The notes under the pieces: generated by a model
Databases searched by the model: none
The model's input: the letters and a program-made list of their open reading frames with translations, nothing else
Told to the model about the DNA's origin: nothing
Made by a program: the position numbers and the translations under genes
Origin: a bacterium
Lineage (GTDB): Bacteria > Cyanobacteriota > Vampirovibrionia > Gastranaerophilales > UBA9971
DNA length: 43,733 nucleotides
Reading direction: 5' to 3'
Assembly (NCBI GenBank): GCA_037147175.1
Contig: JBAWVS010000021.1
Coordinates: 1 to 43,733, forward strand
In this document: positions 1-43,733 of the stretch, one piece after another
Layout of the letters: each line of letters begins with the position of its first letter
How positions within the stretch are numbered: the first letter of the stretch is position 1

Positions 1-84
1 ATTTCTTCATGAAGTTATGTAACCTATGATTGCAAAATATTAAAACAGGCATCATCCATGCAAATAAAGCTTTTCGGTGATTTT

Positions 85-115
85 TTAAAGTAAAAGTTGG
101 TTTATTAAAGTAAAA
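85..115. repeat. Paired 11-bp direct repeat upstream of STAS gene
   Basis: TTAAAGTAAAA occurs at 85-95 and again at 105-115, so the copies are offset by exactly 20 bp, about two helical turns. The stretch 1-247 holds no gene that I can support. A tandem site of this kind upstream of a gene could be an activator-binding site, but the region is very AT-rich and chance is possible. Confidence 0.35.
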
Positions 116-271
116 TTTTGAACTATTCAACAAAACTTGTTACTATAGATTTGTTGAGTAAATTTATTAATTAGATTTTGCACTCAATTTTTTTATTCTT
201 ATTTTGATTTTGAAAAGGATATAAAAACTCAGTAGCGAGGAAATATTTTGGTTGGAGAGGGTTGTTTTTCT

Positions 272-631
272 ATGAAGTGGTCTTTCACAAAGTTTGATGA
301 TTATTGCATTATTAATTTGCCAAAAGATGTGTTTGAAAAAGAAAATATTGATAAATTAAAAAGTTTAATGGAAGAGCTGGCAGATGACGGAAGTAAGACA
401 TTTCTTTTAAATATGGGACAGCTTTCAAAAATCAATGATGTGGGGCTTGGAATGATTTTAGGACTTTATAAATTTTCTTTTTATAATGAAGTTGGTCTTA
501 AGCTTTATAATCTTCAACATCATGTTTCTCAATTAATATTTCAGACCCGTTTAAATATCATATTTGATATTTGTGAGCCAAATGATGAAATTTTGACGAG
601 AATAGAATCTAAAGTTGCGCTTGTTGCTTAA
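272..631 (+). CDS. STAS-domain protein (anti-sigma factor antagonist-like)
   Basis: A single STAS domain of about 119 aa, the fold of SpoIIAA/RsbV anti-anti-sigma factors, which normally bind a kinase/anti-sigma partner in the cytoplasm. The segment LSKINDVGLGMILGLYK matches the family's central motif, but the usual D-S-S-G-L-G reads N-D-V-G-L-G, so the phosphorylatable Ser is replaced by Asp. The ATG at 272 follows GGAGAGG (254-260) with 11-nt spacing. A TTG at 248 preceded by GAGG (237-240) would add eight residues and cannot be excluded. No anti-sigma partner is adjacent. The fold assignment is fairly firm; the partner is unknown. Confidence 0.75.
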   Translation: MKWSFTKFDDYCIINLPKDVFEKENIDKLKSLMEELADDGSKTFLLNMGQLSKINDVGLGMILGLYKFSFYNEVGLKLYNLQHHVSQLIFQTRLNIIFDICEPNDEILTRIESKVALVA

Positions 632-916
632 TTAGGTAGGTTCTTCCGTTGAGTTGGAAATAATTTTTATTATGGGTTGATTGTGTGCATCTATAAAGTG
701 ATTGTATCTCTCCATGCGCAATTTTAGCCAGCCTATCATTGTGGCAGAACCATAAACTTCGATAATTCTTGTTCTTAAATAATTATTAAAACTTTTATTA
801 TGGGATTCTTCGAGATAAGTGTTACATCTGCAATTCAATTCGTCGATTAAGTCATAAAGAGTTCTTAGCCATGCGGCTTCTGTGCTGTTTTCGTTTACTC
901 TGAATTCAATAATCAT
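632..916 (-). CDS. Hypothetical protein, about 94 aa
   Basis: Small soluble protein read convergently with the STAS gene; the two reading frames abut with no intergenic space. I chose the ATG at 916 because it begins MIIEFRV and has purine-rich GAGG/GGAAG upstream; a TTG at 934 would add six residues. It has a mixed charged composition with two close Cys residues (NCRCN) and no membrane segment. The shape suggests a small helical protein, possibly linked to the neighbouring STAS protein, but I do not recognise the family and give no function. Confidence 0.6.
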   Translation of the reverse strand: MIIEFRVNENSTEAAWLRTLYDLIDELNCRCNTYLEESHNKSFNNYLRTRIIEVYGSATMIGWLKLRMERYNHFIDAHNQPIIKIISNSTEEPT

Positions 917-1119
917 GCTCTTCCGTATCCTCAAGTTTTATTTTGCTGTTTTTATTATATATATTATTATCGATCATTTTTGAAGATACTTTAGACTAAT
1001 TATGCAGTAGAAGAAAAAAATAATTATTTAAAGTTATAGTGCTTCTATTACTCTCTTTTTTACTATATTATAACAAATTGTTATTGTGATTTAAATCTGT
1101 ATTTTGTAGAGTATTTATT

Positions 1120-1464
1120 ATGAAATTATTAAATATTAAAAATGAAAAAATACTGGCAGATAAACTGGAAATTGCCAACAATCCTTTTACCAGAATGAAA
1201 GGTCTTTTAGGCAGGAAAAGTTTTGCTAAAGGCGAAGCTTTGCACATAATTCCCTGTACAGGCATTCATTCTTTTTTTATGAAATTTAAATTTGATGCTG
1301 TTTTTCTAAATAAAAAAAATGAAGTTGTTTATTTGATAGAAAACATGCCGGCATGGCGTGTTTCTGAGATTTGTTTTTCAGCTTACAGCGTTGTGGAATT
1401 AAACGAAGGCGTCATAAAAGACACAGAAACTGATATTGGTGATTTTTTGGAATTTGTTAACTAA
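1120..1464 (+). CDS. DUF192 family protein
   Basis: 114-aa protein matching the DUF192 family. It has the N-terminal R-M-K-G-L-L-G-R motif, the central P-C-x-G-I-H-S-F-F-M-x-F segment with D-A-V-F-L, then a V-V-Y-L-I-E-N-M-P region and a C-terminal acidic stretch, all in family order. DUF192 proteins are small beta-rich proteins of unsettled function, often exported; this copy has no signal peptide. The ATG at 1120 has only a weak ribosome site (GTAGAG). It appears monocistronic and converges on the Q/N-rich gene downstream. Confidence 0.85.
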   Translation: MKLLNIKNEKILADKLEIANNPFTRMKGLLGRKSFAKGEALHIIPCTGIHSFFMKFKFDAVFLNKKNEVVYLIENMPAWRVSEICFSAYSVVELNEGVIKDTETDIGDFLEFVN

Positions 1465-1494
1465 GACCTATCTCGTTAAAAATATATAAATTAA

Positions 1495-1522
1495 AAGAGG
1501 CAAAGAGTTTTCTCAATGCCTC
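1495..1522 (-). terminator. Minus-strand terminator of the Q/N-rich gene
   Basis: GAGGCA and TGCCTC form a stem around a short inner GAG/CTC stem. Read on the minus strand it is followed by TTTTAATTTA, as expected for the end of the gene at 1602-2150. Confidence 0.55.
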
Positions 1523-1601
1523 AGGAGTCTTAGTCTTTATAATAGCCGGTTAAGCATAGCTTAAATCAAATTTATTTGCTCCTTCTTCAGAAAGGTTTCT
1601 G

Positions 1602-2150
1602 TTAATAATATACTGCTGCATTTTTCGCATTAGTATATTTTCTAAGCTCATCTACAGTAAATATATTATCGTTAAGAGTTCTTCTGCCTGAGTTTAAGTT
1701 TTCCATTGTGTGAAATTCATTTGGATGGTTATCAAACCATTTTATGGCTGCTCTAAGTTGAGGGTCTGAAGTCTGGTCAGAAACATACTGCATTTCATTC
1801 CAACTTGATTGACCATCTACACCGTCTCCCATAGGGCTGTCTATAAGATCAAAGTTATTCATCAAAGTTGATGAAGCCTTAGCAGCATTCATTCTGCCTG
1901 TATTATATGGTTGTTGTTGTCCGTTTAAAAGTGTAGAGCAAAGCATCATAACAAGTTTTTGCAAAAATCCTGATGAATTATCCTGTTGTTGCTGCTGTTG
2001 ATACATCGGTGACGGATATGCAAAAGCATTATTATTAAAAATATTTGTAATGTTTGAATAATTTGATAAAGAATCATAATTTGATCCGGAATTGTTGTAG
2101 TTCTTTTGATAAACTGGTGAATACTGTTGGAAAGTTGGAAAATTAATCAT
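1602..2150 (-). CDS. Q/N-rich hypothetical protein with C-terminal acidic region
   Basis: 182-aa protein. The first half is low complexity, rich in Asn, Ser, Tyr and Gln, with a run of six Gln near residue 55, then a short hydrophobic stretch (FLQKLVMMLCSTLL). The C-terminal half is folded-looking: D-P-Q-L-R-A-A-I-K-W-F-D-N-H-P followed by N-D-N-I-F-T-V-D-E-L. That pattern resembles the EF-hand-like pieces seen in some secreted bacterial effectors and translocators (HrpK/NolX style), a weak similarity only. A good ribosome site (GAGGAG) precedes the ATG. No signal peptide. Function unknown; likely surface-related or secreted, by composition only. Confidence 0.65.
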   Translation of the reverse strand: MINFPTFQQYSPVYQKNYNNSGSNYDSLSNYSNITNIFNNNAFAYPSPMYQQQQQQDNSSGFLQKLVMMLCSTLLNGQQQPYNTGRMNAAKASSTLMNNFDLIDSPMGDGVDGQSSWNEMQYVSDQTSDPQLRAAIKWFDNHPNEFHTMENLNSGRRTLNDNIFTVDELRKYTNAKNAAVYY

Positions 2151-2475
2151 AATAAAGACTCCTCCTCTTATTTTTAAAAACCCCTACTCATAATCAACTT
2201 GTCATTTTAAAATTCGCATTGTTTTCAGCATTAATAAAGCAATTCTTTAATTTTGAATTAATCATTACAGCTGTTCGTTTTTTAAATCTTGTTTAGACTC
2301 CTCCACATAAAATATTTTTTTGTTTTTATCAAACACCCTCTATATTAATATAAAAACAAATAGAAGCTTTCTGATTCAAAAAATAAAAAAAATTTAATAT
2401 TTTGTAATATTTCACTAAAACCCCGTTGGTCGTTAGTTCAAGCTCTTATTAATCGTTATTGAAAGAAGTATATTT

Positions 2476-2610
2476 AACTCGAGTTGCTAATTAAATTTAC
2501 GGGTTATTGAGAGGAAAGGCTTTAGACTCGACGCGGAAATCCATTTTGTTTTTATATATTGCTTCTCTGCGCTCGCAATGACGATTTTTGCGATTTAGCA
2601 ATTCGAGTTA
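2476..2610. repeat. MITE-like repeat, family A, with terminal inverted repeats
   Basis: The element opens with AACTCGAGTTGCTAA and closes with TTAGCAATTCGAGTT, which are inverted copies matching at 14 of 15 positions. The interior carries the TTGC...CTCGCAATGACG segment seen again near 16,990 and 19,220. It has no coding capacity. It lies in the 830-bp gap between the Q/N-rich gene and the TPR gene. Confidence 0.7.
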
Positions 2611-2613
2611 TTT

Positions 2614-2898
2614 AGTTTTAAAGTTTGCATTTTTACAAAAAAAAAGACCGAGCTCTATGCTCGGTTTAATAGCTGGATCGTGTCTGGGTAAGAGTCGAAT
2701 ATATGCGTGTGTTGATATTATAAAACCAAGTTTGCGTTCAAAGATAAATTCCCCGATTAGGCTATTTGTTACTAACCTTATAACCTAGATAAGCCTGTAT
2801 ATATTGATTTGATGGACGTTTTAGCAAATGTGCAGGCTTTGTCTGTTTTATCAAAAATAAATTCGTTTCAGTATAAAAGGCAACGATTTCGTCTGATA
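2614..2898. other. Gene-poor stretch with a minus-strand terminator; possible ncRNA or gene remnant
   Basis: No convincing gene is present. ACCGAGC and GCTCGGT (2647-2665) form a perfect 7-bp stem. On the minus strand the hairpin runs straight into nine T residues, the form of an intrinsic terminator, although no minus-strand gene lies upstream of it. The minus strand between about 2665 and 2930 has only short open segments interrupted by stops. It could be an untranslated RNA or a decayed gene. Confidence 0.4.
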
Positions 2899-2900
2899 CT

Positions 2901-2908
2901 GGTATAAT
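2901..2908 (+). promoter_or_regulatory. Extended -10 promoter for the TPR gene
   Basis: TGGTATAAT is an extended -10 element with a perfect TATAAT at 2903-2908. It is about 73 bp upstream of the TPR start codon. No good -35 hexamer is visible, which is usual for extended -10 promoters. Confidence 0.5.
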
Positions 2909-2980
2909 ATTTTTAATTTCTACTCAAGAAAAAGTAGTTTTCTGATTAACTAAAATATGAAAAAATTTGAAAGATAAAAG

Positions 2981-4054
2981 ATGGAATTATTTTTAAGAAA
3001 GCTAAAAAGAACATTTGAAAAGCTATTCGGTGTTTCTTTTTTTGTAGGACTGCTGGTTGTTCTTTTTATGTTTTCAGGAATTATTTTACTTAACTTTAAG
3101 CGCGTAGGGGCTTTTTGTTATGTTTATATGGGAGATAAGTTCTCGCAAAAACATGAATATCAGGAATCTATAAATTACTATAAACGCGCGTTAGAACTTT
3201 ATCCGGGGCATGTTAAAGCCAGATATAATTTAGGCAATATATATGTAGCTTATGAAGATTATGACAGTGCTATTGATTGTTATAATAAGGCGCTTTTATA
3301 TGACCCGAATTATCTTAATGCAAGGATAAATCTCGGCATACTTCTTTCAGAAGAAAGATCTGATATTGATGCGGCTATATATGAGTATAAAAAAGTTACT
3401 ATGGTGAAAATCCCGTTTATAAGAATCCCTTTTATCTATGATAATGCCGCGTTAATAAAAGATGAAAAGGCAATAGCTTATTATAATATGGGTTTGGCGT
3501 ATAGAGACAAATCATTGCTTTATGGCTTAGATTCTGTTGAAGCGCATGATTTTCTTATGAAATCGGTTGATTGTTACAAGCAAGCACTTGCTCTTAAGCC
3601 AAAGAATTATGATGCTCAATACAATCTTGCTTTGACTTATCATCTTTTGGATATGTATTCGGAAGCACTTGGCGGGTATTGCCATGCTATGCTTATTGCC
3701 CCGCTTAATTATGAATCTTATTACAACTTTGCCATTCTTTTAAGACAGAAAGGCAAGTATGATGAAGCGGTCGATGAATTCAGAAGAGCAGGAAATTTAT
3801 CGAGTTATAATGGAGATACATCCAAGGCAGCGTTTATTTATGATGTTTTAAATGAAGTTAGTGCAATGGCGATAGCACAACACGGTTTTGAGTCTGAAAA
3901 AGTAATGGACAGACTAAGCTCTGATTTGACTAAAGAGGCGAAGGATCTTCAAATTGCCGAAGATAAAGCTGTAACTGTAGAGGAACTGGAAAAAATCCTT
4001 ATTAAGAGCATAAAAACCAACAGTATCTGCAAAGATTATCTTGAAAATAAATAA
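2981..4054 (+). CDS. Membrane-anchored TPR-repeat protein
   Basis: 357-aa protein with one N-terminal membrane segment (about residues 17-37, FFVGLLVVLFMFSGIILL) and then tandem TPR units. Clear repeats are Y-Q-E-S-I-N-Y-Y-K-R-A-L-E-L-Y-P-G, Y-D-S-A-I-D-C-Y-N-K-A-L-L-Y-D-P-N, and later A-V-D-C-Y-K-Q-A-L-A-L-K-P-K and A-L-G-G-Y-C-H-A-M. Such proteins are scaffolds for protein-protein contacts, with the TPR domain presumably outside the membrane. The C-terminal 70 residues are charged and helical and lack repeats. The ATG follows a weak GAAAG site. The partner is unknown. Confidence 0.85.
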   Translation: MELFLRKLKRTFEKLFGVSFFVGLLVVLFMFSGIILLNFKRVGAFCYVYMGDKFSQKHEYQESINYYKRALELYPGHVKARYNLGNIYVAYEDYDSAIDCYNKALLYDPNYLNARINLGILLSEERSDIDAAIYEYKKVTMVKIPFIRIPFIYDNAALIKDEKAIAYYNMGLAYRDKSLLYGLDSVEAHDFLMKSVDCYKQALALKPKNYDAQYNLALTYHLLDMYSEALGGYCHAMLIAPLNYESYYNFAILLRQKGKYDEAVDEFRRAGNLSSYNGDTSKAAFIYDVLNEVSAMAIAQHGFESEKVMDRLSSDLTKEAKDLQIAEDKAVTVEELEKILIKSIKTNSICKDYLENK

Positions 4055-4139
4055 AAAATATCTTTTTATTTAAAAAGTTGTTCTCTAAAATCATAAATGC
4101 GATTATAATAAAAGTTAATTGTTTAATGGAGAAGATTAT

Positions 4140-4556
4140 ATGCGTTTGAAAATATTTTTAGTTTTAATTTCAGCAGTAGCTATAGGAAATTTTAACAGCA
4201 GTCCGTCATTTGCTTTAGGTTCTGTAGATTATACATCGGAAAAATATTTAATAGATCATGGACATTCTCCGGAACTTGTAAGAATGATAAATCTTCAAAA
4301 AGATAGAACTGAAGGTAAGACTGTTGCGCTAAGTAAACCTCATTGGAAAATTGTAAAGTTTTTGAAAAATCTCTGGTTTGAGCAAGATGCAACTTTGCCT
4401 TTAACTGATTTTGGTTATAATGAAGTCAAGTCCCCTGAAGCAGCTAAAAGCACAATCCCTGCAACATTGGACTTAATAGAATCCAAGTGTGACCAAATAC
4501 ATAATGATAAAAAAGATTCTAATGAAATTGATATAAAAAATGTTAACGTAAGATAA
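4140..4556 (+). CDS. Small exported hypothetical protein
   Basis: 138-aa protein starting MRLKIFLVLISAVAIG, a signal peptide with probable cleavage after S-F-A in PSFALG. I chose the ATG at 4140 because GGAGAAG sits 6 nt upstream; an in-frame TTG at 4119 would put a charged stretch before the signal peptide. The mature part is polar and lysine/aspartate-rich with no Cys and no domain that I recognise. It follows the TPR gene by 85 bp in the same direction, so they may be cotranscribed, and it ends at a strong terminator. Confidence 0.7.
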   Translation: MRLKIFLVLISAVAIGNFNSSPSFALGSVDYTSEKYLIDHGHSPELVRMINLQKDRTEGKTVALSKPHWKIVKFLKNLWFEQDATLPLTDFGYNEVKSPEAAKSTIPATLDLIESKCDQIHNDKKDSNEIDIKNVNVR

Positions 4557-4569
4557 ACAAGATAATAAA

Positions 4570-4597
4570 AAAAAAGAGGCTACAGCCTCTTTTTTTT
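4570..4597. terminator. Bidirectional terminator
   Basis: GAGGC and GCCTC form a stem around a 4-nt loop, with an A-run before and a T-run after. It serves the exported-protein gene (plus strand) and the convergent response-regulator gene (minus strand). Confidence 0.85.
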
Positions 4598-4615
4598 ATG
4601 TAACTCTGATCTTTT

Positions 4616-5281
4616 TTATACAAGACCTTCTTTCATAGCTGTCACTGCTGCTTGAGTCCTGTCATCAACACATAACTTTTGTAAAATACTGTGTACATGT
4701 GCTTTTGCAGTTGCGCGGGTTATAAATAACCGTTCGGCAATCATGGCATTTGAAAGACCTTCCACTATCAAGCCTAAAACTTCCATTTCTCTTTCTGTTA
4801 ATCCTGCCGCGAGAGCAGCTTTGCTCGGATTTTTTGACGGATAATTAGTGGTTTGGGATTTTTGTGTTAGTTTTCTTAAAACAACTTTTGCTATTGCGGG
4901 ATCAAGCCATGCTGTACCTTCATTGATAGCACGTATAGAAGAAACAATCTGCTCAGGACTTGCGCCTTTCATTATATAACCTGTTGCACCTGCTCCCAGT
5001 GCTGCAAAAATATCCTGCTCATTATCTCTTGATGTGAATACAAGGATATTTGAGGGAATTTTTAAATCTTTTATTTTTTGAGTTGCTTCAATTCCGTCGA
5101 TTCCCGGAAGTCCTATGTCCATTAAAATTACATCAGGGGTCAATTCTTTTGCCATTTCAACGGCTTTTTCTCCGTCGTCAGCTTCTCCTATAACATTTAT
5201 GTCTTCAACTTTCTCGAGAACAAGCTGAAGTCCCATTCTTGTCATAGTATGATCTTCTACAAGCAAAACTTTAATAGACAT
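4616..5281 (-). CDS. NarL/LuxR-family response regulator
   Basis: 221-aa two-domain regulator. The N-terminal receiver (residues 3-118) has the acidic pair E9-D10, the phospho-acceptor D55 in P-D-V-I-L-M-D-I-G-L-P-G, T83 and K105. After a short Ala-rich linker the LuxR-type helix-turn-helix (about 155-215) has L-T-E-R-E-M-E-V-L-G-L-I and A-K-A-H-V-H-S-I-L-Q-K-L. It is a DNA-binding transcription factor driven by phosphotransfer. The ATG has AGGAAA 9 nt upstream. A REC-histidine kinase gene lies 88 bp upstream on the same strand and is the natural cognate candidate, though it has its own receiver. Confidence 0.93.
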   Translation of the reverse strand: MSIKVLLVEDHTMTRMGLQLVLEKVEDINVIGEADDGEKAVEMAKELTPDVILMDIGLPGIDGIEATQKIKDLKIPSNILVFTSRDNEQDIFAALGAGATGYIMKGASPEQIVSSIRAINEGTAWLDPAIAKVVLRKLTQKSQTTNYPSKNPSKAALAAGLTEREMEVLGLIVEGLSNAMIAERLFITRATAKAHVHSILQKLCVDDRTQAAVTAMKEGLV

Positions 5282-5369
5282 TTGTTAATTTCCTTTTTTT
5301 TTGTATTTACCTTGATTATGTTATTTTAATCGACTCGAAGAACTTGTCTCTTTTATACGCAGGATAAAA

Positions 5370-6503
5370 TTACTGCTGCGCTTCGCAGGGACATGCGGCA
5401 TTTTGTGTTTCTTCGAAAGATTCTCGCGGAATGCTGAATTTGAATTTGCTTCCAACGTTAACTTCACTTTCCAGCCAGACTTTTCCTCCATGCGCTTCAA
5501 TAATTTGACGGCTTAGATATAGACCAAGCCCTGTGCTGGTTGAACGTTTTGTTCCTGTACCTTGCGAAAAACGTTTGAATAGTTTTGGAATATCATTTTT
5601 GGGTATCCCTATACCTGTATCTTCTACGGAAATTATTGTGTTTTCGTCATTAAAATCAGCTATTATCCTGATTTCACCATTTTGATGAGTATGTTTTATT
5701 GCATTTCCTAAAAAATTGGCGATAACTCTTTTGATTTCCTGTTTATCTCCGTATATTCGTTCATTTGAAAAACCGTTGATAATTAATTTAAGATTTTTTT
5801 GGACTAACAAAGACTCAACTTCTCTAGAACACTGGTCAACTAAGTCTGCAAAAACAAAATTGTCTTTGCAGAGAAATAACTGCCCTGATTCGTATTTGTA
5901 AACTTCCAGAAGGGCATTTACAAGTCCGAGCATGTCTTGATTGCTTAGAATCATAGTTTCGAGGAATGTTCTTTGTTTTTCTTTGAGTTCTCCGAGAGTC
6001 CCGTCCACGAAAAACTTTAATGTCTGTATAGCCGCTAAAAGCGGAGTTCTTAAGTCATGCGTAAGAGTAGCGATAAAATCATCACGTAATCGTTCAAGTT
6101 CCTGCTGTGCAATAAAATCGCTTCTTTCAAGACCATTTTTTATACATAACAGCAGGTCTTCGTTATCCCATGGTTTTTCGAGGTATCTGTACAGCCCGAC
6201 TTCGTTTATAGCCTTAATAGCATTTTCTTTGTCCGCATAACCCGTGAGTAAAATTAATGTTGAACGTGGAGATGTTTTTTTAACTTCTTTAAGAAATTCG
6301 ATGCCGTTCATTTCGGGCATAAAAAAATCAGAAATTACTAAGTCTATCTTATTATTTCTGATATATTCAAGCGCTTCTGTCGGAGAATTAAAAGTATTTG
6401 GCGACGGATAATTCTCCAGCCTCAATAATGTTTTCAGATTAGACGTTACAATGGGTTCATCGTCAACTATCACAATATTATAATTCTGAGAAATCTTATC
6501 CAT
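5370..6503 (-). CDS. Hybrid protein: receiver domain plus histidine kinase
   Basis: 377-aa cytoplasmic protein with the receiver at the N-terminus and the kinase behind it. The receiver has D14-D15, phospho-acceptor D59 in D-L-V-I-S-D-F-F-M-P and K110 in E-K-P-W-D. The HisKA domain has H149 in T-H-D-L-R-T-P-L, followed by a HATPase_c with N-F-L-G-N-A-I-K-H (N box), D-T-G-I-G-I (G1) and G-L-G-L-Y-L (G2). No membrane segment or other sensor is present, so the input probably comes through its receiver. The 5' end and promoter of this gene are duplicated at 7361-7555. Its last ten residues (NAACPCEAQQ) are encoded next to repeat-like sequence. Confidence 0.92.
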   Translation of the reverse strand: MDKISQNYNIVIVDDEPIVTSNLKTLLRLENYPSPNTFNSPTEALEYIRNNKIDLVISDFFMPEMNGIEFLKEVKKTSPRSTLILLTGYADKENAIKAINEVGLYRYLEKPWDNEDLLLCIKNGLERSDFIAQQELERLRDDFIATLTHDLRTPLLAAIQTLKFFVDGTLGELKEKQRTFLETMILSNQDMLGLVNALLEVYKYESGQLFLCKDNFVFADLVDQCSREVESLLVQKNLKLIINGFSNERIYGDKQEIKRVIANFLGNAIKHTHQNGEIRIIADFNDENTIISVEDTGIGIPKNDIPKLFKRFSQGTGTKRSTSTGLGLYLSRQIIEAHGGKVWLESEVNVGSKFKFSIPRESFEETQNAACPCEAQQ

Positions 6504-6621
6504 GACCTATCCTGTTATTTTAGCATTTGGCTTCAATCGACCTTGTAATTGTAGAATATAGGATTTTTTCAGTAAACACAAAAATTTATCAAAATCTTTA
6601 CAAAAAACTCATCTTCCGAAT
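6427..6621. repeat. 195-bp direct repeat, left copy
   Basis: Identical in length to 7361-7555 with about five mismatches and no gaps. It contains the first 25 codons of the REC-histidine kinase gene, its ribosome site and its upstream region, and stops in the first arm of a terminator hairpin (ACTCATCTTCCGAAT). The two copies bracket the higBA pair. Confidence 0.9.
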
Positions 6622-6665
6622 TATCTAGAGATTCGGGTTAATTAAATAAATGTTTTTACTTATAA

Positions 6666-6694
6666 TTGACAACTGTAAATTTACAGTTTAATAT
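6666..6694 (+). promoter_or_regulatory. higBA promoter with operator palindrome in the spacer
   Basis: A perfect -35 TTGACA (6666-6671) and a -10 TAATAT (6689-6694) are separated by 17 bp. The perfect 18-bp palindrome AACTGTAAATTTACAGTT (6671-6688) fills that spacer exactly. This is the expected arrangement for autorepression by the HigA antitoxin. The predicted transcript would start at or next to the toxin's ATG at 6702. Confidence 0.75.
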
Positions 6695-6701
6695 ATTAAT
6701 C

Positions 6702-6980
6702 ATGATAAAAAGTTTTAAAAACAACAAATTAAAGAAAGCCTTTTTGAAAGATGATTTTTCAGGAATACTGCCTGAACATATCGAAAAATGCAGGCTTATA
6801 CTTTCTTCTATAAATATGGCTACCGATATTGCAGATTTAAATAGACCAAGCTTTAGCCTTCATCGACTTAAAGGCAATAGAGAAGGAATATGGGCTATAA
6901 CTGTGAGAGCAAACTGGAGAATAACTTTCAAATTTGAAAACGGAAGCGCATATATTTTAGATTACGAAGATTATCATTAA
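6702..6980 (+). CDS. higB: HigB-type toxin (RelE/ParE superfamily)
   Basis: 92-aa small basic protein of the HigB/RelE toxin fold: M-I-K-S-F at the N-terminus, a helical middle, then L-H-R-L-K-G-N-R-E-G-I-W-A-I-T-V-R-A-N-W-R-I-T-F and a C-terminal D-Y-E-D-Y-H. The family cleaves mRNA at the ribosome. The ATG at 6702 begins only about 7 nt after the -10 element, with no ribosome site, so translation may be leaderless. A TTG start at 6666 would lie inside the -35 element and is unlikely. The antitoxin gene follows by 18 bp, in the toxin-first order typical of higBA. Confidence 0.9.
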   Translation: MIKSFKNNKLKKAFLKDDFSGILPEHIEKCRLILSSINMATDIADLNRPSFSLHRLKGNREGIWAITVRANWRITFKFENGSAYILDYEDYH

Positions 6981-6998
6981 TGGAGGTATAAATATATT

Positions 6999-7277
6999 AT
7001 GCAAATGAAGAATCCTGCACACCCTGGATTATTAATTAAAGAAGATATTGACGCACTTGAAATAAGTGTTGCAGAATTAGCTTTGAGAATAGGTGTAAGC
7101 AGGCAAATATTATTCAGGATAATAAAAGGTCATGCTGGAATAACAGCAGAAATGTCATTAAAACTTTCTAAAGCCTTTAATACTTCTCCTGAATTTTGGG
7201 TAAATATGCAAACACAGTATGATTTAGCACAAGCAAAATTAAAAGTTAATGTTGACAATATTCAGGCTTATGGGTAA
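6999..7277 (+). CDS. higA: HigA-type antitoxin, HTH_XRE domain
   Basis: 92-aa protein of the HigA/VapI family. It starts N-P-A-H-P-G-L-L-I-K-E-D-I, the family signature, and has an XRE helix-turn-helix (S-V-A-E-L-A-L-R-I-G-V-S-R-Q-I-L-F-R-I-I), then L-S-K-A-F-N-T-S-P-E-F-W-V-N-M-Q. It neutralises HigB and should bind the palindrome at 6671-6688 to repress the operon. GGAGG (6982-6986) lies 12 nt before the ATG at 6999; an ATG at 7005 is the alternative. The end of the gene is close to the right-hand direct repeat. Confidence 0.92.
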   Translation: MQMKNPAHPGLLIKEDIDALEISVAELALRIGVSRQILFRIIKGHAGITAEMSLKLSKAFNTSPEFWVNMQTQYDLAQAKLKVNVDNIQAYG

Positions 7278-7360
7278 AGCGATATGAAAAAGTAAAAACC
7301 AGAAACACTTTTAGAAGGATTTTTAACACACAATCTAAATAGTCGAAATTTACATGAATA

Positions 7361-7437
7361 AATGTTTTGAGATTAGACGTTACAATGGGTTCATCGTCAA
7401 CTATCACAATATTATAATTCTGGGAAATTTTATCCAT
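7361..7437 (-). pseudogene. Truncated duplicate of the REC-histidine kinase 5' end
   Basis: The first 25 codons of the hybrid kinase gene are repeated here, beginning MDKISQNYNIVIVDDEPI and continuing to about T-S-N-L-K-T. The match then stops and the frame runs into unrelated sequence overlapping the antitoxin's 3' end. The receiver's acidic pair is present but the phospho-acceptor and everything after are gone. If translated from the duplicated promoter it would give a 63-aa chimeric peptide; I regard it as a by-product of the insertion. Confidence 0.85.
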
Positions 7438-7555
7438 GACCTGTCCTGTTATTTTAGCATTTGGCTTCAATTGACCTTGTAATTGTAGAATATAGGATTT
7501 TTTCAGTAAACACAAAAATTTATCAAAATCTTTACAAAAAACTCATCTTCCGAAT
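7361..7555. repeat. 195-bp direct repeat, right copy
   Basis: Right-hand copy of 6427-6621. Unlike the left copy it continues into the complete hairpin at 7540-7572, so this copy keeps the original junction with the Ala-rich gene downstream. Confidence 0.9.
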
Positions 7556-7572
7556 AGAAGATGAGTTTTTAA
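7540..7572. terminator. Terminator of the Ala-rich gene
   Basis: AAAAACTCATCTTC and GAAGATGAGTTTTT form a long perfect stem with a short CGAATA loop. The symmetrical A/T flanks make it functional in both directions. The left direct repeat ends inside the loop of this hairpin. Confidence 0.85.
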
Positions 7573-7592
7573 TTGTTCGGTTATTTTTATTT

Positions 7593-8102
7593 TTATGCTT
7601 TATATGGAGCGATTTTTGCATCTACTTCAGCTAATTCAGCTGCCTGTTTAGCTACGAGGTTTTGTCTTTTTTGTAATAATTCTAAACCTTCGAATTTTGT
7701 ACTAGGCTGACCGATTTGAGCTTCATAAACAGCTTGTTTTCCTGCTATTTTTAAGTTGTCTAATGTTTGTGCTCTTTGTTGACCTTTAATTTCGTTTTGT
7801 ATGACTTTAGCTACTTTAGCAGCACCTTTTAATTGCGCTTTAGCTTCTTGTCTTGCTGCTTTAGCTTCTTGAACAACTTGACGGCCTTGATTATAAGCAG
7901 CAACTAATGGTTCTACAACTGCTTTCAGTCCTGCTGTTAAAGTACTTGTTCTTTGTTCTTTAGCTATTGCAACGGCACCATTTGATGATTGCAAAGCTTT
8001 AGCTGCGTTTTCAACAAGTGCGCTGGCTTGTTGAAGTGTAGCTTTTTGTCCGTCTCTCAATGCAGGTTTAAAACCGCCTGCGGTAAAAGAAATTGAGTTC
8101 AT
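7593..8102 (-). CDS. Ala/Gln-rich helical protein with N-terminal F-x-G tag
   Basis: 169-aa protein, strongly enriched in Ala, Lys, Gln and Glu and almost certainly all-helical, with a coiled-coil look from about residue 20 to the end (A-R-Q-E-A-K-A-Q-L-K-G-A-A-K-V-A-K). The N-terminus reads MNSISFTAGGFKP, the short phenylalanine-glycine tag shared by several unrelated proteins in this window. No signal peptide, membrane segment or Cys. AAAGGA lies about 10 nt before the ATG, and a strong terminator follows the stop. I do not recognise the family; a structural or DNA-associated role is possible by composition only. Confidence 0.75.
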   Translation of the reverse strand: MNSISFTAGGFKPALRDGQKATLQQASALVENAAKALQSSNGAVAIAKEQRTSTLTAGLKAVVEPLVAAYNQGRQVVQEAKAARQEAKAQLKGAAKVAKVIQNEIKGQQRAQTLDNLKIAGKQAVYEAQIGQPSTKFEGLELLQKRQNLVAKQAAELAEVDAKIAPYKA

Positions 8103-8324
8103 GTTTTTTGTGTCCTTTCTGTGATTTTACGTAAACAATACTAATTAAATTAACTATGAATTTAATTTTTTATTTCTAACTATATAAATGTCCGTAAAAA
8201 AAAATGTTGATAGTAACTTTGATAAAAAAAATCAATTTTTTTTAAAAAGATAGAGCGTAAATAGTAATAATAGAAAATTTTTTTTGTTACATTCTTAACA
8301 TTTAAGATTTCAGATTTGGTTATA

Positions 8325-8488
8325 CCCGAATTGCTTGTAGTCGAAATCTAAATGAATATTGGTATTGTCATTCTGAGGGCTAAAGCCCGAAGAATCTGTC
8401 CAAAAAAGTATTTAAGCTTAAAACCCAAAAGGGACAGATGTTTCGCTTTGCTCAACATGACAATAAGAAAATTAATTGGCAATTGAAG
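8325..8488. repeat. Interspersed repeat, family B
   Basis: Begins CCCGAATTGC and ends near GGCAATTGAAG, weak inverted ends. The core GTCATTCTGAGGG...CCCGAAGAATCTGTCC and ...GGGACAGATGTTTCGCTTTGCTCA recurs at about 17,150-17,250, 20,080-20,160 and 36,970-37,060. The core is itself a long imperfect palindrome. It lies in the 450-bp gap between the Ala-rich gene and the frameshifted gene; the rest of that gap is promoter-like AT-rich sequence with no gene. Confidence 0.75.
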
Positions 8489-8505
8489 TGTTATGTCTAA
8501 CAAAA

Positions 8506-8530
8506 AGAAGCTGACGTATTGGCAGCCTCT
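8506..8530. terminator. Terminator downstream of the frameshifted gene
   Basis: AGAGGCTG and CAGCTTCT (minus strand) pair with one G-U wobble, followed by T5. On the plus strand a T-rich tract also follows. It sits 25 bp beyond the stop of the shifted frame at 8555, which supports that stop as the original gene end. Confidence 0.7.
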
Positions 8531-8554
8531 TTTTATTTTTATTTTAATTTCAAG

Positions 8555-8853
8555 TTAATCTTGTCTGTGAGTCATCTCTTGTAATGAACTGCCATCAGGT
8601 ATAGTTTTTGCGATTTTAGATAATAAACCTTTAAAGTTCTTGCTATACACTGAAATACTCTCGCCGTTAACACCAAAATAGTTGTGTATTCCTTTTAATA
8701 ATCCTCTCCATCCGCCGCCTTTGCATGGCACCGCTTCAATATAATCTGATCTTCCAGTGCGTCTGTAGATATACCAAATCCGAGCTGTTGTTTTCCGTTG
8801 TTTATCAATTTAAGGTTTTGAGTGCTGAGTTGAGGAGTGAATCCAACGTTCAT
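8555..8853 (-). pseudogene. Small F-x-G tagged protein, split by a frameshift
   Basis: The ATG at 8853 has AAAGG 7 nt upstream and opens MNVGFTPQLSTQN, the lineage-style N-terminus, continuing to Q-L-G-F-G-I-S-T-D-A-L. That frame stops early at 8695 (52 aa). A second frame, open across the same point, continues D-Y-I-E-A-V-P-C-K-G-G-G-W-R-G-L-L-K-G-I and ends with P-D-G-S-S-L-Q-E-M-T at 8555, just before a terminator. Joining the two gives about 98 aa. The break lies roughly between 8720 and 8780. It may be a true frameshift mutation, an assembly error or programmed slippage. Function unknown. Confidence 0.6.
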
Positions 8854-9140
8854 ATTTTTGCCTTTCCGGGGGTTGCCCTGATTAATAATTAATTTTAGTT
8901 TCTTTCTGATACAAGTTTCGTGAAAGAAAAAACAAGCATTTTTTTCTTTAGATTTTTCACATAACTTCATAGAAATTCCAACTGGATAATATCCTTGCTA
9001 ACAGGGGAATTAGCTCGTTACATTTATTAATAATTAGGGTTTTTCTAAGTATTTGTCTTGTTTTTGTGTTTAATTGGTATCGTACTTATAAATTAAAAAG
9101 CTTAATATTTTAATAAAATTTTTAATAAAGGAGAGATATT

Positions 9141-10733
9141 ATGAGAGTTTTACCGCAGGATTTAATGTGGAAAGCTAGAGAAGGCAGAGGCTATATAGAT
9201 CAGATTAAACAAATGGGAAGCGAATTTGTTATCGGACAAATTCTTAATTTGATAGGGACTTCAAGTAAAAATAATTTAATAGGTTTAACAAAATTATTCG
9301 AAAAAATTGCCGGTTCAGAAGGATCAGTAAGACATGCCAGAAGAATGAGATGGCTTTTTGAGACAGAACATGCTCATTTGGGCTGGTGGCAAAAAATTAT
9401 TAACGAATTAGATCCAAACTGCAGAAATAAATTTCTTCTGAATTTCTTTGTTCATGGCTATTATGGCGATAATCAAAGAAAAAGAGCGCAATTCTTCAAG
9501 AAAAATGATTTCTATCCGCCTACTGTTTTGCTGGCAAGCATTACACAGCATTGTAATTACAACTGCGCAGGTTGTTGGGCGCATAATTACGAAGTAAAAG
9601 AAGATATGTCTTTTGAACAATGGAAAAAAGTCTTTGACGAAGCCAGAAATGAAATGGGTATCCACATGTTTCCTATAGTTGGCGGAGAACCTTTTATCAG
9701 AAAAGATTTTCTGGAATTGTGCGAGCAGTATCCTGACTGCATTTTCCTTGTTTTTACAAACGGTGCTTTGTTAACGGAAGAAAAAATTAAACAAATTAAA
9801 AAACTGGGCAACGTTGCGCCTATGTTCAGTCTTGGCGGATGGGAAGAAGCTACAGACAAAGTCAGAGGCGAAGGTGCTTATAAAACAGTAATGGAAAAAA
9901 TGGATTTACTCAAAAAAGAAGGAGTTTTCTTCGGAGTAAGTCTTGCCGCAACAAGAGAAAGCGCAGAAGAAATAGTTTCTGATGAATATATGAAGATGCT
10001 TAGCGATAAAGGAAGCCTCTGGACCTGGGTTTTCCACTATGTTCCTGTTGGAGAAAATCCTGATCCGTCTTTAATGCCTACAGCAGAACAAAGAGAAATG
10101 ATTAAACAGGCTGTATATAACACAAGAAATACACTTCCTATGATGACAGTTGATTTCTGGGGCGACGGTCCTGAAATGATGGGCTGTATCGCAGGAGGAA
10201 GACAATATTTCCACGTTAATGCAAAAGGTGATTGCGAACCATGCACATTTGTTCACCTTGCGACTCATAATGTTAAAACTTCTACTCTTACCGAGGCTCT
10301 TGCGAGTCCTTTTATGAGCGCAGTCAGAAAAGGCGCACCTTATGACGGCAATTCACTTCGTCCGTGTATGATTGTTGACAGACCATGGGTGTTAAGGGGC
10401 TATTACAAAAAATTCAAGCCTTATGAAACCCATAGAGGCGCGGCTGATTACTTGACAAAACCTGAAATTATGCAACAAATCGATGAATATTCCAAAGATG
10501 TTGCCAGAGTTATGGATAAGAATTGGCAAGAAGATTATTATATGACATTATTTCCGCTCCCCGGTGAATATTACCACGACAGAAAGATTCTTTGCAGCAG
10601 CAATGTCCCTGTAGATGGCGTTCATGGCGGATGTGAAAGTAATGGAGGCTGTAAATGCGGAAAAGATTTGACAGCGCTTCAAAAAAATGTTGAAGCCGTA
10701 AGGGATCTGACAGAAGAAAAATTAGAAGTGTAA
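9141..10733 (+). CDS. Radical SAM protein with C-terminal Cys-rich region
   Basis: 530-aa enzyme. The radical SAM cluster motif CX3CX2C is C138, C142, C145 in T-Q-H-C-N-Y-N-C-A-G-C-W, followed by the SAM-binding G-G-E-P motif. Further Cys residues, M-G-C-I-A-G-G and G-D-C-E-P-C-T-F, look like SPASM-type auxiliary cluster ligands, and the last 40 residues hold H-G-G-C-E-S-N-G-G-C-K-C-G-K. The N-terminal 130 residues are helical and not part of the core. It should make a 5'-deoxyadenosyl radical; the substrate is unknown. GGAGAG precedes the ATG. The ferredoxin gene 115 bp downstream is a plausible electron donor. Confidence 0.88.
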   Translation: MRVLPQDLMWKAREGRGYIDQIKQMGSEFVIGQILNLIGTSSKNNLIGLTKLFEKIAGSEGSVRHARRMRWLFETEHAHLGWWQKIINELDPNCRNKFLLNFFVHGYYGDNQRKRAQFFKKNDFYPPTVLLASITQHCNYNCAGCWAHNYEVKEDMSFEQWKKVFDEARNEMGIHMFPIVGGEPFIRKDFLELCEQYPDCIFLVFTNGALLTEEKIKQIKKLGNVAPMFSLGGWEEATDKVRGEGAYKTVMEKMDLLKKEGVFFGVSLAATRESAEEIVSDEYMKMLSDKGSLWTWVFHYVPVGENPDPSLMPTAEQREMIKQAVYNTRNTLPMMTVDFWGDGPEMMGCIAGGRQYFHVNAKGDCEPCTFVHLATHNVKTSTLTEALASPFMSAVRKGAPYDGNSLRPCMIVDRPWVLRGYYKKFKPYETHRGAADYLTKPEIMQQIDEYSKDVARVMDKNWQEDYYMTLFPLPGEYYHDRKILCSSNVPVDGVHGGCESNGGCKCGKDLTALQKNVEAVRDLTEEKLEV

Positions 10734-10848
10734 AATTTTTCGTTACATTTCAGGTGTTAATTTTTTCTTAGTTTGGTTTTTATATAATCGTAATCAATAA
10801 TTTGTTTTTCTCAAAAACGTAAAAATAAATAAACGAAAGGTACTTAAA

Positions 10849-11046
10849 ATGCCAAGAAGTATAATTCAGGATAGATGCGTTTCATGCGGAGTTTGCTATA
10901 ATTCTTGCCCTGTAGACGCTGTTGTAAAAAATGAAAATAAATATTCAATCGTACAAGAAGAATGTGTAGATTGCGGAACATGCAAGCGTATCTGCAAAGC
11001 AGAAGCTGTAGAAGGTCAAGATCCTATTTATGCCGATATTAGATAA
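10849..11046 (+). CDS. 2[4Fe-4S] ferredoxin
   Basis: 65-aa bacterial-type ferredoxin. The first cluster ligands are C10, C13, C16 and C20 (C-V-S-C-G-V-C-Y-N-S-C-P). The second set is C39, C42, C45 and C49 (C-V-D-C-G-T-C-K-R-I-C-K). It carries low-potential electrons in the cytoplasm. AAAGG lies before the ATG. Its stop overlaps the start of the next gene by 17 bp, so it is translationally coupled to the dehydratase/activase-like proteins, and it is likely their reductant. The second cluster lacks the usual Pro after the last Cys, which is common in the family. Confidence 0.95.
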   Translation: MPRSIIQDRCVSCGVCYNSCPVDAVVKNENKYSIVQEECVDCGTCKRICKAEAVEGQDPIYADIR

Positions 11047-12199
11047 CAATAATAAAACTGAAAAAGAAAAAATCGTAGCATTTCCTCAAATGGGAAATAT
11101 TAGGATTCCTGTAACCGCTGTTTTAAAGGCTATGGGGGCCAATCTTTATCTTTCACCCGAAAATAATAAAGAAGCTCTTTCTCTGGGAACCAGACACAGC
11201 ACCGAAACAGTTTGCCTGCCTTATAAACTCAATTTAGGAAATTATATTCAGGCGTTGGAGGGCGGAGCTAATGTTTTGTTGATGTTTTCCGCGCCGGGAA
11301 CCTGTCGTCTAGGAAATTATACAAAAATGGCTGAAGCCAAGTTAAAAGAGCTTGGATACGATTTTGAAATGGTCGTTTTTGATATGTATAAAGGAAAATT
11401 TCTGGAAATCGTCAAAAAATTCGGTTATGCGACTGGAAATAAAAGTATTTCCAATGCATTTAAGGGCATAAAAATTGGTTTGGCTAAATTTGATGCTATG
11501 GACGAAATTGAAAGAAAACTTTTTTATCTTAGACCACGCGAAATAGAAACAGGAATGGCAGAAAAGATTTATTTCTCCGGCAGAAGCTCAATAGACAGTG
11601 CTGTTACTGTCGAGGAAGTTAAAAACGCAGTTCAGGAAACGATGAACAAATATAATTCAATAAAAATTGATTCTAATAAAGAGGTTTTAAAAGTTTATAT
11701 AACCGGAGAATTTTTTGTTCTCCTTGATCCGTTTACAAATATGAACATTGAGAAGGAATTGGGGCTTTTAGGCGTTGAAGTCGAAAGGCAGATAATGCTT
11801 TCTGACTGGACAAATCAGACACTTATTCCTAAATGGTACAGAAAAACCGAAACCCACAAAGAAAGAGCAATTCGTACCGCAGGTAAATACCTGACAAGAC
11901 CTATTGGCGGTGAATGCATAGAAACAGTCGGAGATACTGTATATGCAGCCGAACGCAATATCGACGGAGTGGTTCATGTCGGACCATTTAACTGCATTCC
12001 GGAGATTGTAAGTCAATGTATACTTCCGAATGTGAGTAAAAAAGAAAATATTCCCGTAATTTCCCTTCTTATGGACGAACAAACAGGAAAAGCGGGTCTG
12101 GTTACAAGACTTGAGGCTTTTGTAGACCTTATTCGCAGACAAAGAAAAAACAAGTCATACTGTCATTCAAGCATTGCGTTATGCGCTTGCACAAAATGA
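11030..12199 (+). CDS. 2-hydroxyacyl-CoA dehydratase/activase-like Fe-S protein (copy 1)
   Basis: 389-aa protein of the CoA-dehydratase-activase-related group (COG3580-like), soluble and without the ASKHA ATPase domain. Candidate cluster ligands are the Cys in E-T-V-C-L-P-Y-K, P-G-T-C-R-L-G and P-F-N-C-I-P-E, all shared with copy 3 except that copy 1 has an extra Cys in G-G-E-C-I-E. It starts inside the ferredoxin gene. Copies 1 and 3 are clear paralogues along their full length. Known relatives hold [4Fe-4S] or double-cubane clusters and carry out low-potential reductions. The last 14 residues (SYCHSSIALCACTK) look added, encoded by an inverted GTCATT/AATGAC sequence. The substrate is not evident. 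Confidence 0.8.
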   Translation: MPILDNNNKTEKEKIVAFPQMGNIRIPVTAVLKAMGANLYLSPENNKEALSLGTRHSTETVCLPYKLNLGNYIQALEGGANVLLMFSAPGTCRLGNYTKMAEAKLKELGYDFEMVVFDMYKGKFLEIVKKFGYATGNKSISNAFKGIKIGLAKFDAMDEIERKLFYLRPREIETGMAEKIYFSGRSSIDSAVTVEEVKNAVQETMNKYNSIKIDSNKEVLKVYITGEFFVLLDPFTNMNIEKELGLLGVEVERQIMLSDWTNQTLIPKWYRKTETHKERAIRTAGKYLTRPIGGECIETVGDTVYAAERNIDGVVHVGPFNCIPEIVSQCILPNVSKKENIPVISLLMDEQTGKAGLVTRLEAFVDLIRRQRKNKSYCHSSIALCACTK

Positions 12200-12245
12200 C
12201 AAATAATTTAAACGTAAAATACAGCCGTACAAGGAGAATATATAA

Positions 12246-13313
12246 ATGAAAATTGGTATCCCCAGAGCGTTAGGTTATTATAATTACTACCCGTTCTGGT
12301 TCGGGTTTTTTGGAAGTCTCGGCATTGAGATTGTTTTATCCGATAATACAAACAAAAAGCTTGTTTCAGAAGGAAGTGCGCTTGTTGTTTCCGAGACATG
12401 TCTTCCTGTAAAGATATATATGGGGCATGTGCTTAATTTAATAGAAAAAAAAGGTGTGGATATTATTTATTCACCGAGTATTCAGTCAATAGACCATAAA
12501 ATTTATAATTGCTCAAAACTCAGAGGTCTTCCTGATCTGGTAAGAAATGTTGTCAAAAAGGATTTTCTGCTTATTGAGCCGACTTTAGATAAGTCAGAAA
12601 AGAATCAGGGGCTTTATCAATATTTGTACGAATCAGTTGCGCCTCTTGGAATAACTGATAAAAAAGCTATTAAGCAAGCTTCAAAGGTTGGATGGTCATA
12701 TCAAAATAATTATGTCGGTATGGCTAAAGACGGAATGCATCCGATGGAAGCAATGGAAACTGCTATAAAAGGAAAAGTCGTAATTAAAAGCCGTAAAAAT
12801 GACTATCCTATAAGTATTGCTGTTCTTTCACACGGATATAATCTTTATGATGACCATGTGAGTATGAAAATATTTAAAAAACTTGAGAATCTCGGAGTAA
12901 AAGCTTACGTTTCAGAAAATCTTTCAAAGGCGCAGATGCAAGAAGGCTTAAAAGTTTTAAATACCAATCTTTACTGGGCAAATGAGCTTGAAATCTCAGG
13001 AGCGGCAGGCAGTTTTATGAAAAATAAAAATATTGACGGTATTCTTACACTTACCGCATTTGGTTGCGGGCCGGATTCTTTGATGATTGAAAGAATTACA
13101 AGATATTCAAAACGCCTTCAAAAACCGCTTCTTAACCTTACAGTTGACGAGCATACAGGCGAAGCAGGGTTTATAACGAGAATAGAAGCCTTTACCGATA
13201 TGCTTTTCAGGAAGAAAAGAACCAGTATCATTGATAATCTTAATAGACAGGTTCAAATCGACATTGACAGACACGAAATTGATACACAGGATTCAATTAT
13301 AAAAGTCGGATAA
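12246..13313 (+). CDS. DUF2229-type acyl-CoA dehydratase activase-related protein (copy 2)
   Basis: 355-aa protein with the DUF2229 N-terminus: M-K-I-G-I-P-R-A-L-G-Y-Y, then F-F-G-S-L-G-I-E-I-V-L-S-D and S-E-T-C-L-P-V-K. Further Cys sit in Y-N-C-S-K-L-R-G and A-F-G-C-G-P-D-S, then T-V-D-E-H-T-G-E-A-G. In known large activases this domain is fused behind ASKHA ATPase domains; here it stands alone. GGAG precedes the ATG. It is spaced 46 bp from copy 1 and 100 bp from copy 3, the same operon by direction. It probably pairs with copies 1 and 3 as a cluster-bearing complex. Confidence 0.82.
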   Translation: MKIGIPRALGYYNYYPFWFGFFGSLGIEIVLSDNTNKKLVSEGSALVVSETCLPVKIYMGHVLNLIEKKGVDIIYSPSIQSIDHKIYNCSKLRGLPDLVRNVVKKDFLLIEPTLDKSEKNQGLYQYLYESVAPLGITDKKAIKQASKVGWSYQNNYVGMAKDGMHPMEAMETAIKGKVVIKSRKNDYPISIAVLSHGYNLYDDHVSMKIFKKLENLGVKAYVSENLSKAQMQEGLKVLNTNLYWANELEISGAAGSFMKNKNIDGILTLTAFGCGPDSLMIERITRYSKRLQKPLLNLTVDEHTGEAGFITRIEAFTDMLFRKKRTSIIDNLNRQVQIDIDRHEIDTQDSIIKVG

Positions 13314-13413
13314 TATTTTGTAAAATTGAAAATTCTTTGTTATCAAGAGATTTTTCGGGTTAAAGCACTCGGAAAAACAATTAAATAATAATAGGTGTTA
13401 ACCGGAGGTTTAA

Positions 13414-14523
13414 TTGAAAATTTCCTTTCCTCATATGGGAAATCTCGCAATTGGAGTATCAGGAGCCATTAGGGTTCTTGGTGGCGAAGTTGTGCTGCCT
13501 CCTTATACAAGCAAAAGGACTCTGTCTTTGGGGGCAAAATACAGTCCTGAAGCTATTTGTCTTCCTTACAAATTAGTGCTTGGAAATTATATCGAAGCAA
13601 TAGAGGCCGGTGCTGAAGCTATACTTATGATAGACAGCCCGGGAACGTGCAGGCTGGGGCAGTATAGTGATATTGCAAGAACCGCTTTGACCGATCTGGG
13701 ATATAATAATGTCGAATTTGTTAATTTTGATCTTTACAAAGGAAAATTATTTGAGATTTATTCCGGATTTAAATACGTAACAGGCAACGGAAACCCTTTA
13801 GATCTTATTTATGCAGTAAGAGTAGGTGTTTTGAAGATTAAAATTGCTGATAAATTTGATAAATTGCTCAGTTATTACAGGGCCAGAGAAGTTATAACAG
13901 GCAGTGCCGACAAACACTATAAAAAGGCTATAAATCTTGTTGATCAGGCTCTAACTATTAAAGAATGCAATGAAGCCCTTAAATTTGGTGTTGAATCCAT
14001 TTCAAGTGTAGAAATAGATTCAACAAAACAAGTTTTGAATGTTGATATAACAGGCGAAATTTATATTGTACTGGATAGATTTTCCAATATGGAAATAGAA
14101 AAAGAACTTGGCAGGCTCGGTGTGCAGGTTCACAGGCAAATTAATTTATCAGACTGGATTGACAGAAGTATATATCCGTCCATATTGAAGTTTAGTGAGT
14201 CACACAGCGAAAAAACCCATAGATTCGCTCAGGAATTTATAAAAAGAGATATTGGCGGTGATGCTGTTGAATCTATAGGTGATGCCTCTATAGCCGCATC
14301 GTCAAATACTGACGGCATAATTCATCTTTCCCCGTTTACCTGCATGCCGGAAATAATTGCTCAAAATATACTTCCAAATGTAAGAAGAGAAAAGGATATT
14401 CCTATTTTATCTCTTGTTATGGATGAATATACAGGAAGAGTCGGTTTTGTAACCAGACTGGAAGCTTTTGTTGATTTGATAAAAAGAAGAAGCCCCTCGA
14501 AACAACTTTTATGTCCGTCATAA
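13414..14523 (+). CDS. 2-hydroxyacyl-CoA dehydratase/activase-like Fe-S protein (copy 3)
   Basis: 369-aa paralogue of copy 1, with E-A-I-C-L-P-Y-K, P-G-T-C-R-L-G-Q-Y, P-F-T-C-M-P-E and the C-terminal V-M-D-E-Y-T-G-R-V-G-F-V-T-R-L-E-A-F-V-D. The start codon is TTG (13414), fixed by GGAGG five nt upstream. The extra Cys of copy 1 (G-G-E-C) is Ala here. No ASKHA ATPase gene is present in the window, so any ATP-driven electron step must be encoded elsewhere or be absent. It converges on acsC with 30 bp between the stops. Function unknown beyond low-potential redox. Confidence 0.8.
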   Translation: MKISFPHMGNLAIGVSGAIRVLGGEVVLPPYTSKRTLSLGAKYSPEAICLPYKLVLGNYIEAIEAGAEAILMIDSPGTCRLGQYSDIARTALTDLGYNNVEFVNFDLYKGKLFEIYSGFKYVTGNGNPLDLIYAVRVGVLKIKIADKFDKLLSYYRAREVITGSADKHYKKAINLVDQALTIKECNEALKFGVESISSVEIDSTKQVLNVDITGEIYIVLDRFSNMEIEKELGRLGVQVHRQINLSDWIDRSIYPSILKFSESHSEKTHRFAQEFIKRDIGGDAVESIGDASIAASSNTDGIIHLSPFTCMPEIIAQNILPNVRREKDIPILSLVMDEYTGRVGFVTRLEAFVDLIKRRSPSKQLLCPS

Positions 14524-14553
14524 TAAACTTTTAAAATTATAAATAAGCTTGTT

Positions 14554-15951
14554 TTATTGTTGTTTGACTTGTTGTTCTGTAGTTTTGCTTGATGCTTGCT
14601 GTTTTTGGTAGCTTCTTAAGAAATCAACTATATCAACAGCTTCGTTTGCACCGATTACAACTTCCCAATCAGGCAATTCGTCTTCAATTTCTTCTTTTAA
14701 AGAATAAACATAGCCGGGAATTATAAGTTTTCTATGTTTAACAATATTTTCAATTTCGTAATTTTTTATGGCTTTTGCTATTATTTCACCGTTGAATTTG
14801 TCGGCAGACCACGCTGTAAGTACGCTCATCCCGTCTGATGGAGTAATTACAAGATATGACGGAATATTCGAAGCTTCAATTTCGCCAACCACGGTAAAAT
14901 AGGTCAAAGCAAAGTTTGTTGTAGCTATTACCGGAGAGTTTTCATCAGTTTCGCCTATTGGGTAGAGTTTTGCGTCTATTTGAAGTGGTTTTTCTGGGTC
15001 TGTGTAGATATTTTGTCTTAGCGTAAGCAAAGAATAAGCTATAGCTTCATCAAAGTTTTCTAAAACTATTAAATTTGCGTATTTACAAAGTAAAGCAGAT
15101 GCCCATATACCCTGCTCTATCAAATCGTCTGATAAATCCGTAATATCTTCTGTAAACATCATTACAGGGAAGCCTAATGGTTTAAATTTGTCATCAATAG
15201 CAGACCGTCTTATATGAGTAAGATTTTCTATAAGGCTTTTCTGTGACTGGTTGTTAAGGCTTAAAACTATGTTTTGTGCATTGACTTCAACAAGTTTAGA
15301 AGAAATATCTGCTAATTCCTGTATAGAACTTCCCGATACAACTACAGGAACATTATATTTTTTTTCTATTTCGGCTATTTCCTGAGGTAAAGCGTTTTTT
15401 ATTGAGATTAATGGTTTTGAATCCTTAATCTCATCGAGTATTTTTTTTATTTTTTCAATATTTTCACTCACCAAAATCATCGGAAATTTGGATTCAGCAA
15501 GTTTTTTAGCTTTGTTTTCATAAGTTTCATCGGAGTCAATAAGAGCTACAGCGCTTATTTTTAAATCTTCTCCAACCCGTTCAACGCAATAATTAGAAAT
15601 TTTATTAAGTTTTTCATCAAAATTTTCATCTGAACTTTCAAGCTTTACAGCTATACAGGTGGAATTTACAAATTTTTTGTCATGCCGGAACATTACTGTT
15701 TCATTTCCGATTTTAAGAAGGTTCTCTGAGCTTCCAAACTCTATTTCTGCCTGTTGTATCTGATTTGCTTCTTCAAAAGTTGAACGCAATTCGTCTGTTA
15801 TAAATTCGCATTTATCGATAGACGTTTCGTTTTTGGCAAGCTTCATCGCAAAAGCCATACAGGTCGGGAAGCTGCATTTTTTGCAGTTTGCATTCGGTTC
15901 TTTTTTTCCGCCTGGCAGGTATTTAAATATTTGTAATCCTGTAAGTTTCAT
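14554..15951 (-). CDS. acsC: Corrinoid/iron-sulfur protein large subunit (acetyl-CoA synthase complex gamma)
   Basis: 465-aa protein. The N-terminal cluster motif CX2CX4CX16C is exact at C23, C26, C31 and C48 (C-K-K-C-S-F-P-T-C). The rest is the TIM-barrel and B12-binding part of CFeSP gamma. The protein carries a methyl group on cobalt between methyltetrahydrofolate:CFeSP methyltransferase and acetyl-CoA synthase, or to a methionine synthase. AGGA in the end of acsD serves its ATG, and only 5 bp separate the genes. The tail (QKQQASSKTTEQQVKQQ) is low-complexity. No CODH/ACS catalytic subunit or AcsE is in the window. Confidence 0.92.
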   Translation of the reverse strand: MKLTGLQIFKYLPGGKKEPNANCKKCSFPTCMAFAMKLAKNETSIDKCEFITDELRSTFEEANQIQQAEIEFGSSENLLKIGNETVMFRHDKKFVNSTCIAVKLESSDENFDEKLNKISNYCVERVGEDLKISAVALIDSDETYENKAKKLAESKFPMILVSENIEKIKKILDEIKDSKPLISIKNALPQEIAEIEKKYNVPVVVSGSSIQELADISSKLVEVNAQNIVLSLNNQSQKSLIENLTHIRRSAIDDKFKPLGFPVMMFTEDITDLSDDLIEQGIWASALLCKYANLIVLENFDEAIAYSLLTLRQNIYTDPEKPLQIDAKLYPIGETDENSPVIATTNFALTYFTVVGEIEASNIPSYLVITPSDGMSVLTAWSADKFNGEIIAKAIKNYEIENIVKHRKLIIPGYVYSLKEEIEDELPDWEVVIGANEAVDIVDFLRSYQKQQASSKTTEQQVKQQ

Positions 15952-15956
15952 CGTTT

Positions 15957-16883
15957 TTAGTCCTGATATGTTTTGTCAATAAAGCCTTGAACATAATTAA
16001 TTGCTTCAGGATGACGCATAACGGTAATATTTGCTCCTGAAACCAGCATTGATGTTGCTGTTATGCTTTCCCAAGATATAGCCCTTGTCGTTAAGTCGCC
16101 CCATTCTGAAGGAACGTTATTTGATTTCGCTTCTTTAGTTTTCCAGGCTTCTTCTCCGACAAATGCAATTACCGGCATGTTGAGCATTGTATCGCCCTGG
16201 AGCGCTGCCTGTTTAATTCTTTCAATAATACTGTATGCATAATCTAATCCGTAGCCAAGACCGCCTGTATTTGGATCAATTATTATTTTATCAGCATCAA
16301 ACCCAAGTTCTGTAAGAAGAATATTGAGCTGTTTTGTCAAATTTATGTCTATTGGGGTTCTTGCAATAATATTGTGACCGCATTCTTTTATAATAGGGGC
16401 GATTTGCCTGAAATTTTCTTCTTCTACAGCGCCTATTGTGCATTTTCTGTCGGCAGTTTTTGCGAGCTCGGGTAAAAGCTTTGCATCTACTTCACGCCTG
16501 AATGTTCCGATTAAAAATAGCGGCAAATCTGTCAATTTTAGGATTTCTTTGAGCTGTTCTTTACTTTTTTCGATCTCAAAATCAATATTCTCGCAGTTTT
16601 CTATATTAAATTTAACAGCGAGTGCAGAAAAATCTTTTTTTAAAGCTGATTTAACGCATTCAACGGGATTATAGATATTTTCTCCCCAGAAATTTTTTAA
16701 TAAAGTCGGATAATTTGGAAGGATATTAGTCGGAATTTCGCAAACTATAAGAGGCTTGGAGGTGTTATTAGTTTCCGAATGCAAAAAATTCAGAGAACTT
16801 TCTCCTCCGACTTTCAAGCCGTTTAAATCAACTTCTCTTATAGCTGTTTTGTATTCTTTTTTAGTTGGAGTGTAAGTGTTCAT
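15957..16883 (-). CDS. acsD: Corrinoid/iron-sulfur protein small subunit (acetyl-CoA synthase complex delta)
   Basis: 308-aa CFeSP delta subunit. The diagnostic block is D-P-N-T-G-G-L-G-Y-G-L-D-Y-A-Y-S-I-I-E-R-I, followed by M-P-V-I-A-F-V-G-E-E-A-W-K-T-K-E-A. It is a TIM-barrel protein that dimerises with AcsC and shields the corrinoid. It is the first gene of the acsD-acsC operon; no clear ribosome site is seen before the ATG at 16883, and the upstream gap is filled by a repeat. Length is normal for the family. Confidence 0.92.
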   Translation of the reverse strand: MNTYTPTKKEYKTAIREVDLNGLKVGGESSLNFLHSETNNTSKPLIVCEIPTNILPNYPTLLKNFWGENIYNPVECVKSALKKDFSALAVKFNIENCENIDFEIEKSKEQLKEILKLTDLPLFLIGTFRREVDAKLLPELAKTADRKCTIGAVEEENFRQIAPIIKECGHNIIARTPIDINLTKQLNILLTELGFDADKIIIDPNTGGLGYGLDYAYSIIERIKQAALQGDTMLNMPVIAFVGEEAWKTKEAKSNNVPSEWGDLTTRAISWESITATSMLVSGANITVMRHPEAINYVQGFIDKTYQD

Positions 16884-16960
16884 AATATATATTTTACTAC
16901 ACTGAAAAAATTTGCATGAAAAAATATATAAACAATTTTTTTGATAAGCTTAATTATTTA

Positions 16961-17320
16961 ATTCGAATTGCTAAATCGCCAAAATTGTCATTGCGAGCAG
17001 AGCGAAGCAATCTATAAAAAATAAAATGGATTGCTTCGTAGAGTGCTTTGGCTGCCCCCTCCTTTTTTGATAATTAATCAAAAAAGTGGGTACCCTTCGC
17101 AATGACGTGTAAATTTAATTAATCACGGTCGCCAATTAATTTATCTATACAAATTGTCATTCTGAGGGTTTTAACCCGAAGAATCTGTCCAGCAAGCATT
17201 TTTAGCTAAAATCATAAATTGGACAGATCCTTCGCTTTGCTCAGGATGACATTCTCAAAAATCAATATTTGCAATAATTTTAGCTAAGCAGGCGACTCGA
17301 GTTAATTGGCAATTCGAGTT
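16961..17320. repeat. Composite repeat: family A followed by family B
   Basis: Starts ATTCGAATTGCTAAATCGCC and ends GGCAATTCGAGTT. The left part (to about 17,110) holds the GTCATTGCGAGCAGAGCGAAG type A core; the right part (about 17,155-17,255) holds the type B core, GTCATTCTGAGGG...CCCGAAGAATCTGTCC. An additional hairpin CCTTTTTTGATAATTAATCAAAAAAG sits in the middle. The composite fills almost the whole 434-bp gap between acsD and the thioesterase gene, and its right end overlaps the thioesterase stop codon. Confidence 0.75.
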
Positions 17321-17747
17321 ATTTGATTTTCGCACCCATGCTTTGACGGTATTTTTCGTATAAATATTGCGGCATAATGCGGAAGAGTTTTCCGTTTGTA
17401 TCCGTAGTTACTATGGTTGAGGCTGCCGAAAGTATAACCATGCCGGTATTTAAGTTTTTGATTTCATGTCCAAAGACAGCGCTTGTTTTTTTGAGGTCTT
17501 TTAAAGTTGTTTTTATTTCCAGTTCATCAAAAAGCACTGCGGGGTGTTTGTATCGTATATTAAGCTCTACCACAGGAAGTTTGATATTCATTTTTTCCAG
17601 TTCCTGAAATTTTATGCCTATTTTCTCGGAAAACTCTATGCGTCCTGATTCCAGCCATTTTGCGTAGGCACCATGCCAGACCACATTATAGCAATCAGTA
17701 TCACTGTGATAAATTTTTACTTTTTGTAAGAATTCCATGTCTTTCAT
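17319..17747 (-). CDS. Acyl-CoA thioesterase, 4HBT hotdog family (YbgC/FadM-like)
   Basis: 142-aa hotdog-fold thioesterase that hydrolyses acyl-CoA or acyl-ACP thioesters in the cytoplasm. The catalytic region Y-H-S-D-T-D-C-Y-N-V-V-W-H-G-A-Y-A-K-W-L-E matches the family's D-x-x-G-x-V-x-H-x-x-Y pattern, with Asp in place. GAGGAAAA precedes the ATG at 17747. It is monocistronic. The stop codon overlaps the end of a repeat element, so the native C-terminus may have been trimmed or reset. The substrate cannot be told from sequence. Confidence 0.88.
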   Translation of the reverse strand: MKDMEFLQKVKIYHSDTDCYNVVWHGAYAKWLESGRIEFSEKIGIKFQELEKMNIKLPVVELNIRYKHPAVLFDELEIKTTLKDLKKTSAVFGHEIKNLNTGMVILSAASTIVTTDTNGKLFRIMPQYLYEKYRQSMGAKIK

Positions 17748-18042
17748 TAATTTTTCCTCATGCGTTTTTTCTTTATTTTAAGTGAAGATGTTAGAAAAAA
17801 TCTATAAAATTTTCTCATCATAACTTTTTTAATTATGGACAATATCCGCTTGGCAAGTGTGAAGTTAAGTAAATATTAATGTAAAAAAATTTTATATTTA
17901 AGCCTTCTTGAAAATACTTATTTTACTGGTAAAATTCTAATAACTGTCATGTAACAGCTAATAATTTGTTAAATGCGTTAATGCGCAAAAAATTTAATTA
18001 AATGGTAAACTGTCTTTAGTAATAATAGTGAAAGAACAATTT

Positions 18043-19074
18043 ATGGTATTCGCCCCTTTAAAATTTAATAATAATTTAATAGCTCAAAAACCTATAATTC
18101 AAGGGGGAATGGCAATCAGAGTAAGTAGAGCGCCATTGGCAGCAGCGGTTGCTAACTGTGGTGGTGTTGGTGTAATAGCCGCATCAGGATTGCCTGAGAC
18201 TGAATTAAGAGAACAGATCAAACTTGCAAGAAGCTTGCAGACTAATAAAAGCGGTTTAATTGCAGTAAACATAATGTTTGCCGCAACTGAATTTCGTAAG
18301 CTTATTGAAATATCCGTAGATGCCGGCATTGACCTGATAATTTCAGGTGCTGGATTTTCCAGAGATCTTTTCAGTATTGGCAAGGAGGCTGGTGTTCAAG
18401 TCGTCCCTATCGTAAGTTCTGTTAAACTTGCGAGAATTTCAAAAAAACTGGGTGCTTCCGTCATCATCGTTGAAAGCGGCGAAGCCGGCGGACATCTGGG
18501 AACAGATGAGCCTATCAGAAAATTAATACCGGAAATAAGACATGTTTTGGACTCAGAACCTGATTTGCCGGGAATTGGCAGAGTTTCTCTTGTGGCAGCA
18601 GGCGGAGTTACATCCGGCGCTGATATTATGGAAATGATTTCACTCGGTGCAAGTGGCGTGCAAATGGCAACAAGATTTGTGCTTAGTAAAGAATGCGATG
18701 TACACGAGAGCTTTAAAAACCTGTTTTTAAATAAAGAAGAAAAAGATGTAATAATGATGCAAAGCCCTGTAGGTCTGCCTGCAAGAGCTTTGATGACACC
18801 TCTTATCGAGAGGCTTCAAGACGGAACTATCGAAAAACCTAAAACTTGTGACAGCTGTTTAAAACACTGCTCGCATGCTTTTTGTATTATCAAAGCACTT
18901 GAAGCTGCAAGAGTAGGTGATATTGAAAATGGTCTTTTCTTTACAGGTGCAAATGTTAAAAAATATACAGAAATCCTTTCTGTAAAAGAAATATTTGATA
19001 AATTAGAATCAGAAGTACAAGAATATATTAAAAATAATAATATTAATTGCGGAAAAGAAAGCTGTGTTTTCTAA
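18043..19074 (+). CDS. FabK / nitronate monooxygenase-like flavin oxidoreductase
   Basis: 344-aa FMN-dependent TIM-barrel protein of the 2-nitropropane dioxygenase/enoyl-ACP reductase II family. Markers are I-I-Q-G-G-M-A near the start, V-E-S-G-E-A-G-G-H-L-G, V-A-A-G-G-V-T-S-G-A-D-I and G-A-S-G-V-Q-M-A-T-R-F. The C-terminal C-D-S-C-L-K-H-C...F-C Cys set is found in related anaerobe proteins. I chose the ATG at 18043, preceded by GAAAG; the GTG at 18028 has no ribosome site. It might be the fatty-acid enoyl-ACP reductase, but no fab genes are adjacent, so the substrate is open. Confidence 0.85.
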   Translation: MVFAPLKFNNNLIAQKPIIQGGMAIRVSRAPLAAAVANCGGVGVIAASGLPETELREQIKLARSLQTNKSGLIAVNIMFAATEFRKLIEISVDAGIDLIISGAGFSRDLFSIGKEAGVQVVPIVSSVKLARISKKLGASVIIVESGEAGGHLGTDEPIRKLIPEIRHVLDSEPDLPGIGRVSLVAAGGVTSGADIMEMISLGASGVQMATRFVLSKECDVHESFKNLFLNKEEKDVIMMQSPVGLPARALMTPLIERLQDGTIEKPKTCDSCLKHCSHAFCIIKALEAARVGDIENGLFFTGANVKKYTEILSVKEIFDKLESEVQEYIKNNNINCGKESCVF

Positions 19075-19119
19075 AAGATAAAATACTTAACACTTTTCCT
19101 GATTTTGAAACAAAATTTA

Positions 19120-19153
19120 AGAAGTTCAATATTTATCAATATTGAGCTTCTTT
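19120..19153 (+). terminator. Terminator of the flavin oxidoreductase gene
   Basis: GAAGTTCAATATT and AATATTGAGCTTC form a stem with one mismatch around TATC, followed by TTTG and a short T-run. Confidence 0.65.
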
Positions 19154-19187
19154 GTTTTGCAATGACAAAACAAAATCAAATTAACCT

Positions 19188-19305
19188 AATCGAATTGTTA
19201 AATCGTCAAAATCGCCATTGCGAGCATAGCTAAGAAATAGATTGCCTGCGTCGAGTCTAAGCCTCTCATCGAAAAGATGCGTAAATTTATTTATAACCTG
19301 TTTCT
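19188..19305. repeat. Degenerate family A repeat
   Basis: AATCGAATTGTTAAATCGTC followed by CGCCATTGCGAGCATAGCTAAG matches the left half of the 16,961 element with several substitutions, then TCGAGTCTAAGCCTCTC matches the 2476 element. The remainder of the 377-bp gap to the next gene holds a terminator on the left and a promoter on the right. Confidence 0.55.
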
Positions 19306-19402
19306 AGTAAGGAATCATTTTTTATCCAAATTGGTTAGGCTAGTCGAATAATATTCGGATAGCCATATATATTTCTTAATAAAGGCTTTCAGCTTTTTTA
19401 TT

Positions 19403-19431
19403 TTGTTGTTACAATTGAAATTGGTTATAGA
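19403..19431 (+). promoter_or_regulatory. Promoter of the Met/Cys-rich gene
   Basis: TTGTTG (19403-19408) and TATAGA (19426-19431) are separated by 17 bp and lie 22 bp before the start codon. The match to a vegetative promoter is moderate. Confidence 0.45.
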
Positions 19432-19452
19432 AAGAGAAAGGTAAAATTTATA

Positions 19453-19941
19453 ATGAACAAATGTGAAATGTTAAGAGAAAATCATGGAATGGAAGTTGAC
19501 AACTGCAATATGTGTATTAATTCCGATGAAATGCAGATGCTTTATTGTTGCAAAATGATGATGAATAATTGCGAATCTATTATGAAATCAATGAGAATGG
19601 ATGACTGTTGTCCTGAAATGATTTCACACCAATGTGAATTGATGGTGTGCAGTTGTGAAATGATGATGAAAAACTGCGAAATGATGATGAATTGTCCTGA
19701 AAAATCAAAAAATTGTGATCTAATGTGCAATTGTCAAAATATGATAAGAAATTGTCAAATTATTATGAACTGTTGCGAAATGATGATGAAAAATTGCGAA
19801 ATGATTATGAATTGTCCTGAAAAAATGAAAAATTGTGAAATGATGATGAATTGCTGCGAAATGACGGCAAAAAATTGTCAGATCATGATGTGTAATTCTG
19901 AACAAATGATGAAAAATTGCAATGTAACAATGAAGAACTAG
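19453..19941 (+). CDS. Met/Cys-rich repetitive protein, probable metal-binding
   Basis: 162-aa protein with 27 Cys and 38 Met by my count, about 40% of all residues. It is built from units such as N-C-E-M-M-M-K-N-C-E-M-M-M-N-C-P-E-K, with Cys recurring about every 6-7 positions. A helix of this periodicity would place Cys and Met along one face, as in Cys-lined four-helix copper storage proteins (Csp). No signal peptide, so cytosolic. AAAGG lies 11 nt before the ATG. A DtxR-family regulator lies 0.3 kb downstream on the other strand. Binding of soft metals such as Cu(I) is an inference from composition; I recognise no named family. Confidence 0.8.
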   Translation: MNKCEMLRENHGMEVDNCNMCINSDEMQMLYCCKMMMNNCESIMKSMRMDDCCPEMISHQCELMVCSCEMMMKNCEMMMNCPEKSKNCDLMCNCQNMIRNCQIIMNCCEMMMKNCEMIMNCPEKMKNCEMMMNCCEMTAKNCQIMMCNSEQMMKNCNVTMKN

Positions 19942-19972
19942 TTTTATTTAAAAAAATTAGTTCTTTTTGTTT
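19935..19972 (+). terminator. Terminator of the Met/Cys-rich gene
   Basis: GAACTAGTT and AATTAGTTC pair around an AT-rich loop, followed by TTTTTG. A second, stronger hairpin follows at 20002. Confidence 0.5.
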
Positions 19973-20001
19973 AAAGTGTCCTAAAAAAGAAATCAATCAA
20001 T

Positions 20002-20035
20002 AAAAGCTTTGTTTTTGTTATAAAACAAAGCTTTT
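20002..20035. terminator. Strong bidirectional hairpin terminator
   Basis: AAAAGCTTTGTTTT and AAAACAAAGCTTTT form a perfect 14-bp stem around TGTTAT. It lies between the Met/Cys-rich gene and the convergent DtxR gene. Confidence 0.7.
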
Positions 20036-20053
20036 ATATTTTAGTTTATAAAT

Positions 20054-20242
20054 AACTCGAATTGCCAATTAATTTTCCTATTGTCATGTTGAGCAAAGCG
20101 AAACATCTGTCCCTTTTGGGTTTTAAGCTTAAATACTTTTTCGGACAGATTCTTCGGACTAAATCACTTGGAATGACAATAACAGTATTCATGTGGATTT
20201 TTGCTATCCGGCGATTTACTTTAAGCGGCAATTTGTGTTAAC
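20054..20242. repeat. Family B repeat, inverted orientation, with TIR-like ends
   Basis: Begins AACTCGAATTGCC and ends GGCAATTTGTGTT, inverse copies matching at 10 of 13. The interior is the family B core in the orientation opposite to 8325: GTTGAGCAAAGCGAAACATC and GGACAGATTCTTCGGACT. It ends 12 bp before the stop of the DtxR gene. Confidence 0.75.
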
Positions 20243-20253
20243 TAATATAAAAA

Positions 20254-20784
20254 TTATTTTGTCATTCCGCAGCAATTTTTATTGCTTAATTCAGGTTCTT
20301 CCCGTTTTTTACTGATGCAATTTACGCATTTTTCGCTCAGTTTTTCATTTTGGGAAAAATGTTTAAAACTTTTTGTCCATTTCGGTTCTTTGCAGGAGCA
20401 TGTGTCCATAAAAGTTAAAAACATAACAAATTTTTTCATAACTTCATCAGGGATTACATGCTCGACCTGAGAAGCACTCTCTTCGGATAGTTCAGAGCTT
20501 ACAGACAGAACGTTTTCAAAAAAATTTTTAATAATGTCATGTCTTTTTAATAGAGCTTCAGCTTTATCAAGTCCTTCCTCTGTTAATGTAATTATTCCGT
20601 AAGGTTCATAATTAATTAAATTTCTTTCTGAGAGGGTTCTTAATGCTTCAGATACAGAGGAAGCTCCAATATTTAGCTGTTTTGAAACATCTTTAACTCT
20701 TGCAGCTTTTTTTTCTTTAACAATGTTAAAAATAGCTTTTAAATAATTTTCTAAACTTGCTGTTAAATTTTTGTTGTTTTGCAT
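20254..20784 (-). CDS. DtxR/MntR-family metalloregulator with Cys-rich C-terminus
   Basis: 176-aa transcriptional regulator. An N-terminal winged helix (about 7-70, L-E-N-Y-L-K-A-I-F...V-S-E-A-L-R-T-L) is followed by the dimerisation/metal domain with R-H-D-I-I and V-E-H-V-I-P-D-E. Against DtxR and MntR, E108 and H109 are kept, but the Met10/Asp8 ligand is N13, the MntR Glu11 is K16, and the Cys102/Glu99 position is Ser. A Cys tail follows: C129, C131, C153, C156, C171, C172. I chose the ATG at 20784, with AGG seven nt upstream, over 20832, which lacks a site. It diverges from the MMMCCCC peptide gene, a likely target. Confidence 0.88.
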   Translation of the reverse strand: MQNNKNLTASLENYLKAIFNIVKEKKAARVKDVSKQLNIGASSVSEALRTLSERNLINYEPYGIITLTEEGLDKAEALLKRHDIIKNFFENVLSVSSELSEESASQVEHVIPDEVMKKFVMFLTFMDTCSCKEPKWTKSFKHFSQNEKLSEKCVNCISKKREEPELSNKNCCGMTK

Positions 20785-20882
20785 AAGCTTACCTATTGAC
20801 TTTCTGTAATTTTTTGGATTAACTATAAACATACGGGAAGCCGAAGTTATTTTTAATCCCCAAATATATAGTGGAGTTCCTA

Positions 20883-21002
20883 ATGAATAATTTTATCATT
20901 AAAACACAAAATAGTTCACAGAAACATTCAACAACAACAATGATGATGTGTTGCTGCTGCATGATGCGAATGAGGTCTGCCGGTAACTTTTGTTGTTTTT
21001 AA
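20883..21002 (+). CDS. 39-aa Met/Cys-rich peptide
   Basis: Short gene with ATG at 20883, GGAG six nt upstream, and a strong terminator 22 bp after the stop, so it forms a complete small transcription unit. The first half is polar (MNNFIIKTQNSSQKHSTTT); the second half is M-M-M-C-C-C-C-M-M-R-M-R-S-A-G-N-F-C-C-F. The composition echoes the Met/Cys-rich protein 1 kb away. It is divergent from the DtxR-type regulator with a 98-bp shared gap. It could be a soft-metal chelating peptide, or the core of a modified-peptide precursor; no modifying enzyme is adjacent. Coding status rests on the ribosome site, terminator and composition. Confidence 0.6.
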   Translation: MNNFIIKTQNSSQKHSTTTMMMCCCCMMRMRSAGNFCCF

Positions 21003-21023
21003 ATAAGGATAGAATTATTCAAT

Positions 21024-21063
21024 AAAAAACCCGCCGGATCTTAAATGAACAGGCGGGTTTTTT
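21024..21063 (+). terminator. Terminator of the MMMCCCC peptide gene
   Basis: AACCCGCC and GGCGGGTT form a GC-rich perfect stem with a 16-nt loop, followed by T6. It is the clearest intrinsic terminator in this part of the window. Confidence 0.9.
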
Positions 21064-21082
21064 ATTAGAGAAAGATATAAAA

Positions 21083-22867
21083 ATGATAGATATTTATAAT
21101 AATACAAACCATAATAAATCAAGAAACATAGCTTTTAAGGGCAACTTACTAACCAAAACAGCCGATGTGGTGAGTAAAGGAATTAAAAAAATAGAAACAG
21201 GCGGCGTTCTTGTTGATTTTTGTCTTGTGGATACTATCAGCATGATTATCCCCAGAACTTATCAGGCTTATCACAGAAATGAAGAGGACCTTGGGCATCC
21301 AAACGGAAAAGCAGGATTTGAAGAACTTATAAGAGAAGTCTTTAGTGGACCTAGCATGTTTGTTATCCCTATGGGGTTTATAGCTCTTTCTAAAAAACTT
21401 TTTGGAGAAGCTTCGAATATTCAATTTAAAACTCTTGATTCTTTTACCGACTCCTTTAAAGGTCTTTTAAATAAAGGAAATGTCTCGAACGATAAAACAA
21501 AATTGAAAGAAAATTTTTATAGAAGTGTTTTGAATGAAGCTTTCGAAAATCATAGACAGATTAAGCTTGATACACCCGTAAATATTGATGAACATATAGA
21601 AAAAATCGTTAAAACTCTATCTGAAGCTGAAAAAATTAAAAATACAGATGGGCATATAAAAGAAATAACTGAAATAGTTTCTGATTTAAATAAAGCTTAC
21701 AGTCTGCATTTGGATAATTCTCATAATGTTATCTTAAAAGGCGGAGTAACAAAAAACATTGGTGCTTTATCAACAGATTTAATAAATTATTCAAAAGATA
21801 TTGTGGAAAAAGTCGGGGATAGCCTTTCAAAAGAAGTAAAAAGCAGTCAAATTAACGGGCTTGTCGAAAAACTTCACAACACCAAAGTGAGTGGAAGAAA
21901 ATCTATACTTGCTTCGACATTTCTTGCTACAGTAGCGTTTTTGTATAGTATTCCTATTATGTACAAAAGAAATAAGCAATTCCCCGGCATTGACGGACTT
22001 GTAGACGAGAGAAAGAAGCCCGGGTCTGAAAAAAATAAAAATAACATCTCGTTCGGCAGCAATTCAGCTATTGCTAACAAAATTTTCAGAAAATTTGATT
22101 TCAACGGGCACAGCGTGCCATATACAATATTAGGTATTTATACTCTGGGGCTAATGCTGGGAGCAAGGTTTATTCAGGCAAGAAATTCCGATGAAAGAAG
22201 AGAAGTTTTAACAAGAGATTTTAGCGGTCTTATGACAATTGTCTTTGCGGTGCCGGTCTTTAGAAATATAACTTCAACACTGGCAAAAAAAATCAGCGGA
22301 TTTCCTATATCAAAATCAATTAAATCATTGTCTGCACATTTAAAACCGACAAATAAACCGTTTTCTTTTGAAAATATTAACGATGTTTACTCGGGAATAA
22401 GCAAATATAAAAACGGAATAGTTGATTTCAGCGAAAATATAGCAAATCATGACGGTGATTTGAGAAAAGTATTTAACTTTTTAACGGATGACTCAAAACA
22501 TGCGCTTAACCAAATCGCTGCAACTCTGTCAAATAAAAATGAACCCGTCAAAACAGAAAAGATTTTTGGTTTCTTCACAAAATCTTTCAAAGGCGGAAAT
22601 GCTGATTTGTCTTTGCCTTCAACAAATAAAGAAATCATAAATATCTTTAAACAGGCGCAGGCGGATAAAAAACTTAAACCTTTGCTTGATAAAGTAACAA
22701 AAGAAATAGACAAAGAAGGAAATCATCTTGTTAAATTTGCAGAAGGATTAAAAAGTGTTCCGGAAGCTGCAAGTATGGTGGCAATATCTGCTTTTCTCGG
22801 ATGGTTTTTGCCCTGGTTTAATATTAACTACACTAAAAAGCTTTATAAAAATAAAGAAACCAAATAA
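21083..22867 (+). CDS. Lineage-type membrane protein with F-x-G tag
   Basis: 594-aa protein. The N-terminus carries R-N-I-A-F-K-G-N, and a second similar motif, N-I-S-F-G-S-N-S, occurs near residue 325. Hydrophobic segments are at about 95-120 (M-F-V-I-P-M-G-F-I-A-L), 275-293 (S-T-F-L-A-T-V-A-F-L-Y-S-I-P), 345-395 (two segments around L-G-I-Y-T-L-G-L-M-L-G-A and G-L-M-T-I-V-F-A-V-P) and 572-586 (S-A-F-L-G-W-F-L-P-W-F). Between them are long charged helical parts. No enzymatic motif. I recognise the style, not a named family. It begins the run of same-strand genes that leads to the sulfur block. Confidence 0.8.
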   Translation: MIDIYNNTNHNKSRNIAFKGNLLTKTADVVSKGIKKIETGGVLVDFCLVDTISMIIPRTYQAYHRNEEDLGHPNGKAGFEELIREVFSGPSMFVIPMGFIALSKKLFGEASNIQFKTLDSFTDSFKGLLNKGNVSNDKTKLKENFYRSVLNEAFENHRQIKLDTPVNIDEHIEKIVKTLSEAEKIKNTDGHIKEITEIVSDLNKAYSLHLDNSHNVILKGGVTKNIGALSTDLINYSKDIVEKVGDSLSKEVKSSQINGLVEKLHNTKVSGRKSILASTFLATVAFLYSIPIMYKRNKQFPGIDGLVDERKKPGSEKNKNNISFGSNSAIANKIFRKFDFNGHSVPYTILGIYTLGLMLGARFIQARNSDERREVLTRDFSGLMTIVFAVPVFRNITSTLAKKISGFPISKSIKSLSAHLKPTNKPFSFENINDVYSGISKYKNGIVDFSENIANHDGDLRKVFNFLTDDSKHALNQIAATLSNKNEPVKTEKIFGFFTKSFKGGNADLSLPSTNKEIINIFKQAQADKKLKPLLDKVTKEIDKEGNHLVKFAEGLKSVPEAASMVAISAFLGWFLPWFNINYTKKLYKNKETK

Positions 22868-22926
22868 TTAATTCAAAATAATAGAAAGTTATACAGAAGA
22901 AAAAACAGAAAGGTAAAATTGTAAAA

Positions 22927-23319
22927 ATGCTTAATTCAGTTCAATTCAACCAGACAAAAAACGACATAGGATTTGGATCAGTTAAAGTTTTGCTGGATCA
23001 TACAGGGTCATTAAACGGAAAAGGTTCGGCTGCTGAACAAGCTTTTAATTCTATTACGGAAGTAATTGAAAATAAATTTAAAGGAACTGTGATAGAAAAA
23101 TTAGAAAATCCACATAAGTCTTACCCGAATCTTATCGGGATAGTTACCTCACCTATTCATTGGGCTTTAGAGAAAAAAAATAATTTTGATAAACAAATTA
23201 GTCAATTATTTGAAGGCGTAGACATATTTAAAGGCAAAACCGATCAAATAGCCAATACAGAAATTAAAGGATTATCTGAAACTATAAAAACGGCCGAAAA
23301 ATTAAATATAAAAGGGTAG
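22927..23319 (+). CDS. Hypothetical protein with N-terminal G-F-G motif
   Basis: 130-aa soluble protein opening MLNSVQFNQTKNDIGFGSVKV, another instance of the short F-G tag found in this window. The rest is mixed helix, with E-K-L-E-N-P-H-K-S-Y-P and repeated Glu/Lys stretches; no Cys, signal or membrane segment. AAAGG lies upstream of the ATG. It is 59 bp after the membrane protein and only 7 bp before the ThiS-like gene, so it is probably cotranscribed with both. Function unknown. Confidence 0.72.
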   Translation: MLNSVQFNQTKNDIGFGSVKVLLDHTGSLNGKGSAAEQAFNSITEVIENKFKGTVIEKLENPHKSYPNLIGIVTSPIHWALEKKNNFDKQISQLFEGVDIFKGKTDQIANTEIKGLSETIKTAEKLNIKG

Positions 23320-23326
23320 GCGATAA

Positions 23327-23572
23327 ATGGAAAAAATAAAAATTATTATAAACGGAATTCAAAAAGATGTTTTTCAAAATTCTAATTTGCTTGAAATTCT
23401 AAACACTCTTTTTGCGCCTAATTCGGAATTTGTTGTAGAAAAGAATTCACAAATAATAACAGATTTTTTTGACAGCGTAAAAATCGAAGAAAATGACATT
23501 TTAAATATTGTAAGCTATTCAAAAAATCAATTTGCGAATTCAAAAAGGCAATACAAATTTAAGAATATATAA
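23327..23572 (+). CDS. ThiS/MoaD-like protein lacking the Gly-Gly tail
   Basis: 81-aa protein with the beta-grasp pattern of ThiS: K-I-K-I-I-I-N-G, a helix (N-L-L-E-I-L-N-T-L), then E-F-V-V-E-K-N and K-I-E-E-N-D-I-L-N-I-V. It aligns end to end with the second carrier at 27284 up to I-V, but where that one ends G-F-F-G-G-G this one continues S-Y-S-K-N-Q-F...K-N-I. Without the C-terminal Gly-Gly it cannot be adenylated and thiocarboxylated in the known way. It precedes the cystathionine beta-synthase gene by 25 bp. It may be a decayed carrier or a non-sulfur partner. Confidence 0.75.
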   Translation: MEKIKIIINGIQKDVFQNSNLLEILNTLFAPNSEFVVEKNSQIITDFFDSVKIEENDILNIVSYSKNQFANSKRQYKFKNI

Positions 23573-23597
23573 AAATAAGCCTCAGGAAAGGAAAAAA

Positions 23598-24971
23598 ATG
23601 AACTATTACGAAAATATTCTGGAAAAAATCGGGCATACCCCTTTAATAAAACTTTCAAAAATTGCAAAAGACTTAAACGTAAATATATTTGCAAAAGTAG
23701 AATATTTTAATCCGGGCGGAAGCTCTAAGGATAGAATTGCACTCAAAATGATAGAAGAAGCAGAAAAACAAGGCTTGCTAAAACCGGGAGGTACTATAAT
23801 AGAAGCAACCGCCGGGAATACAGGGGCAGGCTTGGCATTGGTAGCTGCAAGTAAAGGTTATAGGTGCATTTTTGTTCTTCCTGACAAAATGAGCGAGGAT
23901 AAAGTAAATCTTCTGAAAGCTTATGGGGCAGAAATTGTTATTACTCCGACATCTGTAGCTCCTGACTCTCCTGAAAGCTATAACGGAGTTGCAGACAGGC
24001 TTGCCAGAGAAATTTCCGATTCTTTCAGGCCGGGTCAGTTTACAAATTTGAAAAATCCTGAAGCTCATTATTTAACTACAGGTCCGGAAATTTGGGAAGA
24101 TCTGGACGGAAATATTGATGTTTTTGTCGCTGGCATGGGGACAGGCGGAACAATTTCCGGTACAGGCAAGTATTTAAAAGAAAAAAATCCTGATATAACT
24201 GTAATAGGAGCAGACCCTGAAGGTTCTATTCTTTCGGGAGATTCACCAAAATCATACAAGGTGGAAGGTATTGGAGAAGATTTTGTTCCGATAACTTTTA
24301 ACAGGCAGGTTATAGATGAAATGATACGTGTTTCTGATGCGGAATCATTTGAAATGACAAGGAGATTGGCGAGGGAAGAAGGGATTTTGGCAGGCGGATC
24401 GGCAGGTACAGCTTTAGCTGCGGCATTAAAATATGCCGAACGTTTACCTGCCGGTAAAAATATTGTTGTTCATCTGCCTGATTCAGGCAGAAATTATTTA
24501 ACAAAAATCTTTTCGGACGACTGGATGTATGAAAACGGTTTTCTTTCTCAGGCTCCTGAAAAAGTTACTGTCGGTGAAATACTTAAAACAAAAGAAAAAA
24601 TGCCTTCTATAATAGCCATAAATGCTGATGATACAGTAATTAATGCGGCAAATATTATGAGAGAAAACGGTATTTCGCAGCTGCCTGTTCTTGAAGATAA
24701 AAAAGTCGTTGGCGGGTTAAATGAAGTTACTTTGATAAAATTATTATATGATGGTATAAATTTAAGTGAAAGCAAGGTGGCAACTGTAATGGGAAAAGCT
24801 CTTCCACAGCTTGATGAGTCTGTAAATATATCCGAGTTATACAGAATTTTGCTGGCAGGTTACGGAGGAGCAATTATTACAAAAAATAGCCATGCAGAAG
24901 GCTTTTTGGCCAGAATAGATCTTGTTAATTTTTGGATAAAAAGAATAAAAATAAGGAGTACAGTAGTATGA
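23598..24971 (+). CDS. Cystathionine beta-synthase / cysteine synthase family, with C-terminal CBS domain pair
   Basis: 457-aa PLP enzyme. K44 in P-G-G-S-S-K-D-R is the PLP lysine; E-A-T-A-G-N-T-G-A-G-L-A-L binds substrate; G-T-G-G-T-I-S-G-T-G binds the PLP phosphate. Residues about 330-450 form two CBS modules (I-A-I-N-A-D-D-T-V...I-S-Q-L-P-V and V-M-G-K-A-L-P-Q-L-D). This architecture is seen in bacterial cystathionine beta-synthases, which join serine or O-acetylserine with homocysteine. GGAAAGG precedes the ATG at 23598. Its stop overlaps the next start (ATGA), coupling it to cystathionine gamma-lyase, which fits reverse transsulfuration (homocysteine to cysteine). Confidence 0.9.
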   Translation: MNYYENILEKIGHTPLIKLSKIAKDLNVNIFAKVEYFNPGGSSKDRIALKMIEEAEKQGLLKPGGTIIEATAGNTGAGLALVAASKGYRCIFVLPDKMSEDKVNLLKAYGAEIVITPTSVAPDSPESYNGVADRLAREISDSFRPGQFTNLKNPEAHYLTTGPEIWEDLDGNIDVFVAGMGTGGTISGTGKYLKEKNPDITVIGADPEGSILSGDSPKSYKVEGIGEDFVPITFNRQVIDEMIRVSDAESFEMTRRLAREEGILAGGSAGTALAAALKYAERLPAGKNIVVHLPDSGRNYLTKIFSDDWMYENGFLSQAPEKVTVGEILKTKEKMPSIIAINADDTVINAANIMRENGISQLPVLEDKKVVGGLNEVTLIKLLYDGINLSESKVATVMGKALPQLDESVNISELYRILLAGYGGAIITKNSHAEGFLARIDLVNFWIKRIKIRSTVV

Positions 24972-26131
24972 AATTTTCAACAAAAGCAATACGTGTAGGG
25001 CAAAGTTCAGACAAGTCCACAGGTGCAACGATTGTGCCGATTTATCAAACAGCAACTTTTACTCAGGATGAAATAGGTATTTTTAAAGGATTCGAATATA
25101 CCAGAACAGGCAATCCTACAAGATCTGCTCTTGAAGAATGTCTGGCTTCTGTTGAAAACGGAAATTACGGTCTTGCCTTTTCTTCAGGACAGGCTGCATC
25201 AACAGCAGTTCTTTCTATTCTTAAGCCAGGCGATCATGTTGTTACGGCAAACGACCTTTATGGTGGTACTTACCGTTTATTTGAACAAGTATATTCACCG
25301 TTGGGAATTTCATTTACATATGTTGACGGGACGAACTTAACAGAGTTTAAAAATGCAATAAAACCCGAAACAAAGCTTATATGGATTGAGACACCAACTA
25401 ATCCGCTTTTAAAACTTTATGATATCTCAGGAATTTCAGAAATTGCGAAAAATAATAATGTTTTGCTTGCCGTAGATAATACGTTTGCTACTCCTTATTT
25501 TCAGCAGCCGCTGGAATTAGGTGCTGATATTGTAGTTCACAGTACTACAAAATACATTAGCGGTCACTCTGACGTACTCGGCGGTGCTGTAATAGTTAAA
25601 GATACCGACCTGTACGAAAAAATAAAGTTTTATCAGAATGCAACAGGTGCGGTTCAAAGTCCATTTGATTCATGGCTGACACTCAGAGGTCTAAAAACCC
25701 TTGCTGTAAGGATGAGACAACATGAAGAAAATGCATTGACCATAGCAGCTGCTTTGTCAAATAATAGACAGGTTTTGTCAGTAAGCTATCCGGGGCTTTC
25801 TAACCATCCGCAGCATGAGCTTGCCAAACAACAAATGAACGGTTTTGGCGGAATGATTTCATTTTTTATTAAAGGCGGATTTGAAGAAGCAAACAGTTTT
25901 GCAAAAAACCTGAAGATTGTTTCCCTTGCTGAAAGTCTTGGCGGTGTAGAATCTCTCGTCTGTTATCCTCCTGCAATGTCACATGCTTCTATTCCTCAGG
26001 AAGAGAGAGTAAGAAGAGGAATTACAGATAATTTAATCAGGCTGTCTGTTGGTATTGAAGATGTTGAAGACATTCTTGCAGATTTGGAGCAGGCGTTATC
26101 AAAAATCAATTCTCCTGTTTCAGTCGGTTAA
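24968..26131 (+). CDS. Cystathionine gamma-lyase / gamma-synthase family PLP enzyme
   Basis: 387-aa Cys/Met metabolism PLP enzyme. The PLP lysine lies in S-T-T-K-Y-I-S-G-H-S-D; other markers are Y-T-R-T-G-N-P-T-R near the start, S-S-G-Q-A-A-S, and C-terminal E-S-L-V-C-Y-P-P-A-M-S-H. Lyase and synthase cannot be separated by eye. The adjacent beta-synthase favours lyase, releasing cysteine from cystathionine. I set the start at 24968, the ATG in the ATGA overlap, with AAGGAG upstream; an in-frame upstream start lies inside the preceding gene. Length is normal. Confidence 0.9.
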   Translation: MKFSTKAIRVGQSSDKSTGATIVPIYQTATFTQDEIGIFKGFEYTRTGNPTRSALEECLASVENGNYGLAFSSGQAASTAVLSILKPGDHVVTANDLYGGTYRLFEQVYSPLGISFTYVDGTNLTEFKNAIKPETKLIWIETPTNPLLKLYDISGISEIAKNNNVLLAVDNTFATPYFQQPLELGADIVVHSTTKYISGHSDVLGGAVIVKDTDLYEKIKFYQNATGAVQSPFDSWLTLRGLKTLAVRMRQHEENALTIAAALSNNRQVLSVSYPGLSNHPQHELAKQQMNGFGGMISFFIKGGFEEANSFAKNLKIVSLAESLGGVESLVCYPPAMSHASIPQEERVRRGITDNLIRLSVGIEDVEDILADLEQALSKINSPVSVG

Positions 26132-26171
26132 GAAATAGAATCAAGTATTTTATCGGAGAAAGTAATATTAA

Positions 26172-27296
26172 ATGTTCACAAATGTTTTAGCCTATAAAAA
26201 TGCAAATCCGTTTATTCAACAAAAAAAGCAAAATAACCAAGTTTGTTTTACAGGAAAAGAGAAAATTTTAACTCTTTCTTCTGAAGTTTTAAAAATTGTT
26301 GATAAAGTTTCAATTTCAAGATTGGAAGAGCATTTAAATAAGCTTACTTCTCCTGAGACGGAAGGACGCGGCGTTGGACAAAAAGGTATAGAAATTGCCA
26401 AAAAATACATAGCTGATAAATTTGGAGAGTTTGGATTAAAGCCTGTTGAAAATTTGGGATTAAAAGATTATTTCCAAAATTATATAACACCTCAATATTC
26501 AACCTCTTCATTTGGCTACGGGAATTATGTTAAAGGTCGTGTAGCCGCATGGGGGTCAAATCTTGAAGTAATAACATCTAATGTTCTCGGAATGATAAAA
26601 GGCGCAGAAAATCCTGATGAATTTCTTGTTATAAGCGCTCATTATGACCATTTGGGAAAGGATGAACGAACAAATATTTTTTTCCCCGGAGCAGATGACA
26701 ATGCCAGCGGTGTCGCTGCTTTGATGGAAGTATCAAGAATTCTGGCAAAAGAAAAACCTCCTAAAAAATCAGTAATATTTGCTGCTCTTTCTGGTGAAGA
26801 AGCATCTAAAACCGGAGCTGAAAAGTTATCTAAAGAATTACTGGCAAGAGGAATTGCGAACAAAACAGAAGTATTAAATCTTGAAATGCTTGGAGGCATC
26901 GGGGGAGATAGTTTGGATATTTGGTCCCGAAGAAATACTTTGGCTAAAAATCTTATTGATAAGTTAGAAGAAGCCGGCGAAATTGTACAAACAAAAACAC
27001 GGGTGCATCTTGGAGCTGATCCGGATTCAGATGCGCTAAAATTTAACGCAAAAGGTATTCCCTCTGTTTGTGTGGCATGGGACTACACTTTAGCAGGAAA
27101 TCATCCTTATTATCATACTTCTCAGGATACTGCGGACAAAATCAATAAAAATGGGTTTAAGGAAGCAGTCAGGCTAATCACTGCTTCCAGCTATCTTTTA
27201 GCACATAAATTATCAAATAAAACTATCTCATTTACATCTAAAAGAATAAAGTCTAATAAATTAAAAGAAACCGGAGAACGAGCATGGGTAAGCTAA
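26172..27296 (+). CDS. M28 family zinc peptidase
   Basis: 374-aa zinc aminopeptidase-type protein. The complete M28 ligand set is visible: H157 and D159 in S-A-H-Y-D-H, D175 in G-A-D-D-N-A-S-G, E209/E210 in S-G-E-E-A-S, E238 in L-N-L-E-M-L, and H315 in Y-Y-H-T-S-Q-D-T. The N-terminus has V-C-F-T-G-K, the lineage tag, and no signal peptide, so it seems cytosolic, unlike many M28 enzymes. Its last 13 bases overlap the ThiS-like gene, so the two are translationally coupled. It could remove residues from the carrier or from a carrier adduct (inference), or simply be a housekeeping peptidase. Confidence 0.88.
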   Translation: MFTNVLAYKNANPFIQQKKQNNQVCFTGKEKILTLSSEVLKIVDKVSISRLEEHLNKLTSPETEGRGVGQKGIEIAKKYIADKFGEFGLKPVENLGLKDYFQNYITPQYSTSSFGYGNYVKGRVAAWGSNLEVITSNVLGMIKGAENPDEFLVISAHYDHLGKDERTNIFFPGADDNASGVAALMEVSRILAKEKPPKKSVIFAALSGEEASKTGAEKLSKELLARGIANKTEVLNLEMLGGIGGDSLDIWSRRNTLAKNLIDKLEEAGEIVQTKTRVHLGADPDSDALKFNAKGIPSVCVAWDYTLAGNHPYYHTSQDTADKINKNGFKEAVRLITASSYLLAHKLSNKTISFTSKRIKSNKLKETGERAWVS

Positions 27297-27490
27297 AAGT
27301 CACTATAAACGGTAAAGAAACAGAAATAGCTGAAAATTTTACTATAACTAATCTTCTGGAAGATTTAAAGGTTACAGGTTCAATGTTTGTTGTTGAGAAA
27401 AATCTGGAAATCGTGCCTAAAGAGAATTTTCATGTAAAAATTAATGATGGTGATAAACTTGAAATCGTTGGATTTTTTGGAGGCGGTTAA
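27284..27490 (+). CDS. ThiS/MoaD-like sulfur carrier protein ending in GGG
   Basis: 68-aa beta-grasp carrier: K-L-K-V-T-I-N-G-K-E-T-E-I, then L-L-E-D-L-K-V, F-V-V-E-K-N-L-E-I-V-P and D-G-D-K-L-E-I-V-G-F-F-G-G-G. The Gly-Gly end is the part adenylated by an E1-like enzyme and turned into a thiocarboxylate. The V-G-F-F-G-G-G end resembles ThiS. The start lies inside the M28 gene and the stop is 23 bp before MnmA. No thiG, thiH or thiC is nearby, so thiamine synthesis is not indicated by context; tRNA thiolation or amino-acid sulfur supply is. Confidence 0.88.
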   Translation: MGKLKVTINGKETEIAENFTITNLLEDLKVTGSMFVVEKNLEIVPKENFHVKINDGDKLEIVGFFGGG

Positions 27491-27513
27491 AAAACTTAAT
27501 TTAAGAGGTGAGC

Positions 27514-28587
27514 ATGAAAATTTTGGTCGGAATGAGCGGTGGAGTAGATTCTTCGGTAGCTGCATTATTATTAAAAGAAGCCGGTCATGAAGTCATAGGC
27601 GCTACTATGTCAATATGGGGAAAAGGGGATTTGGCAGGGTCGTCAGGAAAAAACGCATGTTACGGTCCTGATGAAAAAGAAGATTTAGTAGAAGCTGAAA
27701 GAGTTTGCAAAGAGCTGGGGATTCCTTTTCATGTGTTTGACTGCGTTGAAAAATATGAAGAAATCGTTCTTAAAAACTTCAAAAATGAATATCTTTCGGG
27801 AAGAACTCCAAATCCCTGTATATGGTGCAATAGTCTGATAAAATTTGGCGTTTTGCCTTTGTTGGCAAAAGAACACGGAATTGAATTTGATAAATTTGCA
27901 ACAGGACATTATGCAAAAATAAAATATGATCTGGAAAATAATCGTTATTATCTGAAAAAATCTTTGGATGAAAAGAAAGATCAGACTTATTTTATTTACA
28001 GGCTTACTCAGGAACAGCTTTCACAAATTATATTTCCGTTGGGCGATTATTTAAAAGAAGATGTAAGAAAATTGGCTGAAACAAGCGGGCTTCATGTATT
28101 TGACAAAGAAGACAGTCAAGATTTTTACGGTGGTGATTATAACGAATTGCTCTGCGTAAAAGGGCAATCAGGAAATATTGTCGACAAAGAAGGAAATGTT
28201 CTCGGAACACATGAAGGTATCTGGAATTATACACTGGGACAAAGAAAAGGTATAGGCATTGCACATACTGAGCCTCTTTATGTAATTGCCCTTGATAAAA
28301 ACAAAAACGAGGTTATAGTTGGCACAGAGAAAGATACTTACAGCGATTCTCTTATTGCAACAAACCTGAACTGGATTGCGTTTAATGAACTTCATTCTGA
28401 AATGAGGATTACGGCAAAAATTCGTTCTTCTCAATCACCAAAAGAAGTTTTTATTAAAAACAATGATACAAAAGATATTCTTGTAAAATTTAGTGAACCG
28501 CAAAAAGCTGTTACTCCGGGCCAATCAATAGTTTTTTATCAGGGAGATATTGTTTTGGGCGGTGGAATAATAGATGAGGTTCTATAG
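27514..28587 (+). CDS. mnmA: MnmA-like tRNA 2-thiouridylase with altered second active-site region
   Basis: 357-aa PP-loop enzyme. The ATP motif G-M-S-G-G-V-D-S-S is at 6-14, C102 and C105 lie in N-P-C-I-W-C-N, and T-L-G-Q-R-K-G-I-G-I and the C-terminal beta domain are present. MnmA puts sulfur on U34 of Lys, Glu and Gln tRNAs. The second catalytic Cys, expected in S-Q-[DE]-I-C-F, is missing: residues 201-209 read S-Q-D-F-Y-G-G-D-Y; C214 lies further on. GAGG sits 5 nt before the ATG at 27514 (a GTG at 27508 is the alternative). It sits between a ThiS-like carrier and an E1, suggesting an unusual sulfur source. Confidence 0.88.
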   Translation: MKILVGMSGGVDSSVAALLLKEAGHEVIGATMSIWGKGDLAGSSGKNACYGPDEKEDLVEAERVCKELGIPFHVFDCVEKYEEIVLKNFKNEYLSGRTPNPCIWCNSLIKFGVLPLLAKEHGIEFDKFATGHYAKIKYDLENNRYYLKKSLDEKKDQTYFIYRLTQEQLSQIIFPLGDYLKEDVRKLAETSGLHVFDKEDSQDFYGGDYNELLCVKGQSGNIVDKEGNVLGTHEGIWNYTLGQRKGIGIAHTEPLYVIALDKNKNEVIVGTEKDTYSDSLIATNLNWIAFNELHSEMRITAKIRSSQSPKEVFIKNNDTKDILVKFSEPQKAVTPGQSIVFYQGDIVLGGGIIDEVL

Positions 28588-28592
28588 TAAAA

Positions 28593-29330
28593 ATGTATAA
28601 CAAAGAACGCTATAACAGAAATATCCTCGTAAATGATATTGGAGAAGAAGGTCAGCTCAAGCTTCTTGGCTCAAAAGTTTTAGTTGCAGGAGCGGGAGGA
28701 CTGGGTTCTACTGTGATTGCAAATATTGCTTCTCTCGGTATAGGCAATATCGGTATTGTTGATAATGATAAACTTGAATTGTCTAATCTTAACAGGCAAT
28801 ATATCCATAAATTCGATAATATAGGCAAAAACAAAGTTGAATCCGCAAAAGAGTGGATAAACAGTTTTAATCCTGATATTAATGTTGAAATCTACCAAAC
28901 AAGGCTCGATGAAGACAATTATAAGGATATTATAAGCGGCTATGACATTATTATAGATTGTTTTGATTCTTACAAGTCCAAATTTTTGCTCAATAAAATA
29001 GCTGTTCAAAATAATAAAACATTAATTCATGGAGGAGTTACAGAATTTTACGGACAGGTTCTTGTTATTATTCCTGACAAAACCGCCTGCTTAAGCTGTT
29101 TAATTCCTGATGCAAATACTGATGCGTATGTGATAAAAGGTGTATTGAGTCCGGCAGTTACCACAATAGCGTCAATACAATCAATGGAAGCGGTAAAAAA
29201 TCTTCTGGGAATCGGTAATCCTCTAACAAACCAGCTTTTGACTTATAATGGACTAAAACAGGAATTTAAGAAAATTGCTGTTTCTAAAAATACCAGTTGC
29301 CCTTTATGCAGCAGTGTTAGCCTTTCATAA
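28593..29330 (+). CDS. ThiF/MoeB-type E1-like adenylyltransferase
   Basis: 245-aa enzyme that adenylates the C-terminal Gly of a ThiS/MoaD-type carrier. It starts R-Y-N-R-N-I-L, the family N-terminus. The nucleotide motif G-A-G-G-L-G is at 33-38, then D-N-D-K-L-E-L-S-N-L-N-R-Q (R68), D-C-F-D-S at about 122-126, and zinc ligands C166/C169 and C236/C239. The Cys often found just before the G-V-L-x-P segment is Tyr179 by my alignment, as far as I can judge by eye. No rhodanese domain is fused. It begins 5 bp after the MnmA gene, with GAGG inside that gene's end. Its client should be the GGG-ending carrier. Confidence 0.9.
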   Translation: MYNKERYNRNILVNDIGEEGQLKLLGSKVLVAGAGGLGSTVIANIASLGIGNIGIVDNDKLELSNLNRQYIHKFDNIGKNKVESAKEWINSFNPDINVEIYQTRLDEDNYKDIISGYDIIIDCFDSYKSKFLLNKIAVQNNKTLIHGGVTEFYGQVLVIIPDKTACLSCLIPDANTDAYVIKGVLSPAVTTIASIQSMEAVKNLLGIGNPLTNQLLTYNGLKQEFKKIAVSKNTSCPLCSSVSLS

Positions 29331-29345
29331 ATTAAAATTCAAGCC

Positions 29346-29374
29346 TGGACTTTGCGTTCGGAATACCGTATAAT
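29346..29374 (+). promoter_or_regulatory. Promoter of the exported Cys-containing gene
   Basis: TGGACT (29346-29351) and a perfect TATAAT (29369-29374) are spaced by 17 bp. The predicted start is about 35 nt before the TTG start codon. It separates the exported pair from the sulfur operon. Confidence 0.6.
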
Positions 29375-29416
29375 CTTAGTTTAGTGGAACATTTTGATGT
29401 GATAGGGATTTGAATT

Positions 29417-29812
29417 TTGAAAATTAAAATAACAAAAAAACTTTTTATTTGTTTCTTTTTAATTTCATACATCTTTTTTGCGGCAGGGTTAAATGTTTTT
29501 GCAAAATGTTTTGATTTTTTAAATCAGCCTTGTTCATGTTGTCATTCAAAAATTATTTCCGCTTCTGTAATAGATTTAGATGAAAATCAGTGTCAATGTT
29601 CCGTAAAAACAAAAACTCATTCCGCTTTTATAATTCAATCATTGCCAAACCTGCAACAACTTGCAGAATGGGAAAAAACATTTAATTCGGTTAACGTTTT
29701 ATCAGATTTGATAATATTTACGGATACTAATTACAGCAAAATCCCGCTAAGACCTAAAATAGCTTTAAATAAAAATCTTGATATGCTTCGAACAGTGATA
29801 CTCCTGAACTAA
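29417..29812 (+). CDS. Exported protein with CxCC and CxC motifs
   Basis: 131-aa protein with a signal peptide (K-K-L-F-I-C-F-F-L-I-S-Y-I-F-F-A-A-G), cleavage likely after N-V-F-A. The mature N-terminus reads K-C-F-D-F-L-N-Q-P-C-S-C-C-H-S-K, then Q-C-Q-C-S-V-K. The remainder is ordinary polar sequence. The start is TTG at 29417, with AGGG nine nt upstream. Clustered Cys next to His suggests metal binding or a redox role outside the membrane, which is an inference. The next gene is a second exported Cys-rich protein. I do not recognise a family. Confidence 0.7.
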   Translation: MKIKITKKLFICFFLISYIFFAAGLNVFAKCFDFLNQPCSCCHSKIISASVIDLDENQCQCSVKTKTHSAFIIQSLPNLQQLAEWEKTFNSVNVLSDLIIFTDTNYSKIPLRPKIALNKNLDMLRTVILLN

Positions 29813-29866
29813 AAATCCTGAAAAAACAGGAAAATTAGTTATTTAATATTTAAAAGGAGTAAAAAA

Positions 29867-30124
29867 ATGAAAAATAAAGCTAAAGTTTTATTAATTAGTT
29901 TAGTTATGGTTATTTTATCAGGATTGTTTTTTGCAAACTCAGCTTATGCAAAGTGCTGTCAGGTTGAAGTTAAATGCGTAAATTGTTTGGAGCATAAACA
30001 GGGCTGTTGTAAGCATTGTTTATGCTGCGAAAAATGTAAAGATTGCAAACAGTGTTGTAATAAAGAGGAAAAACCTGTTCTGGAGCAACATGACTCTTGC
30101 GTAAAAGAAAAACCTGCTAATTAA
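29867..30124 (+). CDS. Exported Cys-rich metallothionein-like protein
   Basis: 85-aa protein: a signal peptide (residues 1-28, cleavage after S-A-Y-A) and a mature part of 57 residues containing 14 Cys in C-C, C-x-x-C and C-x-x-C-C patterns (for example G-C-C-K-H-C-L-C-C-E-K-C-K-D-C). Such density suggests metal thiolate clusters or a disulfide-knotted protein outside the cytoplasm. GGAG precedes the ATG, and a strong terminator follows. Not obviously related to the Met/Cys-rich cytosolic protein, which lacks a signal. No known family recognised. Confidence 0.78.
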   Translation: MKNKAKVLLISLVMVILSGLFFANSAYAKCCQVEVKCVNCLEHKQGCCKHCLCCEKCKDCKQCCNKEEKPVLEQHDSCVKEKPAN

Positions 30125-30149
30125 GCTGTTTTTTTAAATCGGTATAGCG

Positions 30150-30193
30150 AAAAAGCCGAAGAGAAATCTTGTAAGATGGCTCTTCGGCTTTTT
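30150..30193. terminator. Bidirectional terminator between exported Cys-rich gene and bioB
   Basis: AAAAGCCGAAGAG and CTCTTCGGCTTTTT form a perfect 13-bp stem around a 16-nt loop, with A/T tracts on both sides. Confidence 0.88.
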
Positions 30194-30204
30194 ATATGTC
30201 ATTG

Positions 30205-31146
30205 TTAATTTTTAACGACGCACATTCCTGCATTGTTAACTAATTGAAGATCTTCATCAGGATTTATTCCTGTTGTAGTTAAATAATTGCCCACTAAAAG
30301 AGCATTTACACCGGCTTTTATGCCTAAAAGCTGATATTCTTTTGAAAATCTTGTTGATCTTCCTCCGGCATATCTTATTAAAGATTTTGGGAGGGCTATT
30401 CTGAATATTGCAATGGTTTTAAGGATTTCTTCTTCGTCAATTTCAGACTGAAGGTTTTCCAGAGGAGTTCCTTCTATTGGATTTAAGAAATTAATAGGCA
30501 CAGAAGTCGGATTCAATTCCGCAAGCTCAAGGGCCATTTCTATTCTTTGCTGTCTTGATTCGCCCATTCCTATAATAACACCTGTACAGGCTTCTATGCC
30601 GTATTTTTGAATAAGTTTGACTGTATTAATTCTGTCCTGAAAATCATGAGTTGTGCAAATATTTTCGTGGAAAGACTTTGAGGTGTTTATATTATGGTTA
30701 TATCTTTCTATCCCTGCTTCTTTAATCTGTTTAACCTGTTCTTCTTCAAGAATACCAAGAGAACAGCACGAATGAATACCTTCTATTGCCGAAACAGTTT
30801 TTATCATTTCTAATATTTTTTGAAAATCTTCTTTTTCGGGGCTTCTGCCGGAAGTTACCACGCAAAACCTTGTCGCACCGTTTTCTTTAGCGCTTTCTGC
30901 CGATTTTTTAACTTCTTCAACGGAAATCAAAGGATGAACAGTTATTTTTGCTTTGTGATGTCCGCTCTGGGAACAATATTTGCAATTTTCTTCGCATTTA
31001 CCTGTTTTAGCACTTATAATACTGCAAAATTCCACTTCATTATTCTTAAAATTTTCCTGTGTTATTTTTGATGAAATTTCTATCAACTCATTAACAGGTA
31101 AATTATATAATTCCATTAATTCATTTATTCTTTGTTCGTTATTCAT
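30205..31146 (-). CDS. bioB: Biotin synthase
   Basis: 313-aa radical SAM enzyme that inserts sulfur into dethiobiotin. The SAM cluster motif CX3CX2C is C-E-E-N-C-K-Y-C-S-Q-S; other family marks are C-C-S-L-G, Y-N-H-N-I-N-T-S, G-M-G-E-S and the arginine in Y-A-G-G-R-S-T-R-F that binds the auxiliary [2Fe-2S] cluster. I set the ATG at 31146 because AAAAGG lies about 9 nt upstream; a start ten codons earlier has no ribosome site. It is alone; no bioA, bioD or bioF is visible in the window. Confidence 0.95.
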   Translation of the reverse strand: MNNEQRINELMELYNLPVNELIEISSKITQENFKNNEVEFCSIISAKTGKCEENCKYCSQSGHHKAKITVHPLISVEEVKKSAESAKENGATRFCVVTSGRSPEKEDFQKILEMIKTVSAIEGIHSCCSLGILEEEQVKQIKEAGIERYNHNINTSKSFHENICTTHDFQDRINTVKLIQKYGIEACTGVIIGMGESRQQRIEMALELAELNPTSVPINFLNPIEGTPLENLQSEIDEEEILKTIAIFRIALPKSLIRYAGGRSTRFSKEYQLLGIKAGVNALLVGNYLTTTGINPDEDLQLVNNAGMCVVKN

Positions 31147-31279
31147 TTTTTTTAACCTTTTAAAAAAATTGCGCATCAGACATTGGTTTTTAGGATGCAG
31201 TACAATTTTATTTTATCAGAAACATGTTGAAGTTAATAACCATAATATTAACAATTCAAGCTATAGTGAGAGATGCGAG

Positions 31280-34200
31280 TTATTCTAAATAGCATAAAGG
31301 TAATGAGATATAAAAAGTTGTTCCGTCTTGAGGTCTTGTTTTGAACCAAATAAAGCCGTTATGCGCTTCTATTATTTTTTTTGCCAGAAAAAGCCCTGTT
31401 CCTGCACCAATTTTTCTTTCTATTGCCAGTGCCATTTCATAACGTTTGAATATTTTATCTTGCATTTCTTTAGAAATAGCTTTTCCTCCATTATGAACAG
31501 AAGTTATAACATAATTGTTTTTTTCATAATATTTAATTTCTACAGGTTCACCTGAGGGGCTATGGTCAATAGCATTTTCAATAACTGTAAAAAAGGCTTT
31601 CATTATTTCTGTTTTATCAAGGCTGACAAATAAAGAATCTTTTATTTTATGGAGTTGGATTTTAACAGATTTTGAACTGGCATAATCTGTTAATGTTTTG
31701 ATATTTTCTTCCAAAATTTTTGATATTTCGTATGTTTCAAAATCGAGTTTTTGTTTTCCTGCTTCATAGTTATAAATATCAACTGATTTGTTTAGCATAA
31801 TTGAAATATTGTTATTATTATCAATAATTTCTTTTATAATTTCTTTGTTTTTCTCGTTAGCTGTCTTTATAATGGCTTCAAGTGCTAATTTTTCCCCGAT
31901 AAGCGGCACATTAATATCATGTGCAAGCATTAAAACAAAAGTATTACGCATTTCTTCGGTTTCAATAAATTTTGATATTTCCCAAATAACAGATACGACA
32001 GAATCGCTGATTGTTTTTATCAGATTTATTTCATATTTTGACCATGTTCTTATTTCTTCCGCGCAAAGTACAATAAACCCGAATACTTTTATGTCTTTAT
32101 TGTATTTAACAAGCGGAACTGCTAATAATGCTTTTATTTTATATTTTTCAAAAAAGTCGGAAATATATTCGGGATAACATTCTTGAATATCGTTTATAAT
32201 AAAAGTTTCAAGATTATGAATAAGATTTAAAAATTGATTTGTGCAGACTCTCGGAAATACAAGATTATTTACTGATAAATCTGCTCTATCTATTACATAT
32301 TCATATTTTATGTTTAATTCATCAGGATTTATAGTCGAAGACTCAAGAAACAAAGCCCTGTTTAATCCAAATATCTCGGTAATTTTCTTTAAAAGCTTAT
32401 TATATGCTTGCTTTAAATTCGTTGTTAGTTTTATTTCCGAAATTATTTCTTTTAAAATTCTTTCTTTTTCTGCTGTTTCTTTTTCTTTTTCGTAGAGTTT
32501 CGCTTGATAAATACCTATTTCTGTTTGTTTAACAAGGGTTTTTATTAAATCATATTCTTCTTCTGATATAGGATTTGTTTTATTAAAATGAAGAACAAAC
32601 GCACCTATAACTTCATTTTCACTTATTAATGATATAGCGATAACACTTTTAATATTAAATTCCAGTATATGTTTTTCGACAGTTGTTCCGAATTTATTAT
32701 TTTCTTTCAGATATTTTTGGGTATCCGGAATGTAAAATCCTTTTTTTTCTATTATATTTAAAGATATCCATTCCAGATCAGAGGATTTGAATAAGCGATT
32801 ACTGATACTTTTTTCTTCAGGTGATTGAAGATATTCTCCATAATTATAGACATAGCCTTCGAGTTTACCGGTCTCTAATTCATAAATAAAACATCTGCCC
32901 GCATCAAAAGTTCTTCCGATTTCAGTAACGCAATTGTGTATTATTTCTTTCCTGTCAAGTGTGCTTCGTATTATTTCAATGATTTTTCTTGATAAAACTT
33001 CTCTTTTTGCTGTTTGTTTTTCTTTTTCATAGGTGTAAGCTTGATTTAAAGCTATGCCGAGCTGGTTTGAAATTGTTCTGAAAAAATTCAGCTTTTCACT
33101 GCTTAAAGTTTGGGGGGCTTTTGTATAATGCAAAGCAATAACACCTATAATTTTATTGGCAAAATATATTTTCATTGTCAGAGTGGATTTTACGTTATAT
33201 TCCCGAACATGTTCATAAGCGGGAGTGCCTTGAAGATTATGCTCTTTTATATACTCATTGATATCTGTGAGCAGCAAATCTTCTTTAAGCGCCTCAGAAA
33301 GCCAATATTTTTCTTTTTGTTTATCAAAGCTTATGATGCTTTTTACATCAGAAGATGAAAGGTATTCTGTGGTGTTATGAATTTTTTTATTTTCATCTAA
33401 TTCAAAAATAAAGCATCTGTCAGCATTAAAAAGTTTTCCTATTTCCGTAACAAAGATTTTTTGTATTTCATTAACATCAATAGTTGTTCTAATGGTTTCT
33501 ATTATTTTTCTTAAAAGTTTTTCTCTTTCTGCTGTTTCTTTTTCTTTTTCGTATAGTTCTGCCTGATTAATTGCTATTGCTGCTTGATCAGCGATACTTT
33601 TTAAAAAAATAAGATCCTCTTCAGAAAGAACGACTTGTTTCTTTATGTAATGCAATACAAAAGTAGCAGCAAACCTTCCCTCAATAATAATTGGAACCCC
33701 GTAACCGGATTTAACATCGATTAGGTGTAGCTGCTCTGAAACGCCCTGTTCTGCCATTAACTCGCTTATGTCTTTAACAGTTACAATCTTTCCTTCTTTA
33801 TGCGCAGGTTTTATCCAATTATCAAAGCGTTTGTCAAAAGTATAGCCTATTATACTTTTTACTTCCGGTGATGATAAATATTCTGTATCGGTTGTCAAAA
33901 ATTCGTCTTTTTCAGCATCAAAAAATCTCATAAAGCATCTGTCCGCATCAAACATCTTTCCTGTTTGAGTTACAATATTTTTTTTAATTTGTTCTATATC
34001 AAGAGAGCTTCTAATAATTTCAAGAGTTTTTCTTAAAAGATTTTCTCTTTCGACTGCCTGTTTTTCTTTTTCATAAAGTATTGATTGATAAATTGCTATT
34101 CCGACAGCAGAAGCAACATTTTTTATAAAAGTTATATCAGTTTCATTGAGTTTAACGGCTTTTTTTCCGTACATAATGATAATAGCTGCCATTAGCTTGT

Positions 34201-35182
34201 CTGAGTGAAAAATCGGGAAACCGTAAAACGATTTAATGTTAAACATTTCAAAAACTTCTGTTACAGGTTTAAGGGCATCTTTGTCCAAAGTGAGAAAAGC
34301 TTCTTTATCAGGAATAACAAAATCTTTGTTTGATTCAAATGCATTTTTAAAATATTTTAAAAATGCTGTTTTTTCTGTTATTAAGCCTATTATGCTTTTA
34401 TCCTGAGTAGAGGATAGATATTCGCTGTGTTCATCAATCGGTAAAAATTCATTTTTTTTCTGATCAATTAATCTTATATGACACCTGTCAGCATTAAAAA
34501 GTTTGCCAATTTCATTGGCGATACTGTTTTTGACCTGATTAATATCAATATTCCCTCTGATTGTTCGAATTATTGTTCTTAATAAAGCCTCTTTTTGTGC
34601 TGTTTCCTCGATTTGTTTAATTGCCTTGCTTTGTTTAAGAGCAATATAAATTTGTTCAACAAAAGTTCGAATAAACTCAATTTCTTTGCTTGAATAAAGT
34701 TTTGTCTTTTTAAAATCGACAACAAACAGCATTTTAATTTTATTTTCTTCAAAAAATGCATATCCAACTCCTGATTTCCAGTGGAAATCTATGCAAAATT
34801 TTTCAAGTTTAGTACCGTAAAGATTATTTTCTTTCAAGTATTTATGGCTATTGCCGACAAATAAGATGGTTTCATTTTTATTTAAATACAGGTCAATTAA
34901 TATTTTTGTCCAGTATTCAAAGTCATAGTCTTTTTCAAGATCTACGCCTATCATACTTTTTTTTTCTTTTGCGGATAAATATTCGGAAAATTCGTCTATA
35001 AGCAGCGGTTTTTGGTTTTCATCGTATTCAAGAATAAAGCATCTGTCCAGATTCATAACTTCTGATAAGCCGTATACAGAAGATTTTTTTATTTCATTTA
35101 TATCAATATTATTTCTAACATTGGCGATTAGTTGCCAAAGAAGTTTTTCTCTTTTAATCTGATTAATATTTTCTTTTGTCAT
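31280..35182 (-). CDS. Histidine kinase with six GAF-like repeats
   Basis: 1,300-aa cytosolic sensor kinase, very large for the family. Six tandem units of about 170-180 aa each start with a helix such as R-E-K-L-L-R-K-I-I-E-T-I-R-T-T-I-D followed by F-N-A-D-R-C-F; these are GAF-type sensory domains. The first five keep D/G-R-C; the sixth reads L-N-R-A-L. The kinase core is C-terminal: L-A-H-D-I-N-V-P-L (H box), V-I-E-N-A-I-D-H-S (N box) and G-A-G-T-G-L-F-L-A-K (G box). GGGG lies 8 nt before the ATG at 35182. The ligand is unknown. No response regulator is adjacent. Confidence 0.9.
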   Translation of the reverse strand: MTKENINQIKREKLLWQLIANVRNNIDINEIKKSSVYGLSEVMNLDRCFILEYDENQKPLLIDEFSEYLSAKEKKSMIGVDLEKDYDFEYWTKILIDLYLNKNETILFVGNSHKYLKENNLYGTKLEKFCIDFHWKSGVGYAFFEENKIKMLFVVDFKKTKLYSSKEIEFIRTFVEQIYIALKQSKAIKQIEETAQKEALLRTIIRTIRGNIDINQVKNSIANEIGKLFNADRCHIRLIDQKKNEFLPIDEHSEYLSSTQDKSIIGLITEKTAFLKYFKNAFESNKDFVIPDKEAFLTLDKDALKPVTEVFEMFNIKSFYGFPIFHSDKLMAAIIIMYGKKAVKLNETDITFIKNVASAVGIAIYQSILYEKEKQAVERENLLRKTLEIIRSSLDIEQIKKNIVTQTGKMFDADRCFMRFFDAEKDEFLTTDTEYLSSPEVKSIIGYTFDKRFDNWIKPAHKEGKIVTVKDISELMAEQGVSEQLHLIDVKSGYGVPIIIEGRFAATFVLHYIKKQVVLSEEDLIFLKSIADQAAIAINQAELYEKEKETAEREKLLRKIIETIRTTIDVNEIQKIFVTEIGKLFNADRCFIFELDENKKIHNTTEYLSSSDVKSIISFDKQKEKYWLSEALKEDLLLTDINEYIKEHNLQGTPAYEHVREYNVKSTLTMKIYFANKIIGVIALHYTKAPQTLSSEKLNFFRTISNQLGIALNQAYTYEKEKQTAKREVLSRKIIEIIRSTLDRKEIIHNCVTEIGRTFDAGRCFIYELETGKLEGYVYNYGEYLQSPEEKSISNRLFKSSDLEWISLNIIEKKGFYIPDTQKYLKENNKFGTTVEKHILEFNIKSVIAISLISENEVIGAFVLHFNKTNPISEEEYDLIKTLVKQTEIGIYQAKLYEKEKETAEKERILKEIISEIKLTTNLKQAYNKLLKKITEIFGLNRALFLESSTINPDELNIKYEYVIDRADLSVNNLVFPRVCTNQFLNLIHNLETFIINDIQECYPEYISDFFEKYKIKALLAVPLVKYNKDIKVFGFIVLCAEEIRTWSKYEINLIKTISDSVVSVIWEISKFIETEEMRNTFVLMLAHDINVPLIGEKLALEAIIKTANEKNKEIIKEIIDNNNNISIMLNKSVDIYNYEAGKQKLDFETYEISKILEENIKTLTDYASSKSVKIQLHKIKDSLFVSLDKTEIMKAFFTVIENAIDHSPSGEPVEIKYYEKNNYVITSVHNGGKAISKEMQDKIFKRYEMALAIERKIGAGTGLFLAKKIIEAHNGFIWFKTRPQDGTTFYISLPLCYLE

Positions 35183-35405
35183 GAATACGCCCCGGTTTGA
35201 AAAAATTTCAAATCGAATTTGTATGCAATGTTTTTGCAATAAGCCGGTAACAAAAAATTAAACCCGTAATATTGAGGGAAGATTTTAGCTGTTAAGTAGT
35301 TATTGCACTTATTTTGCACATAAATATATTTTTATGGAAAAATACATATTTTGCTATAGCACTGTTGGATATGACTTTATTACGTAAAATAAGAATTAAT
35401 TACTT

Positions 35406-36506
35406 TTAAATCAAAAATAGACCGTCTTTGTATATTAATTTATCGTCAGCATAAACTTCTGAGCCGTTTTTCATGTTTTTAATAATATCCCAGTGAAGTC
35501 CGGAAGTGTTTTTGCCGCCTGTTTCAGGATAAGAAGCTCCTAATGCCAAGTGGATAGAACCGCCGATTTTTTCGTCAAAAAGAATGTTTCCTGTTACATC
35601 CTGAATCATATCGTTTGTTCCAAAGGCCACTTCTCCTAAAAATTTTGCGCCTGCATCCTGATTAATCATATTGAGAAAAAAATCTTCGCCTTTTTCAGCA
35701 GTAGCGTGGACAACTTTGCCTTTTTCGAATTTCACATGAATATTATGAGATTCGTTACCTCTGTAAAGAGCGGGGAAGTCAAAGAAAATTTCGCCTTCAG
35801 CGCTGTCTTCCACAGGAGAAGTAAACACTTCGCCATCAGGGAAATTATTGCTTCCGCAGCAGTTAATCCATTTTCTTCCGTCAACAGAAAGCGTTAAATC
35901 TGTTTTTTCTCCGACAATTCTCAGAGTTTTAGTGCCGTTTAAGCCATTAACTAGCCTGTCTTGGCTTTGACCGATTTCTTTCCATTTGGCGACAGGGTCG
36001 TCAAGATGGAGATAGCAAGCTTTTATAAGAAATTCTTCATAGTCGTAAATTGACATTTTAGCTTCCTGAGCGAGCGCATTTGTCGGGAAATCGCATATAA
36101 CCCAGCTTAAAGTTCCTTCTGCCGCTCGACCAAGCATTTTTTCACTCAAAGGTCTTCTTGCTGCGGAAACTTTAGCGAGTTTCTCGGAGGGTACTCTTGC
36201 CGCGTTTTTGACATTATAAGGAGCGCCAATAGAAATATACCTGTCAACTTTATCGTATTCCATTGTTGTAAAAGGATCTACAAACTCTAATTGCTTATCA
36301 TTTGCGAATTTAAAGAAAGTTTCTGACTGTCCGTCCAGTCTTGTTCTTATTATCGGGAATGCCCCTCTTTTCAGAACTTCTTCATAAACCGCCAAAATAA
36401 GCGGTTTTGCCTGTGCTTCCGCACTAATTATTACCAGATCGTTTTCTTTAACGTTTGTACAGTAATCAACGAGAACATTCGCGTATTTTTTCCATAAAGT
36501 TTGCAT
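35406..36506 (-). CDS. M29 family aminopeptidase (AmpS-like)
   Basis: 366-aa cytosolic metallo-aminopeptidase. The M29 signatures are present: N-F-P-D-G-E-V-F-T-S-P (Glu ligand), L-G-E-V-A-F-G-T-N, F-D-E-K-I-G-G-S-I-H-L-A-L-G and H-W-D in the C-terminal segment. It removes N-terminal residues from peptides using two metal ions. AAGGAG precedes the ATG at 36506. A 17-bp sequence just upstream is repeated beyond the next gene. Length is close to that of thermophilic aminopeptidase T relatives (about 400 aa). Confidence 0.92.
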   Translation of the reverse strand: MQTLWKKYANVLVDYCTNVKENDLVIISAEAQAKPLILAVYEEVLKRGAFPIIRTRLDGQSETFFKFANDKQLEFVDPFTTMEYDKVDRYISIGAPYNVKNAARVPSEKLAKVSAARRPLSEKMLGRAAEGTLSWVICDFPTNALAQEAKMSIYDYEEFLIKACYLHLDDPVAKWKEIGQSQDRLVNGLNGTKTLRIVGEKTDLTLSVDGRKWINCCGSNNFPDGEVFTSPVEDSAEGEIFFDFPALYRGNESHNIHVKFEKGKVVHATAEKGEDFFLNMINQDAGAKFLGEVAFGTNDMIQDVTGNILFDEKIGGSIHLALGASYPETGGKNTSGLHWDIIKNMKNGSEVYADDKLIYKDGLFLI

Positions 36507-36515
36507 TTCTTATAC

Positions 36516-36532
36516 TCCTTATTTACATACTT
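36516..36532. repeat. 17-bp direct repeat, left copy
   Basis: TCCTTATTTACATACTT, identical to 36855-36871. The two copies bracket the small membrane-protein gene. Confidence 0.8.
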
Positions 36533-36536
36533 AGTT

Positions 36537-36845
36537 TTATTTAAATAAAAATTGAAAAATACTTAAAATTATTGAAACAATAATTAAAATAATAATTAAT
36601 AAAGGTCCTATTAGTCCAATAAGAAAAAATTTTGATTTTTTAATATTTCCAATGATTATTGCAAAAAGGAAACATACAGGCGTCAATAATATTGAACAAA
36701 CGAAAACCCAAGTAATAACATTGTTCGTTGAACCGGGGGCATCAAAAAGCATAGGAGACATAACTACAAAAGGAAGTGAGCAAACAATTCCTAGCCCATA
36801 TATTATCGATATTATTAAGGGGAATGAACTCTTCTTTTCTTTCAA
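36537..36845 (-). CDS. Small membrane protein with three hydrophobic segments
   Basis: 102-aa protein of three hydrophobic stretches: L-I-I-S-I-I-Y-G-L-G-I-V-C, W-V-F-V-C-S-I-L-L-T-P-V-C-F-L-F-A-I, and a very hydrophobic C-terminus L-I-G-L-I-G-P-L-L-I-I-I-L-I-I-V-S. The start is probably TTG at 36845, nine nt after AAGGA; a TTG at 36854 would touch the ribosome site directly. It lies between 17-bp direct repeats in the promoter region of the M29 gene. I do not recognise the family. Confidence 0.6.
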   Translation of the reverse strand: MKEKKSSFPLIISIIYGLGIVCSLPFVVMSPMLFDAPGSTNNVITWVFVCSILLTPVCFLFAIIIGNIKKSKFFLIGLIGPLLIIILIIVSIILSIFQFLFK

Positions 36846-36854
36846 CTTTTGCAA

Positions 36855-36871
36855 TCCTTATTTACATACTT
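36855..36871. repeat. 17-bp direct repeat, right copy
   Basis: Second perfect copy of TCCTTATTTACATACTT. It contains the ribosome site complement used by the small membrane gene, just as the left copy lies next to that of the M29 gene. Confidence 0.8.
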
Positions 36872-36940
36872 TTTTGAGATTGTTTTATATTAACATTTAT
36901 TCTCTAAATTGTCTTTATCAGCCGAATTATGAATTAGGCT

Positions 36941-37086
36941 AACTCGAGTTTTAACATAATTAACTAACCTGTCATTCTGAGGCTTGTTCAAAGAGCGTTT
37001 CCAAAAAAGTATTTAAGATTAAAAAGCAAAAGGGACAAAGATTTTGCTTTGTCCAATATTACAATAAGAATATTAATTGGAAATGG
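36941..37086. repeat. Degenerate family B repeat
   Basis: AACTCGAGTTTTAAC at the left end, then CTGTCATTCTGAGGC, TCCAAAAAAGTATTTAAG and AAAAGGGACAAAG...TTTGCTTTGTCCAA match the 8325 and 20054 elements with many substitutions. It fills most of the 302-bp gap before hisS; nothing else is seen there. Confidence 0.6.
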
Positions 37087-37157
37087 GGGCTATTTAGAAA
37101 GAATTATTTGGACAAATTCAAGGGTAGAGGCCAAATTAGCGGCTGCCGGCATGTAAT

Positions 37158-38399
37158 TTATGCGTTAGATACCGTTTCAATAAGGACTTCTATAGAGTTA
37201 ATTTTTTGCTGTTCGCCTGTTGTCATGTTTTTAAGCGTATAGAACCCTGAAGAAATTTCGTCTTCGCCTAAAATCACCGCAAATTGTGCTGTTTTGGAAG
37301 CTTTTTCAATCTGTTTTTGGAATTTTCTGTTTGCAAGGTCAAAATCACAGGGAATCCCCTCTTTTCTTAGTTTTCCCGTCAGTTCAAAAGCTTGTTTAAT
37401 ATTATTAGTAACTATAAAAGCTTTCAACTGTTTGGACTCAAGAGGAGGCAATAGAGAAATAACTCTTTCCATGCCGAAAGCCCAACCAACAGCAGGAGTG
37501 GGAGAACCTCCAAGCATTTCTACAAGGGGATCATATCTTCCGCCGCCGCAAACAGCATTTTGCGCTCCAAGATTGGTGCTTGTGATTTCAAAAACAGTTC
37601 TGTTGTAGTAATCCAGACCCCTTACGAGTCTTTTGTTAATTACATAATTTATATTTAAAGCGTTTAAGTACCCTTGCAGGTCAGAAAAATGCTTAACGCA
37701 ATCTTCGCAAATAAAGTCTTTATTTATTACAGAATCGATTTCGGGACTTAAAAAAAGCTCACCGCATTTTTCATTTTTGCAATCAAGCATTCTGAGAGGA
37801 TTTTTTTCAAATCTTAAATGACAATCAGTACAAAATTCTGCCAGTTTAGGTTTTACTGCTTCTTTTATCTTTTCTTTATAGGCATTTCTGCATTTAGGAC
37901 AGCCGATATTGTTTATTTCAAGCGATAAATTCTTTAAACCGAGTTCATCAAGAAGAGTCATTGCAATATTTATAACTTCCGCATCGGCACTGGCATTTTC
38001 TATACCGAAAAGTTCAACGCCTAATTGGTGAAACTGTCTTTGTCTGCCTGCCTGCGGTCTTTCATAACGAAACATCGGACCTTTGTACCAGAGTTTTACA
38101 GGAGTCGGATATCTGTGCATTCCGTTTTCTATGAAGGCTCTAACCACTCCTGCCGTATTTTCAGGTCTTAAAGTCAGGCTTCTTTCTTTTTGGATGAAAG
38201 TATACATTTCTTTATTGACAATATCGGTCGAATCCCCGACACCACGGGTAAAAAGTTCTGTGGTTTCAAAGATGGGAGTTCTTATTTCCTGATAATTTGC
38301 GTTATTAAAAATATTTTTGGCTTTTTCTTCAACGTACTGCCAGATGTAGGAATCGCCCGGAAGTATATCTTTTGTGCCTTTAGGGGTTTTAAAGTTCAT
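37158..38399 (-). CDS. hisS: Histidyl-tRNA synthetase
   Basis: 413-aa class II aminoacyl-tRNA synthetase that charges tRNA-His. Motif 2 is F-R-Y-E-R-P-Q-A-G-R-Q-R-Q-F-H-Q-L-G-V-E; the histidine-specific segment is R-G-L-D-Y-Y-N-R-T-V-F-E; motif 3 is A-V-G-W-A-F-G-M-E-R. The insertion domain has C-P-K-C, C-T-D-C-H and C-K-N-E-K-C, a Cys set also seen in many anaerobes. Its ATG overlaps the rph stop codon by one base, so the two are translationally coupled. Confidence 0.97.
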   Translation of the reverse strand: MNFKTPKGTKDILPGDSYIWQYVEEKAKNIFNNANYQEIRTPIFETTELFTRGVGDSTDIVNKEMYTFIQKERSLTLRPENTAGVVRAFIENGMHRYPTPVKLWYKGPMFRYERPQAGRQRQFHQLGVELFGIENASADAEVINIAMTLLDELGLKNLSLEINNIGCPKCRNAYKEKIKEAVKPKLAEFCTDCHLRFEKNPLRMLDCKNEKCGELFLSPEIDSVINKDFICEDCVKHFSDLQGYLNALNINYVINKRLVRGLDYYNRTVFEITSTNLGAQNAVCGGGRYDPLVEMLGGSPTPAVGWAFGMERVISLLPPLESKQLKAFIVTNNIKQAFELTGKLRKEGIPCDFDLANRKFQKQIEKASKTAQFAVILGEDEISSGFYTLKNMTTGEQQKINSIEVLIETVSNA

Positions 38400-39136
38400 T
38401 AGTTTTCTCCTATACCTAAAGACTGTTTTTGAATTTTAACTATTTCTTTTATGCCTTTTTCTCCCAGATCAAGAATTTTCATCATATCTTCTCTGGAAAA
38501 AGGTGCTTCTTCACTGGTTGTCTGAAATTCAAGAATCTTTCCCGATTCTGTCATTACAATATTAGCATCGGCATCAGCGCTTGAATCCTCTGAATAATCA
38601 ACATCAAGCATTATCTCTCCTTTGATGATGCCTACACTAACCGCAGCAACAGGTTCGATAATGGGAATCTCTTTAATTGCTCCCGAATTTTTTAATTTTG
38701 ACAAAGCATCATAAAGAGCTATGAAACCGCCTGAAATACTTGCTGTTCGAGTTCCGCCGTCTGCCTGGATTACATCGGCATCAATCGTTATAGTTCTTTC
38801 TCCGATTTTGGTCAAATCCACACAAGCTCTCAAGCTTCTGCCTATAAGCCTTTGGATTTCTTGAGTTCTTCCTGAGATTAAAGTTCCCCTGTCACGGTTT
38901 ACTCTTGAGTGGGTAGAACCGGGAAGCAAAGAATATTCTGCCGTCAGCCAGCCTTTTCCGCTGTCATGAAGAAATCTTGGCACTTTGTTTTCAACAGTTG
39001 CCGTTACTATGACTTTTGTATCTCCAAATTCCACAAGTACAGAGCCGTCTGCATGTTTTGTGAAATTTCTTGTGAATTTAACGGGTCTTAATTCTTCAAG
39101 CCCTCTGTTATCTTTGCGTGAAATTATTTCCTGCAT
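38399..39136 (-). CDS. rph: Ribonuclease PH
   Basis: 245-aa phosphorolytic 3'-to-5' exoribonuclease that trims tRNA 3' ends. Markers are [24 protein letters not shown] near the start, [33 protein letters not shown], and [18 protein letters not shown]. All active-site regions are present and length is normal. AAGGA lies upstream of the ATG. It is the first gene of the rph-hisS pair. Confidence 0.97.
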
Positions 39137-39291
39137 TAGTCCTTCTCTTTCTCAATAAGATAAGTAATAAAAAAATATTTTAAATTTTTATCATTTATCA
39201 CTGTTTTTTATGCTAAATTAATCTATAAATATAGTATCTGAAAAACATACTTTGATGTATATGTAAACAATTAACTTTTAGGTTATTTAAG

Positions 39292-39738
39292 ATGAGTGAA
39301 CTTAATATAAGTCAAGCTGAAGCGGATTTTTTGTTTAAAATGGAAAAAATCTCTGAAGATGATAAAGAATGGGAACTGCCAATTAGCGGAGGTAATATTA
39401 TAGTTCCGTTAGTATCTAAAGATAAAAAAGAAAATTTTTCTTTAGATATTTATCAAGGTCGTATTGATTTATCAAGAAGAAAGTATCAAACGCGAACCAG
39501 ACAAGTTATTATTTTGGCGCGTCTTGATTTTAGCAGTCCTCATCGAAATCCTGATGGAAACGATATTGGTGTTCCTCATTTACATTTATATAAGGAAGGT
39601 TATAATCATAAATGGGCATATCCTGTACCTAATGATATTTTTGTTGATATAAATGATAATTGGCAAACTTTATTTGATTTTATGAAATTTTGTAATATTT
39701 CAGAATCGCCAAATTTTAAAAAAGGTTTATTTTCATGA
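39292..39738 (+). CDS. DUF6978-like protein
   Basis: 148-aa soluble protein. It opens L-N-I-S-Q-A-E-A-D-F-L and has the block I-D-L-S-R-R-K-Y-Q-T-R-T-R-Q-V-I-I-L-A-R-L-D, then P-H-R-N-P-D-G-N-D-I and P-H-L-H-L-Y-K-E-G-Y, ending with W-A-Y-P-V-P. I recognise this as the DUF6978 pattern, from memory and not from a search. The conserved P-H-L-H could be catalytic or metal-binding. Its stop overlaps the next start (ATGA), so the pair is one unit. Such pairs are usually accessory, with toxin-antitoxin or defence roles suspected. Its base composition is more AT-rich than the flanking rph and metG. Confidence 0.72.
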   Translation: MSELNISQAEADFLFKMEKISEDDKEWELPISGGNIIVPLVSKDKKENFSLDIYQGRIDLSRRKYQTRTRQVIILARLDFSSPHRNPDGNDIGVPHLHLYKEGYNHKWAYPVPNDIFVDINDNWQTLFDFMKFCNISESPNFKKGLFS

Positions 39739-40499
39739 TTAAAGATGTTAAAAATTTATTGGATGATTATTATAAGTGGTTAAAAGATAAAACTGTTTTA
39801 AAAGAATTAGGGGAATATTGTGAAATTACCACTCCTTATCTTGATAGACATAATGATTACATTCAAATTTATTTAAAAAGAAAAGATAATAATTTTATTT
39901 TAACAGATGATAGTTATACAATAACCGATTTGGTTCAGACAGGGTGCTCTTTGGATAGTCCTAGGAGAAAACTGCTTTTACAGGCTACTTTAAACGGCTT
40001 TGGTGTTAAGCTGGAAAAAGATGCATTAATAGTTAAATCTACTGTTGATAATTTCCCTCTTAAAAAACATAATCTTGTTCAGGCTATTTTAGCCGTAAAT
40101 GATATGTTTTATCTGGCCACGGCAAATATTAAAAGCCTTTTTTATGAAGATGTAAGAAATTGGTTGGATATTTCGGATATTAGGTATTCTGAGAGAATTA
40201 CATTTTTAGGACACTCAGGTTATCCTAGAACGTTTGATTTTCTTATTTCAAAATCTAAAGAAGCTCCGGAAAGAATTATTAAAACAATAAATAATCCAAG
40301 TAGAGGTAGTGCTGATAATTTAGCATTTGATTGGCTAGACACAAAAGATAATAGACCTGAAAATTCAAAAGCTTATGCAATTATTAACGATTTAGATAGA
40401 AAAGTTTCAAGTTCAATTATTGATGCTCTTGAAAATTATAATATTAAACCTGTTTTGTTTACAAAAATTGATAAAATGAAACAGGAATTAGCTGCTTAA
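39735..40499 (+). CDS. DUF1828/DUF1829-type protein
   Basis: 254-aa protein. The N-terminal part (I-T-T-P-Y-L-D-R-H-N-D-Y-I-Q-I-Y, then F-I-L-T-D-D-S-Y-T-I-T-D-L) is the DUF1828 pattern. The C-terminal part (F-D-F-L-I-S-K-S...F-D-W-L-D-T-K) is the DUF1829 pattern. The D-x-x-D-x-Y-I-Q-I and I-L-T-D-D spacing recalls restriction-nuclease-like folds, which is only an impression. It is translationally coupled to the DUF6978-like gene. The pair interrupts the gap between two housekeeping genes, typical of an inserted accessory module. Confidence 0.72.
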   Translation: MIKDVKNLLDDYYKWLKDKTVLKELGEYCEITTPYLDRHNDYIQIYLKRKDNNFILTDDSYTITDLVQTGCSLDSPRRKLLLQATLNGFGVKLEKDALIVKSTVDNFPLKKHNLVQAILAVNDMFYLATANIKSLFYEDVRNWLDISDIRYSERITFLGHSGYPRTFDFLISKSKEAPERIIKTINNPSRGSADNLAFDWLDTKDNRPENSKAYAIINDLDRKVSSSIIDALENYNIKPVLFTKIDKMKQELAA

Positions 40500-40524
40500 A
40501 ACATGATAATCTAGGGGTAAAAAT

Positions 40525-42222
40525 GTGGAAAAATTTTATATAACGACAGCTATTGACTACGTAAATGCGCCTCCGCACATAGGACATGCCTATGAGAAAA
40601 TCGCTACGGATGTTTTAGCCAGACACTTCAGGCAAAGAGGAATACCTGTCTTTTTTCTTACCGGATCGGATGAACATGGAATTAAGATAGAAAGAACTTC
40701 AAAAGAAAAAGGTCTTACTCCTCTGGAATTTTGTGATGAAATTGCGCAAAAATTCAAAGAAGCGTGGGAATTGCTGGATATAAAATACGACAGGTATATA
40801 AGAACAACAGAAGCTGACCATAAAAAAGTAGTTCAACATATCTTTAAAACCCTTGTGGAAAAAGGCGATATTTATAAAGCTGCTTACACAGGGATTTACT
40901 GCGCAGGCTGTGAAAGTTTTTTAAACGAAAGAGACCTGACAGAAGACGGTTTGTGTCCTGACCATAAAACAAAACTTCAGGAAGTGAAAGAAGAAAACTA
41001 TTTTTTCAAACTTTCAAAATACAAAGAAAAAATTATCGAACATATAAAAACAAATCCGAGGTTTATTCTTCCTGAATTTAGAGTAAATGAGTTGTTAAAC
41101 CAGCTTAAAGATATGGAAGATTTTAGTGTTTCCCGCTCGAAAGAGGCTGTTTCATGGGGAATTCCTGTTCCTGATGACGATACTCAGATTATTTATGTGT
41201 GGATTGATGCTCTTTCAAACTATCTTACAGGCATCGGATATCTTAAAGATGAGGCATTGTTTAATAAGTTCTGGTCTGCAAATGTTCATATGATTGGAAA
41301 AGATATTCTGAAATTCCATTCAATCTATTGGATAGCAATTCTTATGGCATTAAAAGAAGTTGAAGAAAAAATTACTCTGCCTGAAACAATTTTTGCGCAT
41401 GGCTGGATTACTGTCGACCAAACCAAGATGAGCAAAACTCTCGGTAATGTCATAGCTCCAAAAGCAGTTCTTGATGCATATAATATGGATAAGCCGGATG
41501 CTCTAAGATATTTTCTGATGACCACGACACCTTTTGGAAGAGACGGCAATTACAGCGATGAGGACTTCAAAAACAAAGTAAATGCTGATCTGGCTAATAA
41601 TCTTGGAAATCTTCTCAACAGAACTTTGAGCATGCTGATTAAATATTTTGACGGTGAGATAAAACCCGAACATATAACTGAATCAGAGAGTAATTTGCTT
41701 GCAGAGCTTACCGAAAATAGACAAAAGATTATAGTACAAAATTTTTATATATATGAAATTTCTAATGCTGCTGAAACAATTATTAAATTAGCTGATACAG
41801 CAAACGAATATTTACAAAACAAAAAACCTTGGAGTTTAGCAAAAGAAGGAAAAATGATCGAATGCGGACAAGTTTTATACAATGTTCTTGAAACTTTAAG
41901 ACATATAAGCATTATGATTTATCCTTTTACGCCCAATATTGCTCAAGATATGTGGATTCAACTTGGACAGCCAGATAACATTGAAGATGTTAAATATGCA
42001 GAAATATCTGAACTAGAAGATTGGGTAGAAGAAGAGCATGAACATGAAATAGGTGGTGCATCTACTAAAAGATTTTATACACCTACAAAAGAAAAGAATC
42101 ACTCTAAGCTAGAATGGGGCGGACTGCAAGCAGGAAAAATAGCTTCTGTCGAAACGGTTAAACCCGTATTTCTCCGCCTTGACTCAGAGATTGCCGGCGA
42201 AGATAAAAAAAGAAATAAATAA
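40525..42222 (+). CDS. metG: Methionyl-tRNA synthetase
   Basis: 565-aa class I synthetase. The ATP motif is P-P-H-I-G-H (residues 13-18); zinc-site ligands are C-A-G-C and C-P-D-H; the KMSKS motif reads K-M-S-K-T. The start is GTG at 40525, with AGGGG seven nt upstream; an ATG two bases earlier is out of frame. The C-terminal 70 residues are low in similarity to the core (G-G-A-S-T-K-R-F-Y-T-P-T) and end without the separate tRNA-binding (Trbp111-like) domain found in longer relatives. It is followed by a small exported protein and tatD on the same strand. Confidence 0.96.
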   Translation: MEKFYITTAIDYVNAPPHIGHAYEKIATDVLARHFRQRGIPVFFLTGSDEHGIKIERTSKEKGLTPLEFCDEIAQKFKEAWELLDIKYDRYIRTTEADHKKVVQHIFKTLVEKGDIYKAAYTGIYCAGCESFLNERDLTEDGLCPDHKTKLQEVKEENYFFKLSKYKEKIIEHIKTNPRFILPEFRVNELLNQLKDMEDFSVSRSKEAVSWGIPVPDDDTQIIYVWIDALSNYLTGIGYLKDEALFNKFWSANVHMIGKDILKFHSIYWIAILMALKEVEEKITLPETIFAHGWITVDQTKMSKTLGNVIAPKAVLDAYNMDKPDALRYFLMTTTPFGRDGNYSDEDFKNKVNADLANNLGNLLNRTLSMLIKYFDGEIKPEHITESESNLLAELTENRQKIIVQNFYIYEISNAAETIIKLADTANEYLQNKKPWSLAKEGKMIECGQVLYNVLETLRHISIMIYPFTPNIAQDMWIQLGQPDNIEDVKYAEISELEDWVEEEHEHEIGGASTKRFYTPTKEKNHSKLEWGGLQAGKIASVETVKPVFLRLDSEIAGEDKKRNK

Positions 42223-42243
42223 AATAAAATTTAAAGGTAAATA

Positions 42244-42858
42244 ATGAAATATAAAAAACTTATAAAAAATATTTTTATTGCTTTGTTTATAACTTTTTTA
42301 CTTAATGCCTTGTATCTTCCTGCTGTCTGTGAGGTTCTTAACGGAGAAGTGTCTTTTGATTGGACGTTTAAAAATCAGGAAGAAAGAAACAAAACTATTA
42401 ATTATTATTACAAACTTCTCTTTGAAAATGTTCAGAAAACTATTGATAAACAAACATTCGCCGAAAATAAAAAAGATAAAGACAGAATTTCAAACGAATA
42501 TTTCCTCAAAAACAATCTGCTTTCTATGCAGGACAGAAAACTTGCAGGATTTTATATTTTTAAGAAAATTTTATATATCTACGCAATAAAATATGAAAAT
42601 AAGAAAAAAAATATTTATTATTATGATGCGATGGGCAATTTAAGGTATTTTGACGTACTGGAAAAGCCTTATGATGAGTATCCCTATAAATCATACCAGT
42701 ATAACGACAAAGGAAACCTTGTCGGCGTAACTTATTATATTTCTGAAGATGACCAGTATGCTTTTAAGGCAAACGGGGAATTTTATTGCCGCTGGTATGA
42801 GGACAAATGTTATGATAAAAAAGCAAAAATGATAATAACAAGAAAATTACAGGAATAA
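42244..42858 (+). CDS. Exported hypothetical protein
   Basis: 204-aa protein with an N-terminal signal sequence (I-F-I-A-L-F-I-T-F-L-L-N-A-L-Y-L), probably cleaved near A-V-C. The mature part is Lys/Tyr/Asn-rich; the C-terminal half reads Y-Y-Y-D-A-M-G-N-L-R-Y-F and Y-Q-Y-N-D-K-G-N-L-V-G, two copies of a Y-x-x-x-G-N-L turn motif that recalls YD repeats. It lies 22 bp after metG and 31 bp before tatD. No enzyme motif. A surface or periplasmic role is likely from the signal only. Confidence 0.72.
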   Translation: MKYKKLIKNIFIALFITFLLNALYLPAVCEVLNGEVSFDWTFKNQEERNKTINYYYKLLFENVQKTIDKQTFAENKKDKDRISNEYFLKNNLLSMQDRKLAGFYIFKKILYIYAIKYENKKKNIYYYDAMGNLRYFDVLEKPYDEYPYKSYQYNDKGNLVGVTYYISEDDQYAFKANGEFYCRWYEDKCYDKKAKMIITRKLQE

Positions 42859-42888
42859 TTTCAGCTTTTATGTAAGGTTACTATTTTT

Positions 42889-43656
42889 ATGAATTACAAA
42901 CTTATAGACACACATGCTCATCTCGATTTTAAGGATTTTCAGGATAATATTGAGGAGATTCTCGAAAATTCAAAAGCTGTCGGCGTTGAAAAAATAATTA
43001 TCCCCGGTGTAACGCTTGAAGATATGCATAAAATAATAAACTTAATAGAAAAATATGATAATTTGTATGGTGCAGCAGCGATTCATCCTTCTGAAGCGAA
43101 AAGCTGGCAGGAAGAATATTATGAACTCTTTAAAGAATATGCCCAACATGACAAAGTTGTGGCAATTGGGGAAACCGGGCTTGATTATTATCACGATGCG
43201 ACATTTAAAGAAACCCAGCAGCATGTGTTTAGAAGGCATCTTGAACTTGCAGAAGAATTAAATATTCCTGTAATTGTACATGACAGAGAATCCCATGACG
43301 ATGTTCTGGCTATTTTAAAAGAGTTTCCCGAGGTAAAAGGAGTTATGCACTGTTTTTCGGGAGATGCCGATTTTGCAATGAAGTGTATAGAACTCGGATA
43401 TTTTATTGCGCTTGGAGGACCTGTAACTTTTAAAAATGCAATAAGTCCTAAAGAAGTTGCTCAAATAATTCCCATTGAAAAACTTGTTCTGGAAACAGAT
43501 TCACCGTTTTTAGCGCCGCATCCGTTCAGGGGGAAAGAAAATGACCCTTCTAAAATCATTCTGGTTGCCGAAACTATAGCGGAAATAAAGGGTTTAAGTG
43601 TTGAAGAAGTTGCGAATATAACTTCTTCTAATGCTGAGAGACTTTTTGGAATCTAA
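42889..43656 (+). CDS. tatD: TatD-family metal-dependent DNase/hydrolase
   Basis: 255-aa amidohydrolase-superfamily enzyme with 3'-5' deoxyribonuclease activity in the best-studied relatives. The metal ligands are visible: D-T-H-A-H-L-D (H-x-H), E in A-I-G-E-T-G-L-D-Y-Y, H in V-I-V-H-D-R-E, H in G-V-M-H-C-F-S-G, and D in L-E-T-D-S-P-F-L-A-P. Length is exactly that of the family. It commonly follows metG in bacterial genomes, which fits here. AAGG lies about 11 nt upstream of the ATG. The remaining 77 bp of the window hold nothing that I can call. Confidence 0.96.
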   Translation: MNYKLIDTHAHLDFKDFQDNIEEILENSKAVGVEKIIIPGVTLEDMHKIINLIEKYDNLYGAAAIHPSEAKSWQEEYYELFKEYAQHDKVVAIGETGLDYYHDATFKETQQHVFRRHLELAEELNIPVIVHDRESHDDVLAILKEFPEVKGVMHCFSGDADFAMKCIELGYFIALGGPVTFKNAISPKEVAQIIPIEKLVLETDSPFLAPHPFRGKENDPSKIILVAETIAEIKGLSVEEVANITSSNAERLFGI

Positions 43657-43733
43657 TAATCGGCTTGAGAATCAAGTTAATATAATATGCCGTAGAAATC
43701 GGACAGAAAAAAATATAAGTTATCATCCTTTCA

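Follow-up and report, generated by a model that had tools for sequence, protein, structure and literature searches.

The window analysed here, a 43,733-nucleotide stretch of DNA from a bacterium of the Gastranaerophilales, contains at 19453–19941 on the forward strand an open reading frame (ORF; ATG to TAG, stop codon included) whose 162-residue product raises the question of what a bacterium might do with so sulfur-rich a protein. A composition count confirmed the 38 Met and 27 Cys given by the initial annotation, which make up 40% of the residues (65/162), alongside 23 Asn, 16 Glu and 12 Lys; the 19.2 kDa protein carries 65 sulfur atoms. In the other 34 window genes compared, Met plus Cys did not exceed 7%, and with 4.35% taken as the local background frequency, a binomial model puts the chance of 65 among 162 residues at roughly 7e-45.

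To describe the order of these residues, we compared their spacing with shuffled sequences. The core unit is a near-heptad, x-N-C-E-M-M-M, and the 6–7-residue spacing of Cys/Met units noted in the initial annotation held up, with periods of 6.8 residues for Cys and 6.9 for Met that none of 1,000 shuffles matched in strength. Cys pairs at distance 7 (C-x6-C) were enriched (10 versus 4.2 expected), as was C-x3-M (15 versus 6.2 expected, reached in 0 of 5,000 shuffles), a spacing at which thiolate and thioether would be separated by a single turn of a helix. Depleted spacings were C-x3-C (CXXXC; 1 versus 4.3 expected), M-x3-M (0 versus 8.5) and M-x2-M (1 versus 8.6), and neither CXC (2 versus 4.3) nor CXXC (1 versus 4.3) was enriched. 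That Cys would line one side of helices, as had also been proposed, was only partly borne out: the helical moment of Cys, Met and aliphatic residues combined was marginally above that of shuffles (p=0.046), but Cys by itself was not in excess at the angle of an alpha helix (p=0.67), because its steps of 7 are interrupted by steps of 6, of 1 (doublets) and others.

Coding evidence, predicted fold and search for relatives

Several features indicate that the ORF is a real coding sequence, probably under selection. The upstream stop is followed by a single possible start codon, and 11 nt 5' of the ATG we read a purine-rich, ribosome-binding-like AAAGG (19437–19441, +). A weak promoter-like TTGTTG-17-TATAGA (19403–19431, +) was seen by eye and was absent from the promoter scan listing. 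At the 3' end, a hairpin across the stop codon is followed by a T-run (terminator 1, 19932–19966, +, z -4.76), and a perfect 16-bp bidirectional hairpin (terminator 2, 20000–20037, z -6.38) stands between the ORF and a convergent gene. Codon choice is similar to that of neighbouring genes, and the other two frames are rich in stops. The ORF is composed of units of about 21 nt; its most regular repeat block (19653–19864, +; units of about 18–21, 39–42 and 60 nt) has nine copies of a 51-nt family in which every spacing is a multiple of 3, and a 101-nt duplication (19633–19733 and 19753–19853, 120-nt offset) retains 80% identity. The best pair of copies spans 27 codons at an offset of 40 codons; of its 13 nucleotide differences, 8 fell in third positions (p=0.035 if all positions changed at equal rates), a weak test of selection because the ORF has no orthologue. 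No signal peptide was apparent by eye, and the product is probably cytosolic, as the initial annotation had it.

Upstream of the ORF and outside it, 19187–19297 (+) is part of an intergenic repeat (CATTGCGAGCATAGC...) scattered through the genome in some 40 or more copies (40 matches), two more of which lie in the window near 16963–17011 and 2488–2606. Farther upstream are two CdhD-family (PF03599) genes (14554–16883, −), the first with an Fe–S domain, that resemble acetyl-CoA synthase corrinoid protein subunits, and three consecutive genes of CoA-enzyme activase/2-hydroxyglutaryl-CoA dehydratase type (11030–14523, +; DUF2229, HGD-D; the first two profile-tested), which are preceded by a radical SAM gene (9141–10733).

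To look for relatives of the protein, we searched outward from its own genome, where it matched only itself apart from one match at E=0.77. None of the ten genomes of the family set had the ORF, the two congeners in the set being only 80–83% complete, and across 382 genomes of the class nothing besides the self-match fell under E=0.003; the best of these matches were short and of low identity, and many contained stops. The pattern C-x-M-M-M-x-x-C occurred four times in this genome and as single, chance-like matches in 14 other class genomes, and among the at least 120 stretches listed for C-x-M-M-M-x-N-C in GTDB contigs there were single matches and no comparable Met/Cys-rich gene. Pfam gave only a sub-threshold Talin_R4 match and no metallothionein family. 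PDB, viral contigs, plasmids and phages gave no match, although the BLAST low-complexity filter may mask relatives in the plasmid and phage searches; the window had no Rfam match. Thus the homologue search, which the initial annotation had named as a test of its proposal, found none from genus to class, nor in Pfam, PDB, viruses, phages or plasmids; this is one half of what that annotation said would refute it, the other being the lack of a transcript. The protein appears to be an orphan, its gene known from a single bacterial species, and we regard it as probably real and lineage-restricted.

Structure prediction with AlphaFold without an alignment gave helices throughout the full-length chain (pLDDT 50.6, pTM 0.34) and, for residues 82–162 modelled as a single sequence, a two-helix hairpin (pLDDT 71.4, pTM 0.53) with its break at N-C-P-E. 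A PDB fold search with this hairpin returned only generic helical hairpins (E >= 1.5). Single-sequence models tend toward helices for compositions such as this Met/Cys repeat, so the predicted helical fold is suggestive only. Of the helical bundle anticipated earlier, the helices and a C-terminal hairpin were thus recovered at low to moderate confidence, with no significant PDB fold match.

The sulfur-gene neighbourhood and its candidate leader peptides

The convergent neighbour (20254–20832, −) encodes a DtxR/MntR-like regulator (PF01325, PF02742) with a Cys-rich C-terminal extension, CxC...CxxC...CC. Its relatives adjoin mnmA-like and/or metY-/cysK-like genes in five genomes (G389, G387, G006, G004 and G391); a sixth (G200) has mnmA- and MoeB-like genes nearby, and in two others (G005, G007) the relatives adjoin a hemL-like gene instead. 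These gene names are readings of the sequences, profile-tested for the G006 enzyme only. Since its relatives adjoin mnmA, metY and cysK, we take this genomic company as suggesting a sulfur or Fe–S regulator rather than a metal-uptake regulator. Within the window, 23598–29330 (+) encodes cystathionine beta-synthase, cystathionine gamma-synthase/lyase, an M28 peptidase, MnmA and a MoeB/ThiF-like protein, followed by BioB at 30.2–31.2 kb. Directly 3' of the MoeB-like gene, 29417–29812 (+) encodes a secreted-looking 131-residue protein with a CSCC...CQC cluster and no Pfam family. The sulfur-locus context does not decisively favour either a soft-metal store or a sulfur-rich reserve.

Divergent from the regulator gene and separate from the 162-residue protein is a leader-like 39-residue Met/Cys peptide containing MMMCCCCMM (20883–21002, +), followed by a GC-rich terminator (21025–21062, +) with a possible antiterminator arm at 20973–20984. 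We found related leaders at G000:C9 54133 (L216), at G003:C156 14421 (L217) and at G006:C95 2754–2864 (L209, −), the last again divergent from a DtxR-like gene. In the order window, C9, G003 and G006, the four precede a 594-residue ORF, an AAA-type ATPase gene, a serine acetyltransferase gene (cysE) and a homocysteine synthase gene. All encode 30–45 residues with an M-I/M-M-C-C core, and each is followed by an intrinsic terminator and a possible antiterminator. The first single-sequence E-values among them were weak (0.007, 0.02 and 0.10), and the strong values obtained later came from a profile built with the same peptides included. Pairing of the leader end with the 5' arm of the terminator was better than in shuffles for G006 (0.001) and C9 (0.002) and, taken alone, was not significant for the window (0.126) or G003 (0.086). 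An order-wide search yielded only weak matches beyond the four (E >= 0.005). We consider these peptides a candidate family of Met/Cys transcription attenuators; the ORF at 20883 fits the layout expected of such a leader, in which a short ORF of regulatory codons would precede alternative hairpins and a regulated sense gene. In Actinobacteria, Cys leader peptides that lack terminators are reported to precede cys operons (PMC1262725). These share with the 39-residue ORF their runs of Cys codons and the position of a short ORF before sulfur-amino-acid genes; in the family described here, by contrast, a terminator follows each leader and Met codons join the Cys codons.

Candidate roles of the protein

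Our leading reading, held tentatively, is that the protein is a helical thiolate/thioether binder of soft metals. Duplication of the roughly seven-codon unit x-N-C-E-M-M-M would have produced a string of amphipathic helices, each unit presenting Cys and the Met at +3/+4 on one face, with Asn, Glu and Lys mostly opposite. C-x3-M pairs within a helix, together with Cys or Met from other helices, could then serve as ligands, so that Cu(I), Ag(I), Cd(II), Hg(II), As(III), or Zn/Fe would be bound and thereby buffered. The working principle of copper storage proteins (Csps) and metallothioneins would thus have been arrived at independently. Among Cys-rich proteins of the bacterial cytosol, most of those whose function is known bind metals. 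The ordered Cys and Met with their C-x3-M excess, the helical predictions (pLDDT 71 for the C-terminal hairpin), the coding signature with its in-frame repeat spacings and terminators, and a convergent neighbour from the metal-dependent DtxR/MntR family are all consistent with metal binding. However, no relative was found among metal proteins, CXXXC, CXXC and CXC are not enriched, the full-length model is weak, and the DtxR-like neighbour is tied in its relatives to sulfur genes, not metal transport. Furthermore, the 99.4%-complete host genome yielded neither an HMA domain, which all 14 control genomes have, nor a CsoR-family repressor, nor a Cu-ATPase above the cut-off, and so offers no known soft-metal system with which the protein could be paired.

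The absence of a copper system is more readily accommodated if the protein stores or absorbs sulfur amino acids, being synthesised while Met and Cys are abundant and broken down in shortage. We regard this as possible though doubtful and rank it only slightly after metal binding. Its extreme Met plus Cys content is what such a reserve calls for, with 65 sulfur atoms in a 19.2 kDa chain. The ORF also borders a sulfur-amino-acid locus with a candidate Met/Cys attenuator and a DtxR-like regulator: the leader lies 940 bases downstream and has relatives before cysE and homocysteine synthase, several relatives have the regulator next to mnmA and to metY or cysK, and genes for cystathionine beta-synthase, cystathionine gamma-synthase/lyase, MnmA and a MoeB-like protein lie at 23.6–29.3 kb. 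Yet the ORF converges on the regulator gene and is outside the sulfur operon, only one genome shows this neighbourhood, storage does not need a strict Cys/Met order, and the literature searches turned up no earlier case of a bacterium keeping sulfur amino acids in a protein. It is unlikely, in our estimate, that we are instead looking at a young ORF, enlarged as a short Met/Cys-coding unit was duplicated in tandem, and weakly expressed or unsettled in function. Its orphan status even in genus and family, where the genomes of the two congeners are incomplete, the duplications within it (21 to 120 nt) and the weak promoter match would fit a recent origin; the uniformly in-frame repeat spacings, the stop-rich alternative frames, the third-position excess between copies, the terminators at the 3' end and the cost of accumulating Met and Cys unused speak against it.

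Two further roles seem less probable still. Met-rich surfaces act as oxidant sinks, and the composition would suit a sink for oxidants or electrophiles, in which exposed Met and Cys would take the oxidation and methionine sulfoxide reductases and thioredoxin would then restore them; we consider this improbable, as no redox gene was identified near the ORF and the upstream nitronate monooxygenase-family gene is set apart by its own terminator-like hairpin and the dispersed repeat. The ORF might also act in being translated, with stalling at its 65 Met/Cys codons altering termination and read-through yielding an RNA antisense to the regulator gene. In its favour, terminator 1 extends across the stop codon, the DtxR-like gene faces the ORF and shorter Met/Cys leaders lie nearby; but 162 codons far exceed the 30–45 of the leaders found, and no sense gene lies between the ORF and the strong bidirectional terminator 2. 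Because no sense gene follows, we rejected a leader role as the main account of the ORF, and we judge the sensor role very improbable.

If the protein does bind metal, it would represent independent soft-metal buffering by Cys–Met pairs of a heptad repeat, in an organism whose copper homeostasis, if any, is not recognisable. As a reserve, it would instead be a bacterial protein store of sulfur amino acids, of which the literature searched gave no example. We think it unlikely, though possible, that one of two novel forms will prove correct, either a Met/Cys reserve or buffer tied to a sulfur-amino-acid locus that would sense Met/Cys by leader-peptide attenuation or a C-x3-M helical soft-metal buffer unlike Csps and metallothioneins.

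Comparison with copper stores, metallothioneins and seed proteins

Plant Met- and Cys-rich seed storage proteins, for example the sulfur-rich zeins of maize (PMC3420316), resemble the 162-residue protein in being rich in both residues and in its possible use as a sulfur reserve. They differ in that the protein described here is bacterial, an acidic soluble repeat outside any storage body, and without sequence match to them. Bacterial metallothioneins such as SmtA and MymT are likewise small and thiol-rich. In contrast to them, the protein is at least three times longer, very Met-rich and predicted to be helical, has no Pfam match, and contains only two CXC motifs, not above chance.

The analogy drawn in the initial annotation was with the four-helix copper storage proteins. 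Csps direct their Cys into the core of a four-helix bundle that assembles as a tetramer, bind many Cu(I) ions tightly and protect against copper. As an argument for membership the analogy found no support: the protein matched neither DUF326 (PF03860) nor the solved Csp chains, CXXXC is depleted, and the searches for HMA, CsoR and Cu-ATPase were all empty above the cut-off. DUF326 was absent from the host genome and from 20 related genomes; the search itself works, since three control genomes gave matches. For these reasons copper-specific storage was demoted, and copper is not favoured as the metal, having no special support. Csp3 proteins are four-helix bundles with 18–19 Cys, in which CXXXC serves eight Cu sites in MtCsp3 (PMC5171941), and in Csp bundles the open end has Met alongside Cys (PMC7558416). 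Unlike Csp3, the 162-residue protein lacks DUF326 and a dominant CXXXC, contains 23% Met in a heptad-like repeat, and is encoded in a genome without a copper system. What it shares with Csp3 is a probable cytosolic location, an abundance of Cys (27 here, 18–19 in Csp3) and predicted helices, and it could hold a soft metal in a broadly similar way.
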